Below are positions 1 to 52,208 of a stretch of 52,208 nt of DNA, in pieces. The stretch comes from Acidobacteriota bacterium (lineage in GTDB: Bacteria; Acidobacteriota; Thermoanaerobaculia; Multivoradales; Multivoraceae): positions 1 through 52,208 of the forward strand of contig QQVD01000024.1 of the NCBI GenBank assembly GCA_003388555.1, given 5' to 3'. How positions within the stretch are numbered: the first letter of the stretch is position 1; each line of letters starts with the position of its first letter. The position numbers and the translations under genes are program-made. Below the pieces are notes generated by a model. That model saw nothing but the letters and a program-made list of their open reading frames with translations, did no database searches and was not told the origin of the DNA.

Positions 1-114
1 CCAACCCCCACCCCCTGACCCCTCTCCCCTCCCTCCCATGGCCGCCTTTCCGGCCTTCCACGTGGTCCCCTCCGAAGGCGCCGACCCTGGCGCCACTCGA
101 CGGAGGAAGACGCC

Positions 115-1878
115 GTGACCACGAACTCCAGAATCGCCCCCAACCCCGGCTCGCTGAGGCGCACCCAGACCGCGCTGACCCCGCTGACCGTGCTGGCCGC
201 CTTGACTGGGCTGCTCGCCACCGCGCCCGCTCTGCACGCAGCGATCTTCTACGTCGGCAGCGAGCCCGAGTGCGACACGACGACGATCAACGGCGCGGTC
301 GTCGGTGCCGCCTCCACTCCGAACGAGGCCGACGAGATACGGCTCACTGAGGATCAGACGAACGTCAATCGGGAGCTGCGCAACTTCGATCCCGACACCA
401 TCGGCACCATCACCATCAGCGGCAACTGGTCGAGCTGCGTCGATCGAGCCGCGCGCGGCCTGCCCCCTGCCACCAGGATCTCCGGCAACGGCAGCGATCC
501 GGTGTTCGAGGTGGTCGCCGACGGCGCGGAGAGCGTCGTCACCTTCGACCAATTGGAGATCATCGGCTCCGCGGACGGCGTCGGCATCGCGTCGGGGCGC
601 GGCGTCACGATCGTAGGGCCGGCCGAGGTCTCCTTCCTCGCTTCGCGCATCCTCGACTTCCAGGGCGGGCTCGAGATCGAGGGCGGGGCCGAGGTCCTCC
701 TCGATGGCGACACGATCATCGCCGGCAACGTCGGTCTGCCCGGAGCCGGCCTCCTCTGCCACGGTTCCACGGTGCGCTCGGCGGCCAACATCGCCGACAA
801 CGCGACCGCCAGCAGTGGTGGCGGTGTCTTCCTCGACAGCGGCTGCGTCTTCCATCTGCTCAGTGGAGCGCAGGTGCGCTACAACCAGGCGGGCTGGGGT
901 GGCGGTTTCGCGATCGGCGCCGGGGCGCGCCTCGAGCCCGAGTCGAGCGATCCGATCTTCAGCGCCTTCGTCTTCGGCAACGTCGCCCAGAACGAGGGCG
1001 GCGGCCTCTACGTGGTCAACGGCGGCTACGCCGAGATCGAGAACACCTGGGTGCGAGACAACTCGGCTGGCGAGCGCGGCGGCGGGGTCTTCGTCGACGT
1101 CGACAGCACCTTCTTCATGAGCCGCAACGGCCCCAGCTGCATCAGGGACCAGGGCTGCTCCAGACTCAGCGGCAACAGCATCAGCACGGCCGGCGGCAAT
1201 CGCGAAGGCACGGCGCTGTACGTCGGCGGCGGCTCGACCGCGGGCCTGTTCACCACCCACGTCGAAGGCAACGACGCGATCGACGACGTCGGCACCGTGC
1301 TGGTGGCCAGCGGCGCCACGACCCAGCTCAGCCTCGAAGGCGTGGCGCTATCGGGCAACCGCACCGAGAGCCTCTTCGACGCCCGCAGCGGCGCCGAGGT
1401 CCTCGTCGCCTACACCTCGGCGGCCGACAACGGCTTCGACACCGAGGGCTCCGCCGCCGCCGCCGGCGGGCGCGCCTGGAACGGAACGCTCGAGATCTAC
1501 TCCAGCGCTCTGTGGGGCCACGGTGCGTTCGACGCCACCGGCGGCGGCACCATCTACGCCGACTGCCTGGTGGCGCAGACCACGACCGGGATCACCACCC
1601 TCGACGAGCACACCGTCGGAATCGACCCGCTCTTCGTCGATCCGGGCGCCACCAATCTGCGCCTCGCCGCCCACTCCGTCGCCGTCGACTACTGCGACGT
1701 GGCCAACTACGTGCCGCTGTTCCGCGATCTCGACGACCAGCCACGCGGCTGGGACGCGCCGACCGTCCCGGACGACCTCGGGGACTACGACGTCGGCGCC
1801 TACGAGCTGTTCGGCCTGCTGTTCGGCGACGGCTTCGAGAGCGGTGATCCTTCCGCGTGGTCTGCGACCACGCCCTGA
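115..1878 (+). CDS. Secreted beta-helix (polymorphic repeat) protein with DGFESG...WS tail
   Basis: Begins at a GTG preceded by GGAGG about 8 bases upstream; 587 residues. The N-terminus is a long signal peptide: a basic n-region, then a hydrophobic stretch near residues 23-42 ending LHAA. The body is rich in short Gly/Asn/Asp repeats (GNxxxxxGGG, VFGNVAQNEGGGLYV and similar) typical of right-handed parallel beta-helix / polymorphic outer-membrane-protein-like surface proteins; several Cys are present. The last 20 residues (1816-1875) end FGDGFESGDPSAWSATTP, a tail shared with five other proteins here. Probably exported and displayed at the cell surface. No enzymatic motif is visible, so adhesive or structural roles are inference. 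It appears monocistronic; the next gene starts about 260 bases downstream. Confidence 0.85.
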   Translation: MTTNSRIAPNPGSLRRTQTALTPLTVLAALTGLLATAPALHAAIFYVGSEPECDTTTINGAVVGAASTPNEADEIRLTEDQTNVNRELRNFDPDTIGTITISGNWSSCVDRAARGLPPATRISGNGSDPVFEVVADGAESVVTFDQLEIIGSADGVGIASGRGVTIVGPAEVSFLASRILDFQGGLEIEGGAEVLLDGDTIIAGNVGLPGAGLLCHGSTVRSAANIADNATASSGGGVFLDSGCVFHLLSGAQVRYNQAGWGGGFAIGAGARLEPESSDPIFSAFVFGNVAQNEGGGLYVVNGGYAEIENTWVRDNSAGERGGGVFVDVDSTFFMSRNGPSCIRDQGCSRLSGNSISTAGGNREGTALYVGGGSTAGLFTTHVEGNDAIDDVGTVLVASGATTQLSLEGVALSGNRTESLFDARSGAEVLVAYTSAADNGFDTEGSAAAAGGRAWNGTLEIYSSALWGHGAFDATGGGTIYADCLVAQTTTGITTLDEHTVGIDPLFVDPGATNLRLAAHSVAVDYCDVANYVPLFRDLDDQPRGWDAPTVPDDLGDYDVGAYELFGLLFGDGFESGDPSAWSATTP

Positions 1879-2137
1879 AGGATCTCCGCTCCTCGGTCGG
1901 AACTCGCTTCGCCTCCGGCTCTGCGAGAAGGGGACACGTGTCGTTCTCGAGCTGACCGCTGCTTCGATCGCTCGCGGTTCCACTGACGCCAACCGGCCTC
2001 GCCCCGAGGTGCGAGAGCGCCGGACGGCTTCGGTGGGTTGAAGGGCCCACGGCAGGCACCGCGTCTGTTGCTGGTAGGCGATGGGCGAGCGCGAGCACGT
2101 CAGCTCACCTCGCCCGAGGCCTCCGAAGGGAGCGACG

Positions 2138-4810
2138 ATGCGCCAGACCGAAGGAGCGGTCCCCTTGATCGACCGCAGAGCTCTCGGGCACCGGACGGCG
2201 CGAGCCTCGGACAGCCGGATCCTGGCATTCGTACTCGCGTTGTTCGCAGCGAGCGCCCTCGCTCAACTGAGTCCCGAGTCCACCGAGACGCTATCGGCGA
2301 CGATGCTCCAGGGTCTCGGCGAGCAACTGGTCGCCGGAGACCTCGACGGCGACGGTGACGACGAGCTCTTCGTCGTGGCGTCGAACGGCTGGGCCGTCTA
2401 CCAGCGTCTCGACTCGGGAGAGTACGCGCTGGTCGGCGAGGTGGACCTGCCGTTCCCGAGTGTCTTCGCGGTCTGCGACGTCATCCCCGAGGTTCCCGGG
2501 GAGGAGTTGATCTGGGGTTTCCCGGAGGCTGCGGACATCGCAGGCGACGAAGCCGGAGTGGTACAGATCCTGACCACCGAGTTGTCCGGCGGCGGAATCA
2601 CGCTCGACATCGTCACCCGGTTCGATCAGCACGACGCCAACGTGCCGGGCAACGGCACGGTGGAGCCCGAGGCCGGCGACCACTTCGGCGCCACCCTCGC
2701 CGCCGGCGACTTCAACGGCGACGGAATCTGCGACGTGGCGATCGGCGCCCCGGACGAGGACCTCGGCCCCGACGTCGACGCCGGCAGCGTGCACGTCTTC
2801 CTCGGGCCGGTCGATCCGGATACGGGCAGTGCGACCTTCCTGCCGCAGATCGTTCAGGGCTCGAATGGGGTCCCCGGAGTGACCGAGGACGGCGACCGCT
2901 TCGGCTCGGTCCTGAGCTCGGGGCGCATCGAGGACACGCTCCTGGATGGGGACCAGCTGGTGGTCGGCGCTCCCGACGAGGTGCTGCCCAGCTCCGACGA
3001 GGGCGCCGTCTGGGTGGTGCCCTACGGAACGACCGAGTTCCTGGTCGACGACGCCACCCTGTTCTACGCGCAGGAGCTCGGCTTCGACGGCGGGCCGAAC
3101 GATCGCTTCGGCGCTTCCCTGGCGACGGGCGACCTCGACGGAAATGGCTGGGACGAGCTGGCCATCGGCGCTCCCCGCACCACGGTGGACGGAGTCAGCT
3201 CGTCGGCCGGGGTCGTCTACGTCGTTCCCGGGTGGGGACCGTTCTCTCCGCCGAGCTCGGCCGAGCAGTTGACGATCCTCTCGACCGGGGTCTCCTCCAG
3301 CTTCGCCGAGCACTTCGGCGAATCCGTCGCCATCGGCCAGACGGACGGCGACCTGTTCTCCGATCTCGCGGTCGGCGTGCCGTTCGATCCTCTGGTCTCC
3401 AGCCGGGGCACACCTGCCCACGGCAGCATCCAGATCTTCACCGGCGGCTCCGATGCCCTCTCCTTCCAGCGTCAGATCGTGCAGTCCGACATCCCCGGCG
3501 AGGACACCGAGGTGGAGCACTTCGGCGAAGTGCTCCTCTTCGCCGACACCCGCGCCGACGGCACCGCCGATCTCCTGGTCGGGGTTCCCCGCGAGAACCT
3601 CATCCAGGGCGGCGACGACACAGGTGTCGTGCAGCTCGTTCCGAGTGCGGGTCGGATGCGCCGGGCGGCGCTGCTCAGCCAGGTCGGCGAGCTGTCGCCC
3701 CACGACCGCGGCACCACCCCGAGCCTCACGGAGCGCATCGGGAACTACGCGGTCAACGGCGACGGCACCGCGGTCTTCGGGCGCTCGGACTCCGACGAGT
3801 CGTCGCTGGAGACCTCGGACGGCACCGTGCTGGTCTACGGCGTCGATCTCGACGCCGGAGGCGTCGCGACCGGCGCCGGTTCACCCTTCGCCTGGATCGA
3901 TCGCGCTCCGGGCACCCTCGCCTCGTCGGCCGGCGTCCTCGGTCAGGTCGGTGACTCGTCGCCCGACGGCGGCACCTACAGCGACTTCAACCAGCTGATG
4001 CTCGACGACTCCGGTCACGCTCACTGGATCGGCGACACCACGAGCAACCGCCACCTCTACCGGTCCGTGCCCGGCAGCGGGATCGTCGACCGACTGCTCT
4101 CGATCGGCGATCCACTGCCCGGCGGAGGCACGGTCGGCGACATCCACCGTTTCGACCTCTCCCACGGCGGCAACCACCTGCTGGCCAGCCTCGCCCCCGG
4201 GATCCTCTGGCTCGACGGCGCCGTCGTGCAGCGGGAGGGGGAGATCTTCGCTCCCACGGGCATTGCCTACAGGGACGTCATCTCCATCTCGGTGAACTCG
4301 AGCGGCAACTTCGTCTTCAACGCCCGTCCCGAGATGTCCATCGGCAGCACCCTGGACCGCTTCGTCTCGAGCGCCGGCTCGGAGATCACCAACACCACGA
4401 CCATCGGTCCCGTCTTCCTCGAAGGCATGGAGGCCCGCGCGGTCGCGATCAACGACGCCGGCGAGACCGTCGGCGTCTTCGAGCACTTCCGCCGTGGCGG
4501 AGTGGTCTTCCTGGCCTGCGACCCGGCAGATCTCTCCGCGGCTGTGCCGCTGTTGATCACCGGCGACGTGCTCGACGTCGACGGCGACGGCAGCGGCGAG
4601 CTGAAGGTCACCGGGCTCCCGCATCTGGGCCTCGAGCAACCGGAGCTGACCACAGGCGGCACCGCATTCCTGCGCCTCGAGGTCGAGGACCTCACCGGTG
4701 CGACCGAGGAGCGCGACGCTCTCGTCGGACTGGCGACGAACGGCTGTCCGCTCTTCGCCGACGGCTACGAGAGCGGCGACACCTCGGCGTGGTCTCTCAC
4801 CACGCCCTGA
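2138..4810 (+). CDS. Secreted FG-GAP repeat (integrin-like propeller) protein with C-terminal tail
   Basis: I chose the ATG at 2138 (890 residues): it has GAAGGGAG just upstream and places a normal signal peptide (hydrophobic ILAFVLALFAASALA) at the N-terminus. A start 57 bases earlier would extend it without a comparable ribosome site. The first ~500 residues contain at least five FG-GAP units with paired signatures such as DHFGATLAAGDFNGDG...IGAPDED and DRFGASLATGDLDGNG...IGAP, including Asp-rich DxDxDG calcium-loop motifs, so a seven-bladed beta-propeller is likely. The C-terminal half is a different repeat-poor secreted region with NDAGETVG-like motifs. It ends LFADGYESGDTSAWSLTTP, the shared tail. 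Function unknown; calcium-dependent surface binding is inferred from the fold. Confidence 0.85.
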   Translation: MRQTEGAVPLIDRRALGHRTARASDSRILAFVLALFAASALAQLSPESTETLSATMLQGLGEQLVAGDLDGDGDDELFVVASNGWAVYQRLDSGEYALVGEVDLPFPSVFAVCDVIPEVPGEELIWGFPEAADIAGDEAGVVQILTTELSGGGITLDIVTRFDQHDANVPGNGTVEPEAGDHFGATLAAGDFNGDGICDVAIGAPDEDLGPDVDAGSVHVFLGPVDPDTGSATFLPQIVQGSNGVPGVTEDGDRFGSVLSSGRIEDTLLDGDQLVVGAPDEVLPSSDEGAVWVVPYGTTEFLVDDATLFYAQELGFDGGPNDRFGASLATGDLDGNGWDELAIGAPRTTVDGVSSSAGVVYVVPGWGPFSPPSSAEQLTILSTGVSSSFAEHFGESVAIGQTDGDLFSDLAVGVPFDPLVSSRGTPAHGSIQIFTGGSDALSFQRQIVQSDIPGEDTEVEHFGEVLLFADTRADGTADLLVGVPRENLIQGGDDTGVVQLVPSAGRMRRAALLSQVGELSPHDRGTTPSLTERIGNYAVNGDGTAVFGRSDSDESSLETSDGTVLVYGVDLDAGGVATGAGSPFAWIDRAPGTLASSAGVLGQVGDSSPDGGTYSDFNQLMLDDSGHAHWIGDTTSNRHLYRSVPGSGIVDRLLSIGDPLPGGGTVGDIHRFDLSHGGNHLLASLAPGILWLDGAVVQREGEIFAPTGIAYRDVISISVNSSGNFVFNARPEMSIGSTLDRFVSSAGSEITNTTTIGPVFLEGMEARAVAINDAGETVGVFEHFRRGGVVFLACDPADLSAAVPLLITGDVLDVDGDGSGELKVTGLPHLGLEQPELTTGGTAFLRLEVEDLTGATEERDALVGLATNGCPLFADGYESGDTSAWSLTTP

Positions 4811-4878
4811 GGCGTCGCCGCCATCTCTCCGAGCCAGAGGCAGCTGGTTCGCCGGCCGCGAGTCGAGGTGACCAGGAT

Positions 4879-5406
4879 TTACGGCGTCTCCCAGTGCACC
4901 TCGATGCGATCGACCGCGGCGCCCCGGTTCACGATGCACTGGACGGTCGCCTCCAGGAGGCCCGACGACGCCCAGGGCGGCGGCGAGAAGTAGGCCGTTC
5001 CGTGACTGTAGCGCCAGGTGACCCACTCCCACTCGTACTCGCGACCCGAAGCGTCGCGAATTCCGCACCAGGCGGAAGCGCGTGAGGAGTGCTCGAGAAC
5101 CGCCCGTACCTCGACGAGATCGGCGCCCGGCACGAAGCCGGTGAGAGGACAGGTCGCCAGGATCACGTCCCAGCTGCTGCTCCCCGTGTTCAGGAGGCGA
5201 TTGTCCGGGTACTCGACGAACGTCGGGTTGGTGGTCAGCAGATGCGAAGGCTTGCAGCTCGCGCCTGGCACTCCCTGAACGTAGCGCCGCGCCGCGGCCG
5301 GAGCGGCGGTGCTCACGGCAAGGACGGCGAGCGCCGCGCCCATGGCGAACCAGCGTCGCTGGAAGCGGAATCGAGTTGGGTGACGGTGCCTCGGGGTGGC
5401 TTGCAT
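4879..5406 (-). CDS. Small secreted Cys-containing protein, unknown function
   Basis: 175 residues, ATG at 5406 with GGAGGG about 7 bases upstream. A clear signal peptide (FAMGAALAVLAVSTAAPAAA) precedes a mature part of about 140 residues with four Cys (in SCKPS, TCPL, WCGI, QCIV) that could form two disulfides in the periplasm or outside the cell. I do not recognise the family. The pattern of Cys, an Asn-Thr-Gly-Ser stretch and a central CPL resembles small secreted proteins common in Acidobacteriota genomes, but that is only an impression. It converges with the FG-GAP gene (68 bases between stops) and diverges from the ELWxxDGT gene. Confidence 0.75.
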   Translation of the reverse strand: MQATPRHRHPTRFRFQRRWFAMGAALAVLAVSTAAPAAARRYVQGVPGASCKPSHLLTTNPTFVEYPDNRLLNTGSSSWDVILATCPLTGFVPGADLVEVRAVLEHSSRASAWCGIRDASGREYEWEWVTWRYSHGTAYFSPPPWASSGLLEATVQCIVNRGAAVDRIEVHWETP

Positions 5407-5430
5407 GACGGTCCCTCCTGCGGGTCATCG

Positions 5431-5446
5431 CTCGTCGGGCGACGAG
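5431..5446. promoter_or_regulatory. Inverted repeat upstream of the small secreted protein gene
   Basis: CTCGTCG-GG-CGACGAG, 7-base arms with a 2-base centre, 25-40 bases upstream of the minus-strand ATG at 5406 within the 282-base divergent intergenic region. Position suits an operator or 5' leader hairpin. The centre is short for an RNA loop, so a DNA-binding site is slightly favoured. Chance occurrence cannot be excluded in GC-rich DNA. Confidence 0.3.
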
Positions 5447-5688
5447 AGTGTCGGCCGACCTCGGACTCGGGCGGCCCTCGGCAGCCACCCTCACACCCAC
5501 ACACGCAGGCCGTCGCGAGACCGTGCCAGCTTCCCCGCCCGCCCCACCCACCGGACGGGAACTCCGACCCGCCGCCCCAACGCATCACCCCGCGCGTTCG
5601 TACGCTTGGGTAGCACAGAGAGAACCAGCCACCGGAGCGGCTCGATGCCGGTCCGCCGGACATCCGTCACATTCGGGGAGAGCCTGAT

Positions 5689-8600
5689 TTGCGTGTACAC
5701 GACGGCTGCTTTCGATCCGCACTGGCGCTCCTGGCGCGATGCGCACCGTGCATCCTCGCTGCGCTGGCCTTCGCCGCGGCGGCCAGCTCACAGCCGATCG
5801 AGCTCGTCGCCGACCTCGATCCGTCGCAGCACCCCGGCGGCTCGGACAGCCAGGGGTGGGTGGAGGCCGGCGGCCTGGTCTACTTTCCCCGGCTCGAAGA
5901 GGACGCTTACCAGCTCTGGCGCAGCGACGGCAGCGCCTCGGGGACCTGGCTGCTGAGGGAATGGCCGATCCGCGCCTTCTCCGCCGACCTGCGCGGCGCC
6001 GAGCTCTCCGACGGGCGACTGCTCTTCTCGATGTTCGGCGCCGCCGACCTGGGAGTCGGCGAGGAGCTGTGGATCAGCGACGGAACCCCAGAGGGCACAC
6101 TCCTGTACGCCGACCTCTGCCCGGGGCCGTGTCACGGTGAGCCGGCGCCGCGAGGAGCCGTGCCGCCGAGCGGCCTCGGGTTCCACCGACTGGCCAACGA
6201 GGTCCTCTTCGTCGCCAGGCCGGACGGGGAGAACCGGCTCTTCGCGACCGACGGCGGTGCCGCCGGGCCTCGCCTCGCCAGCGAGCTCCAGGTCGTCGCC
6301 TTCGCCGTCGACCCGCAGGGTGTGCTGCTGGTGAGCGCTCCGCCAGCTCCCGACGGACCGATCGAGCTCTGGTCGAGCTCCGGGCTGCCGGGTAGCGAGA
6401 ACAGCCTGGGAGTGTTGCCGCATGGCGTCGTGCGGGCCTTCGCACCCCACGCCGACGGTGCGCTGCTCCTCGCCTCGCAGGACTTCTCGAGCCCGCTGCA
6501 CCTCTACCGCGTGCGGCGCAGCGGGATCGAGCAGCTCGCCAGCTACGCCTCGTCCTTCGAGCTGCGCAGCTTCGCCGTCGCCGGATCCCTCGCCTTCCTG
6601 CGCCTGGTCGACAGCAGCGGCTGCCGCCTGCACCGCACCGACGGCACGCCGTCCGGGACGTTCGAGATCGCAATGCCGCCGGGGCCAGCGGGCTTTCCTC
6701 CCTGCGTCGACGACACCGCTGCCCTCGGCGAGCGTCTCGTCTTCGCCCAGGCCACCGCTGCCGAGGGGCTCGAGCCGTGGATCACCGACGGCAGCGCCGC
6801 GGGCACCTTCCGCCTGGTCGACCACCTGCCGGGGCCGGAGAGCGGCCGGCCCAACCGGCTGACGACCGTGGGCGGGCAGGTGTTCTGGTTCGCCGACGAC
6901 CCGGGCGGCCCAGCCCTCTGGACCACCGACGGCTCGACGAGCGGTACCCGGAGGGTGCGCGGGTTCGACTCCGTCGGCGCCGACCACTTCAGGCGTCCGC
7001 CGCTGGGCGCGCTCGCCGATCGGGCGGTCTTCCCGGCCGAGGAGGACGGTTCGGGCCTCGAACCATGGATCAGTGACGGCACCTCGGACGGCACAGAGCA
7101 GATCTCCGATCTGTCGCCCGATCGAGCCTCTTCGCGTCCGCTGCCGCTCTCCGTCGAGATCGGAAGCGTCGTCGCCGCCAGCAGGGAGCCGGACGGCGGG
7201 CCGGAGTTGTTCAGGGCCTTCGGCGATCACACGATCTTCCCGCTCGCGGACCTCGACGGCGGGGCGCTGACCGGAGCCAGCATCGGAGGGCAGGTGCTGA
7301 CTCGGGTGGTCGAGGGCGACGCCCTGTTCGGCCCGACCTCGGTGCGTGCCGTGGACCTCGAATCAGGCGATCAGGAGACCCTCCTCGTCGGCTCGCTGTT
7401 CGCCGCTGCGGTGGAGTTGGACCAGAGCGCTCTGGTGGTGACCCAGCGCGCATTGTCGAGCTCGATTCGAGCCCTCGAGTCCGTCTGGTCGACCGACGGA
7501 ACCGTGCCCGGAACTCGCCTCCTCCTCGACGCCCTGCAAGGCCAGGCCAACATCGTCCTCGCTCCGAGAGCGCCACTGGTCGTGGACGGTGTCGGCTACT
7601 TCACCTACTTCACGGAGGCCTTCGGTGCCGAGATCTGGCGCAGCGACGGCACAGTCGAAGGCACCCGTCTGTTCGTTGATCTGCAACCGGGACCGAACGG
7701 CTCGCTGCCGCTGACCAGGTCCGCGACCGCGGATCGCCTCTTCGTCACCGCGACGATCGACGAGGACCACCACCTCGTGGCGATCGACCTGGCGGACGGG
7801 ACTCTCGACGTTGTCTCCGTCACCGAGACTCCCGGTCTACAGAACGGATTCGGACCCGTGGCGGGCCTTCGCGGCAGGCTCTTGTGGTTCGATGTCAGCT
7901 CCGTCGGCGAGATCGAGCTGTGGAGCAGCGACGCGACCCTCGAAGGCACCCAGCGCCTCGCCGCCTTCGAAGCCGCCCGCGGCCCCTTCACCACCGCTCG
8001 CGGCCTCGCCTACTTCGCCGCTGCCACGCCGCAGGGCGGCTATGAGCCCTGGCGCACCGACGGCACCCCGGAGGGCACCTTCGCCCTCGGCGACCTGACG
8101 ACGGGACCCGAGGGCTCGGGCCCCGAGGGGATGACTGCGATCGACGGCGTGGTGCTCTTCGCCGCCGCCACGCCGGAGACCGGGCAGGAGCTCTGGCGCA
8201 GCGACGGCACGCCGGAGGGCACCGTTCCCCTGGAGGAGATCGTGCCCGGTGCCGCGGGATCCCGGCCCCAGCGGCCCGCGATCTCCGACGACGCCGTGCT
8301 GCTCTCGGCCTGGCGTCCCGACGTCGGGCGCGAGCTCTTCGGGCTCGACCGGGCGGCGCTGCAAAGGCCCTGCGCCGCCACCGATCACACCCTCTGCCTC
8401 GGCGACGACCGCTTCCTGGTCGAGGCCGAGTGGCTCGATCGTGCCACCGGCCGGAGGGCACGCGCCAACGCGGTGCCCTTCCGCGAGGACACCGGCCTCT
8501 TCTGGTTCTTCGAGCCCGACAACGTCGAGCTGGTGGTCAAGGTGCTCGACGGCACCGCGATGAACGACCACCACTGGGTGTTCTACGGCGCCCTCTCCGA

Positions 8601-9156
8601 CGTCACCTACTGGGTCACCGTCGTCGACACCCTCACCGGCAGCACGCGCACCTACACCAACGACCAGGGCGAGCTCTGCGGCATCGGCGACACCCGCGCC
8701 CTGCCCTCCGCGGCCACCTTCGGACTCGACGCACCGCCGTCCCAGCTTTCGACACTCGCGACGACCGCTCGTCCTGAGATCCGTTCCGGGGGCTCCGCCA
8801 ACACGGCGCCGTGCGACCCCGACGCCCAGCTCTGTCTGCAGGGCGGACGCTTCGCGGTCGACGTCGAGTGGACCAGCTCGATCGGTCCGGTGCCGGACGG
8901 CGACGGCGTGCCGATCCCCGGCACCGACGACAGCGGCTACTTCTGGTTCTTCGACCCCGAGAACGTCGAGCTCGCCATCAAGGTGCTCGACGGCCGCCAC
9001 ATCAACGAGCGCTGGTGGGTCTATTTCGGAGCTCTCTCCGACGTCGGGTACACCCTGCGCGTCACCGACACCGCGACCGGAGAAGTGCGCACCTACCAGA
9101 ACCCCGAGGGAACCCTCTGCGGACAGGCCGACGTCGACGCCTTCGCGGAGCCCTGA
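5689..9156 (+). CDS. Secreted ELWxxDGT-repeat protein with two C-terminal FWFF domains
   Basis: 1155 residues from a TTG at 5689, preceded by GGGGAG 8 bases upstream; no ATG/GTG fits the frame better. The signal peptide is ALALLARCAPCILAALAF. From about residue 45 to 885 there are roughly eleven ELWxxDGT-type repeats, for example LWRSDGSASGT, LWISDGTPEGT, IWRSDGTVEGT, PWRTDGTPEGT, LWRSDGTPEGT, spaced about 50-100 residues; these form propeller-like surface proteins. The C-terminus carries two copies of a ~110-residue domain (nt 8368-8700 and 8809-9153), each with CL...RF-V...W, FWFF-P-NVEL, VKVLDG, a GALSDV core and a final LCG. It lacks the DGFESG tail of the other repeat proteins here, so the FWFF pair may replace it. 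Ligand unknown. Confidence 0.88.
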   Translation: MRVHDGCFRSALALLARCAPCILAALAFAAAASSQPIELVADLDPSQHPGGSDSQGWVEAGGLVYFPRLEEDAYQLWRSDGSASGTWLLREWPIRAFSADLRGAELSDGRLLFSMFGAADLGVGEELWISDGTPEGTLLYADLCPGPCHGEPAPRGAVPPSGLGFHRLANEVLFVARPDGENRLFATDGGAAGPRLASELQVVAFAVDPQGVLLVSAPPAPDGPIELWSSSGLPGSENSLGVLPHGVVRAFAPHADGALLLASQDFSSPLHLYRVRRSGIEQLASYASSFELRSFAVAGSLAFLRLVDSSGCRLHRTDGTPSGTFEIAMPPGPAGFPPCVDDTAALGERLVFAQATAAEGLEPWITDGSAAGTFRLVDHLPGPESGRPNRLTTVGGQVFWFADDPGGPALWTTDGSTSGTRRVRGFDSVGADHFRRPPLGALADRAVFPAEEDGSGLEPWISDGTSDGTEQISDLSPDRASSRPLPLSVEIGSVVAASREPDGGPELFRAFGDHTIFPLADLDGGALTGASIGGQVLTRVVEGDALFGPTSVRAVDLESGDQETLLVGSLFAAAVELDQSALVVTQRALSSSIRALESVWSTDGTVPGTRLLLDALQGQANIVLAPRAPLVVDGVGYFTYFTEAFGAEIWRSDGTVEGTRLFVDLQPGPNGSLPLTRSATADRLFVTATIDEDHHLVAIDLADGTLDVVSVTETPGLQNGFGPVAGLRGRLLWFDVSSVGEIELWSSDATLEGTQRLAAFEAARGPFTTARGLAYFAAATPQGGYEPWRTDGTPEGTFALGDLTTGPEGSGPEGMTAIDGVVLFAAATPETGQELWRSDGTPEGTVPLEEIVPGAAGSRPQRPAISDDAVLLSAWRPDVGRELFGLDRAALQRPCAATDHTLCLGDDRFLVEAEWLDRATGRRARANAVPFREDTGLFWFFEPDNVELVVKVLDGTAMNDHHWVFYGALSDVTYWVTVVDTLTGSTRTYTNDQGELCGIGDTRALPSAATFGLDAPPSQLSTLATTARPEIRSGGSANTAPCDPDAQLCLQGGRFAVDVEWTSSIGPVPDGDGVPIPGTDDSGYFWFFDPENVELAIKVLDGRHINERWWVYFGALSDVGYTLRVTDTATGEVRTYQNPEGTLCGQADVDAFAEP

Positions 9157-9351
9157 GGAGCCGAGAGGCGCGCGGGATGACTGCCGAGCCGCGTCTCGAC
9201 CCGGCGGGCGAAGGGCGGTGGGCCTCGGCTACGATCCGCGCGCTGATCGGGTGGCCTCGGTACGACGCGCTTCGCCTTCGGCCACTGAGAATCGCCGAGC
9301 GCAGTCGGGCGCCGCCGCCCAGCCGCGCTTCGCAACCCAAGGGAGGGATCC

Positions 9352-9834
9352 ATGAAGCACCTGCTCGTCGGCCGTCAGGCCTCGGTCGTCTCCTTCGCGT
9401 CGGTCTTCTGCCTGCTGACCACCAGTGCCTTCGCCGCAGTGACCGGCAAGTTCCTCGGCAACGGTCAGGCCGCACAGCTCGGCCACGCCGTCGCCCAGTC
9501 CGCCGACCCCTGGCAGGACGAGCCCACCTTCTCGATCGTGCTCTGCGAGAAGGATCCAGCCACCTCGGAGAACCCCTCGTTCTACGCCTCCTTCGGCCAC
9601 CTCGGTCACGCGCTGACCATCCGCATCACCGAGAGCGGCCAGATCATCGGCACCGAGGTCGCTCACCAGGCCCTCGAGCGCGCCGGCTTCTCCACCGTCG
9701 GCAGCCTGAAGGTCGAGGACTTCGCGATCGCGAATGGCACGCTGCGCGCCCGCTTCTACACCGAGGGACCCCAGGAGTTCGCCGGCGAGACCTGGGAGGT
9801 CGACCTGCGGGTCGAGGTGGCGTTGCCGAAGTAG
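9352..9834 (+). CDS. Small secreted protein, unknown function
   Basis: 160 residues, ATG with GGGAGGGATCC directly upstream. Signal peptide VVSFASVFCLLTTSAFA, cleavage likely after Ala-Phe-Ala. The mature part (about 125 residues) has one Cys and looks like a single globular beta-rich domain (FSIVLCEKD, ITESGQIIGTEVA, LRVEVALPK). I do not recognise the family. Stands alone between the ELWxxDGT gene and a convergent gene on the other strand. Confidence 0.75.
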   Translation: MKHLLVGRQASVVSFASVFCLLTTSAFAAVTGKFLGNGQAAQLGHAVAQSADPWQDEPTFSIVLCEKDPATSENPSFYASFGHLGHALTIRITESGQIIGTEVAHQALERAGFSTVGSLKVEDFAIANGTLRARFYTEGPQEFAGETWEVDLRVEVALPK

Positions 9835-9945
9835 GCGGCTCACCCGCCTCGACGAACGGTCCGAGCTGGCCACTGGACCTTGGGCAAGGACGATCTGCCC
9901 GACGAAGGGCCAGGCGAGCTGGTTGGTGCCAGCTCCGGCCGCGCT

Positions 9946-10557
9946 TCAGACCAGCGGCACCCCCAACCGAACCTCGATCGGCATCCACTCTGTAGAGACC
10001 TCGCGTACCTCAGACCCGTCGACGCTGTCGACTCGCACATAAACGCTGCTCCAGATCCGTTCGCCACCGTCGTGATCGAGATCGAACGCGGGCAGGATCT
10101 CGAGCCTCGCAACGCCCGAGGAGCCCGCAGGCTCCATCTCGGCGGGCCAAGCCGCTGGCGAGACGACTTCGAGCCTCCGCTTGCGATCCGACACGACATG
10201 CACCGATTCGATGCTGGCGCTGAGATAGCCATCGTCCAACGGTCTAACGGTGCAAACCAGCTTGAAATCCAAGCCTTCGGTGGCATCGTCGTCCCGTTCA
10301 ATCCATTGCAGAGAGACCCAGGCGGTCCCGACTCGCGCCTCGACAGCCGGCGACTGGGCTGCTCCGGAACCGAGAAGAGCGACGGCAGTGGAGGGAGCGT
10401 AGGCGCGCTTGAGCACCGAACGTGCGGAAAGGTCGCGGTACACCAGGGCTACGAGAACGAGAACGAGCAGGCCGAACAGCCCACAACCGAACAGACACGC
10501 TCGGCCATGCCAATCGGGCTCGGACCGCTGATAAGGAAGCAACTCGTCGTCGATCAT
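9946..10557 (-). CDS. Single-pass membrane protein, unknown; partner of the upstream aspartyl protease
   Basis: I chose the ATG at 10557 (203 residues, MIDDELLPYQRSEPDW...). An earlier in-frame start would overlap the end of the upstream protease gene and add no recognisable sequence. Residues about 18-38 (CLFGCGLFGLLVLVLVALVY) are one transmembrane anchor; the remaining ~160 residues are probably periplasmic, with Trp/Asp-rich strands and no catalytic motif I can name. It starts 43 bases after the protease stop on the same strand, so the two probably form an operon. The ribosome site (GCAGGG) is weak, consistent with translation following the upstream gene. Confidence 0.65.
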   Translation of the reverse strand: MIDDELLPYQRSEPDWHGRACLFGCGLFGLLVLVLVALVYRDLSARSVLKRAYAPSTAVALLGSGAAQSPAVEARVGTAWVSLQWIERDDDATEGLDFKLVCTVRPLDDGYLSASIESVHVVSDRKRRLEVVSPAAWPAEMEPAGSSGVARLEILPAFDLDHDGGERIWSSVYVRVDSVDGSEVREVSTEWMPIEVRLGVPLV

Positions 10558-10600
10558 TCGCCGACCCTGCTCGATCGCAGACCTGAAGGGCTCATCCGCT

Positions 10601-12238
10601 CTACCGAATCCGGGTCGGTCTGCGCCGCACCTCACCCGGCACAATGCGCACCAGGGCGCGGCGCCCGTCGATGGTCAGCTCGGTGAAGCGCAGCAGCGAG
10701 TAGCCGATGATCCCGCCGAAACCGACCCCGCCTCCGCGCGCGTGCCGGTCGAGGTCGAGGATCTTGAGGTTGCGGTGTTCCTGCTGGACGCCGGGGAACA
10801 TCAACGTCACGTCACCGTGAACCTCCGGCACCACCTCGACGGTGCCGGAGAGTCCCTGGATCTGGATCGAGCTCTCGCGCTGATCGACACCGAGCTGGTC
10901 GGCCACCCGCTGCGAGAGGATCGTCGCCCAGGCGCCGGTGTCGAGCAGGAAGTAGGTCTCGACCTTCTCGTCGAGGAGCGCCGGCAGGATCACGTAGTGG
11001 CCGAAGAGGCGTACCGGCGCCCAGCCGGGCTCGAGAGATCGCAGGTCGCGCTCGTAGCGCCAGCGATCGGGCTCGCCGCCGGGCAGCGCCGGGAAGGGCG
11101 GATGGGGCTCGAGGACCATGCGCAGCCGCGGAATGTCGAGCGTGATCAGGAAGTCGTCCCAGAGCCCGTCGATACCCAGAATCGCACCTCCGTGGCTACC
11201 GGTCATCACCTCGTCGTCGACCACTCGCACCAGGCAGTTCTCGTAGACCACGTCACCGGCCGAGATGCGGTCGACACGCGCCACGAACGCCTGGCGAGCC
11301 CCCTCGTCGCCGATGCCGCGTACCACGGTGTCGCGCAGGCGCTCGGCACCGGCCGCCTCGGCCAACGAACGGCTGATCAGCAGTCCGGAGGCCCCGGTGT
11401 CGAGCAGCACCCGCTCCTCGACCGCGCCGCCGAACCGCATCTCGATACCGATCCGATCGTCCCAGCCCGGTCGCGGGCGCAGCTGCCGCAGCGGAATCTC
11501 GTAGCTCCTGCGCGGCGAGGTGAGTGAGCAGTCGCCGCGTTGCTCGAGGAGCTCGGCCAGGCTCTCCGTCGCCACACCCGAGCCCAGCAGCTCACTTGGT
11601 GAAGCTTCGAGGTCGTACCAGCGACCGATCTCGTCGGCCGGCAGCAGCGCCAGCGCCAGATCGCCCGCCCGTGAATCGGTGGCTCGTCGCTCGAGCGCGG
11701 CGCGGAGCTCGCGCTGCGCCGACTGCAACCTGCGCTCGGCCTGGAAGAGTCGCGCCAGGCCGAGGTTGGCGCGGCCGTCCACCGGTGGCAGCGTCGCGCC
11801 CTGGTAGTAGGACTGCCCTGCCAGATTGAAGTCGCCGAGAGCGAGTGCGGCGTCGGCCAGGGTGACGTGACGGAGGCTGGAGCCTGCATCGCTCTCGATC
11901 GCGGCCCGCGCGGCGGAAAGGGCCTCGTCGAGTCGTCCACTGTCGATCAGGCCGTGCACCCGGAGGTGCCCCCACTCGGCACTCGATCGAACCTCGGGCG
12001 GCGCTGAGGCCAGCGTTTCGAGAGCGCCCGCGGCATCGGCCGCGGCCAGACGCGCGCGGGCCAGAGCCAGCGGATCGGCCTGCGGCGCGCCGACCCGGCC
12101 CTCCCGCGTCGAGAGGGGCTGCTGCTGCGCCTCCTGCTCCTGCTGCTGCTCCTGTCCCGAAGCCGGGTGGGCCCCTGCCGCGAGAGACAATGCGACCACC
12201 GTCGCGGCGATCGCGCGACCCCACGTTCTCCTCCTCAT
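10601..12238 (-). CDS. Periplasmic TPR-retropepsin-like aspartyl protease with two DTGA motifs
   Basis: Start ATG at 12238 (545 residues) has AAGGGGGA upstream and begins a signal peptide (AIAATVVALSLAAGAHPASG); an earlier in-frame start adds 24 unlikely residues. After a Gln/Glu-rich linker (30-40), residues 55-210 are alpha-helical TPR-like repeats. Two retropepsin/pepsin-like lobes follow: VLLDTGASGLLIS with Asp280 and FLLDTGAWATILS with Asp433, each with a later hydrophobic-Gly-Ile-Gly strand (ILGID; IIGYS). One polypeptide with two DTGA lobes can form an active site without dimerising, as in pepsins, though each lobe resembles the bacterial single-lobe family. Substrate unknown. It probably shares a transcript with the small membrane protein downstream. 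Confidence 0.85.
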   Translation of the reverse strand: MRRRTWGRAIAATVVALSLAAGAHPASGQEQQQEQEAQQQPLSTREGRVGAPQADPLALARARLAAADAAGALETLASAPPEVRSSAEWGHLRVHGLIDSGRLDEALSAARAAIESDAGSSLRHVTLADAALALGDFNLAGQSYYQGATLPPVDGRANLGLARLFQAERRLQSAQRELRAALERRATDSRAGDLALALLPADEIGRWYDLEASPSELLGSGVATESLAELLEQRGDCSLTSPRRSYEIPLRQLRPRPGWDDRIGIEMRFGGAVEERVLLDTGASGLLISRSLAEAAGAERLRDTVVRGIGDEGARQAFVARVDRISAGDVVYENCLVRVVDDEVMTGSHGGAILGIDGLWDDFLITLDIPRLRMVLEPHPPFPALPGGEPDRWRYERDLRSLEPGWAPVRLFGHYVILPALLDEKVETYFLLDTGAWATILSQRVADQLGVDQRESSIQIQGLSGTVEVVPEVHGDVTLMFPGVQQEHRNLKILDLDRHARGGGVGFGGIIGYSLLRFTELTIDGRRALVRIVPGEVRRRPTRIR

Positions 12239-12252
12239 CTCAGTCCCCCTTC

Positions 12253-12270
12253 GCGAGGCAGGCGCCTCGC
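12253..12270. promoter_or_regulatory. Hairpin immediately upstream of the aspartyl protease start
   Basis: GCGAGGC-AGGC-GCCTCGC: 7-base perfect arms and a 4-base loop, 14-32 bases upstream of the ATG at 12238, directly before its AAGGGGGA ribosome site. It could limit access to the leader or be an operator. It lies in the 325-base divergent gap 12239-12563, where I see nothing else beyond the GGAGG of the next gene. Confidence 0.3.
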
Positions 12271-12563
12271 CGAGTCCTCGTTCCCAGCGCCTTCGGATGA
12301 TAGCGGCCACGCCGCCACGGGCTCACCGCGCTGGCTCAGCAGCGCAACGTCTCGTGGCAGCTCCGTACCGTGGGCCCTCCCAGCGAACGAAGGTCGGGGC
12401 CGGCGCCCTGGCAGGCGCGGTCAAGACGCTGACGCCGTGGATCAAGACCCGCGGACCTTCAGCTCGCTAGCTTGTTCACAGCCATCCGGGACACCGCCAC
12501 CGGTGCCCTGATCGGCCAACGACGAACCAACCGTCACCCCCCAAACAGCCGAGGAGGAAGACC

Positions 12564-13487
12564 ATGCCCAGACCGCACTCGACCACGAACCCCGACCTCG
12601 CCCTGGTGATCGGCGCCACCGGCAAGACCGGCCGCCGCGTCGCCCAGCGCCTGCGCCAGCGCGGCGTGCCGACCCGCGCCGTCTCGCGCTCGAGCGCCAT
12701 CTCCTTCGACTGGGACGACCACGACACCTGGGAGGCCGCGGTGCGGGGCGCTTCGGTCGCCTACGTCACCTACTCGCCCGATCTCGCGGTACCTGCGGCG
12801 CCCCCGGCCATCGCGCGTTTCGCTGAGCTCGCCGAGCGTCGCGGGATCGAGCGGCTGGTGCTGCTCTCGGGCCGCGGCGAGGAGGAGGCGCAGCGCTGCG
12901 AGCGCATCGTGCTCGACGCGAATCCGCGCTCGACCGTGGTGCGCTGCAGCTGGTTCGCCCAGAACTTCAGCGAGTCGTTCTTCCAGGAGCCGCTGCGCTC
13001 CGGCCTCCTGGCGCTGCCGGCCGGCGACGTCGCGGAGCCGTTCGTCGATGCCGACGACATCGCCGACGTCGCCGTCGCGGCGCTGACCGAGACCGGCCAC
13101 GAGGGCGAGATCTACGAGATCACCGGCCCGCGCCTGCTCACCTTCCCCGATGCGGTGCAGGAGATCGCCATCGCGGCCGGGCGCGATCTGCGCTTCGAGC
13201 GGATCCCGATGCAGGCCTTCGCCGAGGCGATGCAGCTGCAGGGCGAAGCCGAGGATCTGATCGCGCTGGTGCGCTACCTCTTCGAGACGGTGCTCGACGG
13301 CCGCAACGCCTACGTGGCAGACGGGGTGCAGCGGGCCCTGGGGCGGCAGCCACGCGACTTCTCCGACTACGCGCGCACGGCGGCGGCGGCAGGGGCCTGG
13401 GCGCCGGATGGGCAGATCGCCGGTGGCGCCGTAGCCGCCGAGCGCCGAGGCAGCACCGCGGCCGCCGCGGAGGAGGCGACGCCGTGA
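12564..13487 (+). CDS. NmrA-like NAD(P)-binding oxidoreductase
   Basis: 307 residues, ATG preceded by GAGGAGGAAGACC. The N-terminus has a Rossmann dinucleotide motif (VIGATGKTGRRVA, residues 15-27), characteristic of NmrA/atypical short-chain dehydrogenases that reduce small substrates or sense NAD(P)H. A second strand ends VLLSGRGEEEA, followed by the NPRSTVVRCSWFAQNF region that in this family forms the cofactor/substrate cleft. The last ~30 residues are a low-complexity Ala/Glu tail. No signal peptide, so cytoplasmic. The stop overlaps the start of the DUF1772 gene by 4 bases (GTGA), so the two are translationally coupled. The AraC gene just downstream may control them. Confidence 0.88.
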   Translation: MPRPHSTTNPDLALVIGATGKTGRRVAQRLRQRGVPTRAVSRSSAISFDWDDHDTWEAAVRGASVAYVTYSPDLAVPAAPPAIARFAELAERRGIERLVLLSGRGEEEAQRCERIVLDANPRSTVVRCSWFAQNFSESFFQEPLRSGLLALPAGDVAEPFVDADDIADVAVAALTETGHEGEIYEITGPRLLTFPDAVQEIAIAAGRDLRFERIPMQAFAEAMQLQGEAEDLIALVRYLFETVLDGRNAYVADGVQRALGRQPRDFSDYARTAAAAGAWAPDGQIAGGAVAAERRGSTAAAAEEATP

Positions 13488-13951
13488 GCGTGCTGCTGGC
13501 AGTCGCCGCCCTCGGCGCCGCGCTCGTCGCCGGGATCTTCTTCACCTTCTCGACCTTCGTCATGCGGGCGCTCGCACGCCTCCCCTCCCACGAGGGCATC
13601 GCAGCGATGCAGTCGATCAACGTCGTGGTGCTCAACCCGTGGTTCTTCGCGGCGTTCTTCGGTACCGGGATCGTGTCGCTGGCCGCCGTCGCCGTCGCGG
13701 CGCTCGGCGGCGACGGACTGCCTGTCGCCATCACCCTCGGCAGCGCTCTCTACCTGCTCGGCTGCATCGGCGTGACCATCGCGGGCAACGTGCCGCTCAA
13801 CGAGCGCCTCGCGGGGCATGTACCGACGGGCGATGACGCCGAGCAGGTGTGGCGTCATTACCTCAGCCGATGGACGCTGTGGAACCACGTCCGCACGGCG
13901 GCCTCGCTGGCAGCCGCCGCGGTGTTGATCGCCGCGCGCGGCGCTCTCTGA
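13484..13951 (+). CDS. DUF1772 (anthrone oxygenase-like) integral membrane protein
   Basis: 155 residues from GTG at 13484, which overlaps the preceding TGA (GTGA). Four hydrophobic segments: about 2-22, 50-72, 78-98 and 138-154. The sequence GIFFTFSTFVMRALARL, then NVVVLNPWFFAAFFGTG, then ITIAGNVPLNERL with a downstream WxxYLxRWTLWNHVRT, is the classic DUF1772 pattern. That family includes fungal anthrone oxygenases, but bacterial members next to NmrA-like proteins are mostly uncharacterised. The coupling to an NAD(P)-dependent reductase suggests a small redox or detoxification unit; this is inference. Confidence 0.85.
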   Translation: MSVLLAVAALGAALVAGIFFTFSTFVMRALARLPSHEGIAAMQSINVVVLNPWFFAAFFGTGIVSLAAVAVAALGGDGLPVAITLGSALYLLGCIGVTIAGNVPLNERLAGHVPTGDDAEQVWRHYLSRWTLWNHVRTAASLAAAAVLIAARGAL

Positions 13952-13984
13952 GGAGGCTCGCTTAACACAGGCGCCCCTGCCGCT

Positions 13985-14002
13985 CCGGCCGTCCGCGGCC
14001 GG
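13985..14002. terminator. GC hairpin downstream of the NmrA-DUF1772 unit
   Basis: CCGGCC-GTCCGC-GGCCGG, a 6-base stem inside a longer self-complementary GC-rich stretch (about 13970-14035), starting 34 bases after the DUF1772 stop. No T run follows, so if it is a terminator it is a weak or Rho-assisted one; the stem could also simply reflect base composition. The AraC gene starts 120 bases further on. Confidence 0.3.
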
Positions 14003-14121
14003 GCGGCCCGGAGGCCGCCGCCGGCGCCCAGGCCCGTAGCCACGAGCTCGGCCTCCCGGTCCCTGCAGCCCGCGCACCCCGAGGTGCGAGCTCGCGGCGC
14101 GAACTCGCTACGCTCGGGCTC

Positions 14122-15168
14122 GTGGGCTTCGTCACTTCGATCTTCGCGCGCCGGATGACCCAGGCAGCCGGGACCTCGATCGATCCGGCCGCCATGCTGC
14201 GCTCGGTCGGGCTCGACCCGGACTCGCCTCTCGACGTCGGCGAACGGATCACCGACGACGCCTACTACGACCTGCTCGAGCGCATCGCGACCCGGATGGG
14301 CTCGAGTGGAGTCGAGCTGCCGCTGCGCGCCGGCGCCCTGATGCGTCACGACGACTACGGCGCCCTCGGCTTGGCGTGGAAGTCTGCCGCGACGACCCGC
14401 GACTCCCTCGAGCGGGTCGAGCGCTACGCCAGGCTGTGGACCGACAACATGACCTACGAGCTGCGCCAGCACGAGCAGGGCGACGGCGCCGACTTCGTGC
14501 TGCACCGCTTCGGCGAGCGCCGGCTCGGCATGCGCCTGTCCAACGAGGCGACGCTCGCCAGCGCGACGTCGCTGATCCGCCAGCGCACGTCCACCGCCTT
14601 CCGTCCGGTCGCCGTCTACTGCGAGCACCGCGCGCCGCGCTCGACGACGGCTCACGAGCGCTACTTCGGCTGTCCGGTGCACTTCGGCTGCGAGGACGAC
14701 GCGTTGCGCATCTCGGGCGCCGATCTCGCCCTGCCCAACGACCTCGCCGACGACGGCATCTCGCGCTTTCTCCTGGCCCACCTCGAGGCCGAGATCGAGG
14801 CCCTCGACGAGCGCGATCCGATCGAGGACCTGGTGCGCCAGACCGTCTCCCGGTCGCTCAGCGCAGGGGTGCCGAGGATGCGGACCGTGGCCCGGCGCCT
14901 GGCGATGAGCGAACGCACCCTGCAGCGCCGCCTCGCCGAGCAGGACCTCACCTTCAAGGACCTGCTGGCGGCGACCCGGGAGCAGCTGGCGCGCAACCTC
15001 CTGGAGCACAGCTCCTACTCTCTGTCGGAGATCGGGTTCCTCACCGGCTTCTCCGAGCAGAGCGCCTTCACCCGCGCTTTCAAGCGCTGGTCGGGGTCGA
15101 CGCCCACCGCGTTCCGGCAGGACCGTCGCGCGTCCCTGCCGCCACGCCAGGAGTCCCCATCGCCATGA
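14122..15168 (+). CDS. AraC-family transcriptional regulator (arabinose-binding-domain type)
   Basis: 348 residues from GTG at 14122; there is no convincing ribosome site, and the ATG at 14155 is an alternative start. The N-terminal ~200 residues match the AraC N-terminal ligand-binding domain found in OruR/ArgR-type regulators (LRSVGLDPDSPLDVGERI, then LGLAWKSAATTRDSLERVERY). The C-terminal ~100 residues carry the double helix-turn-helix: MRTVARRLAMSERTLQRRL and later LSEIGFLTGFSEQSAFTRAFKRW. It would act as a DNA-binding regulator responding to a small molecule. It lies just after the NmrA-DUF1772 pair, its most likely target. Its stop overlaps the next gene by 4 bases. Confidence 0.88.
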   Translation: MGFVTSIFARRMTQAAGTSIDPAAMLRSVGLDPDSPLDVGERITDDAYYDLLERIATRMGSSGVELPLRAGALMRHDDYGALGLAWKSAATTRDSLERVERYARLWTDNMTYELRQHEQGDGADFVLHRFGERRLGMRLSNEATLASATSLIRQRTSTAFRPVAVYCEHRAPRSTTAHERYFGCPVHFGCEDDALRISGADLALPNDLADDGISRFLLAHLEAEIEALDERDPIEDLVRQTVSRSLSAGVPRMRTVARRLAMSERTLQRRLAEQDLTFKDLLAATREQLARNLLEHSSYSLSEIGFLTGFSEQSAFTRAFKRWSGSTPTAFRQDRRASLPPRQESPSP

Positions 15169-15410
15169 ATTCCCCGACGCCGAGACCCGACCTCTGCCCC
15201 GTCTGCGGCAGCGACAACGACTGCGGCATGGTGCGCGGCGACGCGCGGTGCTGGTGTTTCGACAGGTCGATACCCGCGGAGGCGCTGGCAGCGATCCCGC
15301 CGTCGGCTCGAGGGACTGTGTGCATCTGCGAACGATGCGCCGGCCGGCGGCAGGACGAGCCCGGGAGCTCCGAACCACCCATGGGGTCGGCGCCGCGACG
15401 CCCTGGCTAG
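15165..15410 (+). CDS. Small cysteine-rich CWC protein
   Basis: 81 residues, ATG at 15165 overlapping the AraC stop as ATGA. It contains CPVCGSDNDCG, then CWCFDRSIP, then CICERCA: eight Cys in a spacing typical of the cysteine-rich CWC family, likely a small zinc- or metal-binding domain. It ends in a disordered acidic/Pro tail. The gene is easily missed because a longer overlapping reading frame covers it. Its TAG stop overlaps the stop of the convergent sortase gene inside a CTAG palindrome, so the two genes share 4 bases and there is no room for a terminator. Role unknown; translational coupling suggests co-expression with the AraC regulator. Confidence 0.8.
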   Translation: MNSPTPRPDLCPVCGSDNDCGMVRGDARCWCFDRSIPAEALAAIPPSARGTVCICERCAGRRQDEPGSSEPPMGSAPRRPG

Positions 15411-16138
15411 CCGTCGATCGGCACGGCCGTCACCACGTAGCGCTGCGGCGCCGGGCCGATCCAGCGGAACGGGTAGCAGGTGATCAGGGTCAGGCGCTCG
15501 TCTTGAGTCGGCGCGAGCACGCTGAGGTCGTCCGGATCGACGACCCGCAGCTCGCTGACGCGATAGCGCCGCTCTTCGCCCGCTCCGAGAGCGGCGAGCC
15601 GGATCTCGTCTCCTGTCTCGACCCTGGCGAGACCGGCGAAGACCGAATCGCGATGGCCGACGACGACGCTGTTCCCGGCCCTGCCCGGCAGTGCGGTCCC
15701 CGGCACGTGGCCGGCCGCGACATCGAGCTGAGCGGCACCCACTCCGGCGCGGATCGAGGCCTCGAAGTCGCGAGCGGGGAACCAGACGCGGCCCAGGAGG
15801 TCGCCCTCTCGGAGTCCCTGTCGCAGCCCGGGGTCGCTACGAAGCCGGGCCTGGACGTTGACACCGTCGCCGTCCTCGCTCGCTGGCTGGGAAGGGCTCG
15901 CGAGCTCTCGCAGGTCGTGCTGCTGAGCCAGTTGACGTTGCCAGACACCCGTCGCGCCGACGGTCAGCAGTGCGAGTCCAGTCGCGAACAGGGCCAGAGC
16001 GAGGAGACGAGCCAGCACCGGGGGCCGGCGTCGCCGCCTGGCGGAACGACCTGAGCGACGAGCGACGGCGACGCGCACGTTACCGAGGCGACGCCGAACG
16101 GGCGCCTGGGCTCTGCGGCTCGTGGTGGTTGGGCTCAT
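15407..16138 (-). CDS. Sortase (class D-like), membrane-anchored
   Basis: 243 residues from ATG at 16138, with GGAGG about 13 bases upstream. An Arg-rich cytoplasmic N-terminus (RRSGRSARRRRRPP) is followed by one transmembrane helix (about 41-62), as in class C/D/E sortases that stay in the inner membrane with the catalytic domain outside. The catalytic triad is visible: His162 in VVVGHRDS, Cys221 in LTLITCYPF, Arg233 in APQRYVV. Sortases cleave an LPXT(G/A)-type signal and join the substrate to an amine acceptor. A candidate substrate with LPQTA is encoded 268 bases upstream on the same strand. In a diderm such systems are uncommon and the acceptor is unknown. Confidence 0.92.
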   Translation of the reverse strand: MSPTTTSRRAQAPVRRRLGNVRVAVARRSGRSARRRRRPPVLARLLALALFATGLALLTVGATGVWQRQLAQQHDLRELASPSQPASEDGDGVNVQARLRSDPGLRQGLREGDLLGRVWFPARDFEASIRAGVGAAQLDVAAGHVPGTALPGRAGNSVVVGHRDSVFAGLARVETGDEIRLAALGAGEERRYRVSELRVVDPDDLSVLAPTQDERLTLITCYPFRWIGPAPQRYVVTAVPIDG

Positions 16139-16271
16139 CGCGGTGCTGTCGCGCCTCCGGTCGTGGCGTCGGGACTCGTTCGAGATCGGAGCCTTCGCGT
16201 GTCTCGGAGGTCGAGCCTGCGCAAGCCCGCCCGCGAGCGAGTCCCTCCGCACGACGGATGCAAATGACATC

Positions 16272-16308
16272 GGGGCGGGCGCACCGCGCGTCTCGGTACG
16301 CCCGCCCC
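16272..16308. terminator. Strong GC hairpin between sortase substrate and sortase genes
   Basis: GGGGCGGGCG (16272-16281) pairs with CGCCCGCCCC (16299-16308), a 10-base perfect stem, with an inner ACCG/CGGT stem closing a 7-base loop. It lies between the stop of the LPQTA gene (16406) and the sortase ATG (16138). No T run on either side. It could end most substrate transcripts, lowering sortase relative to its substrate, or stabilise a processed mRNA end. Confidence 0.5.
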
Positions 16309-16405
16309 TCGTCGGTCCCGGCTGAGGGGATCGCGGCCGCCTCCTCATGGACCGCGATCATCCGCCGGACTCGGCGTCCCGTCGATGGGGACGTCAGAGC
16401 TTGGT

Positions 16406-17053
16406 TCAGCGCACCGCACGCAACGCCAGGGCGCCGAGCAGGGTGAGGAAGCCACCGGCCATTAGGATCAGCGGCAGGTTGCTCGCCGTCTGCGGCAGCT
16501 CGTCGCTGTCGTAGGTCTGGCTCTCGTAGTCCGAGTCGTCCTCGCCGTCGAAGGCGTCGGCGGCCGCGGTCCGGGTCTCGCTCGCGAGCTCACGCGCCTC
16601 GGCGGTCGTCTCGTCCCAGGCCTCCTCGATCTCGTCGCCCGCTTCGGCGATCTCCGCCTCCGCCTCGTTCGCGGCCTCCTCGATCTCGTTCTCGACCTCG
16701 GTGTCACCGCTCATGTCGGCGTTGTCGTTCTCGGCCACGGGACCGGAGTAGGACTCGAGGTAGGTGATCGAGGCCGTACCGGCGTTGAACAGATCCTGGT
16801 CGTACCAGACCTGCACCCGCTCGCCGATCTGCAGCACACCCGAGTAGTCCGCGTCCTGCGGGATCGGGAAGGTGATCACGCCCTCGCTGTGGGTGCGCAG
16901 ATCGAACTGCTGATCTTCCACACGCACCACGTAGCCGACGGCCTGCACGTCGTCCTCGTCGACGCGGTCGGCCCAGGACTCGTTCTGGGCGAAGGCGCCG
17001 GCCGGCACCATCAGCGCGGCGGTGGTCAACATCGTTGTCAGGAAGTTCCTCAT
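16406..17053 (-). CDS. Probable sortase substrate with LPQTA sorting signal
   Basis: 215 residues from ATG at 17053 with AGGAGAA upstream; an earlier in-frame start would put 27 charged residues before the signal peptide. Signal peptide FLTTMLTTAALMVPAGAFA; a mature ~80-residue beta-rich domain (GYVVRVEDQQFDLRT, IGERVQVWYDQ) of OB-like/DUF5666-like appearance; then a Glu/Ala-rich probable coiled coil (about 118-165) and an Asp/Ser stretch. The C-terminus has LPQTA at 186-190 (nt 16484-16498), a hydrophobic segment (193-211) and Arg residues at the end: a complete cell-wall-type sorting signal. The adjacent sortase gene on the same strand supports this. The acidic coiled coil may act as a stalk. 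Confidence 0.85.
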   Translation of the reverse strand: MRNFLTTMLTTAALMVPAGAFAQNESWADRVDEDDVQAVGYVVRVEDQQFDLRTHSEGVITFPIPQDADYSGVLQIGERVQVWYDQDLFNAGTASITYLESYSGPVAENDNADMSGDTEVENEIEEAANEAEAEIAEAGDEIEEAWDETTAEARELASETRTAAADAFDGEDDSDYESQTYDSDELPQTASNLPLILMAGGFLTLLGALALRAVR

Positions 17054-17649
17054 TGTCTTTGTTCTCCTGCTGTCGATTTCAGTTCTGTCGTCGTCGGTCT
17101 GATCACACTCCGCGGAGATCCGTTGGCGATACACATCGAGATCCGCATCGAAGCGGAAATCGAACAGGGCCCCGCGGGTGGGATGCGCCTGCGGAGAGGC
17201 GCCTTGCAGTCAGTCCGCCGCAAACAGCAACCTCGGTGCCAGCCTCCGTCGAGCGACTCCAGCGGCGTCATCGCGCCGCCTGTCGGCGGCTCGGCTCGAC
17301 TTTCCGATCAACGCCTCGAGCGGAGCCCGGACCAGCAGTGAGGAGCGCAGTGAAATCAGGCCTTCGCGCCTTCGAGAGAGGAGGCGGAACTGAAGGCGGG
17401 TCGGCGCCGGCATGGACTCTTTGCCGCCTCCTCACGGCAACCTCTCGGGTGTCGGGGACCCGGCGATCGCCTCGTGGGATTTGCCTCCGCCGCGAGGCGG
17501 GCGACGCCCATTTCTTCCCTTGGTGGAGGAAAACTTTCCTCCAGCCCCACGCCCCCGACGAGACTCGGCGCCCCCCTTCAACGGAGTCGACTCGCGGAGG
17601 GCTCAGACCGATGCGGCGCGGCCGAACCGATTGAGCTCTCGCCTGCCGA
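17054..17649. other. 596-base intergenic region with no supported gene
   Basis: Frames on both strands give only Arg/Pro/Ser-rich shadow sequence without a recognisable domain. The notable element is a near-perfect palindrome at 17524-17543 (listed separately). Around 17400-17560 there are further short stems (for example GCCTC/GAGGC near 17484-17500) and stretches less GC-rich than the flanks, so a structured leader or small RNA is possible. I found no known riboswitch consensus. The 5' flank of the LPQTA gene, including its promoter, must lie near the left end. Confidence 0.5.
17524..17543. promoter_or_regulatory. 20-base near-perfect palindrome
   Basis: TGGAGGAAA-AC-TTTCCTCCA: 9-base perfect arms around a 2-base centre, about 107-126 bases beyond the stop of the broken ELWxxDGT gene and about 470 bases upstream of the LPQTA gene. 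The tiny centre argues against an RNA hairpin loop and for a dimeric DNA-binding protein site, although it may be the base of a cruciform or a melted-loop terminator. Confidence 0.4.
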
Positions 17650-20478
17650 TCAAGGGCTGGTCTGGCTCCAGCCACTCACCCCGCCGCTATCGAAGCCGTC
17701 GGCGAACAGCGGCTTCTCCCAGACCACCAGCTCGAGCCCCTCGCCGTTCGGGCCGTGACCCGCTGCCAGCACGCGATCGCCAGAGGCGACGAGATCGAGC
17801 GCCTCACCCTGCACACCTGGCCAGAGCTCCGCGAGGGGCAGGGTGCCGGCCAGCGTGCCATCGGTGGTCCACAGCTCGAAGCCGCGCTCGGGGGTGAAGA
17901 GGGAGAGCACCGCGACGTCGCTGACCTGCGCGCCGCGATAGGGCCGTGGGTTGCTCAGGTGGTTCGGGCGCGAGCCCACCGGTCCGGCCACGACCTCGAG
18001 CAGCCTCGTGCCGGCCACCGTGCCGTCGCTGAACCACGGCTCGGCACCGGTGTCCCCACGAGTGTCCTGCAGCAGCCATCCATCTTGGAGCGGCGCGAGC
18101 AGGTAGAGTCCGTCGGGATCGGCGTCGGGATCGAGCTCGCGAGAGGTCAGCTGGAGGGTGCCGGCGGGCGTGCCGTCGGTGACCACCAGCTCGCGATGGG
18201 TCGAGCCCGCGGCGAGAGTCGAGAGGAGCACCCGACCCTGGCGTGGCGCCGAAGGCGACGCACTCAGGGCGTGAGGCATCTCGAAGTAAAGGCCCCGGGA
18301 GGTGTCGAAGCCGGGCATCAGCTCGAGCGTCCCGGCGGCTGTCCCGTCCGACGCCCACAGGTCGAGAGTGTCTCCGTCGGTGCTCTGGTAGGCGAGGAGC
18401 GCTCTGGTGTCGGCCTCCCCTCCGTCGCACAGCGCATGGATGGCCCAGAATGCGCCGTCCGGAGCCGTCGTCACCAGCTGCGTCCCGAGCGCCGTGCCGT
18501 CGGTGCGCCAAAGCTGGTCGTCGATCAGGAACAACGCGTCGATCCCACAGGAGGCGACGAGGTCGTAGGTGCGTTCGGTGGTCAGCTGCTCGGCGGTCAG
18601 CGCCGTGGGATCGAGCGCCCAAAGCACCCGCTGCCCGCTGGCGTTCTCCGCCTCGGTGAGGACCAGCTCACCGACCGCGTGGAGGCCCCGTGGCTCGGAG
18701 TGGCCCGACTCGTTCAGGTTGATCTGGTGGATGGTCGATCCGTCCCAGACCAGCGGCTCGGACGAGACGATCGAGGACGAGGAGTTCGTCGCGACGAGCC
18801 TCCCGTCGGCTCGCAGCAGGAGATCGCGCGGCTCGTAGGAGTTGGATCCAGGAGCCACGTCGTGGACCAGCCGCACCCCCGAGCGATCGGCGATCCAGAG
18901 CTCGGTACCCAGCTCGGGCGTCGTCGCGGCGAAGGCGAAGGCACCCTGCGAGTCGCCGACCAGGATTTCGGGCCGGGAGGACGACTCTTCCACCGATGCC
19001 GAGAGATCCGTCCACTCTCCCGTGAGCGACGCGGAGCCCAGCACTCCATCCCTCTCGGGATCGAAGCTCGAGACCAGGATGAGGTCTGCGACCCTGGCCA
19101 CGGGAGTCGGAGTGCTTGCTCCCGATCCGGGAACGATGTCGGTGAGCAACGACGTGCCGGCTGCGGTGCCGTCGGAGATCGCAAGCTCCTGACCCTCGTT
19201 CTCGAACAGGGCCCCGAACACGAGGACGTCGCCAAAGGTCCTGAGCCGCGACGGCAGCGATCCCGGCGTCCCCGGATAGAGGTCGGCGACCAGCGAGACG
19301 CCGCCCAGCGGTCCGTAGCGGTACAGCTCGCTGCCGGTGGCGGGATCGGTCCCTGCGAAGTAGACCCGACCCTCCAGAGAGGTCATCGGTCCGCTGACGA
19401 CTCCGTCGCCGCTGCCAGGCATGAGGTCGGTCAGGCGCTGAACCACCGCCGTCGACTCGTGGTACCTCCAGAGCTCGTCTCCGGTCGAGCCGTCGTCTGC
19501 CTGGAAGTAGAGCCTCGTCGAACCCACCGACAGGAGATTCGACGGGTTGGAGCTGTTCGCTCCGGCATTCACGTCGTGGATCTCGAGTGCCCCGGCCTGA
19601 GGATCGAAGACGCCGAGCTCCCGACCCACGTGGTCGAACGTCGCGCGGAACGCCAGCTTGGTTCAGATCCATACGAGCTCGGTCGGATCGGAAGATCCGG
19701 GCCCGTCCAGCAGGTCGCCGACCAGCAAGGTGCCTCCTGGAGTGCCGTCGCTGCGAAAGAGCTCGCGACCCGTCTCCGGGGTCTCGGCGACGAAGAAGAC
19801 GCCGCCGGAAGGGTCCGCGACCAGCTCCTCGGGATCTGATCCTCCGGCGCCATCCACCAGATCGGGAGTGGTGACCGACATGCCGTCCCAGCGCCACAAC
19901 TCTCGGCCCGACTCCGGGGTCTCGGCCGAGAAGTAGATCGCCGCGCCGTCCCACCGGAGATCGCGTGGTTCCGACGAGGCGCTGCCGGGAGCCAGGTCGA
20001 GCACCATCGTGGGGCTCGTCGACGCCAGGAGCGTCGACCAGATCTCGCGACCGTGCTCATGGCTCGTGGCGACGAAGAAGACCTGCTCGCCCACCTGCAG
20101 GAAGTCCCTGGGGCTCGAGGAAGCCGGGCCAGGGTTCAGATCCGCGAAGAGACTCGTGCCGGCGACCGTACCGTCACTGATCCACAGCTCGGCGCCGTGG
20201 GTCTCGTCCGTGGCGGCGAAGAGGAACTCGCCAAGGAGCTCGACCCCCTCGACCTCGTAACGCACGAGATCGCGCACCGGCTCGGGCGTCGTGTTCAGAT
20301 CGACGATCCGGGGATTTGCCAGGAGCGAGGTCGGTGCGGAGGTCGACAGCGTGCAGGCGAGCACCAGGCTGAGGAGCGGCGCCTGCCACGAGGAGATCTT
20401 CCCGCTTCGTTCTATGGTCCGCGACTGCGGGCATCTCTGGGGCGGCTCCCGGTGACTGCGGTGACTACGGCGACACAC
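17650..20478 (-). pseudogene. ELWxxDGT-repeat secreted protein interrupted by one in-frame TGA
   Basis: One continuous frame runs from GTG at 20478 (GGAGG 9 bases upstream) to a stop at 17650, broken only by TGA at 19663-19665. The 271-codon front part has a signal peptide (APLLSLVLACTLSTSAPTSLLA) and repeats such as LWISDGTVAGT, LWRWDGM, LFRSDGTPGGT. The ~660-residue back part continues with LWRTDGTALGT, LWASDGTAAGT, LWTTDGTLAGT and ends LFADGFDSGGVSGWSQTSP, the shared tail. Around the stop the reading is ELVWI-stop-TKLAFRATFDHVGREL; in this repeat a Gly before T/S-K-L would fit, so GGA to TGA is a likely single change. A sequencing error, recent inactivation or readthrough are all possible. 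The start overlaps the upstream beta-helix gene by 14 bases. Confidence 0.8.
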
Positions 20479-21940
20479 TGGACCAGGCCTCCGTGGTTCC
20501 ACTCTCGAAGTCGTCGGCGAACAGCGGCGTCTCGGGCACCGGCGGGCCGGTGGCGCCGAACTCGGTCGAGCCGATGTCGCAGCCGTCGTCGAGGTCCGGA
20601 GCCGTGGCGATGTCGACCACGCGGGTCCCGCCGCCGGTGAAGCCACGCTGGTCCGCGTCGTCGAGCGGGCACGAGCCCTGGTCGATCACGGGGCTGGCGG
20701 CGAGCGGCAGCCGCGTCTCGGTCGCTCCCCCGTTTTGGGCGAGCGGTCCGAGCTGGGGATCCAGAGGTGCCGCCCCAGAGCCGACGAAGTCGTTGCCGAT
20801 GTTGGGGAACCCGAGCGGGAACTCGGATTCGACGCAGGCGTGGTCGGAGATCCAGTTGAAGCCTTCGCTCTCGATCGAGCCGGGCGACGCGATCGCCAGG
20901 TTCCTGCACACCGTCCCGGTGAGACCCAGATCGTCGTTGCCGGCGATCACGCTGTTGGTCAGGGCGAGCGGCTCGGACCCGAGCAGAGCCAGCGCCCCTC
21001 CATCCCCGATCCCGTCGGCGTCCGAATCCGCCACGTTCCCTGTCAGCGTCGAGGAGCGCAGAACGAAGTCCGCGATCACCGAGCCCGCCGAGATCGCTCC
21101 ACCCGACGACGCGGAGCGGTTGTCGTGGAAGGTCGAGCGCACCACCGCGAGCTGGAAGTTCGACGAGGACGAGACCGCTCCTCCGTTCCCCGTCGCCTCG
21201 TTGCCGGAGAAGGTCGAGTCCGAGATCTCCAGGATGCCGTTGGTGGTGGCGATCGCCCCACCGATGCCGCCGGAGGTGTTGCCCAGGAAGGCGGTCTCCT
21301 GGATGTACAGCTGGTAGAGGTTCGGGATCGAGATCGCGCCGCCGCGCGAGGTCGCGTGGTTGTCGTCGAACTGCGACCGGACGATCTCCACCAGCCGCCC
21401 ACCGCCGGCTCGCAACGCACCGCCCTCGCTCGCCGAGCCACCGGTGAACCGCAGGTCCTCGAGGCGCAGCAACTCGGAGTCTCCGCCGTCGCACTCGAGG
21501 ATGCCGGAGGTCGAGCCGACGATGATCGAGTGGTCGATCCCCAGGCCGCGTAGCACCGTGCCGCCGGTGATCTCCGGCAGCAGCGAGCCAAGGGTGATCG
21601 TGCCGGGCACGGTGAGCTCGATCTCGTCGACGAAGCCCCCGCCCGCAGGGCAGTCGAGGTACGCCGCATCGTCGTTCGCCGCCACGATCGCCTCGCGCAG
21701 GGAGCACTCTCCGTCCGCGGCCTCGAGGTCGGACAGGGTGTCCACCTGGATGACGTCGCCGAGCGCTCCGCCCGCGAGAGCCGTGAGAGCGAGCCATCCG
21801 GTCGCCCAGACGACGAAGGGCCAGGATCTCGGCGCCACCCACTGGCCCCGCCGGATCCCCGCTCGCGCTCGTTCCCTGTCGCGGTCACCTCGCTCTCGTT
21901 CCGGCGCAGTCGCCACCTCCGGTCGCTTCGCTCTCCTCAT
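20465..21940 (-). CDS. CSLREA-domain secreted beta-helix protein with C-terminal tail
   Basis: 491 residues from ATG at 21940, preceded by GAGGAGGGATCAGGCG. An Arg-rich n-region, then signal sequence FVVWATGWLALTALAGGALG. Right after it is a CSLREA-type domain (IQVDTLSDLEAADGECSLRE, followed by AIVAAND), which marks the start of many secreted beta-helix proteins. The rest has Asn/Gly ladder repeats (FDDNHATSRGGAIS, FSGNEATGNGGAVS, LTGNVADSDADG) typical of polymorphic outer-membrane-like helices. Ends LFADDFESGTTEAWSSVSP. The stop overlaps the start region of the broken ELWxxDGT gene downstream, so they are probably co-transcribed. Confidence 0.88.
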   Translation of the reverse strand: MRRAKRPEVATAPERERGDRDRERARAGIRRGQWVAPRSWPFVVWATGWLALTALAGGALGDVIQVDTLSDLEAADGECSLREAIVAANDDAAYLDCPAGGGFVDEIELTVPGTITLGSLLPEITGGTVLRGLGIDHSIIVGSTSGILECDGGDSELLRLEDLRFTGGSASEGGALRAGGGRLVEIVRSQFDDNHATSRGGAISIPNLYQLYIQETAFLGNTSGGIGGAIATTNGILEISDSTFSGNEATGNGGAVSSSSNFQLAVVRSTFHDNRSASSGGAISAGSVIADFVLRSSTLTGNVADSDADGIGDGGALALLGSEPLALTNSVIAGNDDLGLTGTVCRNLAIASPGSIESEGFNWISDHACVESEFPLGFPNIGNDFVGSGAAPLDPQLGPLAQNGGATETRLPLAASPVIDQGSCPLDDADQRGFTGGGTRVVDIATAPDLDDGCDIGSTEFGATGPPVPETPLFADDFESGTTEAWSSVSP

Positions 21941-22180
21941 CGCCTGATCCCTCCTCGAGAACCCGCGGCCGGGCTCGTTGGTTCTTGTCTCCCTCGAGGA
22001 CCCAAGACGGGAAGCGGCGAGGCCAGAGATCAACGCGCATCGAAACGCCGTCGACTGGGACTTCAGGGGCGGCGCACTGCCCTGTCTCTCGGGCGGGGGC
22101 AGCGGCGCCCGAGAACGGCACCGATCCGCCCGCGACCTCTGTCGAAGTGCCGTGCTCGACCGCCTGCGTCGCTGGCGACC

Positions 22181-22214
22181 AGGCGCGCGCCCTCGGCCGC
22201 GCCGCGGGGCGCCT
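22181..22214. terminator. Possible hairpin at the end of the kinase gene
   Basis: AGGCGC (22181-22186) and GCGCCT (22209-22214) flank a GC-rich centre, beginning within the kinase stop codon on the minus strand. It could act as a transcript end for the sigma-kinase operon. No T run; the self-complementarity may reflect composition. Confidence 0.3.
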
Positions 22215-24795
22215 ACCCGCCGAGGAAGGCGCGGAGCTCGGCGTGCTTGCCCGCCAGCCAGGCGTCGCCGGAGAGATCGTGGCGATCCAGGATCTCCACC
22301 GCCCTGCGCGCCGCTTCGGCGGCCGCCTGCGGATCTCCCAGCGCGCGGTACGCCTCCACCAGGCCGATCAGGGGCTCGGCGCGCCGCAGGTCCCAGCTCC
22401 TGGGGAGCGGCTCGAGGATCTCGAGCTCGCGCTCGTAGTGAACCGCTGCACGCTGCGGCCGTCCGGACCGCAACTCGACCTCGGCCAGGTTGTGCAGGCT
22501 CGTCGCCACGCTCGGATGTCCGGCTCCACGCGACGCGATGGTGAGCTCGAGCGCCTCCTGGGCGTAGGGCAGTGCTTCCTCCAGCCGCTCCATCGCCAGC
22601 AAGGTCGCCGCCACACCGGCCACCGACGCGCCGATCAGCGGATGCTCGGCCGGCAGCACCCTTCGACGTCCCTCCAGAACTCGGAGATGCAGTGCCAGGG
22701 CATCTTCCAGCCGCCCCAGCTCCTTCACCGCCTGTGCCCGGTTCATGTCGATCCCCAGCACGTCCGGGTGCATGTCGTCGCGCTGCTCGAGCGCCAGCGA
22801 GCGAGCCTCGAGCAGCACCTCCTCGGCGGGTGCGAAGTCGCGCCGCGACAGCAGGGCGGCACCAAGGTTGGAGAGCGGGATCCAGGCGCGGGCGCGCCCG
22901 CTCGGCGAAGACTGGAGCAGTTCCGCAGCCCGCTCCAGCACGGCGATCGCCCGATCGTGCTCGCGCAGCTGGCCCAGGGCCCGTCCGAGCTGGCCCAGAG
23001 CGAGACCGAGCTCGTGCGGAGCCGCCGCGACGCGCTCCAGCACCTCGACCCCGTCGACGGTCAGGTCGCGAGAGCGCTCGTAGTCGCCACGCATCGCGGC
23101 GACCTCACCGAGCGCCACGAGCGCGCGGCCGCTCTCGATCGAGTCGGCGCCGTACTCCCGCTGCGCCAGCTCGAGGGTCACCTCACGGAGCGAGGCCTCC
23201 TCCTCGATCGCGCCGAGGCCTCGGTATGCCTGGGCGATCGCCTCGAAGAGGCGGCTCTTCACCGTCGGCGAAGCATCCAGCTCCCCCGTGACGCGCCGAG
23301 CGCCCCGCTCGAGGATCTCCCGCGCCGAGACCTCACGACCGCGTGCATTCGCAGGATCGTTGGCCGCGAACAGATCGACCATGAACTCCGTCACCTCGTT
23401 GGCGACCGCCGCCTCCCTCTGCGCCACCTCCTCCGCGGCGCGCGCGCGCAGCAGGCCGACGCCCGAGCCGACCGCCGCGAGCGTCAGCGAAGCGACCACC
23501 AGCGCCGCGGCCAGCACCGTGCCGGGACGCCGGCGGACCAGCTTGCGGGTGCGGTAGAGCCATCCGTCCGGGTGCGCCCGGACGGGGAGCTCGTCCAGGT
23601 GGCGCTCGACGTCGTCGGCGAGCGCGGCGGCGCTGCCATAGCGGCGCCGCGGGTCCTTGTGAGCGGCGGTGGCGACGATCAGGTCGAGGTCGCCGCGCAA
23701 CTTCCTACGCAGCTCGCCGCCGTCGCGCAGACGCCGCAGCCGCGCCAGGTCGTCGGCCCGGTCCGGTTGCTTGGCGACGAGCGCAGCGAGCGTCGCACTC
23801 GGCGAGGCCAGGGGCTGGTGGCAGATCCGACGTTCGATCTCGGCCCAGGTCGCCCCCTCGATCCGCTGAGCGCGCTGGCCAGTCAGGAGCTCGAACAGCA
23901 GCAGCCCGAGCGCGTAGACGTCGGTCGCGGTACCGACCTGCTGGCCACCCACCTGCTCCGGGCTCGCGTAGTCGGGCGTGAACACGGACCCGAACAGAGA
24001 GGTCTCCGGCATCGAGGACGTCAGCTCGGGCCGGGCGACGTCGAGCAGCTTGGCGACCCCGAAGTCGAGCAGCTTGGGAGCGCCGTCTTCGTCCACCAGC
24101 AGATTCGACGGCTTGAGGTCGCGGTGCACGATCAGGTTTGCGTGGGCGTGTTGCACCGCCCGGCAAACGCGGACGAAGAGCCGGAGACGGGCGACCAGAT
24201 CGAGCCGCATCGAGTCACACGCCTCGGTGATCGGGCGCCCGTGCACCAGCTCCATCACCAGGTAGGGCACACCGCGTTCGTCGACCGCGCCGTCGAGCAG
24301 GCGCGCGATGTCGGGATGCTCGAGCAGCGCCAGGATCTGTCGCTCGGCCCGGAAGCGGGCCAGGAGCTCGTCGGACGAGCGCGCCACCTGCAGGGTCTTC
24401 AGGGCGACCCGCTGCACGTACTGGCCGTCGGCCCGCTCGGCGAGGTAGACCTCGCCCATGCCGCCGCGCCCGATCAGCTCGAGCAGGCGGTAGGGACCCA
24501 GGCGACTGCCCGGCCCGATCGCGGCTTCGTCGCGCGACGCGTCGAGGCGCCGCGAACCGAGGAGTCGCGTGCGGGCGAGGGCGCGGGCCCAGGTCAGCTC
24601 GGAGCCGCCGCCTCCGGCGAGCGGCGGCTCGGCAGAGTCGGCCGCCGGCTCACGTCGCAGCTCCCGCTCCACCAGTCGCTCGAGCTCCGCTGCCAGCTCG
24701 GCGCCTTGCGACCGCGCCTCGCGGAGGATCTGCTCGCGCTCTGGGTCGTCAGCCTCCACCGCGCGGTGAAACCAACGCTCGAGATCGTCCAGCAT
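22213..24795 (-). CDS. Membrane Ser/Thr protein kinase with C-terminal TPR sensor region
   Basis: 860 residues from ATG at 24795, which overlaps the stop of the sigma gene by one base (TGATG). Kinase domain about 100-400: Gly-loop GRGGMGEVY (109-117), catalytic Lys133 in VALKTL, HRDLKPSN with Asp226, DFG at 244-246, and DYASPEQ in the activation segment; all residues needed for activity are present. A transmembrane helix at about 425-449 follows a basic stretch. The ~400-residue C-terminal part is tetratricopeptide repeats (ALELAQREYG, LGLALGQLGRALGQL, ATSLHNLAEVELRSG). This is the Pkn/STK type paired with ECF sigma factors, where the kinase replaces an anti-sigma factor. The membrane topology suggests an extracytoplasmic TPR domain reading a signal. 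Confidence 0.93.
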   Translation of the reverse strand: MLDDLERWFHRAVEADDPEREQILREARSQGAELAAELERLVERELRREPAADSAEPPLAGGGGSELTWARALARTRLLGSRRLDASRDEAAIGPGSRLGPYRLLELIGRGGMGEVYLAERADGQYVQRVALKTLQVARSSDELLARFRAERQILALLEHPDIARLLDGAVDERGVPYLVMELVHGRPITEACDSMRLDLVARLRLFVRVCRAVQHAHANLIVHRDLKPSNLLVDEDGAPKLLDFGVAKLLDVARPELTSSMPETSLFGSVFTPDYASPEQVGGQQVGTATDVYALGLLLFELLTGQRAQRIEGATWAEIERRICHQPLASPSATLAALVAKQPDRADDLARLRRLRDGGELRRKLRGDLDLIVATAAHKDPRRRYGSAAALADDVERHLDELPVRAHPDGWLYRTRKLVRRRPGTVLAAALVVASLTLAAVGSGVGLLRARAAEEVAQREAAVANEVTEFMVDLFAANDPANARGREVSAREILERGARRVTGELDASPTVKSRLFEAIAQAYRGLGAIEEEASLREVTLELAQREYGADSIESGRALVALGEVAAMRGDYERSRDLTVDGVEVLERVAAAPHELGLALGQLGRALGQLREHDRAIAVLERAAELLQSSPSGRARAWIPLSNLGAALLSRRDFAPAEEVLLEARSLALEQRDDMHPDVLGIDMNRAQAVKELGRLEDALALHLRVLEGRRRVLPAEHPLIGASVAGVAATLLAMERLEEALPYAQEALELTIASRGAGHPSVATSLHNLAEVELRSGRPQRAAVHYERELEILEPLPRSWDLRRAEPLIGLVEAYRALGDPQAAAEAARRAVEILDRHDLSGDAWLAGKHAELRAFLGG

Positions 24796-25391
24796 CAGCG
24801 GTCGAGCCGGTCGGCCAGCCAGTTGCGCACAAACCTCCAGTCCCGCACCACGGTGGGCACCGAGACCTCGAGCATGTCGGCGATCTCCTCCACCTCGAGG
24901 CCCCACAGCGCGCGCAGTCGGGCGACCTCCGCCTTGCGCGCGTCGGCGGCCTCGAGGCGCTGCAGCACGTCACGCACCAGCACCGCATCGGCCGAGGTGC
25001 GCTTGTCTTCGAGCGCCAGGCCCTCCAGTGTCACCTTCACCGCGCCGCCGCCTCGCTTCACGGCGTTGCGGCTGCGCTGATAGTCGATCAGCACCCTCAG
25101 CATCACCTGGCTCGCGAAGGCGAAGAAGTGGCGGCGGTTGGCGAAGCCCGTCGGATGCTCGAGCAGCTTGAGGAAGGTCTCGTTGACGAGGCCGGCCGGC
25201 TCGAGGGTCAGCCCGTCGCCGCTGCGGCGCATCCGCGCCTCCGCCAGCTCGGCCAGCTCGGCGTAGGCCCACTCCGCGATGCGGTCCTGCGATGCCTGGT
25301 CGCCAGCGGCGGCGGCACGTAGCCACTCCGTCACCGGAAGATCGTCGGTCGACACGACTCCCTGACACTCCTCGGCAAAGGAGGACGGCAT
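24795..25391 (-). CDS. ECF-type RNA polymerase sigma factor (kinase-associated group)
   Basis: 198 residues if the ATG at 25391 is used (GGAGG lies only 2 bases away). A GTG at 25355, giving 186 residues (STDDLPVTEWLRAAAAGDQ), is closer to the usual length of this family. Region 2 is seen in LEPAGLVNETFLKLL and RRHFFAFASQVMLRVLIDY with RSRNAVKRGGG; region 4 in VARLRALWGLEVEEIADMLE and VSVPTVVRDWRFVRNWL. The pattern is that of the acidobacterial/planctomycete sigma-70 group with conserved NETFLKL and QVMRRILID-like motifs. The one-base overlap with the kinase gene indicates a regulatory pair in which phosphorylation probably activates the sigma factor. No anti-sigma factor gene is nearby. Confidence 0.9.
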   Translation of the reverse strand: MPSSFAEECQGVVSTDDLPVTEWLRAAAAGDQASQDRIAEWAYAELAELAEARMRRSGDGLTLEPAGLVNETFLKLLEHPTGFANRRHFFAFASQVMLRVLIDYQRSRNAVKRGGGAVKVTLEGLALEDKRTSADAVLVRDVLQRLEAADARKAEVARLRALWGLEVEEIADMLEVSVPTVVRDWRFVRNWLADRLDR

Positions 25392-25710
25392 CCCCTCCGG
25401 CGATCTTAGATCACCGACCTTGCGAGCTCTGCGGCGGGTCGTGGGCACGTCGAGCGAGTGCGACCGCTCGGGCCCTCGAATGGTCCGACCACGCGGCGGA
25501 TCCTCGAACGCCTGCCGGTAGTCGGGTGGACACGCCGAGCAGTCGAACCGCGCCGCGAGCACGAGCCGGCGTTCTCCGCCTCTGCCACGGCGGATCACCA
25601 GGCTGTTGCTTCCCGCCGGGAGTTGTGTCCTGATTCCGAGCAGGGCGGACGCCGACTGCCCGAAATCCCTCGGCAGCCCATCACGGTCTCCGCCCGAACG
25701 GAGGGAGATC
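25392..25710. other. 319-base divergent intergenic region
   Basis: Holds the promoters of the sigma-kinase operon (minus strand) and the small secreted protein (plus strand). A short AT-containing dyad GATC-TTA-GATC (25402-25412) lies just upstream of the sigma ATG; TAAGAT on the minus strand is a possible -10 element, but I see no matching -35. Nothing else is recognisable. Confidence 0.4.
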
Positions 25711-26223
25711 ATGAACCGCAAGGCAAGCCACGCTGCCCCGACTGGCGGGCAGGCGAACACCACTCTCGCCGGCGTCCTCCTGCTGCTCTGCTCGTCGCTC
25801 GCCGCCGCCGACGACGACAACCGGCTCTTCGTCGTGGTGAAGGTGGCCGACAACGCGATCGCCGGACAGCCGGCGCGCGCCTCGGTGGTGACGCCGGAGG
25901 GCACCCTGCTCGACTACTCCGAGGAGTTGCTGGAACGTTCTCCGAACGTCCGCAGCTTCATCCTCGACCGCCTCGCCCCCGGCGTCTACGACGTCAGGGT
26001 CGAGGGCGAAGGCCTGGTGACCGAGGTCAAGAAGGGCGTCCCGGTGCTGGCCGGTCGCGACGAGCAGGTCTCGGTGGTGGTGCGCCCGGGAGCCGGCGTG
26101 CACATCGTCGAGTACGCCGTCGCCGGGCTGTCGCGCGAAGAGGTCGCCGTCCGGCTGCAGAGGCTGGAGGAGGAGACCGCGAGGCTGCGCGAGCGCATCG
26201 CCACGTTGCCGCCCAGACGCTGA
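25711..26223 (+). CDS. Small secreted protein with C-terminal coiled coil
   Basis: 170 residues, ATG at 25711 with GGAGGGAGATC directly upstream; an earlier in-frame start lacks such a site. Signal peptide TLAGVLLLLCSSLAAA. A central ~90-residue beta domain (VVVKVADNAIAGQPARASVV, YDVRVEGEGLVTEVKKGVPV) resembles a carboxypeptidase-regulatory / transthyretin-like fold. It ends in a heptad-like coiled coil (VRLQRLEEETARLRERIATL). It is divergent from the sigma-kinase operon and so a candidate target, though only position supports this. Confidence 0.75.
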   Translation: MNRKASHAAPTGGQANTTLAGVLLLLCSSLAAADDDNRLFVVVKVADNAIAGQPARASVVTPEGTLLDYSEELLERSPNVRSFILDRLAPGVYDVRVEGEGLVTEVKKGVPVLAGRDEQVSVVVRPGAGVHIVEYAVAGLSREEVAVRLQRLEEETARLRERIATLPPRR

Positions 26224-26302
26224 CTGGGGCTGACGCCCATTCGGGCTCCGTGACCGAGCGAGCGCGATCGGGTCGCGGCCCATCGCGCTCCTGGCCAACG
26301 AC

Positions 26303-27997
26303 TCAGCGATCGAACACCCAGTGCGATCCCTCGGCGCTTTGCACCTCGCGCAGCCCGAAGCGATCGCGGGCGCGCAGCCCGCGGCCCATCAGGTAGAAGA
26401 GATCCGAGACCACCGAACGGGCCTCGCCGAAGTAGGAGTGACCCAACAGACTGGTGTCGACCGCCGTGGCGTCGACCGTCTCGATCCCGTCGGCGACCAC
26501 CAGGCCGCGACCGCTGTCGCCCGCCCGCGGCGCCCCGTGGATGCGGCGCGAAGCGGCCAGCGCGACGTCCTCGGAGGACGCGTAGAGGGTCGCCGGCCTC
26601 GCGGGCGAGCCGAGAGCGGGCGCCAGGTCGCGGCGGAAGACCTCGGCATCGATGTCGGGTGCCGTGAGCACGATCTCACGCAGTCGGGCCCGCAACTCGG
26701 GTCGCCGCGCGAGCAGGGCGACGAGGGCGCGAGCGAGCGGCCGGTTGCCCATCGAGTGGGCGATCAGGTGCAACCGGTCGACTCGCTCCAGCAGGTCCTC
26801 GAGGAAGCGCTCGAGGTTGCTCTGAGCCCACTCGACGGTGTTCTCGTCCGTCGTGTAGCTCGCCAGCTCGCCCCGCGACGGCCAGCTGTAGAACATCGGC
26901 ACTCCGCGGAACCCGAGATCGTAGGAGAGCTGCGCCGCGCGGCGCGCCGCGTCCTCGAAGGTGACCTTGTAGCCGTGCACGAAGAGGAAGGCCTGTGGCG
27001 ACTCGGCCGCCGCCACCCGGTGGCTCAGGGCGCCAAAGAACGCGTCGCGCTCCTCCACCTCGACCGTCAACAGCACCACGTGCTTCGCCGGGTCCTCGCG
27101 GAACTGGAAACGCCAGATCGACGGCGACTCCATGCGGCCCATGCGGTGGTCGCGAGGAATGCTGACGTCACAGGTGCCGTAGCTGAGCCCGGCCCGATCG
27201 CTCCCGAAGCGAGCCGCAGGCCCGGCAGCCGGCGACTCGGCTCGGTCGGTGGCGAAGAGCACCCGCACCACCGCGTAGCCGGCGTCCTGCCAGGTCAGCG
27301 TGCCGGTGGCGGCGGCGACACCGAGGAGCGGCGGCGCGGCCGCCAGGGCGGCCCGCTCCAGCACCACCTCGTCGGCCTCGAACAGCACCCGCGACCGCTT
27401 CAGGTAGCGCAGCGTCACTTCGAGTCCTCCGTCGGCCGCGTCCTCGCTCTCGACTCCGCTCGCCGCCAGCTCCTCGAGCGCGGCGCGGCCGCCCAGCGCT
27501 TCGACCTGCTCGGCCGTCAGCGTGAAGCGCACCGATCGCGCGAGGAGCGCTCCGCGCACCAGCAGGGTACGGCTGCCGGCGCGCAGCTCGACGCGGTCAC
27601 CATGGTCCTCCAGAGCCGCGTCGAGCGCCGCGTCCTCGAGGACCTCCTCGAGCGGATCCTCGAGCTCGAGGCTCACCGGTGCGGCCTCCGGCGCCGCGGT
27701 CAGATCGCCCAGCGGCAAACTGAGCAGTCGCGCCACGTCGGCGAGCTCCACCTCGACCCGCATCCTTCCGTCGTCGGGCGCGCTCGTCGCCAGACCAGCT
27801 GGCCTCGCCCCAGCGGGATCTCGACGTGCCACGTCGGCTTCGGGCAGGGGAAGCGGATCGAGCTCGTGGCGTCGTCCCTGCTCGTCGATGCGGAAGAAGG
27901 CTCCGACCTGCTCACGACGATCGGACGGCGAACAGCCACGCCATCTCCTGGAGGCCTCGGACGAGTCGGCACCGTCGCGGCGATAGGAAAAGGGCAT
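26303..27997 (-). CDS. DUF900-type alpha/beta hydrolase with long N-terminal extension
   Basis: 564 residues from ATG at 27997 (AGGAGGA 7 bases upstream). The C-terminal ~330 residues are a DUF900 alpha/beta hydrolase: FLFVHGYKVTFEDAARRAAQ (337-356), SYDLGFRGVPMFYSWPS, the nucleophile elbow LIAHSMGN with Ser415, LTAPDIDAEVF with a likely catalytic Asp, and a C-terminal GHSYFG His. Upstream of it is a ~240-residue region (residues 1-240) with no domain I recognise, rich in Glu and Leu (DPLEEVLEDAALDAALED). No signal peptide, so probably cytoplasmic. It is the last gene of a three-gene operon with a TPR protein and a HEVGH metallopeptidase. Substrate unknown; esterase, lipase or peptidase activity is possible. 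Confidence 0.85.
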   Translation of the reverse strand: MPFSYRRDGADSSEASRRWRGCSPSDRREQVGAFFRIDEQGRRHELDPLPLPEADVARRDPAGARPAGLATSAPDDGRMRVEVELADVARLLSLPLGDLTAAPEAAPVSLELEDPLEEVLEDAALDAALEDHGDRVELRAGSRTLLVRGALLARSVRFTLTAEQVEALGGRAALEELAASGVESEDAADGGLEVTLRYLKRSRVLFEADEVVLERAALAAAPPLLGVAAATGTLTWQDAGYAVVRVLFATDRAESPAAGPAARFGSDRAGLSYGTCDVSIPRDHRMGRMESPSIWRFQFREDPAKHVVLLTVEVEERDAFFGALSHRVAAAESPQAFLFVHGYKVTFEDAARRAAQLSYDLGFRGVPMFYSWPSRGELASYTTDENTVEWAQSNLERFLEDLLERVDRLHLIAHSMGNRPLARALVALLARRPELRARLREIVLTAPDIDAEVFRRDLAPALGSPARPATLYASSEDVALAASRRIHGAPRAGDSGRGLVVADGIETVDATAVDTSLLGHSYFGEARSVVSDLFYLMGRGLRARDRFGLREVQSAEGSHWVFDR

Positions 27998-28086
27998 CGT
28001 GCGTCCTCCTGGATTTCTGGATCGGGTCTGGAGCTTGGCCTCGATCGGGTTCGGATCGGCGGCCCGGGATCCGGCGCGGCGGGGAG

Positions 28087-29514
28087 CTAGGGGATGGCGC
28101 GCAGGCGCTGCCTGGCGGCCTCGATCGGTTCGTAGTTCATCAGTAGCACCTGCGGCGAGCCGCGACGCCGGTCGGCCTCGAGCATCCAGCCGGTGGCGCA
28201 ACCGACGTTGGCCATCTTCACCGCGGTGTCCATCAGGATGCAGAGCAGGAAGTAGCGCTGAAGGCACTGGGCCAGCCACCACTCACGCTGCATTCCTGCA
28301 TCGCCGCTCGCCGCGCGGTCGTCGTGAGCCGTGTGGATGCGCCTGGTGTCCTCGGGACGATCGAACCAGTCGCTGCGCGCCCGCAGCACCTGCTCGAGCG
28401 ACAACGCGGCCCGTAGCAGGGTGAATCGGTGGCTCTCGCCGAACAGCGACGCCGCACCCACGTACACCTCGCGATCGCGCGCCATGAGAGTCGCCAGCTC
28501 GCGCAGGCTCTGCATCGGTGCCCCGGAGAGGCGAACGGCGAACGTCTGCAGGTCGCGGTACCACGAGTGGAGGGCGACCGCATACACACCTCGAGCCAGC
28601 TCGAAGAGAGAGCGCGCCGCGGCGTGCTCGTCGCGCCGCGCCTGTGCTCCCAGGTGCTCGATGAGGATGCGGTCGGCCCACTCGTCGGCCAGCTTCTCGT
28701 TGGCGAAGAACGCCTCGTCGCGTGCGAAGGATCGTGCGCGCTCGGGGTCGTGACTGCGCAGCCGCTCGGCCTCACGGCGCACCTCGCTGCCCAGGTCGGA
28801 GACCTGCTCGAAGCCGGGCAGCCCGAACTGGGTCGGCGCGAACTCGTCGACGTGGCGGCAGAGCTTGGCCGCAGCGTACTCGAGCCGGCGCTCGAGCGGA
28901 GCCTCGGGGTCGACGAAGGCGGCGTACTGCCCTCGCGGATGGCCGCTCAGCAGGTGGCCGACCTCGTGGCCGAGGAAGAAGAGCATCACCAGGCGGAGCT
29001 GACGGCGCACGCTCAGCTCGCGCTCGGGATCGGCTCCCGCCCGCTGCATCCTCCGGCGCAGGCGCCGCAGCCGGCCTCCGGGGTCGCCGGCGATCTGGGC
29101 GACCAGAGCGAAGAGGCGCGTGTCGCTGCGCGAATAGGGGCAGCCGTCGAGCGCTTCGGCGGCCGAGAAGGAGCGGATCACCGCCTCGGCCTCGACGGCG
29201 AAGCGCTGGTTGAGGACCACCAGCTTCTCGCTGCGCAGCGCCTGCAGTGCGTGGGTGAAATAGTCGCTCTGCCTGAGCTCGTGCGAGATGTGCTCGGGAT
29301 CGATCACCGCCAGGTCGAGTCGATCGAGCGACGCCAGCAGACCGGTGTCCAGCAGGTCCTGGAAGGCGCCGGCCAAGACGTCACGCAGCAGCTCGTCGGC
29401 CGGCTCGTGGGCGAGCAGCTCGTCGCGCAGCAGGGTGCGGTCCTCGCCGGGCATCGGGTCCTTCGCCACCTCGCCGGAGTCGATCCTCATCGCCGCGACC
29501 CCGCTCCGGTGCAT
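28087..29514 (-). CDS. Putative cytoplasmic zinc metallopeptidase (HEVGH), unknown family
   Basis: 475 residues from ATG at 29514 (4 bases after the TPR gene stop); the ATG at 29490, with GGAGCGGGG upstream, is an alternative. Residues 183-187 are HEVGH inside a hydrophobic helix (MLFFLGHEVGHLLSGH), the HExxH zinc site. About 85 residues later is NEKLADEWADRIL (272-284), a helix with Glu273/Asp277 like the third-ligand helix of gluzincins. The rest is helical, with a C-terminal region containing paired Cys and Trp. No signal peptide or membrane segment. I do not recognise the family. Its operon position between a TPR protein and a DUF900 hydrolase suggests a shared, undescribed pathway. Confidence 0.75.
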   Translation of the reverse strand: MHRSGVAAMRIDSGEVAKDPMPGEDRTLLRDELLAHEPADELLRDVLAGAFQDLLDTGLLASLDRLDLAVIDPEHISHELRQSDYFTHALQALRSEKLVVLNQRFAVEAEAVIRSFSAAEALDGCPYSRSDTRLFALVAQIAGDPGGRLRRLRRRMQRAGADPERELSVRRQLRLVMLFFLGHEVGHLLSGHPRGQYAAFVDPEAPLERRLEYAAAKLCRHVDEFAPTQFGLPGFEQVSDLGSEVRREAERLRSHDPERARSFARDEAFFANEKLADEWADRILIEHLGAQARRDEHAAARSLFELARGVYAVALHSWYRDLQTFAVRLSGAPMQSLRELATLMARDREVYVGAASLFGESHRFTLLRAALSLEQVLRARSDWFDRPEDTRRIHTAHDDRAASGDAGMQREWWLAQCLQRYFLLCILMDTAVKMANVGCATGWMLEADRRRGSPQVLLMNYEPIEAARQRLRAIP

Positions 29515-29518
29515 CGCC

Positions 29519-30271
29519 TCAGATCATCGGGAATCTCTTCTGCGCCCAGGCCGCCAGACCCTCTGGCGCGGCCGCCGCCTCCGGGTGGCGCCGGGTGAGG
29601 CGCATCACGAAGTCGGCGACGAGCCTCTTCTGCTGCGCGTGCAGCCGCTGCCAGAACCCGTCGCAGAGCCGCTCGGCGTTGTCGAGGGCCGCGCCGGGAT
29701 CCGCCTCGATCAGCTCGTACACCTGCATCAGGGCGAGGCGCGTGTTGATCTCCGTTTCGTCGAATGCGGCGCGCTCGAGGTAGGTCAGGCTCGTCTCCAG
29801 CAGAGTCGCGGCGCGCGGCAGGTCGCCGCCGTTGCCGACCACACCGGCCAGGTTGGTGCTCGCGGACGCTGCGTTGGCCCAGTCCTCGATACCCACGAAG
29901 AGATCGAGCGCCTGCCGGTAGAGCGCCTCGGCCCTGGCGGTGTTCTCGAGCTGGTTGTGGGCGTTGCCGACCGCGATCAGGTCCTGCCCGACCACCCGGT
30001 CCTCCAGCTCCAGGGCGCGGGCGGTCGCCAGCGCCTCCTCTGCGGCTGGCAGCGCCAGCTCGGCGAAGCCGTAGCGCTCCAGCAGAGTCGACAGCACCGA
30101 GATCTCGTCGCGCCGCGTGCGGCCGTCGTCGATCTCCTCCGCCAATTCGAGCGCCCGCTCGAACTGCACCGAGGCGACGTCGCCGCGGCCGTGGTTCGCC
30201 GCATCGATCCCGCGGTTCGCGGCCTCTCGCATCGCAGCGACGGCGTCGAGGCGGGCGGATTCGTCTGGCAT
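29519..30271 (-). CDS. Cytoplasmic TPR protein, first gene of a three-gene operon
   Basis: 250 residues, ATG with AAGGAGCAGGAG immediately upstream. The whole protein is helical with TPR-like repeats (ANHGRGDVASVQFERALELA, LQ-like NQLENTARAEALYRQALDLF, LAGVVGNGGDLPRAATLLET), about four to five units. No signal peptide. TPR proteins usually serve as scaffolds or regulatory partners. The stop is 4 bases before the metallopeptidase ATG, so the two are translated together. The partner is likely one of the two enzymes encoded downstream. Confidence 0.75.
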   Translation of the reverse strand: MPDESARLDAVAAMREAANRGIDAANHGRGDVASVQFERALELAEEIDDGRTRRDEISVLSTLLERYGFAELALPAAEEALATARALELEDRVVGQDLIAVGNAHNQLENTARAEALYRQALDLFVGIEDWANAASASTNLAGVVGNGGDLPRAATLLETSLTYLERAAFDETEINTRLALMQVYELIEADPGAALDNAERLCDGFWQRLHAQQKRLVADFVMRLTRRHPEAAAAPEGLAAWAQKRFPMI

Positions 30272-30435
30272 CTCCTGCTCCTTCCGGTTCCGAGGTGGCA
30301 GGTCGCTTCGTCTGTCGCGTGGTCAGGAAGACGAGGCGTGAAGGCTCCGATGCGCGTCCGCAGCCCTCTCCTCTCCTACCAACGCAACCCGGCGACGTTC
30401 ACGGTCAGAGCCCGGCGGCCGCCGGCCAGCGACGT

Positions 30436-30453
30436 CCAACGCCGCAGCGTTGG
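30436..30453. promoter_or_regulatory. Dyad in the divergent promoter region
   Basis: CCAACGC-CGCA-GCGTTGG, 7-base perfect arms, in the middle of the 306-base gap (30272-30577) between the TPR operon (minus) and the FG-GAP gene (plus). A dimer-binding operator controlling one or both directions is plausible; a transcript hairpin is the alternative. I see nothing else in the gap. Confidence 0.4.
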
Positions 30454-30577
30454 CCGCCTTCTCCGCGCTTCGGCACAGGAAGGAGCGGCGGGAGCCGGAA
30501 CCGACCTGCCGGTCGGCGCGCGACCGAGCACTCAGGTTCTCCGTCCCACTACAGACACCCGACGGAGGGCAAGGCCC

Positions 30578-31951
30578 ATGACGCGTTCCATCCACCACGG
30601 CGAGTACTCAGAGACACCTTCGAGCCTCGACTCCAGATCCGGCGTCCGGCAGCGCGAGCTCGTCCGGCGACTCCCCACCCTGTTCGTCCTGACGCTCGTG
30701 TCGACGTGCTCCCTCGCCCCGTCCGCCTCGGCGCAACCGCGAACCGAGCACGATCGTCTGCAGTTCGACCTCTCGCTCTACCAGGGACGCGAGCTCGGCC
30801 GGGCCGTCGCCATGAGCCAGGGCGAGATCGCCACCGACATGCAGGGCGACGGCATCGACACCGTGCTGCACTGGGGGCAGCTGTTCGGCTCCCAGACCTA
30901 CCGGGTCGTCGACTCACACGATGCGGTCGAGGGCGACACGGTGGCGCTCTCCGCCAGCGGCGGGCGTTTCGTCTGGGCGTACGGGCTGCCCAGCGTCGCC
31001 TCGGGCGACGCGGTCGAGTACCTCGACGAGAACATGCTGCCCGTCGACCTCGGCGCTCCGCCGAAGTCGATCGCCGTCTCGGGCTCGGTCATGGCGGTGG
31101 GCGTGGCGCCGAACCGGGTGGCGATCTACCGCCGCCTGCAGGTCCCCAACCGCGGTCTCTTCGTCTGGGTCCTCGACGACGAACTGAGTGGAGGCCTCTT
31201 CGTCGACTACGGCCGCGCGGTGGCGCTCTCCGACGACGGCGACGTGCTCGCGATCGGGGCCCCAGGGGTGGGCTTCGGTGGCGGCTCCAACGGCTTCGTC
31301 GAGATCTGGGTCCGCGGCATGAACGACTGGATCCTCGTTCAGACGATCGATCCCCCGATGTCGATCAGCTCCCAGCAGGCGGCGAGATTCGGTTCGAGCC
31401 TGTCGATGGCCGACCCCTGGCTCGCCGTGGGAGCTCCGAAGGCCGATCGCGAGACCGCAGGGCAACCCATCGTCGACGCCGGCCAGGTGCTGCTCTACGA
31501 CACCAGCATCCTCTACGTCCACCAACGAACGCTGTTCGGCGCCGCCGGCGACCAGCTCGGTGCCAGCGTCGCCATGGCGCGCTCACCAGACGGGAGCCTG
31601 CTGCTCGTCGCTGGAGCTCCCTTCGCCGACCAGGTCGTGCAGACCGAGCGCGGCACCTCCTTGCTCGATCAGGGCGCCGCGGTGACCCATCGCTGGACCG
31701 AGCAGGCCGACGACTGGCAGCCCGCCGGCGTGCTGGTCAGCAGCGGTGGCGGAACCGCCGGCGCCAACCTGGGCACCTCGGTCGCCACCGACGGCCGGCG
31801 GATCGTCGTCGGGGCTCCCCACGCCGACGTCTTCGACGGCCTGTCGCTCTACGAGGACGCCGGCGTGGCGCTGGTCTTCCTCAGCGACCAGATCTTCGCC
31901 GACGGGTTCGAGACGGGGAACGCCTCGAGGTGGTCGGCGGCGGTGCCCTGA
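30578..31951 (+). CDS. Secreted FG-GAP repeat protein with C-terminal tail
   Basis: I chose the ATG at 30578 (457 residues; AAGG and GGAGG upstream). The long reading frame further upstream is antisense to other genes. Signal peptide LPTLFVLTLVSTCSLAPSASA. FG-GAP-like units follow: DYGRAVALSDDGDVLAIGAP, ARFGSSLSMADPWLAVGAPK, DQLGASVAMARSPDGSLLLV, ANLGTSVATDGRRIVVGAPH, giving a probable beta-propeller. It ends IFADGFETGNASRWSAAVP, the tail shared by six proteins in the window. Likely surface-exposed; binding partner unknown. Divergent from the TPR-metallopeptidase operon. Confidence 0.85.
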   Translation: MTRSIHHGEYSETPSSLDSRSGVRQRELVRRLPTLFVLTLVSTCSLAPSASAQPRTEHDRLQFDLSLYQGRELGRAVAMSQGEIATDMQGDGIDTVLHWGQLFGSQTYRVVDSHDAVEGDTVALSASGGRFVWAYGLPSVASGDAVEYLDENMLPVDLGAPPKSIAVSGSVMAVGVAPNRVAIYRRLQVPNRGLFVWVLDDELSGGLFVDYGRAVALSDDGDVLAIGAPGVGFGGGSNGFVEIWVRGMNDWILVQTIDPPMSISSQQAARFGSSLSMADPWLAVGAPKADRETAGQPIVDAGQVLLYDTSILYVHQRTLFGAAGDQLGASVAMARSPDGSLLLVAGAPFADQVVQTERGTSLLDQGAAVTHRWTEQADDWQPAGVLVSSGGGTAGANLGTSVATDGRRIVVGAPHADVFDGLSLYEDAGVALVFLSDQIFADGFETGNASRWSAAVP

Positions 31952-32086
31952 CGGGGCAACGCGACTGTCCGACCACAGGCGCCGATCGCCGCCCGCAATT
32001 CGTCGGGCTCGTTCCAGGAGGCCCCATCGCGTTGTCTCAGCCGGCAGACCGACAATGCAGTCGGCAAGGAACGGAAGGACGACGTC

Positions 32087-32554
32087 ATGAAGAGAAGCAC
32101 ACCTCGCTCATCGATCCATCATCCGCTGGCCTGGCTCGCGGTCCGGGCCTCCCTGCTGCTGCTCTTCTCCGCGAGCCTGGTCACGGCAGCGACCGATCGT
32201 TCAGCGACCCTGCGCGAGAGGGTCGTCCTCGAGCCCACCGGCGTCGGCTTCGAGCTCGGCGCCCGGGGCGTCGCCGTCTTCGAGACCCTTGGCACCGCCG
32301 ACCCCGCCCAGCAGTCGATCGCCGTCAAGCTCGAAGCCGCCATCAAGGACGGCAACGTGCTCCTGGTGTCCGTGTATCGCGGAGGTAGGCGATTCGACGT
32401 CAGCTCCTGCACCATGCGCCTCGACGGGTGCTTCACCGCGCTACGGCGGGATGCCGGTGACTCGCCCGCCTTCCCCTACGACGCCATCACCCAGATCGTC
32501 ATCCATCACGCCGGCGAGCCCATCCTGGTCGGCCGTCGAGGTGCGATCGAGTAG
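32087..32554 (+). CDS. Small secreted protein, unknown function
   Basis: 155 residues, ATG with GGAAGGACGACGTC upstream. Signal peptide AVRASLLLLFSASLVTAA. The mature part has two Cys (SSCTM and GCFTAL, eight residues apart), probably disulfide-linked, in a small beta-rich domain (KLEAAIKDGNVLLVSVYRGG). I do not recognise the family. Follows the FG-GAP gene after 135 bases and could share its transcript. Confidence 0.7.
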   Translation: MKRSTPRSSIHHPLAWLAVRASLLLLFSASLVTAATDRSATLRERVVLEPTGVGFELGARGVAVFETLGTADPAQQSIAVKLEAAIKDGNVLLVSVYRGGRRFDVSSCTMRLDGCFTALRRDAGDSPAFPYDAITQIVIHHAGEPILVGRRGAIE

Positions 32555-32690
32555 CAGCTGACGAACACCGGAGTCCTGGGTGAAGTTTCGAGCACTTCTC
32601 CGGCGAGTGCGAGAGGCTCGGCGAGCCGACCAGGACCCACGTTCCCTCCACCGTCTCCCGGAGAGCCCGAGTCGGAAGGCGGCCATCGAC

Positions 32691-32716
32691 CGGCGTCCTG
32701 GTGAACCGGGACGCCG
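32691..32716. terminator. Strong hairpin with tetraloop after the small secreted protein
   Basis: CGGCGTCCTGG-TGAA-CCGGGACGCCG: an 11-base stem with a single T-G wobble and a 4-base loop, 137 bases after the stop at 32554 and 118 bases before the next gene. No T run, but stem strength and position suit a transcript end. The rest of the 280-base gap holds nothing recognisable. Confidence 0.55.
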
Positions 32717-32834
32717 CCCTCACACACTGAGCCGAGAGCGCCCCGCCTGACTCGGAGGGCCCTGCTCCGCCATCTCCCGGTTTCCTCTTGCCGGGCTCGC
32801 GTGTCCCACCTCCCGAGTGAAAGGAGTGCGGGAG

Positions 32835-35165
32835 ATGAGTCCACAGAGCGAGCGCAGGGAGCGTGCGGAGACATCGGCGGTCCGAGGGTTCCTCTCTCGC
32901 TTCGCCGCCGATCCGAGGCACTTCCAGATCAGCGTGCTCGGCACGCTGCTGGTGGTCGGCATCGCCCGGCTCGGATTCCCGGTCGATGCCTCCGACGTCG
33001 CCGCCGCGATGGCCTCGGCGCTCGCCACCGAGCTGCTGGTGGCGCGGCTGCGCGGCAAGCTCTTCGACCCGCGCTCTCCGTTCATCTCGAGCCTGTCGCT
33101 CTCACTGCTGCTGCGCGCCTCGTCTCCCTGGGTCTACGCCTTCGCCGGCGCCGCGGCGATCGGCGGCAAGGCATTGCTGCGGGTGCGCGGCAAGCACCTC
33201 TACAACCCGGCGGCGCTCGGCATCGCCGCCGCGGTGCTGCTCACCGACCGGGCCTGGATCTCGCCGGGCCAGTGGGGCAGCGGGCCGCTGCTGCTGTTCC
33301 TGTTCGCCTGCGCCGGCGGCATGGTGGTGCACCGCGCGCTGCGCTCGGACGTCAGCTGGATCTTCCTGGTCAGCTACGCCGCGCTCGCCCTGGGGCGAGC
33401 CGCGTGGCTCGGTGATCCCTGGGTGGTGCCGCTGCACGGCCTGCAGAGCGGCGCCTTCCTGCTCTTCGCCTTCTTCATGGTCTCCGATCCGAAGACCACC
33501 CCCGACGCGCGGCCGGCCCGGATCGGCTACGCGATCTGTGTCGCCGGCGGCGCCGCCTGGGTGCACTTCGGCCTGCACCAACCCAACGGCTTCCTCTGGT
33601 CACTGCTGGCCCTGGCGCCGATCGTGCCGCTCCTCGACCTGCTGGCGCCCGGCGCCCGCTACCGCTGGGGGCAGCGCCCCGGCAGCCCGACTCACCCACC
33701 GATCCCGACCGTGAACCCACGCGAAAGGAACCCTGCCATGACTCCCAACCCCGCCAACGCGGCAGCAGCCGCAGTCACCCGGACGGCGTCGAGCGCGCCG
33801 CGCCGCGTCGCCGCCGCGACCCTGTTCTGCATCACCGCTCTGCTCGCACTGGTCGCTTCGCGTGCCGACGCCTTCTGCGGCTTCTACGTCGCCAAGGCCG
33901 ACACCCAGCTGTTCAACCGCGCCTCGCAGGTGGTGCTGGTGCGCGACGGAGAGCGCACCGTGGTGACCATGGCGAGCGACTACCAGGGCGACCCCGAGGA
34001 GTTCGCGCTGGTCGTTCCGGTGCCGAGCGTGCTCTCGCGCGAGCAGATCCACGTCGCCGAGCAGGCGGTCATCGACCACCTCGACGCCTACACCGCGCCG
34101 CGCCTGGTCGAGTACCACGATCCCGACCCCTGCATGCGCTACGAGCTGCGCCGCATGAAGGCGAGCGCCACCCCACTCCCCGAATCCGTGTCCGAGCTCG
34201 GGTCCCTCGGTGGCGCCGACCTCGGTGTGCGCATCGAGGCGAAGTACACCGTCGGCGAGTACGACATCCTGATCCTCTCCGCCGAGCAGAGCGACGGCCT
34301 CGAGACCTGGCTGCGACGCAGCGGCTACCGCATCCCCGACGGCGCCTCGCGGGTGCTCGGCAGCTACCTGCGTCAGGGCATGCGCTTCTTCGTCGCCAAG
34401 GTGAACCTCGAGCAGCAGCGCTCGCTCGGCGTGGTGAACCTGCGGCCGATCCAGATGGCGTTCGAGACGCCGAAGTTCGGCCTGCCGATCCGCCTCGGCA
34501 CGGTGAACTCGAGCGGCACCCAGGAGATGTTCGTCTACACCCTCACCCGCAGGGGCCGGGTGGAGACGGTCAACTACCGCACCGTGCGCCTGCCCACCGA
34601 CGCCGAGATCCCGCCGTTCGTGGAGCAGCGCTTTGGCGACTTCTACCGCGACCTCTTCGATCGCCAGGTCGAGGAGAACCGACGCGGCGTGTTCCTCGAG
34701 TACGCCTGGGACATGGCGTGGTGCGACCCGTGCGCCGCCGACCCTCTGTCGGTGAGCGAGCTGCGCGACCTCGGCGTGTTCTGGATCGACGATCCAGGGT
34801 TCGCCCCGTCGCGTCAGGGCAGCCAGGCGCGCGACGTCTTCGTCACCCGCCTGCACGTGCGCTACGACGGCGAGCACTTCCCCGAGGACCTGCGCTTCCA
34901 GGAGACCGCCGACCGCTCCAACTTCCAGGGCCGCTTCGTGATGCGTCAGCCCTGGACCGGCTCTCCCAGCGCCTGCCCCGCCGCGCGGGAGTATTTTCGT
35001 GGGCTGCGCGAGCGCCAGGAGCGCGAGGCCCAGACCCTCGCCCGCCTCACCGGTTGGGATCTGGCGGACATCCGGGCGCAGATCCCGGGCCTGGGCGCGA
35101 GATCCGAAGAGGAGCCGGACGTGCCGTGGTGGAAGCGACTGTGGCCAGGAGACCGGGGACGCTGA
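32835..35165 (+). CDS. Fusion: RnfD/NqrB-like membrane protein joined to DUF2330 secreted domain
   Basis: 776 residues from ATG at 32835 (AAAGGAG 9 bases upstream). Residues 1-~285 are a multi-span membrane protein of the RnfD/NqrB/NQR2 family (HLYNPAALGIAAAVLLTDRA, FLLFAFFMVSDPKTTP), about nine hydrophobic segments; the family carries flavin-linked electron transfer in Rnf/Nqr complexes, but no other rnf/nqr genes are here. From Met302 a second protein begins, with its own signal-like stretch (AAATLFCITALLALVASRADAF) and DUF2330 sequence (CGFYVAKADTQLFNRASQVV, FALVVPVPSVLSREQI). No stop separates them. DUF2330 proteins are often encoded next to RnfD-like ones. It may be a true fusion or two genes joined by a small frameshift; a TGA lies one base out of frame just before Met302. 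Confidence 0.8.
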   Translation: MSPQSERRERAETSAVRGFLSRFAADPRHFQISVLGTLLVVGIARLGFPVDASDVAAAMASALATELLVARLRGKLFDPRSPFISSLSLSLLLRASSPWVYAFAGAAAIGGKALLRVRGKHLYNPAALGIAAAVLLTDRAWISPGQWGSGPLLLFLFACAGGMVVHRALRSDVSWIFLVSYAALALGRAAWLGDPWVVPLHGLQSGAFLLFAFFMVSDPKTTPDARPARIGYAICVAGGAAWVHFGLHQPNGFLWSLLALAPIVPLLDLLAPGARYRWGQRPGSPTHPPIPTVNPRERNPAMTPNPANAAAAAVTRTASSAPRRVAAATLFCITALLALVASRADAFCGFYVAKADTQLFNRASQVVLVRDGERTVVTMASDYQGDPEEFALVVPVPSVLSREQIHVAEQAVIDHLDAYTAPRLVEYHDPDPCMRYELRRMKASATPLPESVSELGSLGGADLGVRIEAKYTVGEYDILILSAEQSDGLETWLRRSGYRIPDGASRVLGSYLRQGMRFFVAKVNLEQQRSLGVVNLRPIQMAFETPKFGLPIRLGTVNSSGTQEMFVYTLTRRGRVETVNYRTVRLPTDAEIPPFVEQRFGDFYRDLFDRQVEENRRGVFLEYAWDMAWCDPCAADPLSVSELRDLGVFWIDDPGFAPSRQGSQARDVFVTRLHVRYDGEHFPEDLRFQETADRSNFQGRFVMRQPWTGSPSACPAAREYFRGLRERQEREAQTLARLTGWDLADIRAQIPGLGARSEEEPDVPWWKRLWPGDRGR
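33724..33740 (+). promoter_or_regulatory. Internal ribosome site and ATG for the DUF2330 part
   Basis: AAAGGAA followed after 7 bases by ATG at 33738, in frame inside the fused gene and exactly where the DUF2330 signal-peptide sequence begins. It indicates that the DUF2330 protein is, or recently was, translated separately. Confidence 0.6.
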
Positions 35166-35212
35166 GCTCCGAACCGGATCGCCGCGGTGGAGTCGACACA
35201 CGCCTCTCGGCT

Positions 35213-35371
35213 TCACCCTTGCGAGCCGAACGACGGCGGCAGCCGGAATGCGCAGCGTGGTCCCGGTGCGCTGGCGAGCCGAGCGTCGAGCGTCGCTTGC
35301 GGTGCTTCGAGAGCTTCCGCCACCGCGACGTACCAGGCGTCGTACGCGGTGACGTCGTGGCGCAGCTCCAA
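35213..35371 (-). pseudogene. C-terminal remnant of a VapC-type PIN-domain toxin
   Basis: About 52 residues reading LELRHDVTAYDAWYVAVAEA and on through LDARLASAPGPRCAF. The elements R-H-x-V-TAYDAxYVAxAEAL, T-x-DARL and APGxRC match the C-terminal third of PIN-domain VapC toxins, including the acidic residues of YDA and LDARL. The N-terminal catalytic part (first Asp, Glu) is missing; the region upstream on this strand is now the intergenic DNA and vapB gene of a different, intact module. It suggests replacement or rearrangement at this site. The 287-base gap 35166-35452 holds nothing else except the palindrome. Confidence 0.7.
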
Positions 35372-35417
35372 GGATCCTGGCGGCGAACAGTCGTTCCGCA
35401 AGCGAAGCGAGCTGGCG

Positions 35418-35433
35418 GCATGCACGTGCATGC
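35418..35433. promoter_or_regulatory. Perfect 16-base palindrome, probable vapBC operator
   Basis: GCATGCACGTGCATGC, self-complementary throughout, ending 19 bases before the vapB ATG. Ribbon-helix-helix antitoxins bind such palindromes over their own promoter to repress the operon with the toxin. The position and perfect symmetry make this the strongest operator candidate in the window. Confidence 0.7.
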
Positions 35434-35452
35434 ATCAGCTAGCCTCGCTGCG

Positions 35453-35692
35453 ATGAGAACCACGATCGAACTGCGTGACGAGCTCAGGGCGGCACTGCTC
35501 GAGCTGGCCGCCAAGCGCGGCGAGAAGGGCTTCTCCCGCCTCGTCGGCGAAGCCATCGAGGCCTATCTCAGAACCGAAGAGGCGCGCGACGCGTCGCGAC
35601 AGAAGGCGTTGTCGGTGCGCGGGGTCCTCAGCGACTCGGACGCCTCCGAGTTGCGCCGGAGCACTGGCCAGATCCGGCGCCACTGGCGGTGA
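35453..35692 (+). CDS. vapB: Ribbon-helix-helix antitoxin, VapB-like
   Basis: 79 residues from ATG at 35453; no clear ribosome site, so the message may start close to the ATG. The N-terminus MRTTIELRDELRAALLELAA is a typical ribbon-helix-helix strand and helix, followed by KGFSRLVGEAIEAYL, the second helix of the fold; the Arg/His-rich C-terminus would neutralise the toxin. The stop overlaps the vapC GTG by 4 bases (GTGA). It should bind both the toxin and the upstream palindrome. Confidence 0.82.
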   Translation: MRTTIELRDELRAALLELAAKRGEKGFSRLVGEAIEAYLRTEEARDASRQKALSVRGVLSDSDASELRRSTGQIRRHWR

Positions 35693-36084
35693 TCGTCGCC
35701 GACACCGACGTACTCATCGACCTCCTCGGCCGCGGGGCGGCGCAACGTGTCGCGCTCGAGATCGAGGCCGGAGCACTCGCCACGACCGCGATCACCCGCT
35801 TCGAGCTCCTCTCCGGCGCCAAGGGACGACGCCAACTGAGGGCGGTGGAGGACCTCCTGGCGGCGCTCCCGACCCTCTCCCTCGATGCCGACACCGCGGA
35901 CGAAGCCGCCCGACTTCGTCGAGGCCTCGAGGCGGAACGCCGCGGCATCGCGACGGCGGACAGCCTGATCGCCGGCATCGTGCTCCGGCATCAGGCGATC
36001 CTCCTGACCCGGAACCGCAGGCACCTCGAGAGGGTGCCGGGCCTCGTGCTCGCCCAGCTCGACCTGGACAACGCAGCCGACTGA
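35689..36084 (+). CDS. vapC: PIN-domain ribonuclease toxin, VapC
   Basis: 131 residues from GTG at 35689, overlapping the antitoxin stop. The PIN-domain acidic residues are present: Asp in VADTDVLIDLL, Glu in TRFELLSG, Asp in IATADSLIAG, and the later LLTRNRRHLERV segment that closes the site. VapC toxins are Mg-dependent RNases that cut tRNA or rRNA loops when the antitoxin is degraded. Length matches the family. It looks intact, unlike the VapC fragment 320 bases upstream on the other strand. Confidence 0.88.
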   Translation: MIVADTDVLIDLLGRGAAQRVALEIEAGALATTAITRFELLSGAKGRRQLRAVEDLLAALPTLSLDADTADEAARLRRGLEAERRGIATADSLIAGIVLRHQAILLTRNRRHLERVPGLVLAQLDLDNAAD

Positions 36085-36204
36085 TTCCGCCGGGCCCTGG
36101 CCCTTCGGGCCGGACGATCGACGCGACCCCACGACCGGCAGCTCCCCTCCCGGGCACGGCGGTCCGCGGACCCCTCGGCCTCCACCCGGTCGCGCCTCGA
36201 CGCC

Positions 36205-37254
36205 CTACTCGACCCCGGCGGCCTCCCGCTCCTCGAGACGTGCCCCTTTCAGAATGCCCGGCATCGCGTAGTTGCCCTCGTGGCAGGCGTACTCGAAGAC
36301 GGGGCCCAGGACCGCACGAAGGGTCATCTCGCCGCGCATCGGCTCGCTGTAGTGCAGCGGGTCGTCGATCCGGAAGGCGTAGTGGATGGCGTCGTCCGAG
36401 ACGCGGGTCAGCCGCTCCTCGACGCGCGCCTGCTCGGAGTAGTAGAGCGGACCGTAGCTGGCGCGTTCGGGATGGAAGTCGGTGGTCTCGATCACCAGCA
36501 CCTCGCCGTCCCAGTGCGCGACCGAGTCGCCGAGCCAGCGCGGCACCCGTCCACGGCTCGAGGCCTGCCTCGCCTCCTTCGCCGCGGCAGCGTCGGCGAC
36601 GATCGGGATGTCGCGCGCGTCGTGCACCATCTCGATCAGCACCATCAGGCGATCGCCGGTCTGCACGAAGCGGTAGTAGTTGTTGTAGAGCACGTTGAGC
36701 ATCGGCGGGCCCGCCGTGCCCCCGAAGCCCAGCACGCAGCGCTCGCCGAGCGACATCACCTCGGGGCCTTCGCGCGTCCGGCGCAGCTCGCCGGCGGCCG
36801 TCAGCCGCTCGCGCAGCTCCGGCAGGTACGGCACCTGGCCGTCGGCCGGCTCGACCAGCCACGAGGACCTGATCTCGCCGTTGACCACGGCGTAGTCGGT
36901 GCCCGGATCGACCCAGCCGGCGTTGTAGTTGCCGACCGGCGGCAGCCTCTCGACGACCTCCGGTGCCTCACGGTCCGGGTCGCTCGGCTGCAGATCCCTG
37001 GCGGCCCGCACGTTGTGGAAGTGCTTGCCCGACAGCTCGGCGGCACGCGCCGGATCGAGCACCAGCGTCTCGATGTCGTCGGGGCGCGACAGCCGGGTCA
37101 GCGAGGCGTTGGTCCAGACGCCGGAGAAGTCCGGCCTGCCCTCGGCCGTGCGCGGTGGATCGTAGGCGGGCTCCTGGCCGAGAGCGCCGACCGGGAGACC
37201 CCAGGAGAGCAGCAACGAGAACGAGAACGCGACACCGAGAGGCAACTTGACCAT
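36205..37254 (-). CDS. Secreted DFSGVW-type protein, unknown function
   Basis: 349 residues from ATG at 37254 with AGGAG 6 bases upstream; a longer in-frame start is possible but lacks a site. Signal peptide LGVAFSFSLLLSWGLPVGALG. The N-terminal PPRTAEGRPDFSGVWTN and the later GERCVLGFGGTAGPPML and HYAFRIDDPLHYSEP segments belong to a periplasmic family often found in Acidobacteria and some Proteobacteria; I know of no assigned function. It is divergent, with 306 bases between, from the PQQ dehydrogenase gene, so joint regulation is possible. Confidence 0.8.
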   Translation of the reverse strand: MVKLPLGVAFSFSLLLSWGLPVGALGQEPAYDPPRTAEGRPDFSGVWTNASLTRLSRPDDIETLVLDPARAAELSGKHFHNVRAARDLQPSDPDREAPEVVERLPPVGNYNAGWVDPGTDYAVVNGEIRSSWLVEPADGQVPYLPELRERLTAAGELRRTREGPEVMSLGERCVLGFGGTAGPPMLNVLYNNYYRFVQTGDRLMVLIEMVHDARDIPIVADAAAAKEARQASSRGRVPRWLGDSVAHWDGEVLVIETTDFHPERASYGPLYYSEQARVEERLTRVSDDAIHYAFRIDDPLHYSEPMRGEMTLRAVLGPVFEYACHEGNYAMPGILKGARLEEREAAGVE

Positions 37255-37560
37255 GCGAGGCTCCTGCACGGCTCGAAGACGGGACGGCGTTCGGCGATGC
37301 CGCGGCCGGATCGAGGGCGCCGCCGGTCCAGGGCCGACTCCGGTGCTCGGAACGCTCGGGCCGGCCGCATCAAAGGAGTTCTGGGTTCGTTCCCGGCACT
37401 GTAGCGCAGCGCACGGTCGTGGCTGCGCTCGGGCCACCACCCAGCGCGTCGGTGACCCGGAGACGCCAGCGGGCTCCAGCCAAGGCCCCGGTGCCATACT
37501 GAGCGCTGCCCTCCCGATCCACCGCCTTCCCCAGTTCCGCAGAGCCCGAGGTCCCTCCGC
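37255..37560. other. 306-base divergent intergenic region
   Basis: Contains the start regions of the DFSGVW protein (minus) and PQQ dehydrogenase (plus). I see no strong dyad. CATACT near 37495 is a weak -10 candidate for the dehydrogenase, without a good -35. Confidence 0.3.
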
Positions 37561-39702
37561 TTGTCGAAGCGACGCCGCGTGCAGACACCGTCGACGGGCC
37601 TCCGGCTCGTCCTGCGCCGGCTCGACCTGGGTCTACGCGCCCTCCTCCTGCTCGGCTCCTGGACTGCCTCTCCACGGCCCGCCCAGGCTGAGGAGTGGCG
37701 CCACTACGGCGGCGACCTCGCCAGTTCCAAGCACTCCCCGCTCGCCGACATCGATGCCGGCAACTTCGCCGATCTCGAGATCGCCTGGTCGTGGACGTCG
37801 GTCGACGGCTGGCTCAGCCACACCACCGCGCAGGGCACCTGGTGGGGCCCCTCCGACGACGTCTTCGCCGCTCTCGCAGAGGAGCGACCGGACCTCTGGC
37901 GCAACGGCCGGCCGCCCCGGATCAGCAGCCTCAAGGTGACGCCGCTGAAGGTCGGCGATCGTCTCTTCGTGGTCACCCCGCTCTATCAGGCGGCGGCGAT
38001 CGATGCCGCCTCCGGCGAGACCCTGTGGGTGTTCGACCCCAGGAGCTACGCGGCCGGCACTCCGACCATGAGCCTGCTCTTCAACCACCGCGGACCCGCC
38101 TACTGGGACGGCGCCGGCCAGCGAGCCGGGAGCGACGTTCCAAGGAAGAGTGCGGACGCCTGCGCGCCGCGCCTGCTCTGGGGCACCGGGGACGGCTGGC
38201 TCGTGGCGGTCGACGCGCGCACCGGCCGGCCGATCGAGGGCTTCGGAGAGGGTGGCCGGGTCGACCTGATGCAGGGGCTGCCGCGCGCCCGGCGCGGCGA
38301 GCGCGACTACCTCAACGCGCTGCGCTACTCCTCCTCCTCGCCTCCCCTGGTCGTCGGCGACGTGGTGATCACCGGCTCCTCGATCGCCGACCGACGCATC
38401 ACCAAGGAGGCCATCCCCGGCGACGTGCGCGCCTGGGACGCCTGCACCGGCGAGCTGCGCTGGACCTTCCACACCGTGCCGCGCGCCGGCGAGCTCGGCC
38501 ACGACTCCTGGCTCGAGGGGTCGGCCGACTACAGCGGCAACACCAACGTGTGGACGATGATGAGCGCCGACGCCGAGCGCGGCATCGTCTACCTGCCGAT
38601 CGGCACACCGACCAACGACTTCTACGGCGGTCACCGCAAAGGCGACAACCTCTTTGCCGAGAGCCTGGTCGCTCTCGACGTCGCCACCGGCGAGCGGCTC
38701 TGGCACTACCAGACGGTGCACCACGGCGTGTGGGACTACGACCTCCCGGCGGCGCCCAACCTGGTCGACGTCACCGTCGGCGGCGAGCGCATCCCGGCCG
38801 TGGCGCAGGTGACCAAGCAGGGGTTCGTGTTCGTCTTCCACCGCGTCACCGGCGCGCCGCTCTGGCCGATCGAGGAGCGTCCGGTGCCGGCCTCCGACAT
38901 CCCCGGCGAGCAGCTCTCGAAGACCCAGCCCCATCCCACCTGGCCGCTGCCCTTCGAAGCCCAGGGCGTCAGCGAGGAGGACCTGATCGACTTCACGCCC
39001 GAGCTGCGCGCCGAAGCGCTCGAGATCGCCCGTTCCTTCCGTCTCGGCCCGCTGTTCACGCCGCCCTCGCTGGCCGGCGAAGGCGACGGCGCCACCCGGG
39101 CCACTCTGCAGCGCCCCGGCCTCGCTGGAGGGGCGAACTGGCACGGCGCCGCCGTCGACCCGGAGAGCGGCTGGCTCTACGTGCCGTCGCGCAGCAGCCT
39201 CACCGCCGTGCAGTTCTACACCCCCGACCCCGAACAGGGGGGCACCCTGCGCTACACCCACCGCTCGGCCGGCGGCACCGCCGGACCGCGCGACCTGCCG
39301 CTGGTCAAGCCGCCGTACTCACGACTCACCGCGATCGATCTCAACAGCGGCGAGCACGTCTGGATGCAGCCGCTCGGCGACGGCGACCCGATCCGTCGGC
39401 ACCCCGACCTCCAGCACCTCGATCTGCCTCCACTGGGTGGCGATCGCTACACCGGGCCGCTGGTGACGAGCACCCTGCTGATCCTCGGCCAGGCGACCGT
39501 GGGCTCCGACGACGGCCCACCCGGTTGGCTGGTGGCGCGCGACAAGAGGACCGGCACCGAGGTCGGCCGCGTCGCCCTGCCGGGATCGCCCATCGGCACC
39601 CCGATGACCTACTCGGTCGGCGGGCGGCAGCACATCGCGCTGACGGTGAGCGGACAGCCGCCGCGTCTGGTCGCCCTGGCGCTCCCGCTGCCGGCTCCGT
39701 GA
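37561..39702 (+). CDS. Periplasmic PQQ-dependent dehydrogenase (glucose dehydrogenase-like)
   Basis: 713 residues from TTG at 37561 with GAGG about 10 bases upstream. N-terminal signal-like sequence (LGLRALLLLGSWTASPRPAQA). It shows the eight-bladed quinoprotein pattern: W-motif blades such as AAAIDAASGETLWVFDPRSY, VALDVATGERLWHYQTVHHG with VWDYDLPAAPNLVDV, and GWLVARDKRTGTEVGRVALP. IGTPTNDFYGGHRKGDNLF and the HHGVWDYD segment near the quinone are hallmarks of soluble mGDH-like enzymes. They oxidise sugars or alcohols in the periplasm and pass electrons to the respiratory chain. Substrate cannot be told from sequence; no PQQ-synthesis genes are in the window. Confidence 0.9.
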   Translation: MSKRRRVQTPSTGLRLVLRRLDLGLRALLLLGSWTASPRPAQAEEWRHYGGDLASSKHSPLADIDAGNFADLEIAWSWTSVDGWLSHTTAQGTWWGPSDDVFAALAEERPDLWRNGRPPRISSLKVTPLKVGDRLFVVTPLYQAAAIDAASGETLWVFDPRSYAAGTPTMSLLFNHRGPAYWDGAGQRAGSDVPRKSADACAPRLLWGTGDGWLVAVDARTGRPIEGFGEGGRVDLMQGLPRARRGERDYLNALRYSSSSPPLVVGDVVITGSSIADRRITKEAIPGDVRAWDACTGELRWTFHTVPRAGELGHDSWLEGSADYSGNTNVWTMMSADAERGIVYLPIGTPTNDFYGGHRKGDNLFAESLVALDVATGERLWHYQTVHHGVWDYDLPAAPNLVDVTVGGERIPAVAQVTKQGFVFVFHRVTGAPLWPIEERPVPASDIPGEQLSKTQPHPTWPLPFEAQGVSEEDLIDFTPELRAEALEIARSFRLGPLFTPPSLAGEGDGATRATLQRPGLAGGANWHGAAVDPESGWLYVPSRSSLTAVQFYTPDPEQGGTLRYTHRSAGGTAGPRDLPLVKPPYSRLTAIDLNSGEHVWMQPLGDGDPIRRHPDLQHLDLPPLGGDRYTGPLVTSTLLILGQATVGSDDGPPGWLVARDKRTGTEVGRVALPGSPIGTPMTYSVGGRQHIALTVSGQPPRLVALALPLPAP

Positions 39703-39784
39703 GCCGGCGCCGGTCGAGCCTCGCCGCGAGCGGTCCCACACCCCTGCCGCTCGCCGCGGCGCGGAGCACGGCCCCGCTGTGGAC

Positions 39785-40447
39785 TCAGGGAGGCTCGGCG
39801 AGCGTGAAGGGGGCGCTCCAGCGGTGCCTGCCCCAGGCCAGCACCAGGGTGCCGCGCGCCGCATCCGCCGTCCAGGCGAGATCGGCCGTGAAGGCCTGCT
39901 CGGCATCGTCCTCCGCGGTGAGCTCGTGCAGCAGCGGCGCCGCCGCGCGATCGGCGGCAGGATCGTGCTGGGTTCCCCAGACGTCGCCCTGATCGTTGAA
40001 CAACAGCTCCCAGCCCTCGGCGGTCCTGCGGATCCACAGCGAATAGATGCCGTCGAAGTCGGGCGCGACGTTGCCGGTCGGGACCTCCTGCTCGCCGAAG
40101 CGCAGCGACACATCGTTGCGCAGGCGCAGGGCGGGGGCGGAGAAGAACCGCACGACGCCGCCGCTGCCGAGCGACTCGAGCTCGGCGAACTCGGCGCTGT
40201 CGACGCTGGTGAGGGGATGCGCCAGCTCGATCTCGTGCGCGCCGAGCGTCGCACTGGCGGTCCCCCGCGTCGGTGCTCGTCGCGCCCGCTGCGCCGCGGG
40301 CTGCCCGGCCGGCACCTGCGCCGCGACTGCCGACGGGCCCCCTCCCTGCATAGCGGCTGCCGCGGCAGCCGGCGGCGCCTGTGCCGCCTGCGTGGCCTGC
40401 GACGCCATGGCCACCAGGCCGGCGATCCACATCGATCTCGTCGCCAT
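39785..40447 (-). CDS. Secreted DUF2911-like protein
   Basis: 220 residues from ATG at 40447, with GAGG about 10 bases upstream. A short signal peptide (MWIAGLVAMASQATQAA) and an Ala/Gln/Pro-rich linker to about residue 60. The rest resembles DUF2911: a beta-rich domain with GIYSLWIRRTAEGWELLFND and the WGTQHDPAADRAAAP motif. Function of the family unknown. It converges with the dehydrogenase gene and diverges from the copper monooxygenase gene, with 267 bases between starts. Confidence 0.75.
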   Translation of the reverse strand: MATRSMWIAGLVAMASQATQAAQAPPAAAAAAMQGGGPSAVAAQVPAGQPAAQRARRAPTRGTASATLGAHEIELAHPLTSVDSAEFAELESLGSGGVVRFFSAPALRLRNDVSLRFGEQEVPTGNVAPDFDGIYSLWIRRTAEGWELLFNDQGDVWGTQHDPAADRAAAPLLHELTAEDDAEQAFTADLAWTADAARGTLVLAWGRHRWSAPFTLAEPP

Positions 40448-40714
40448 CCGGGGTTACCTCGTTCAGGTGGAAGTCAGCCGGTGGGGGGTGCGTCGCGAAG
40501 TCGCGAGGGGGCTGAGCGCAAGAGCAGTCGTGGGAGCCCTCATCCTAGCCGCGCCGACGGGGCCGCATCCTCAGTGGCTCCGTCGCCCCGGCGCGCCGCG
40601 GCACGCGTGTCGTACACTGGTCGACACCACTCCGACAGCCCCAGTCCAGGTCCACCCGCCGCTCTCGGCCGCGCCAGTCCGCGCGGGGCATCCGGCAGCA
40701 CGGAGGAAGCACGC

Positions 40715-42154
40715 ATGAGACGTTTCGCCTCTCCGCAAAGCTCATGGAGGCTCGCAGTGCGTCGGCCCGCCACCCGGGTCGCCGGGTCGACGTGCCGATT
40801 GCCCCAGGTGCTCCTCCGACTGGCGACGACGTCGGGCCTGGCCCTGATCGCCGCCGCGGCGCAAGCGCATTCGACGGCCGCACCGGCAGCCGCCGGCAGC
40901 GCCGTCGACCAGGAGATCACCTTCTACCGCGACGTGCTCCCGATCCTGCAGGACAACTGCCAGACCTGCCACCGCCCCGGAGGCGACAACTACACCGGCA
41001 TGGTGGCGCCGATGTCGCTGATCACCTACGACGAAGTCCGTCCGTGGGCCAAGTCGGTGGCCCGCAACGTCCAGTCGCGCACCATGCCGCCCTGGTACGC
41101 CGACGAGGCCTTCCACGGCGTGTTCGAGAACGAGCGCACCCTGACCCAGCAGGAGATCGACACTGTCGTCGCGTGGGCCACCTCGGGCGCCAGACCGGGG
41201 GATCCGGCGCACGCTCCGGACCCGGTCGACTTCGCCACCCACGGTTGGCGCATCGGCGAGCCGGATCTCATCGTCGACGCGCCGCGCTACTTCGTGCCCG
41301 ACGACGCCGACACGCACTACGTCACCCACACCGTGACGCTCGACGAGTCGATGCTCCCGAAGAGTCGCTTCATCAAGGCCATCGAGTGGCGCGGCGGCCC
41401 GGCGGTGCACCACATCGTCGGCTACGGCTTCCTGCCGGGACGCGGTCAGGAGCGTGGCACCGGCTACGGGCTCGGCTCGATCGCGCCGGGCGAGGAGCCG
41501 ATGCAGTTCCCCGACGGCTACGCCAAGCTGCTGGTCGCAGGCACCACCGTCGCCTTCTCGATGCACTACCACAAGGAGAAGGGACCGGGGACCGGAGTCT
41601 GGGACCAGTCCCAGGTGGCGTTCGCGTTCTACCCCGAGGACGCCGAGCTGCATCACTTCGTCGACCACGACCCGATCGGCAACCGCTGGTTCGACATCCC
41701 TCCAGGCCACCCGGAGTGGAAGGTCGGCGCCGGACGGGTCTTCGAACGCGACACGACGATCATCGCGCTGCACCCGCACATGCACCTGCGCGGCAAATCC
41801 GCCGAGTACGTCGCCCACTACCCCGACGGCAGCGAGGAGACGCTGCTCAGCGTGCCCGCCTGGGACTTCAACTGGCAGACCGACTACTCGTTCGCCGAGC
41901 CCAAGCGACTGCCCGCCGGTACGCGGGTGGAGTACACCGCGATCTTCGACAACTCGGAGGCCAACCCCGCCAACCCCGATCCCACCGTCTCGGTGGACTG
42001 GGGCCAGGAGACCTGGGACGAGATGATGCTCGGCTACGTCACCTACTCACGCACCCAGCCGGAGCGGCTCACCGTCGAGGGCGTGCTGGCCGAGCACTTC
42101 GGCGTCACCGAGTTCGAGGACGTCGAGGCCGGTGAGGACATCGCCCAGGACTGA
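40715..42154 (+). CDS. Cytochrome c-type plus copper monooxygenase-like secreted protein
   Basis: 479 residues from ATG at 40715 (GGAGGAAG upstream); the frame extends further upstream but without coding character. Signal peptide VLLRLATTSGLALIAAAAQA. Residues 82-86 are CQTCH, a haem c site, followed by MSLITYDEVRPWA typical of planctomycete/acidobacterial haem domains. The C-terminal ~270 residues look like the PHM/DBM (dopamine beta-monooxygenase) copper fold: HHIVGYG with His232/233, MHYHKEKG (284-286), HPHMHLRGK (353-357), which can be copper ligands. So haem electron entry and a copper oxygenation site may sit in one polypeptide. The substrate is not evident. It acts in the periplasm or outside the cell. 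Confidence 0.85.
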   Translation: MRRFASPQSSWRLAVRRPATRVAGSTCRLPQVLLRLATTSGLALIAAAAQAHSTAAPAAAGSAVDQEITFYRDVLPILQDNCQTCHRPGGDNYTGMVAPMSLITYDEVRPWAKSVARNVQSRTMPPWYADEAFHGVFENERTLTQQEIDTVVAWATSGARPGDPAHAPDPVDFATHGWRIGEPDLIVDAPRYFVPDDADTHYVTHTVTLDESMLPKSRFIKAIEWRGGPAVHHIVGYGFLPGRGQERGTGYGLGSIAPGEEPMQFPDGYAKLLVAGTTVAFSMHYHKEKGPGTGVWDQSQVAFAFYPEDAELHHFVDHDPIGNRWFDIPPGHPEWKVGAGRVFERDTTIIALHPHMHLRGKSAEYVAHYPDGSEETLLSVPAWDFNWQTDYSFAEPKRLPAGTRVEYTAIFDNSEANPANPDPTVSVDWGQETWDEMMLGYVTYSRTQPERLTVEGVLAEHFGVTEFEDVEAGEDIAQD

Positions 42155-42484
42155 TCGCCGGCGCGGGTGAACGGGCGGTCCGCGGATCGGATCCGGCGAA
42201 GGTGAGGCGCCGAGCGCGCAGTCTGCGCCTTCCGCCCGCGATCTCTCTCACCTCTACGAAGGCCGTCCGTGGTCGGGCTTCGTGGTGCCGTCCAGCCGGG
42301 TGCGGGCGGCGGCGCCGCAAGACGCTCGGCCAAATCGCACTAGGATCCGTTCTCTCGCGTCTCCAGCCCCAGCTTCGGCAAGGCGACCCGGCCACGAGCA
42401 GCCGGCCGCACGGACGAACCCGTGCGTCCCGGCCGGTTCGTGAACCCGCCGAGGAGGACGACGCACCGATCGGGGAGAACACCG
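42155..42484. other. 330-base gap before the YfcC-like gene
   Basis: No supported gene. GCGCA-GTC-TGCGC near 42218-42230 is a short hairpin that may end the monooxygenase transcript. The GGGGAG ribosome site of the next gene is at its right end. Confidence 0.35.
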
Positions 42485-43825
42485 TTGCCCACCCTCCGCC
42501 TGCCGCATCCGATGGTCCTCCTGCTGGCCGCGGTCCTCGCCGCGGCGGTGCTCACCTGGATCCTGCCGGCGGGGGAGTTCGAGCGTGCCCTCGACCCTGA
42601 GACAGAGCGCGAGCAGGTGGTCGCGGGCACCTACAAGAGCGTCGATCCCGCGCCGGTCGGGCCCCTGGGGGCGGCGTTGGCCGTCCCGCGCGGCGTCGTC
42701 GCCGGCTCCGAGGTCGTCGTCGTCATCCTCTTCGTCGGCGGTGCCTTCGTCCTGCTCGATCGCACCGGAGCCCTCGCTCGGCTGATCGGCGCCCTGCTCG
42801 GCCGCACCCACAGACCCCGCACCGTCGTCGTCACGGTCTCGATCCTCTTCGCCACCCTCGGCGCCCTGGTGAATCTGCACGAGGAGATCATCGCGCTCGT
42901 CCCCGTGCTCGTGGTGCTGAGCCGAGGACTCGGCTTCGGGGCGATCACGGCGCTCGCGATGAGCATCGGAGCCGCCGTGGTCGGCGCGGCGTTCGGCCCC
43001 ACGAATCCCTTCGCGGCCGGGATCGCCCAGCAGTTCGCCGACGTGCCGCCACTGACCGGCTTCGGCTCGCGACTGGGACTGACGGTCGGCGCCGTGACGG
43101 TCTGGATCCTGTGGACGCTGTCGCAGACCAAGCACGACGACGTGCGCCCGGACGTCGAGGCCGGCGACAGCCAACCCGCGACGCGGCGCGACGCGCTGAT
43201 GCTCGGCCTCGCCCTGCTGCCGTTCGTTCCCTACGTCCTCGGAACGCTGCGGCTCGGATGGGGCTTCAACGAGCTCTCGGCCTGCTTCCTCGTCGCAGCC
43301 TACGCCGTCGGCCTGCTGGCTGGGCTCGGCATCCACGGCACCACCGTGGAGTACTTCAAGGGCATGGAGGCGATGCTCACCGCGGCGCTGTTCGTCGGTG
43401 TCGCGCGCGGCATCTCGGTCGTGCTCACCGACGGCCGGATCATCGACACCATCGTCTACGGACTGGCCAAGCCGCTCGAGGCGCTGCCGGGGCTCCTCGC
43501 CGCCGGGCTCATGGTGCCGACGCACACCCTGCTGCACCTCGTGGTTCCGTCCAACAGCGGCCACGCCGCACTCGTCATGCCGATCATGGCGCCGGTGGCC
43601 GATCTCCTCGGACTGCCGCGAGATCTCGCGGTGCTCGCCTACCAGCTCGGCGGCCCGACCACCGACATGCTGGTCCCCACCAACGGCGCCCTGCTCGCCA
43701 TGGTGCTGGCCGCGGGTGTGCCCTACGGCCGCTGGCTACGCTTCGCCGTGCCGGGCACGCTGCTCGTCGTCGTCCCGGCGATGGTCGCGATCGCGGTGTG
43801 GCACACGTTGGGGACGGGGGTGTAG
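42485..43825 (+). CDS. YfcC-family membrane carrier (basic amino-acid/antiporter-like)
   Basis: I chose TTG at 42485 (446 residues, GGGGAG 8 bases upstream) over an upstream GTG without a ribosome site. Multi-span membrane protein, about eleven hydrophobic segments. LPHPMVLLLAAVLAAAVLTW with ILPAGEFER at the N-terminus, LFATLGALVNLHEEIIALVP, GAAFGPTNPFAAGIAQ and LHLVVPSNSGHAALVMPIM are typical of the YfcC / UIT-like / short-chain carboxylate and arginine-ornithine transporter family. Substrate uncertain: dicarboxylates, ornithine or acetate-type acids in characterised relatives. Stands alone, followed by a convergent methyltransferase. Confidence 0.85.
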   Translation: MPTLRLPHPMVLLLAAVLAAAVLTWILPAGEFERALDPETEREQVVAGTYKSVDPAPVGPLGAALAVPRGVVAGSEVVVVILFVGGAFVLLDRTGALARLIGALLGRTHRPRTVVVTVSILFATLGALVNLHEEIIALVPVLVVLSRGLGFGAITALAMSIGAAVVGAAFGPTNPFAAGIAQQFADVPPLTGFGSRLGLTVGAVTVWILWTLSQTKHDDVRPDVEAGDSQPATRRDALMLGLALLPFVPYVLGTLRLGWGFNELSACFLVAAYAVGLLAGLGIHGTTVEYFKGMEAMLTAALFVGVARGISVVLTDGRIIDTIVYGLAKPLEALPGLLAAGLMVPTHTLLHLVVPSNSGHAALVMPIMAPVADLLGLPRDLAVLAYQLGGPTTDMLVPTNGALLAMVLAAGVPYGRWLRFAVPGTLLVVVPAMVAIAVWHTLGTGV

Positions 43826-43862
43826 CCAAGACGGCGACCCCCTTCGTCCCGGTGCCCGACGG

Positions 43863-44654
43863 TCAGGCCCGGCGCGCCTCGAAGAGCAGCCGGCGATCCG
43901 TCCACGGCCGCGCCTCCCGGTCCTCGAGGCCGCCCGAGACGCGCACGTCGGCGAAACCGGCGACTCTGAGCATCAGCTCGATCTCCCGCTTGAAGTAGAG
44001 GCCGATGACGATGTCGTGGGTCTCGCTCGCGATCTCCTCGCCGGCGCGGAACTGGGCAACGCGGATCTCGGCGCGCGTGGTCTGCTCGAGAGGATCGAAC
44101 TCGAGCGTCCTGGTGGCGAGCTCGAGCTCGTCGCCGTCGGCGGCGCGCCGCCGTTCGCCGATCTGCCGCCACTCGCCGGGCAGCTCGGGTTGCTCCAGCC
44201 AGCCGCTCCAGCGATCTGGCTCGGCGGTCGGCAGGTAGTGGTCCATCACCAGCGTGCCGCCCGGCTCGAGGTGCGCGTGCAGCCGCCGCAGCCCTTCGAG
44301 GTCGTCGGCCCGGGTGCCGCCAAGGCCGAAGGTGCCGCACACCACGATGGTGCGGTACCGCCGCGGCAGATTCAGCTCGTGCATCGCCTGCCGGTGGAGC
44401 ACCGCCGTCAGCCCTGCCGCCGCCAGTCGCTTCTCGCACCAGTGCAGCATGTCGGCCGAGGCGTCGGCGCCGTCGACGTCGATCCCCGCCCGCCGGAACG
44501 GCACCAGCAGGCGGCCGGTACCGCAGCCCGCGTCGAGCGCCGGTTCGCCGTGCTCCTCGATGGCTCGCCGGAAGCGCTCGATGTCGTCGCCTGCGACGAG
44601 GAACTCGCCCCACCAGCGGGCGACGAGGCCGTGGTGCCAGGTCTGGGTGGCCAT
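43863..44654 (-). CDS. Class I SAM-dependent methyltransferase
   Basis: 263 residues from ATG at 44654 with GGAGAACG upstream. Glycine motif I ALDAGCGTGRLLVPFRRAG (39-57), acidic motif II GADASADML, and the motif IV region IVVCGTFGLGG followed by HLEPGGTLVMDHYLP make a complete SAM-binding Rossmann fold. The C-terminal half has a beta sheet with EITRAE/EIRVAQF-like strands and a final RRLLFEARRA. No signal peptide; substrate unknown. A neighbouring gene that explains its role is not present; it converges with the carrier gene after 37 bases. Confidence 0.88.
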   Translation of the reverse strand: MATQTWHHGLVARWWGEFLVAGDDIERFRRAIEEHGEPALDAGCGTGRLLVPFRRAGIDVDGADASADMLHWCEKRLAAAGLTAVLHRQAMHELNLPRRYRTIVVCGTFGLGGTRADDLEGLRRLHAHLEPGGTLVMDHYLPTAEPDRWSGWLEQPELPGEWRQIGERRRAADGDELELATRTLEFDPLEQTTRAEIRVAQFRAGEEIASETHDIVIGLYFKREIELMLRVAGFADVRVSGGLEDREARPWTDRRLLFEARRA

Positions 44655-44889
44655 CGCGCGTTTCGTTCTCCAGGCGCTCGACGAGACAGAACCAGGCCGG
44701 GCTCTGCAGAGGCCTCATGACGCTCCGGTCCGCTTGGCGCTGCGGGACCGACCGAGCATAGCGACCTCCACCCGAAGTGGCCGCCCGGAAGGCTAGGGGC
44801 CGCTCGGCCGCGGCGTCGTCGAGCCGCTCCGCGACCGGTGCCGATCTCGAAGGACGACCGCTGAGCCCCGGGCGGACTCCGGACCGCCG

Positions 44890-46131
44890 TCAGGGCACCG
44901 CCGCGCTCCACTCTCCCGTGTCCCCGGATTCGAACCCGTCGTAGAAGAGCGGACCCGACTCGGGATCGTCCAGCTGCCGCTCCACCGCGCCGACGTCGCA
45001 GCTGCCGATCGGGCGCGGCTCACCTCTGGCGTCGAAATCGGAGCAGGCGGTCGGGCTGCCGACCGGATCGACGGCCCAGCTCGCGCTCCCCGGCAGGATC
45101 GTCGGCACCGGGCCGCCGTAGCCACCGAGCGTGCCGAGGTGCAGGTCGGCGCGGGAAGCGTTCGGGGTGTTGCTCGACGCCGCGCTGAGACAGGAGTCGC
45201 CCGGGCCCTCGATATTGCCCTCGCCGGCGACGACCGCCGCAGCGTGGATGAAGCAGGATCCATAGATCAGCGTCTGGTCGATGTCGGTCGTGCCGTTGCC
45301 CACGTAGATCGCGCTGCTGGATTCAGGCTCCCCAGGAAGCTGGACGTTGTCGACGAAGGTCGACGAAACGATCTCGAGCTCCGGTCCGATCGAGCTGCCG
45401 GTGACGAAGATGGCCCCGCCGCGAAACGCGGTGTTGCCCACGAAGGTGCCGTTCAGGATGGTGGTGGTGCGCGAGGTCGAGTGGCAGATGGCGCCTCCCT
45501 CTCCGCTCTCCGACGTGAAGTTGCCGGTGAAGGTGGAGTCGATCACCACCAGCCAGCCCACGTTGTAGACCGCGCCGCAGCCGAAAGCCCGGTTGTCGCG
45601 CAGCCAGACCCGCTCCAGGGTCAGCGACTCGTGATTCGCGATCGCGCCGCCGATGCCGTCTTCGCTCTCGTCCAGATCGCCAGCATCGCGCATCTGCAGG
45701 TCCCGGAGGACGACATCGAGATGCACGTTGGTGTTCGAGTCACTCACCAGGAAGAGCCGATGGCCGGAGCCGCTCCCATCACCACTCACTCCCCTGAGGA
45801 TCGTGCTGTACGCGCCGTTCCCCTCGATCGTCAGGTCGTCGGTGATCGTGAGCTGGCCCGAAGCCACCGTGATCGTGCCGGAGCCGTTGAACAGGATGCG
45901 GTCCTCGCCCGGGAAGGCGTTCGCTTCCTCCACCGCCGCGCGCAGCGTGCAGGCAGAGAACATCCCGGGCGTGGCGCAGAACCCGTTGCCGGGATTGACG
46001 TCACCCTGGTCACCCGACGAGGTGACGATGAAGTCGCGCGCCCAGCCGGCGCTGGTGGAGCTGGCCACGGCCACGAGGGCCGCGACCAGGAACGGCGTGG
46101 AGCAGACGCGAAACCAGGTTCTTCTCGACAA
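44890..46131 (-). CDS. CSLREA-like secreted beta-helix protein with C-terminal tail
   Basis: 413 residues from TTG at 46131, which has GAGGAGG 7 bases upstream; no ATG or GTG fits. Signal peptide CSTPFLVAALVAVASSTSAG, then a CSLREA-type start (DFIVTSSGDQGDVNPGNGFC then CTLRAAVEEANAFPGEDRIL) and Asn/Gly beta-helix repeats (FTGNFTSESGEGGAI, GNTAFRGGAIFV). Ends LFYDGFESGDTGEWSAAVP, the shared tail. The gene is well away (13 kb) from the other tail-bearing genes and on its own, so the tail is not a product of local duplication. Confidence 0.86.
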   Translation of the reverse strand: MSRRTWFRVCSTPFLVAALVAVASSTSAGWARDFIVTSSGDQGDVNPGNGFCATPGMFSACTLRAAVEEANAFPGEDRILFNGSGTITVASGQLTITDDLTIEGNGAYSTILRGVSGDGSGSGHRLFLVSDSNTNVHLDVVLRDLQMRDAGDLDESEDGIGGAIANHESLTLERVWLRDNRAFGCGAVYNVGWLVVIDSTFTGNFTSESGEGGAICHSTSRTTTILNGTFVGNTAFRGGAIFVTGSSIGPELEIVSSTFVDNVQLPGEPESSSAIYVGNGTTDIDQTLIYGSCFIHAAAVVAGEGNIEGPGDSCLSAASSNTPNASRADLHLGTLGGYGGPVPTILPGSASWAVDPVGSPTACSDFDARGEPRPIGSCDVGAVERQLDDPESGPLFYDGFESGDTGEWSAAVP

Positions 46132-46403
46132 GTGCGTGCCTCCTCACACTCGTCCTCCGACACCTGGTCCGGAAATGCGCCAATGGCCTCGGCTCTGATC
46201 CTGCCTCTCGCCTACCGCACCAGATGTCGCGGTCGTCTCGCGCACTCCGACGTGGAGTCCAGGAGTGGGAGGCCTTCGGCGGGATCGACTGAGGGGCTCA
46301 ACGGCGGCTGCGCCACCGAGCGCTCGCGCTTCCTCGCTGTGCCGGCTCCTGCTCGAGCCCTCACTCACCACCCGGCTTCGGCGAGAGCGGGTACTTCGGC
46401 CTC

Positions 46404-46751
46404 CTACTGGCCCTCGATCGACTCGCAGAGCCGCCTGATCTCGACGGCAAGGGGCGGGATCTTCGTCTCGACGACGTCCCAGACGAGCTCATGATCCACT
46501 CCGAAGTAGGCGTGGATCAGACGATCCCTCATTCCTGCGATCGCCCGCCAATCCACCTCGGCGTGCCGAAGACGGAACTCGCCCGAGAGGTTCTTGGATG
46601 CCTCGCCCATCACTTCGAGGCTTCGCACGAACGCTCGCTGGAGCGTCTCGTCTCGAAGGTACTCGTCACAGGTCAATCCGGACGAGGCCCTCGCAAGATA
46701 GTCGGCTTCGTCCAGTATGTGGCGCAGGTAGTCAAGCGGCTGGAAGGACAT
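46404..46751 (-). CDS. hepT: HepT-type toxin of a MntA-HepT module
   Basis: 115 residues, ATG at 46751 with GGAGG directly abutting it (spacing 0, unusually tight). Helical protein of the HEPN/DUF86 family with RDRLIHAY (residues 75-82): Arg75-x4-His80-x-Tyr82, the RX4HXY active site of HepT RNases. The start lies 20 bases inside the mntA gene, so expression is coupled to its antitoxin. HepT acts as an RNase toxin that MntA inactivates by adding AMP groups to the Tyr; the residues needed for both are present. Confidence 0.87.
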   Translation of the reverse strand: MSFQPLDYLRHILDEADYLARASSGLTCDEYLRDETLQRAFVRSLEVMGEASKNLSGEFRLRHAEVDWRAIAGMRDRLIHAYFGVDHELVWDVVETKIPPLAVEIRRLCESIEGQ

Positions 46752-47037
46752 CCTCCGAGCTCTCGATGATGCGCGGCCCGAGATGACGGCTGAGCGACTG
46801 GCGGGTCAGCAGCTCCACGGGGCGGCCGAGCAACCGCTCGAGCAGCTCGGCGAGGTCGAGGTAGCTGTCGAACCTCTTGCAGCCTTCACGGAAGTCCACC
46901 AGTAGATCCACGTCGCTGTCCGATCGAGCTGCGGACCGCGCGACCGACCCGAAGAGGGACAGGCGCTCAACACCGAGTCGGCGCAGTTCTTCCTCTTGCT
47001 CTCGCAGACGCGAGATCACCTCGGCGCGGGTTCTCAC
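46732..47037 (-). CDS. mntA: MntA-type nucleotidyltransferase antitoxin
   Basis: I chose GTG at 47037 (101 residues, GGGGTGG just upstream); a GTG 9 bases earlier is possible, and a longer upstream frame has no homology character. The minimal nucleotidyltransferase motif is clear: GS at residues 30-31, ten residues, then DVD at 42-44 (LFGSVARSAARSDSDVDLLV), as in GSX10DXD enzymes. MntA adds AMP to HepT. Overlap with hepT by 20 bases suggests strict coupling. The module could be a stabilising addiction element or anti-phage system. Confidence 0.85.
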   Translation of the reverse strand: MRTRAEVISRLREQEEELRRLGVERLSLFGSVARSAARSDSDVDLLVDFREGCKRFDSYLDLAELLERLLGRPVELLTRQSLSRHLGPRIIESSEDVLPAA

Positions 47038-47540
47038 TGCTACCACCCCGTTCACGGGGGCCAGACTAGCAGTCTGAGCATCGGTCGGATGTCCGAACCA
47101 CGGACCGGTCATCCGACGAAACCACCGCATCGCGCGGTGAAGATCCTCAGATGACGGAGTCCTGCACCAGGCTCGGGAGAACTCCTCCGGGGAGCCCCAC
47201 GCGGAGCTCGTTGGAAGCGCCTTCCTCCCGAGTCGTGAGCCAATGCGCAGTCTGAGGCGATACGTCTTCGCGCGCTGTGTGCACTCCGGGGCTGAGCCCG
47301 GGTGACGGAGGCGGACCCTCGCTGAGGATGACCAGTCCGCCACACTCGCCCGTCACTCCGTCACTCCGTCACTCGATCCGGAGTCCACGCATCACCGAGA
47401 CGGTGGCGACGCGAATCTTCGAGGCCCTTCCGGCGCAGGCCGCCACGCTCGGGAGATTCTCGCCAGCCGGTTGCGTGGCTCCACGTCCGGCACGCTCTCC
47501 CCCGACTGCATAGAGCCCTCGGCCAGACGACCGAGAAGCG
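47038..47540. other. 503-base intergenic region with extragenic repeat-like sequence
   Basis: No supported gene. It holds a hairpin CACCGC-ATCGC-GCGGTG (47123-47139), a three-fold tandem 8-mer (listed separately) and the sequence GCTGAGGATGACC near 47325. Such PSLRMT-encoding sequence recurs between genes in some soil-bacterial genomes (recollection, not checked). The region could be a REP-like element or degenerate repeat near the MntA-HepT module. Confidence 0.45.
47351..47374. repeat. Three perfect copies of CGTCACTC
   Basis: CGTCACTC occurs three times head-to-tail, immediately upstream of a GATCCGGAG stretch in the otherwise non-coding region. Short tandem repeats of this type can vary in copy number by slippage and can serve as protein-binding iterons; function here is unknown. 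Confidence 0.7.
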
Positions 47541-48773
47541 CTACCAGTGCCACGCCAGCCGCAGGTTGGCGAAACCGTCCCGCTCGACGGCGGCCAGGTC
47601 GCTGCCCGGATCGACACCGGCGAAGTGGCGCACGTCGAGCGACAGCACGAAGCGGCTGCCGAGGCGGCGCGAGGCTTCGACGACCGCGACCCGCGAGCCG
47701 TCGTCGTGGTCGACGATGACGCCGGCCAGGATCTCGGTGTCCTGGATGTCGTTGAGCGCCAGGCGCAGGCCGAGGAAGGTGTCCTCGTCGTAGAGCGTCG
47801 GCGGCGCGGTGGCGCCCCGCCCGTCCCACAGCAGCTCGAGCAGCAGGCCGAGGTCGGCGCCGCTGCCCCCCACCTGGAACAGCGTGCGCTCGAAGCCGGC
47901 CACCGCGGCACCGAAGGTCTCTCCCTGGCCGGAGCGGGTCATCGCCTCGAGCTTGAGCAGCCAGGCGCCGAGCGTCCACTGCGCGTCGACGGAGTACTGG
48001 CGGGTCACGGCGTAGACCGGCACGAGGGTGCGGCCTTCGGGGCCAAGGGCGAACTGCGGCTCGCGCGCGGTGCCGTGGAAGGTCGCGAGGCCGAGGTCGA
48101 AGGCGCCGACGCTGCGGCTCCAACGTAGCGCCCAGTCGATCCGGTCGTCGCCGCGGCTCGCCTCGTACCGCGGCCGTGTGGCTTCGACCGGCAGGGGAGG
48201 TCGAAGGCGACCGCGCCGTCCCGGGAAGGTGCGCTCGCGCGCACCGAAGAGGGTGTAGAGCTCGAGCCGACCCCAGTCGCGCGACAGGGCGAGACGCAGC
48301 ATCGGCTGGCCCAGCTTGTCCTCCTCGTCGATGTCCTCCACCGCGTCGGTCTGGTTGATCACGTCGACCAGGTGACGGGACTCGGTGACGCCCCAGAAGA
48401 CCCGACTGACGCCCGCCAGCACCTCGAGACGGTTTCCGACGTAGCGGTACGACGCCTCGCGCACGTCGACGTGGCTGCGCTCGTCGTCGACCTCGTCCCA
48501 GCGCGCGAAGAGCGCCAGGTCGAGCTGGTGACGCCGCTCGGCGCCGCGCCAGCGCAGCTCCGGCTCGAAGGTCGCCGACGCCACGCTGCTCTCGTCCTGC
48601 ACCGGCTGCGCCGCCTCGTCGGGGAACCAGCGCAGGTCGAAGCCGATCGATCCGGCCGTGTCGAGCTCGCCGGCCGCCTGGGACAGCGCCGCAACCTGCG
48701 TCGCCAGGGCCGCCGTCAGTGCCGCCACGCCCAGCGCCCGACCGGCGCCACGCTTCACCCGACCTCTTCGCAA
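47541..48773 (-). CDS. Outer-membrane beta-barrel protein of the RND export operon
   Basis: I chose TTG at 48773 (410 residues) because GAGGAG lies 7 bases upstream; a TTG 15 bases earlier, overlapping the previous stop, is possible. Signal peptide GVAALTAALATQVAALSQA. The mature protein alternates hydrophobic and polar residues in many short strands (HQLDLALFARWDEV, EVLAGVSRVFWGVTE, RLELYTLFGARERTF, SVDAQWTLGAWLLKLEAM) and ends in an aromatic residue (RLAWHW), as expected for a barrel assembled by BAM. It is the last of three genes after an RND pump and a LolA-like protein, the order seen in other export operons with DUF1302-like barrels. Confidence 0.82.
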   Translation of the reverse strand: MRRGRVKRGAGRALGVAALTAALATQVAALSQAAGELDTAGSIGFDLRWFPDEAAQPVQDESSVASATFEPELRWRGAERRHQLDLALFARWDEVDDERSHVDVREASYRYVGNRLEVLAGVSRVFWGVTESRHLVDVINQTDAVEDIDEEDKLGQPMLRLALSRDWGRLELYTLFGARERTFPGRRGRLRPPLPVEATRPRYEASRGDDRIDWALRWSRSVGAFDLGLATFHGTAREPQFALGPEGRTLVPVYAVTRQYSVDAQWTLGAWLLKLEAMTRSGQGETFGAAVAGFERTLFQVGGSGADLGLLLELLWDGRGATAPPTLYDEDTFLGLRLALNDIQDTEILAGVIVDHDDGSRVAVVEASRRLGSRFVLSLDVRHFAGVDPGSDLAAVERDGFANLRLAWHW

Positions 48774-48784
48774 GGCGCCGCTCC

Positions 48785-49618
48785 TCAACGCAGACGCTCG
48801 AGCGCTCCGGTGCTGAAGTCGTCCTCGCCCAGCCCCTGGCCGAAGACGTAGTCGGAGTACAGCAGGTCGGTGCTCTTGCCGCTGATGTGGTTGACCATGC
48901 GCAGCTCGTGGGCGCGCCAGAAGCCGCCCTCGTACTCACGGTAGTCGTCCATCGTCAGGGTCTTGAGCAGGGTGCCCTTGCGGTCGTAGAAGTCCACCTT
49001 GCGCACCTGGTGCACCTTCTGGTCGATCCACGCAACCTGTTTGCTGTAGCCCGAGTGCTCGTAGCGCGGCGTGCGCTCGATGACGTCGCAGGTCAGCTCG
49101 CCGCACGCCTCTTCGCGCAGGTAGCGGTAGGAGAACTTCTCGAGCTCGAGGGCGGTGAAGTCCTCGAAGGCGAGCTCGCTGCCGACGAAGGGCCCGGACT
49201 TGTTCACCGAGGAGATGCGCTTGACCCGCTTGAGGGACGGCAGGTAGAGCCACTGGTCGTCGGACTCGAGGATCTTGGCGTGCGACAGCAGCGCGGTGCC
49301 GGCGACGTCGGGCGGATCCTCGAAGACCACCAGCGACAGGTTGCCCAGGCTCTCGTCGGCGACCTCGAGGGTGCGGATGTGCAGCGTGCGCCGCGCCTCC
49401 CGTCCGGCCTTGTTGCGCAGCACCATCTCGAGCGACACCGAGCTGTCGGCGAAGCCGCGGTCGCTGCGATCGGAGCGTGCCGCCACGGCGTAGCCCCGCT
49501 CCTCGGGCGTCTCCGCCGGAGCCGCCGTGGGCAGGGCGAGTGCGAGGGCCGCCAGCAGCGCGGCGGGGGTCCGGGCGGCGGGGCGTCGGGCGAACGGGTC
49601 AGAAGGTCGCAGGCTCAT
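48785..49618 (-). CDS. LolA-like outer-membrane lipoprotein-sorting family protein
   Basis: 277 residues from ATG at 49618, overlapping the RND stop as ATGA; a much longer frame upstream is antisense to or out of phase with the RND gene. Signal peptide TPAALLAALALALPTAAPAE. The mature part is a LolA/LolB-like half-barrel (VSLEMVLRNKAGREARRTLH, DQWLYLPSLKRVKRISSVN, KVHQVRKVDFYDRKGTLLKT), with the VAWIDQKV and LYSDYVFGQGLGEDDF segments typical of outer-membrane lipoprotein-sorting-like proteins in RND operons. It probably carries a hydrophobic substrate across the periplasm between pump and barrel. Confidence 0.88.
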   Translation of the reverse strand: MSLRPSDPFARRPAARTPAALLAALALALPTAAPAETPEERGYAVAARSDRSDRGFADSSVSLEMVLRNKAGREARRTLHIRTLEVADESLGNLSLVVFEDPPDVAGTALLSHAKILESDDQWLYLPSLKRVKRISSVNKSGPFVGSELAFEDFTALELEKFSYRYLREEACGELTCDVIERTPRYEHSGYSKQVAWIDQKVHQVRKVDFYDRKGTLLKTLTMDDYREYEGGFWRAHELRMVNHISGKSTDLLYSDYVFGQGLGEDDFSTGALERLR

Positions 49619-51996
49619 GTCGCTAGTCTCCTCGAGAGGTCTCCGTGGGCGGACTCTTCGGGCGCCGCCTGCGGCGAACGCGGTCGCCCCCACCAGAGCA
49701 GGAGGGCGGGAAGCAGGGTGAAGTCGGCCACCACGGCGAGCGCGATGGCGATGGCGGTGAGCAGTCCGAGCTCGAAGTTGATCCGGAAGGTGGAGAGCGT
49801 CAGCACCAGGAAGCCGGCGGCCAGGATGACGGTGGTCGCCAGGATCGCCCGACCCACGGTGCGGAAGGCGTAGCGCACCGCCGCCTCTGCATCCAGGCCG
49901 CGCTCGCGCCGGGCACGCAGGTACTTGGCCAGGAAGTGCACGGTGTCGTCCACCACGATGCCCAGCGACGTCGCCGACACCATCGCCCCGGCCATCCCCA
50001 CCTTGCCCGCCACCAGCTGCCAGACCGCGAAGGTGAGGAGGATCGGCACCGTGTTGGGGATCAGGCTGAGCAGGCCGTAGGTGACGCTGCGCAACGCCAG
50101 CATCAGCACCACCACGATCAGCAGCACCGCGGTGACGTTGCCGCGCAGCATGCTCTCGATGTTGCGCTGCGAGAGGTAGGCGAACATGACCCCCAGTCCC
50201 GAGGGCCTGGTCGCCATCTCGGCAGGGGCGTTCTCCGCCAACCACGACTCGGCGCGACGCAGGAAGGCGCGGGTCTCGAGGGTGGTGGTGTCGCCGTCGA
50301 GGAGGGTGGTGACCCGGGTCGCCGACTTGTCGACCGCGATGCGGTCGTTGAGGTCGAGGCCGAAGGGCAGCGACAGCTCGTAGAGCAGCAGGTACTGCGC
50401 CGCGAGCTCGCGCTCCTCGGGGATCCTCGAGTAGGCCGGGTCGTCGGCGTGCAGGTTCTGGTTCAGTCGCTTGACGATGTCGACGTAGCTGGTGACGTGG
50501 CGCACCTCGGGCTGCGACCGCAGCCACTGGGTGAACCCGTCGAGGGCGCGCAGGTAGCGAGGATCGTGGATCCCCTCCGCCTCGCCCGAAGGCACCGAGA
50601 ACTCCACCAGGTAGAGGCCCGTGAGGTGCTCGTCGGTGAACTCGGCGGCGCCGCGGAACTCCACCCGGTCGTCGAAGTAGCGCACCCACTGGTCGTCGAG
50701 ATCGAGTTGGGTGACGAGCCCGACGCCCACCAGCAGGATGAGCCCGGAGGCGACGAGCAGCAGACGGTGGCGCCGCACCACCCAGCTGACGAAGCGTTCG
50801 ATCCACCCGTCCTCCCCGGAACCGGCCTTGGCCCGCGCCCGGATCGGCAGCAGCACGACCATCGCCGGCAGCACGGTGAGCGACAGCAGGAACGCCGCCG
50901 CGATGCCGATCGCGGTGATGTTGCCGAGGTCGTGGAAGGGCGGGGCGTCGGAGAAGTTGAGCGACAGGAACCCGACGATCGTGGTCAGGCTCGTGATGGC
51001 CACCGGCACGAAGTTGACCCGCACGCTCTCGCGCAGGGCTGCGACCTTCTCCGAGCCTTCCCGCAGGCCAGCGAGCAGGGTCACCAGGATGTGCACGCTG
51101 TCGGCGACCGCCAGGGTCATGATCAGGGTCGGTGCGGTCACCGCGACCGGGCTGAGAGCGATGCCCAGGTATCCCGCCAGGCCCAGTCCCGTGGCGGCCG
51201 ACATCCCGACGACGGTGAACCCAGCCAGCGCCGCCACCAGACTGCGCAGGATGACCAGCATGAGCACGAAGACCAGCCCGAACATCAGCGGCACCAGGGT
51301 GGCGCCGTCGCGCTGACCCGACTCGGCGAACGCGTGGTTGAGCATGGTCACACCCGCCAGCACGATGCGGGTGTCGGGTCGCTGCTGCCTCGCCTCCTCG
51401 GCCAGTGCGCGCGCCGCGGTGACCGCCTCCGCCACCTCGCTGCCGCCGACCTCGGGGAACTGGAAGACGACGTTGACGCCGGTGGTGTCGCCTTCCGGCG
51501 AGACGAGCAGTCCGCGCAGCAGCGGCTCGGCGAGGGCGATCTCGCGCCGGGCCTCGAGCTCCTCTTGCGACAGCGCGTCGGCGTCGCGCACCAGGTCGGC
51601 CACCGTCAGGTCGTCGCCTTCTGCCCACGAGTGCTGGAAGTTGGTCAGCGAGTCGACGCGCGAGGCGTAGGGCAGCTGCCAGGCCCGCTCGGTGAGCTCC
51701 TCGATGAGCGAAAGGGTCTCGCGGGTGAAGACGTCACCGCCGCTCGGCTGCACCACGAACAGGATGCTGTCGCTCTTGGCGTAGGTGGCCTGCAGCTCGT
51801 CGAACGCCAGCAACTCCGGGTTCTCCGGCCCGAAGTAGTCGCGGAAGCTGTCCGAGAAGCTCAGCCTGATCGCGCCCGAGGAGGCCGCGCCGACCAGCGC
51901 GAGCGCGGCCAGCAGCACCATCCACGGGCGAGCGCAGACGCGATCCACCCACGCCAGCGCGAAGCGATCTCCAGCGGTCAGCGGCGGCGTGTTCAC
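49615..51996 (-). CDS. MMPL/RND-superfamily exporter
   Basis: 793 residues from GTG at 51996 (AAAGGGGAGAGAAC upstream). The architecture is the RND pattern: transmembrane helix 1 (about 28-47), a large periplasmic loop, then a five-helix block (TLVPLMFGLVFVLMLVILRS, ALAGFTVVGMSAATGLGLAG, VTAPTLIMTLAVADSVHILV), repeated in the second half (LRGNVTAVLLIVVVLMLALR, GAMVSATSLGIVVDDTVHFL). Conserved Asp residues in ADSVH and DDTVHF fit proton relay. The MMPL/hopanoid-exporter-like type moves lipids or other hydrophobic compounds. First gene of the pump-LolA-barrel operon, 44 bases after the partial carrier-protein gene. Confidence 0.92.
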   Translation of the reverse strand: MNTPPLTAGDRFALAWVDRVCARPWMVLLAALALVGAASSGAIRLSFSDSFRDYFGPENPELLAFDELQATYAKSDSILFVVQPSGGDVFTRETLSLIEELTERAWQLPYASRVDSLTNFQHSWAEGDDLTVADLVRDADALSQEELEARREIALAEPLLRGLLVSPEGDTTGVNVVFQFPEVGGSEVAEAVTAARALAEEARQQRPDTRIVLAGVTMLNHAFAESGQRDGATLVPLMFGLVFVLMLVILRSLVAALAGFTVVGMSAATGLGLAGYLGIALSPVAVTAPTLIMTLAVADSVHILVTLLAGLREGSEKVAALRESVRVNFVPVAITSLTTIVGFLSLNFSDAPPFHDLGNITAIGIAAAFLLSLTVLPAMVVLLPIRARAKAGSGEDGWIERFVSWVVRRHRLLLVASGLILLVGVGLVTQLDLDDQWVRYFDDRVEFRGAAEFTDEHLTGLYLVEFSVPSGEAEGIHDPRYLRALDGFTQWLRSQPEVRHVTSYVDIVKRLNQNLHADDPAYSRIPEERELAAQYLLLYELSLPFGLDLNDRIAVDKSATRVTTLLDGDTTTLETRAFLRRAESWLAENAPAEMATRPSGLGVMFAYLSQRNIESMLRGNVTAVLLIVVVLMLALRSVTYGLLSLIPNTVPILLTFAVWQLVAGKVGMAGAMVSATSLGIVVDDTVHFLAKYLRARRERGLDAEAAVRYAFRTVGRAILATTVILAAGFLVLTLSTFRINFELGLLTAIAIALAVVADFTLLPALLLWWGRPRSPQAAPEESAHGDLSRRLAT

Positions 51997-52040
51997 GTTC
52001 TCTCCCCTTTACCCCGGCGAAGCCTCGCCGGAAAACGACC

Positions 52041-52208
52041 TCATCCGGTGACCAGCTCGCCGGCCCCCGCCGCACGGCGCGGTCCCTCGACGCCACCGCG
52101 TCGCACCAGCTCGAAGAGGTCTGCGATCCGATCCAGGCCGGCCGCGGACTCGTCGTCCAGCTCCAGCCCGTACTCCTCCTCGATACGCGACACCAGCTCC
52201 ACCCGCGT
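52041..52208 (-). CDS. Acyl carrier protein, C-terminal end only
   Basis: The reading frame runs off the right edge; 55 codons remain before a TGA at 52041-52043. The start RVELVSRIEEEYGLELDDES resembles the helix II-III part of acyl carrier proteins that follows the phosphopantetheine Ser of DSL, and GLDRIADLFELVRR fits the last helix. The Ser and the first half are outside the window. Forty-four bases before the RND pump gene on the same strand, so it may belong to the same operon and to a lipid or aryl-polyene-like pathway whose product the pump exports. Confidence 0.7.
   Translation of the reverse strand, partial: TRVELVSRIEEEYGLELDDESAAGLDRIADLFELVRRGGVEGPRRAAGAGELVTG

Follow-up and report, generated by a model that had tools for sequence, protein, structure and literature searches.

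What could a sortase attach its substrate to in a diderm bacterium, where the outer membrane covers the cell wall? Monoderm bacteria use such enzymes to fix proteins to their wall. The question is raised by two adjacent minus-strand genes, one for a sortase and one for an acidic protein that ends in an LPQTA sorting signal, within a 52,208-nucleotide stretch of acidobacterial DNA (the window, meaning the whole stretch that was analysed). The reading favoured here, with a probability of roughly 0.6, is a two-gene cell-envelope anchoring module whose substrate would be joined to the meso-diaminopimelate (mDAP) of periplasmic peptidoglycan. The host genome (phylum Acidobacteriota; 6.8 Mb in 74 contigs, 98.8% complete) is diderm: it contains LptD, above cut-off, and a LolA-like protein encoded on the window's own contig, in agreement with the setting that an earlier sequence-only reading had proposed. 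Its MurE carries DNPR, which we take to be the signature of mDAP-type ligases.

The sortase gene and its neighbour

The two genes and their parts are as follows.

15407..16348, minus strand: class D-like sortase gene (313-aa ORF; an alternative ATG start at 16138 gives 243 aa)
15440..15442, minus strand: codon of sortase catalytic Arg233 (invariant alignment column)
15476..15478, minus strand: codon of sortase catalytic Cys221 (invariant column; rows chosen by a Cys-containing motif)
15653..15655, minus strand: codon of sortase catalytic His162 (invariant alignment column)
15950..16018, minus strand: sortase membrane anchor at roughly residues 41-63 (243-aa form; hydrophobic stretch within a modelled helix, 41-80)
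16272..16308, minus strand: GC hairpin of 15 pairs, between the substrate and the short-form sortase
16406..17053, minus strand: substrate gene, 215 aa, stop included (ORF; a homologue adjoins a homologous sortase in genome G051)
16409..16498, minus strand: C-terminal sorting signal, LPQTASN-hydrophobic-R, residues 186-215 (E 3.1e-8 to the signal profile)
16499..16741, minus strand: acidic stalk, about residues 105-185 (composition; low-confidence helix 117-168)
16742..16948, minus strand: DUF5666-like small domain, about residues 36-104 (alignment A5)
16988..17053, minus strand: predicted signal peptide, about residues 1-22 (AxA rule, read from the sequence)

The product of 15407-16348 (minus strand) is a membrane-anchored sortase, as the earlier reading held. 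It is matched by Pfam Sortase at E 3.9e-26 and combines this domain with the His/Cys/Arg triad, the two features that define the superfamily. The triad residues H162, C221 and R233, numbered on the 243-aa form (start 16138), show no variation across alignments A1 (16 rows) and A3 (40 rows); since the rows were selected by motif (TCxPF for A1, motifs around Cys and His for A3), the invariance of the Cys is partly circular, that of His and Arg less so in A1, and a relative with Cys replaced by Ser (locus L022) is absent from A1 because the motif demands the Cys. In the AlphaFold2 model (mean pLDDT 85.2) a long helix, residues 41-80, precedes the catalytic domain.

On the minus strand the substrate comes first and the sortase follows with nothing between them. 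The gap is 57 bp when counted to the long sortase ORF and 267 bp when counted to the short form; an additional VWA gene at this locus was considered and rejected. A 75-nt stretch containing the hairpin folds at -45.2 kcal/mol (z -5.1; shuffling gives a mean of 0.6 expected terminator-like sites), and the hairpin might act as an attenuator that lowers sortase expression relative to the substrate. With translation of the sortase beginning at 16348, however, the hairpin would sit within its coding region. At the sister locus in G051 (L009), the sole start codon upstream of the sortase membrane helix lies at 1492 and the last codon of the substrate at 1489, so that the sortase start directly abuts the substrate and there is no gap like that of the window. 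Elsewhere in the window, an ELWxxDGT-repeat sequence at 17650-20646 (minus strand) appears split into ORFs 17650-19629 and 19663-20646, perhaps through a frameshift or an assembly error; the protein of 10601-12310 (minus strand) has a TPR match and two stretches that resemble retropepsin-type aspartyl proteases, and a single open frame at 32817-35165 (plus strand) matches both NQR2/RnfD/RnfE and DUF2330.

The substrate protein carries LPQTA at residues 186-190, followed by a hydrophobic stretch and a terminal Arg. Residues 24-189 (166 aa) contain 48 Asp/Glu, 6 Arg and neither Lys nor Cys, giving a net charge of -42 that fits the acidic stalk described earlier; Q23 would also be retained if signal peptidase cleaves after AFA. 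The 'OB-like' domain of the sequence-only reading fared less clearly. Residues 24-102, the basis for calling a domain here, are 41% identical to a secreted paralogue on contig C3 of the same genome; this paralogue matches DUF5666 (PF18914) at E 3.7e-4, under the Pfam cut-off, and Pfam finds no domain in the N-terminal region of the window's own protein. No C-terminal sorting signal was found in the C3 paralogue. Structure prediction of the substrate yielded no usable fold (pLDDT 42), with only the low-confidence helix at 117-168 in the stalk that the sequence-only reading had taken for a coiled coil.

Assignment to a sortase class

The best profile for the window sortase is NF058671 (class D, LPxTATN-specific), at 123 bits against a cut-off of 140. 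The enzyme also scores below the cut-offs of the class D profile NF033746 (110 of 165 bits) and the class GN profile TIGR03784 (85.9 of 158.25 bits), and reaches 60.8 of 160 bits with the class C profile. NF058671 is the top family for all eight control sortases as well; the three Bacillota controls all pass it (201, 158 and 199 bits) and two of them pass NF033746, the sortases of L042 and of the Woeseiaceae locus L078 pass NF058671 only, and those of L009, L011 and contig C29 of the host genome stay below both cut-offs. The first PDB sequence matches are 2ln7 (titled SrtD, Bacillus anthracis) and 4d70 (Sortase D5, Clostridium perfringens). Class D is thus the best-scoring class both by profile and by solved-structure sequences, and the LPXTA-type substrate expected beside a class D enzyme adjoins it here. 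The corresponding signal profile NF058670 (LPxTATN; 32-bit cut-off) is not reached, with 18.4 bits on the protein and 21.3 bits in a search of the host genome, in which the window is the single match at E<0.01. In structure comparison, classes C, F, D, E and A have their top rows at Z 20.4-19.2, and class choice by Foldseek and VIA-align was dropped, the classes not being separated. On the tree, Bacillota class D sortases are nested among acidobacterial ones, with weak support (0.316) at the node that joins the window's clade. The class D leaning proposed earlier is therefore kept in the form 'class D-like', because the NCBIfam cut-offs are missed and both structure and deep tree support are indecisive.

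Linkage of sortase and sorting signal

The host genome has three sortases, namely those of the window, C29 and C9. With a 40-row signal profile (A2), the window signal is found at 3.1e-8 and the C29 signal at 3.9e-7, both values being flattering because the two sequences belong to A2, and the next best match lies at 0.42; these two are the only signals at E<1e-6. Each adjoins its own class D-like sortase, with 373 and 592 bp between the signal and sortase matches. A raw LPxTA pattern in the DNA gave background only (365 genome matches versus 471 for a reversed control) and was discarded. The C9 sortase (L122) passes the class GN cut-off of TIGR03784 (170 of 158.25 bits), and the protein adjoining it passes TIGR03788, marine_srt_targ (697 of 552 bits).

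Among 60 related genomes, the host counted, 17 contain a sortase match. Twelve of these have a Cys-bearing class D-like enzyme; the sortases of G034, G047, G052 and G057 group with the class GN enzyme on the tree. At E<1e-6 the signal occurs in exactly the 12 Cys-bearing class D-like genomes and in 0 of the other 48 (Fisher p 7e-13, kinship ignored), a test that is partly circular because A2 contains signals from most of these genomes; the G039 signal, whose locus lies outside A2, is matched at 9.5e-8. Weaker matches (4e-4 to 4e-3) in G034, G050 and G053 lack the LPxTA part, since their alignments start at profile position 6-8. The catalytic Cys that the earlier reading expected in sister sortases is thus present in every signal-bearing genome. 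In G032, the sortase relative at L022 1378-2079 (minus strand) has Ser in place of the Cys (TSFPF), and no sorting signal was found in that genome; judged by its residues, this would be a natural inactive case.

Conservation of the pair in relatives, also put forward earlier as a check, is seen in G051, which belongs to a different family of the order; its sortase and the window's are sisters on the tree (support 0.961). Substrate homologues were found in only 2 of the 72 genomes of the order, the host included. G027 has two signals and G035 three, with one matched sortase each. On contig C355 of G035, two adjacent LPxTGS proteins (L143, L147), one of them very Thr/Gly-rich, lie apart from the genome's only matched sortase, which is on a different contig.

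Across 297 Acidobacteriota genomes, a sortase match (E<=1e-10, class GN-like enzymes included) was found in 59 and a signal (E<=1e-5) in 38, so diderm sortase systems are not as few as had been stated. The sortase and signal counts were taken as one draw, given equal genome numbers and matching handles where listed. A sortase match accompanies the signal in all 38, and no signal occurs in the 238 genomes that have no sortase match (p ~3e-33, kinship ignored). This test is much less circular than that on 60 genomes; some phylum genomes may be conspecific with A2 rows, and some matches were possibly missed because only part of the first-look candidates was scored (per genome at most 10 in the sortase and 27 in the signal search). 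Of 52 signals, the host genome's two counted, 42 have a sortase no more than 3.5 kb away (same strand in 41), and 10 are far from any matched sortase. At E<=1e-5, 21 of the 59 sortase-bearing genomes lack a signal; nine of these have weak sortase matches only (best E 1e-30 to 1e-39). The other 12, for example G190, G300 and G314, show strong sortase matches (E<1e-45); in these the signal may have diverged, may have been missed through the limited candidate scoring, or may be truly absent.

A strict rule of one sortase to one substrate is rejected by G027, G035, the distant signals and the signal-less sortase genomes. The 'dedicated pair' of the sequence-only reading consequently holds one-to-one in the host genome and not for the 10 of 52 phylum signals that lie away from a matched sortase. 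Row selection, the signal-less genomes and partial candidate scoring touch strict coupling, not the window pair itself.

Sorting motif and cargo in related loci

Of 425 confirmed loci in named relatives, the best 80 were compared; most of them carry an Acidobacteriota label, eight are from Bacillota and a few have proteobacterial labels. In 64 of the 80, a protein with an LPxT[AGS]-hydrophobic-basic C-terminus is encoded, always on the sortase strand, against 0, 2, 0, 1 and 0 for five scrambled motifs as chance control, in support of the LPQTA-hydrophobic-Arg end described earlier. Seven of the remaining 16 encode a commonest-type substrate with a variant or longer tail; in nine of the best 80, the motif scan and the commonest substrate profile detected no substrate; in L035, L107 and others the sortase lies close to a contig end. 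Among the 56 commonest-type substrates, 51 end in LPxT[AGS], three in MPxTAS, one in LPxTDS and one in none of these, so the loss of the motif that would have refuted the earlier reading is not seen. Among 76 distinct signals, Ala fills position 5 in 64 and Ser fills position 6 in 62; the wider motif is therefore LPxTAS, an extension of the LPXTA named originally. LPxTAS proteins also adjoin sortases in a Woeseiaceae MAG (L078) and a Gammaproteobacteria MAG (L098). In 38 of the best 80 loci (within L033-L112, for example L042 2982-5603), a substrate, a VWA gene and a sortase follow one another on one strand. Ten loci seeded the commonest-substrate and VWA profiles, and the one VWA protein tested, that of L042, passes TIGR03436 (223 of 81 bits).

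The C29 sortase clusters with those of G039 and G055 on the tree (support 0.896). The substrates of this clade (L001 on C29, L019 in G039, L023 in G055) have 65-79 residues, a net charge of -12 to -25, no Lys and no recognised folded domain. Other substrates of the order include Pro/Ala-rich or Thr/Gly-rich proteins. G035 (same order) and a Thermoanaerobaculia MAG (L108) share one substrate tail, and the host belongs to the order of that MAG. With DUF5666-like, short acidic and Pro/Ala- or Thr/Gly-rich cargoes side by side, the cargo varies and the signal and enzyme remain constant.

Proposed function and alternative readings

In the anchoring module proposed, Sec would export the substrate, and its C-terminal hydrophobic tail would hold it in the inner membrane, where the catalytic domain of the neighbouring sortase would face the periplasm. 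The sortase would cut LPQT/ASN between T189 and A190, a thioacyl intermediate would form on C221, and the protein would be passed to the side-chain amine of mDAP, either in lipid II or in peptidoglycan. What results would be a polyanionic stalk (net about -42) bound to periplasmic peptidoglycan, with the DUF5666-like domain towards the free N-terminus. We infer this acceptor by carry-over from a monoderm: B. anthracis SrtC cleaves the T-A bond of LPNTA, with m-Dpm serving as the acceptor (PMC3297441), and this enzyme is assigned to class D (PMC12445088). Because SrtC uses m-Dpm and the MurE here is of the mDAP type, periplasmic attachment is the simplest reading. It draws further on the sortase domain, triad and fold, on the linkage in the host, its relatives and the phylum, and on the diderm genome; the missed class D cut-offs, the 21 of 59 sortase genomes that show no signal, the rarity of the substrate in the order and the partial circularity of the 60-genome test count against it. 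In one clade the cargo is just a 65-79-residue acidic peptide with no recognised domain, so the function may lie in the polyanion as such.

The enzyme could instead act as a protease only, in the manner of rhombosortase or myxosortase, freeing the protein from the inner membrane through hydrolysis or transfer to a small amine, so that it would travel to the periplasm or outer membrane. Tripartite C-terminal signals of other diderms are reportedly processed by such membrane proteases, and the nucleophile that resolves the intermediate is left free by the present data. We regard this reading as unlikely, with about one chance in five or slightly better, as the protein has a sortase domain and fold rather than an intramembrane-protease fold, and the LPXTA sortase of PMC3297441 transfers to m-Dpm. 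More doubtful still is a route to the outer-membrane surface with anchoring to another acceptor there. The VWA gene added in 38 of the best 80 loci and the Pro/Ala- or Thr/Gly-rich stretches of some order substrates, frequent in surface proteins, would suit it; the window pair has no gene in between, its flanking genes that were examined carry no export label, and a sortase seated in the inner membrane would have its active domain on the periplasmic side. A pilus-like polymer, in which the sortase would link substrate copies through lysines, is very improbable: class C (pilin) structures do rank with the top matches of the structure search, but the class C profile score is low, and Lys is absent from residues 24-189 and from the mature C29 substrate. 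That absence was rejected as a sign of selection, as Lys makes up 0.5% of nine nearby ORFs (P ~0.42) and its scarcity is not unusual here; the G051 homologue has three lysines. A chance neighbourhood or binning artefact, conceivable in a draft of 74 contigs, is highly improbable given the same pair in G051, the phylum-wide linkage and the LolA-like gene on the same contig.

Relation to known systems and wider meaning

The proposed periplasmic anchoring module resembles the class D/LPXTA systems of Bacillota (B. anthracis SrtC with BasH/BasI; B. cellulosilyticus) in its LPxTA-type signal, acidic linker, adjacency and best profile, NF058671. In those systems the motif follows a negatively charged linker, and the gene for sortase D frequently neighbours that of its presumed substrate (PMC3617157). 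The module differs from them in its diderm host, LPxTAS in place of LPxTAT[NST], one to few signals per genome, a small DUF5666-like or disordered acidic cargo and a window sortase under the curated cut-offs. With the class GN/marine proteobacterial target system (TIGR03784/TIGR03788) it shares a sortase that adjoins its target in a diderm, C9 being the example from the same genome; unlike class GN, the window sortase belongs to a separate tree clade and misses the TIGR03784 cut-off, and the VWA-bearing protein of class GN is the target itself, in contrast to the substrate-VWA-sortase loci. L,D-transpeptidases covalently link Lpp and outer-membrane proteins to meso-Dpm in diderms (PMC8263019). 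The covalent protein-meso-Dpm link, here proposed, and the diderm host are common to both, whereas the enzyme is another one, the C-terminal Thr of the processed protein would be joined, and a tie to the outer membrane is not part of the evidence. As for acidobacterial sortases, a table of the Solibacter usitatus genome paper has the row 'Sortase 6 1 6.0' (PMC3174227), and no study of the sortases treated here appears among the literature matches listed.

In this diderm phylum the sortase, the signal and the link between the two turn up repeatedly. Tentatively, at somewhat less than even odds, this would amount to a phylum-wide class D-like branch that places acidic stalks on thin periplasmic peptidoglycan via mDAP, a diderm route distinct from the L,D-transpeptidases. 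The phylum-wide recurrence makes it testable what a sortase attaches its substrates to where an outer membrane covers the wall.
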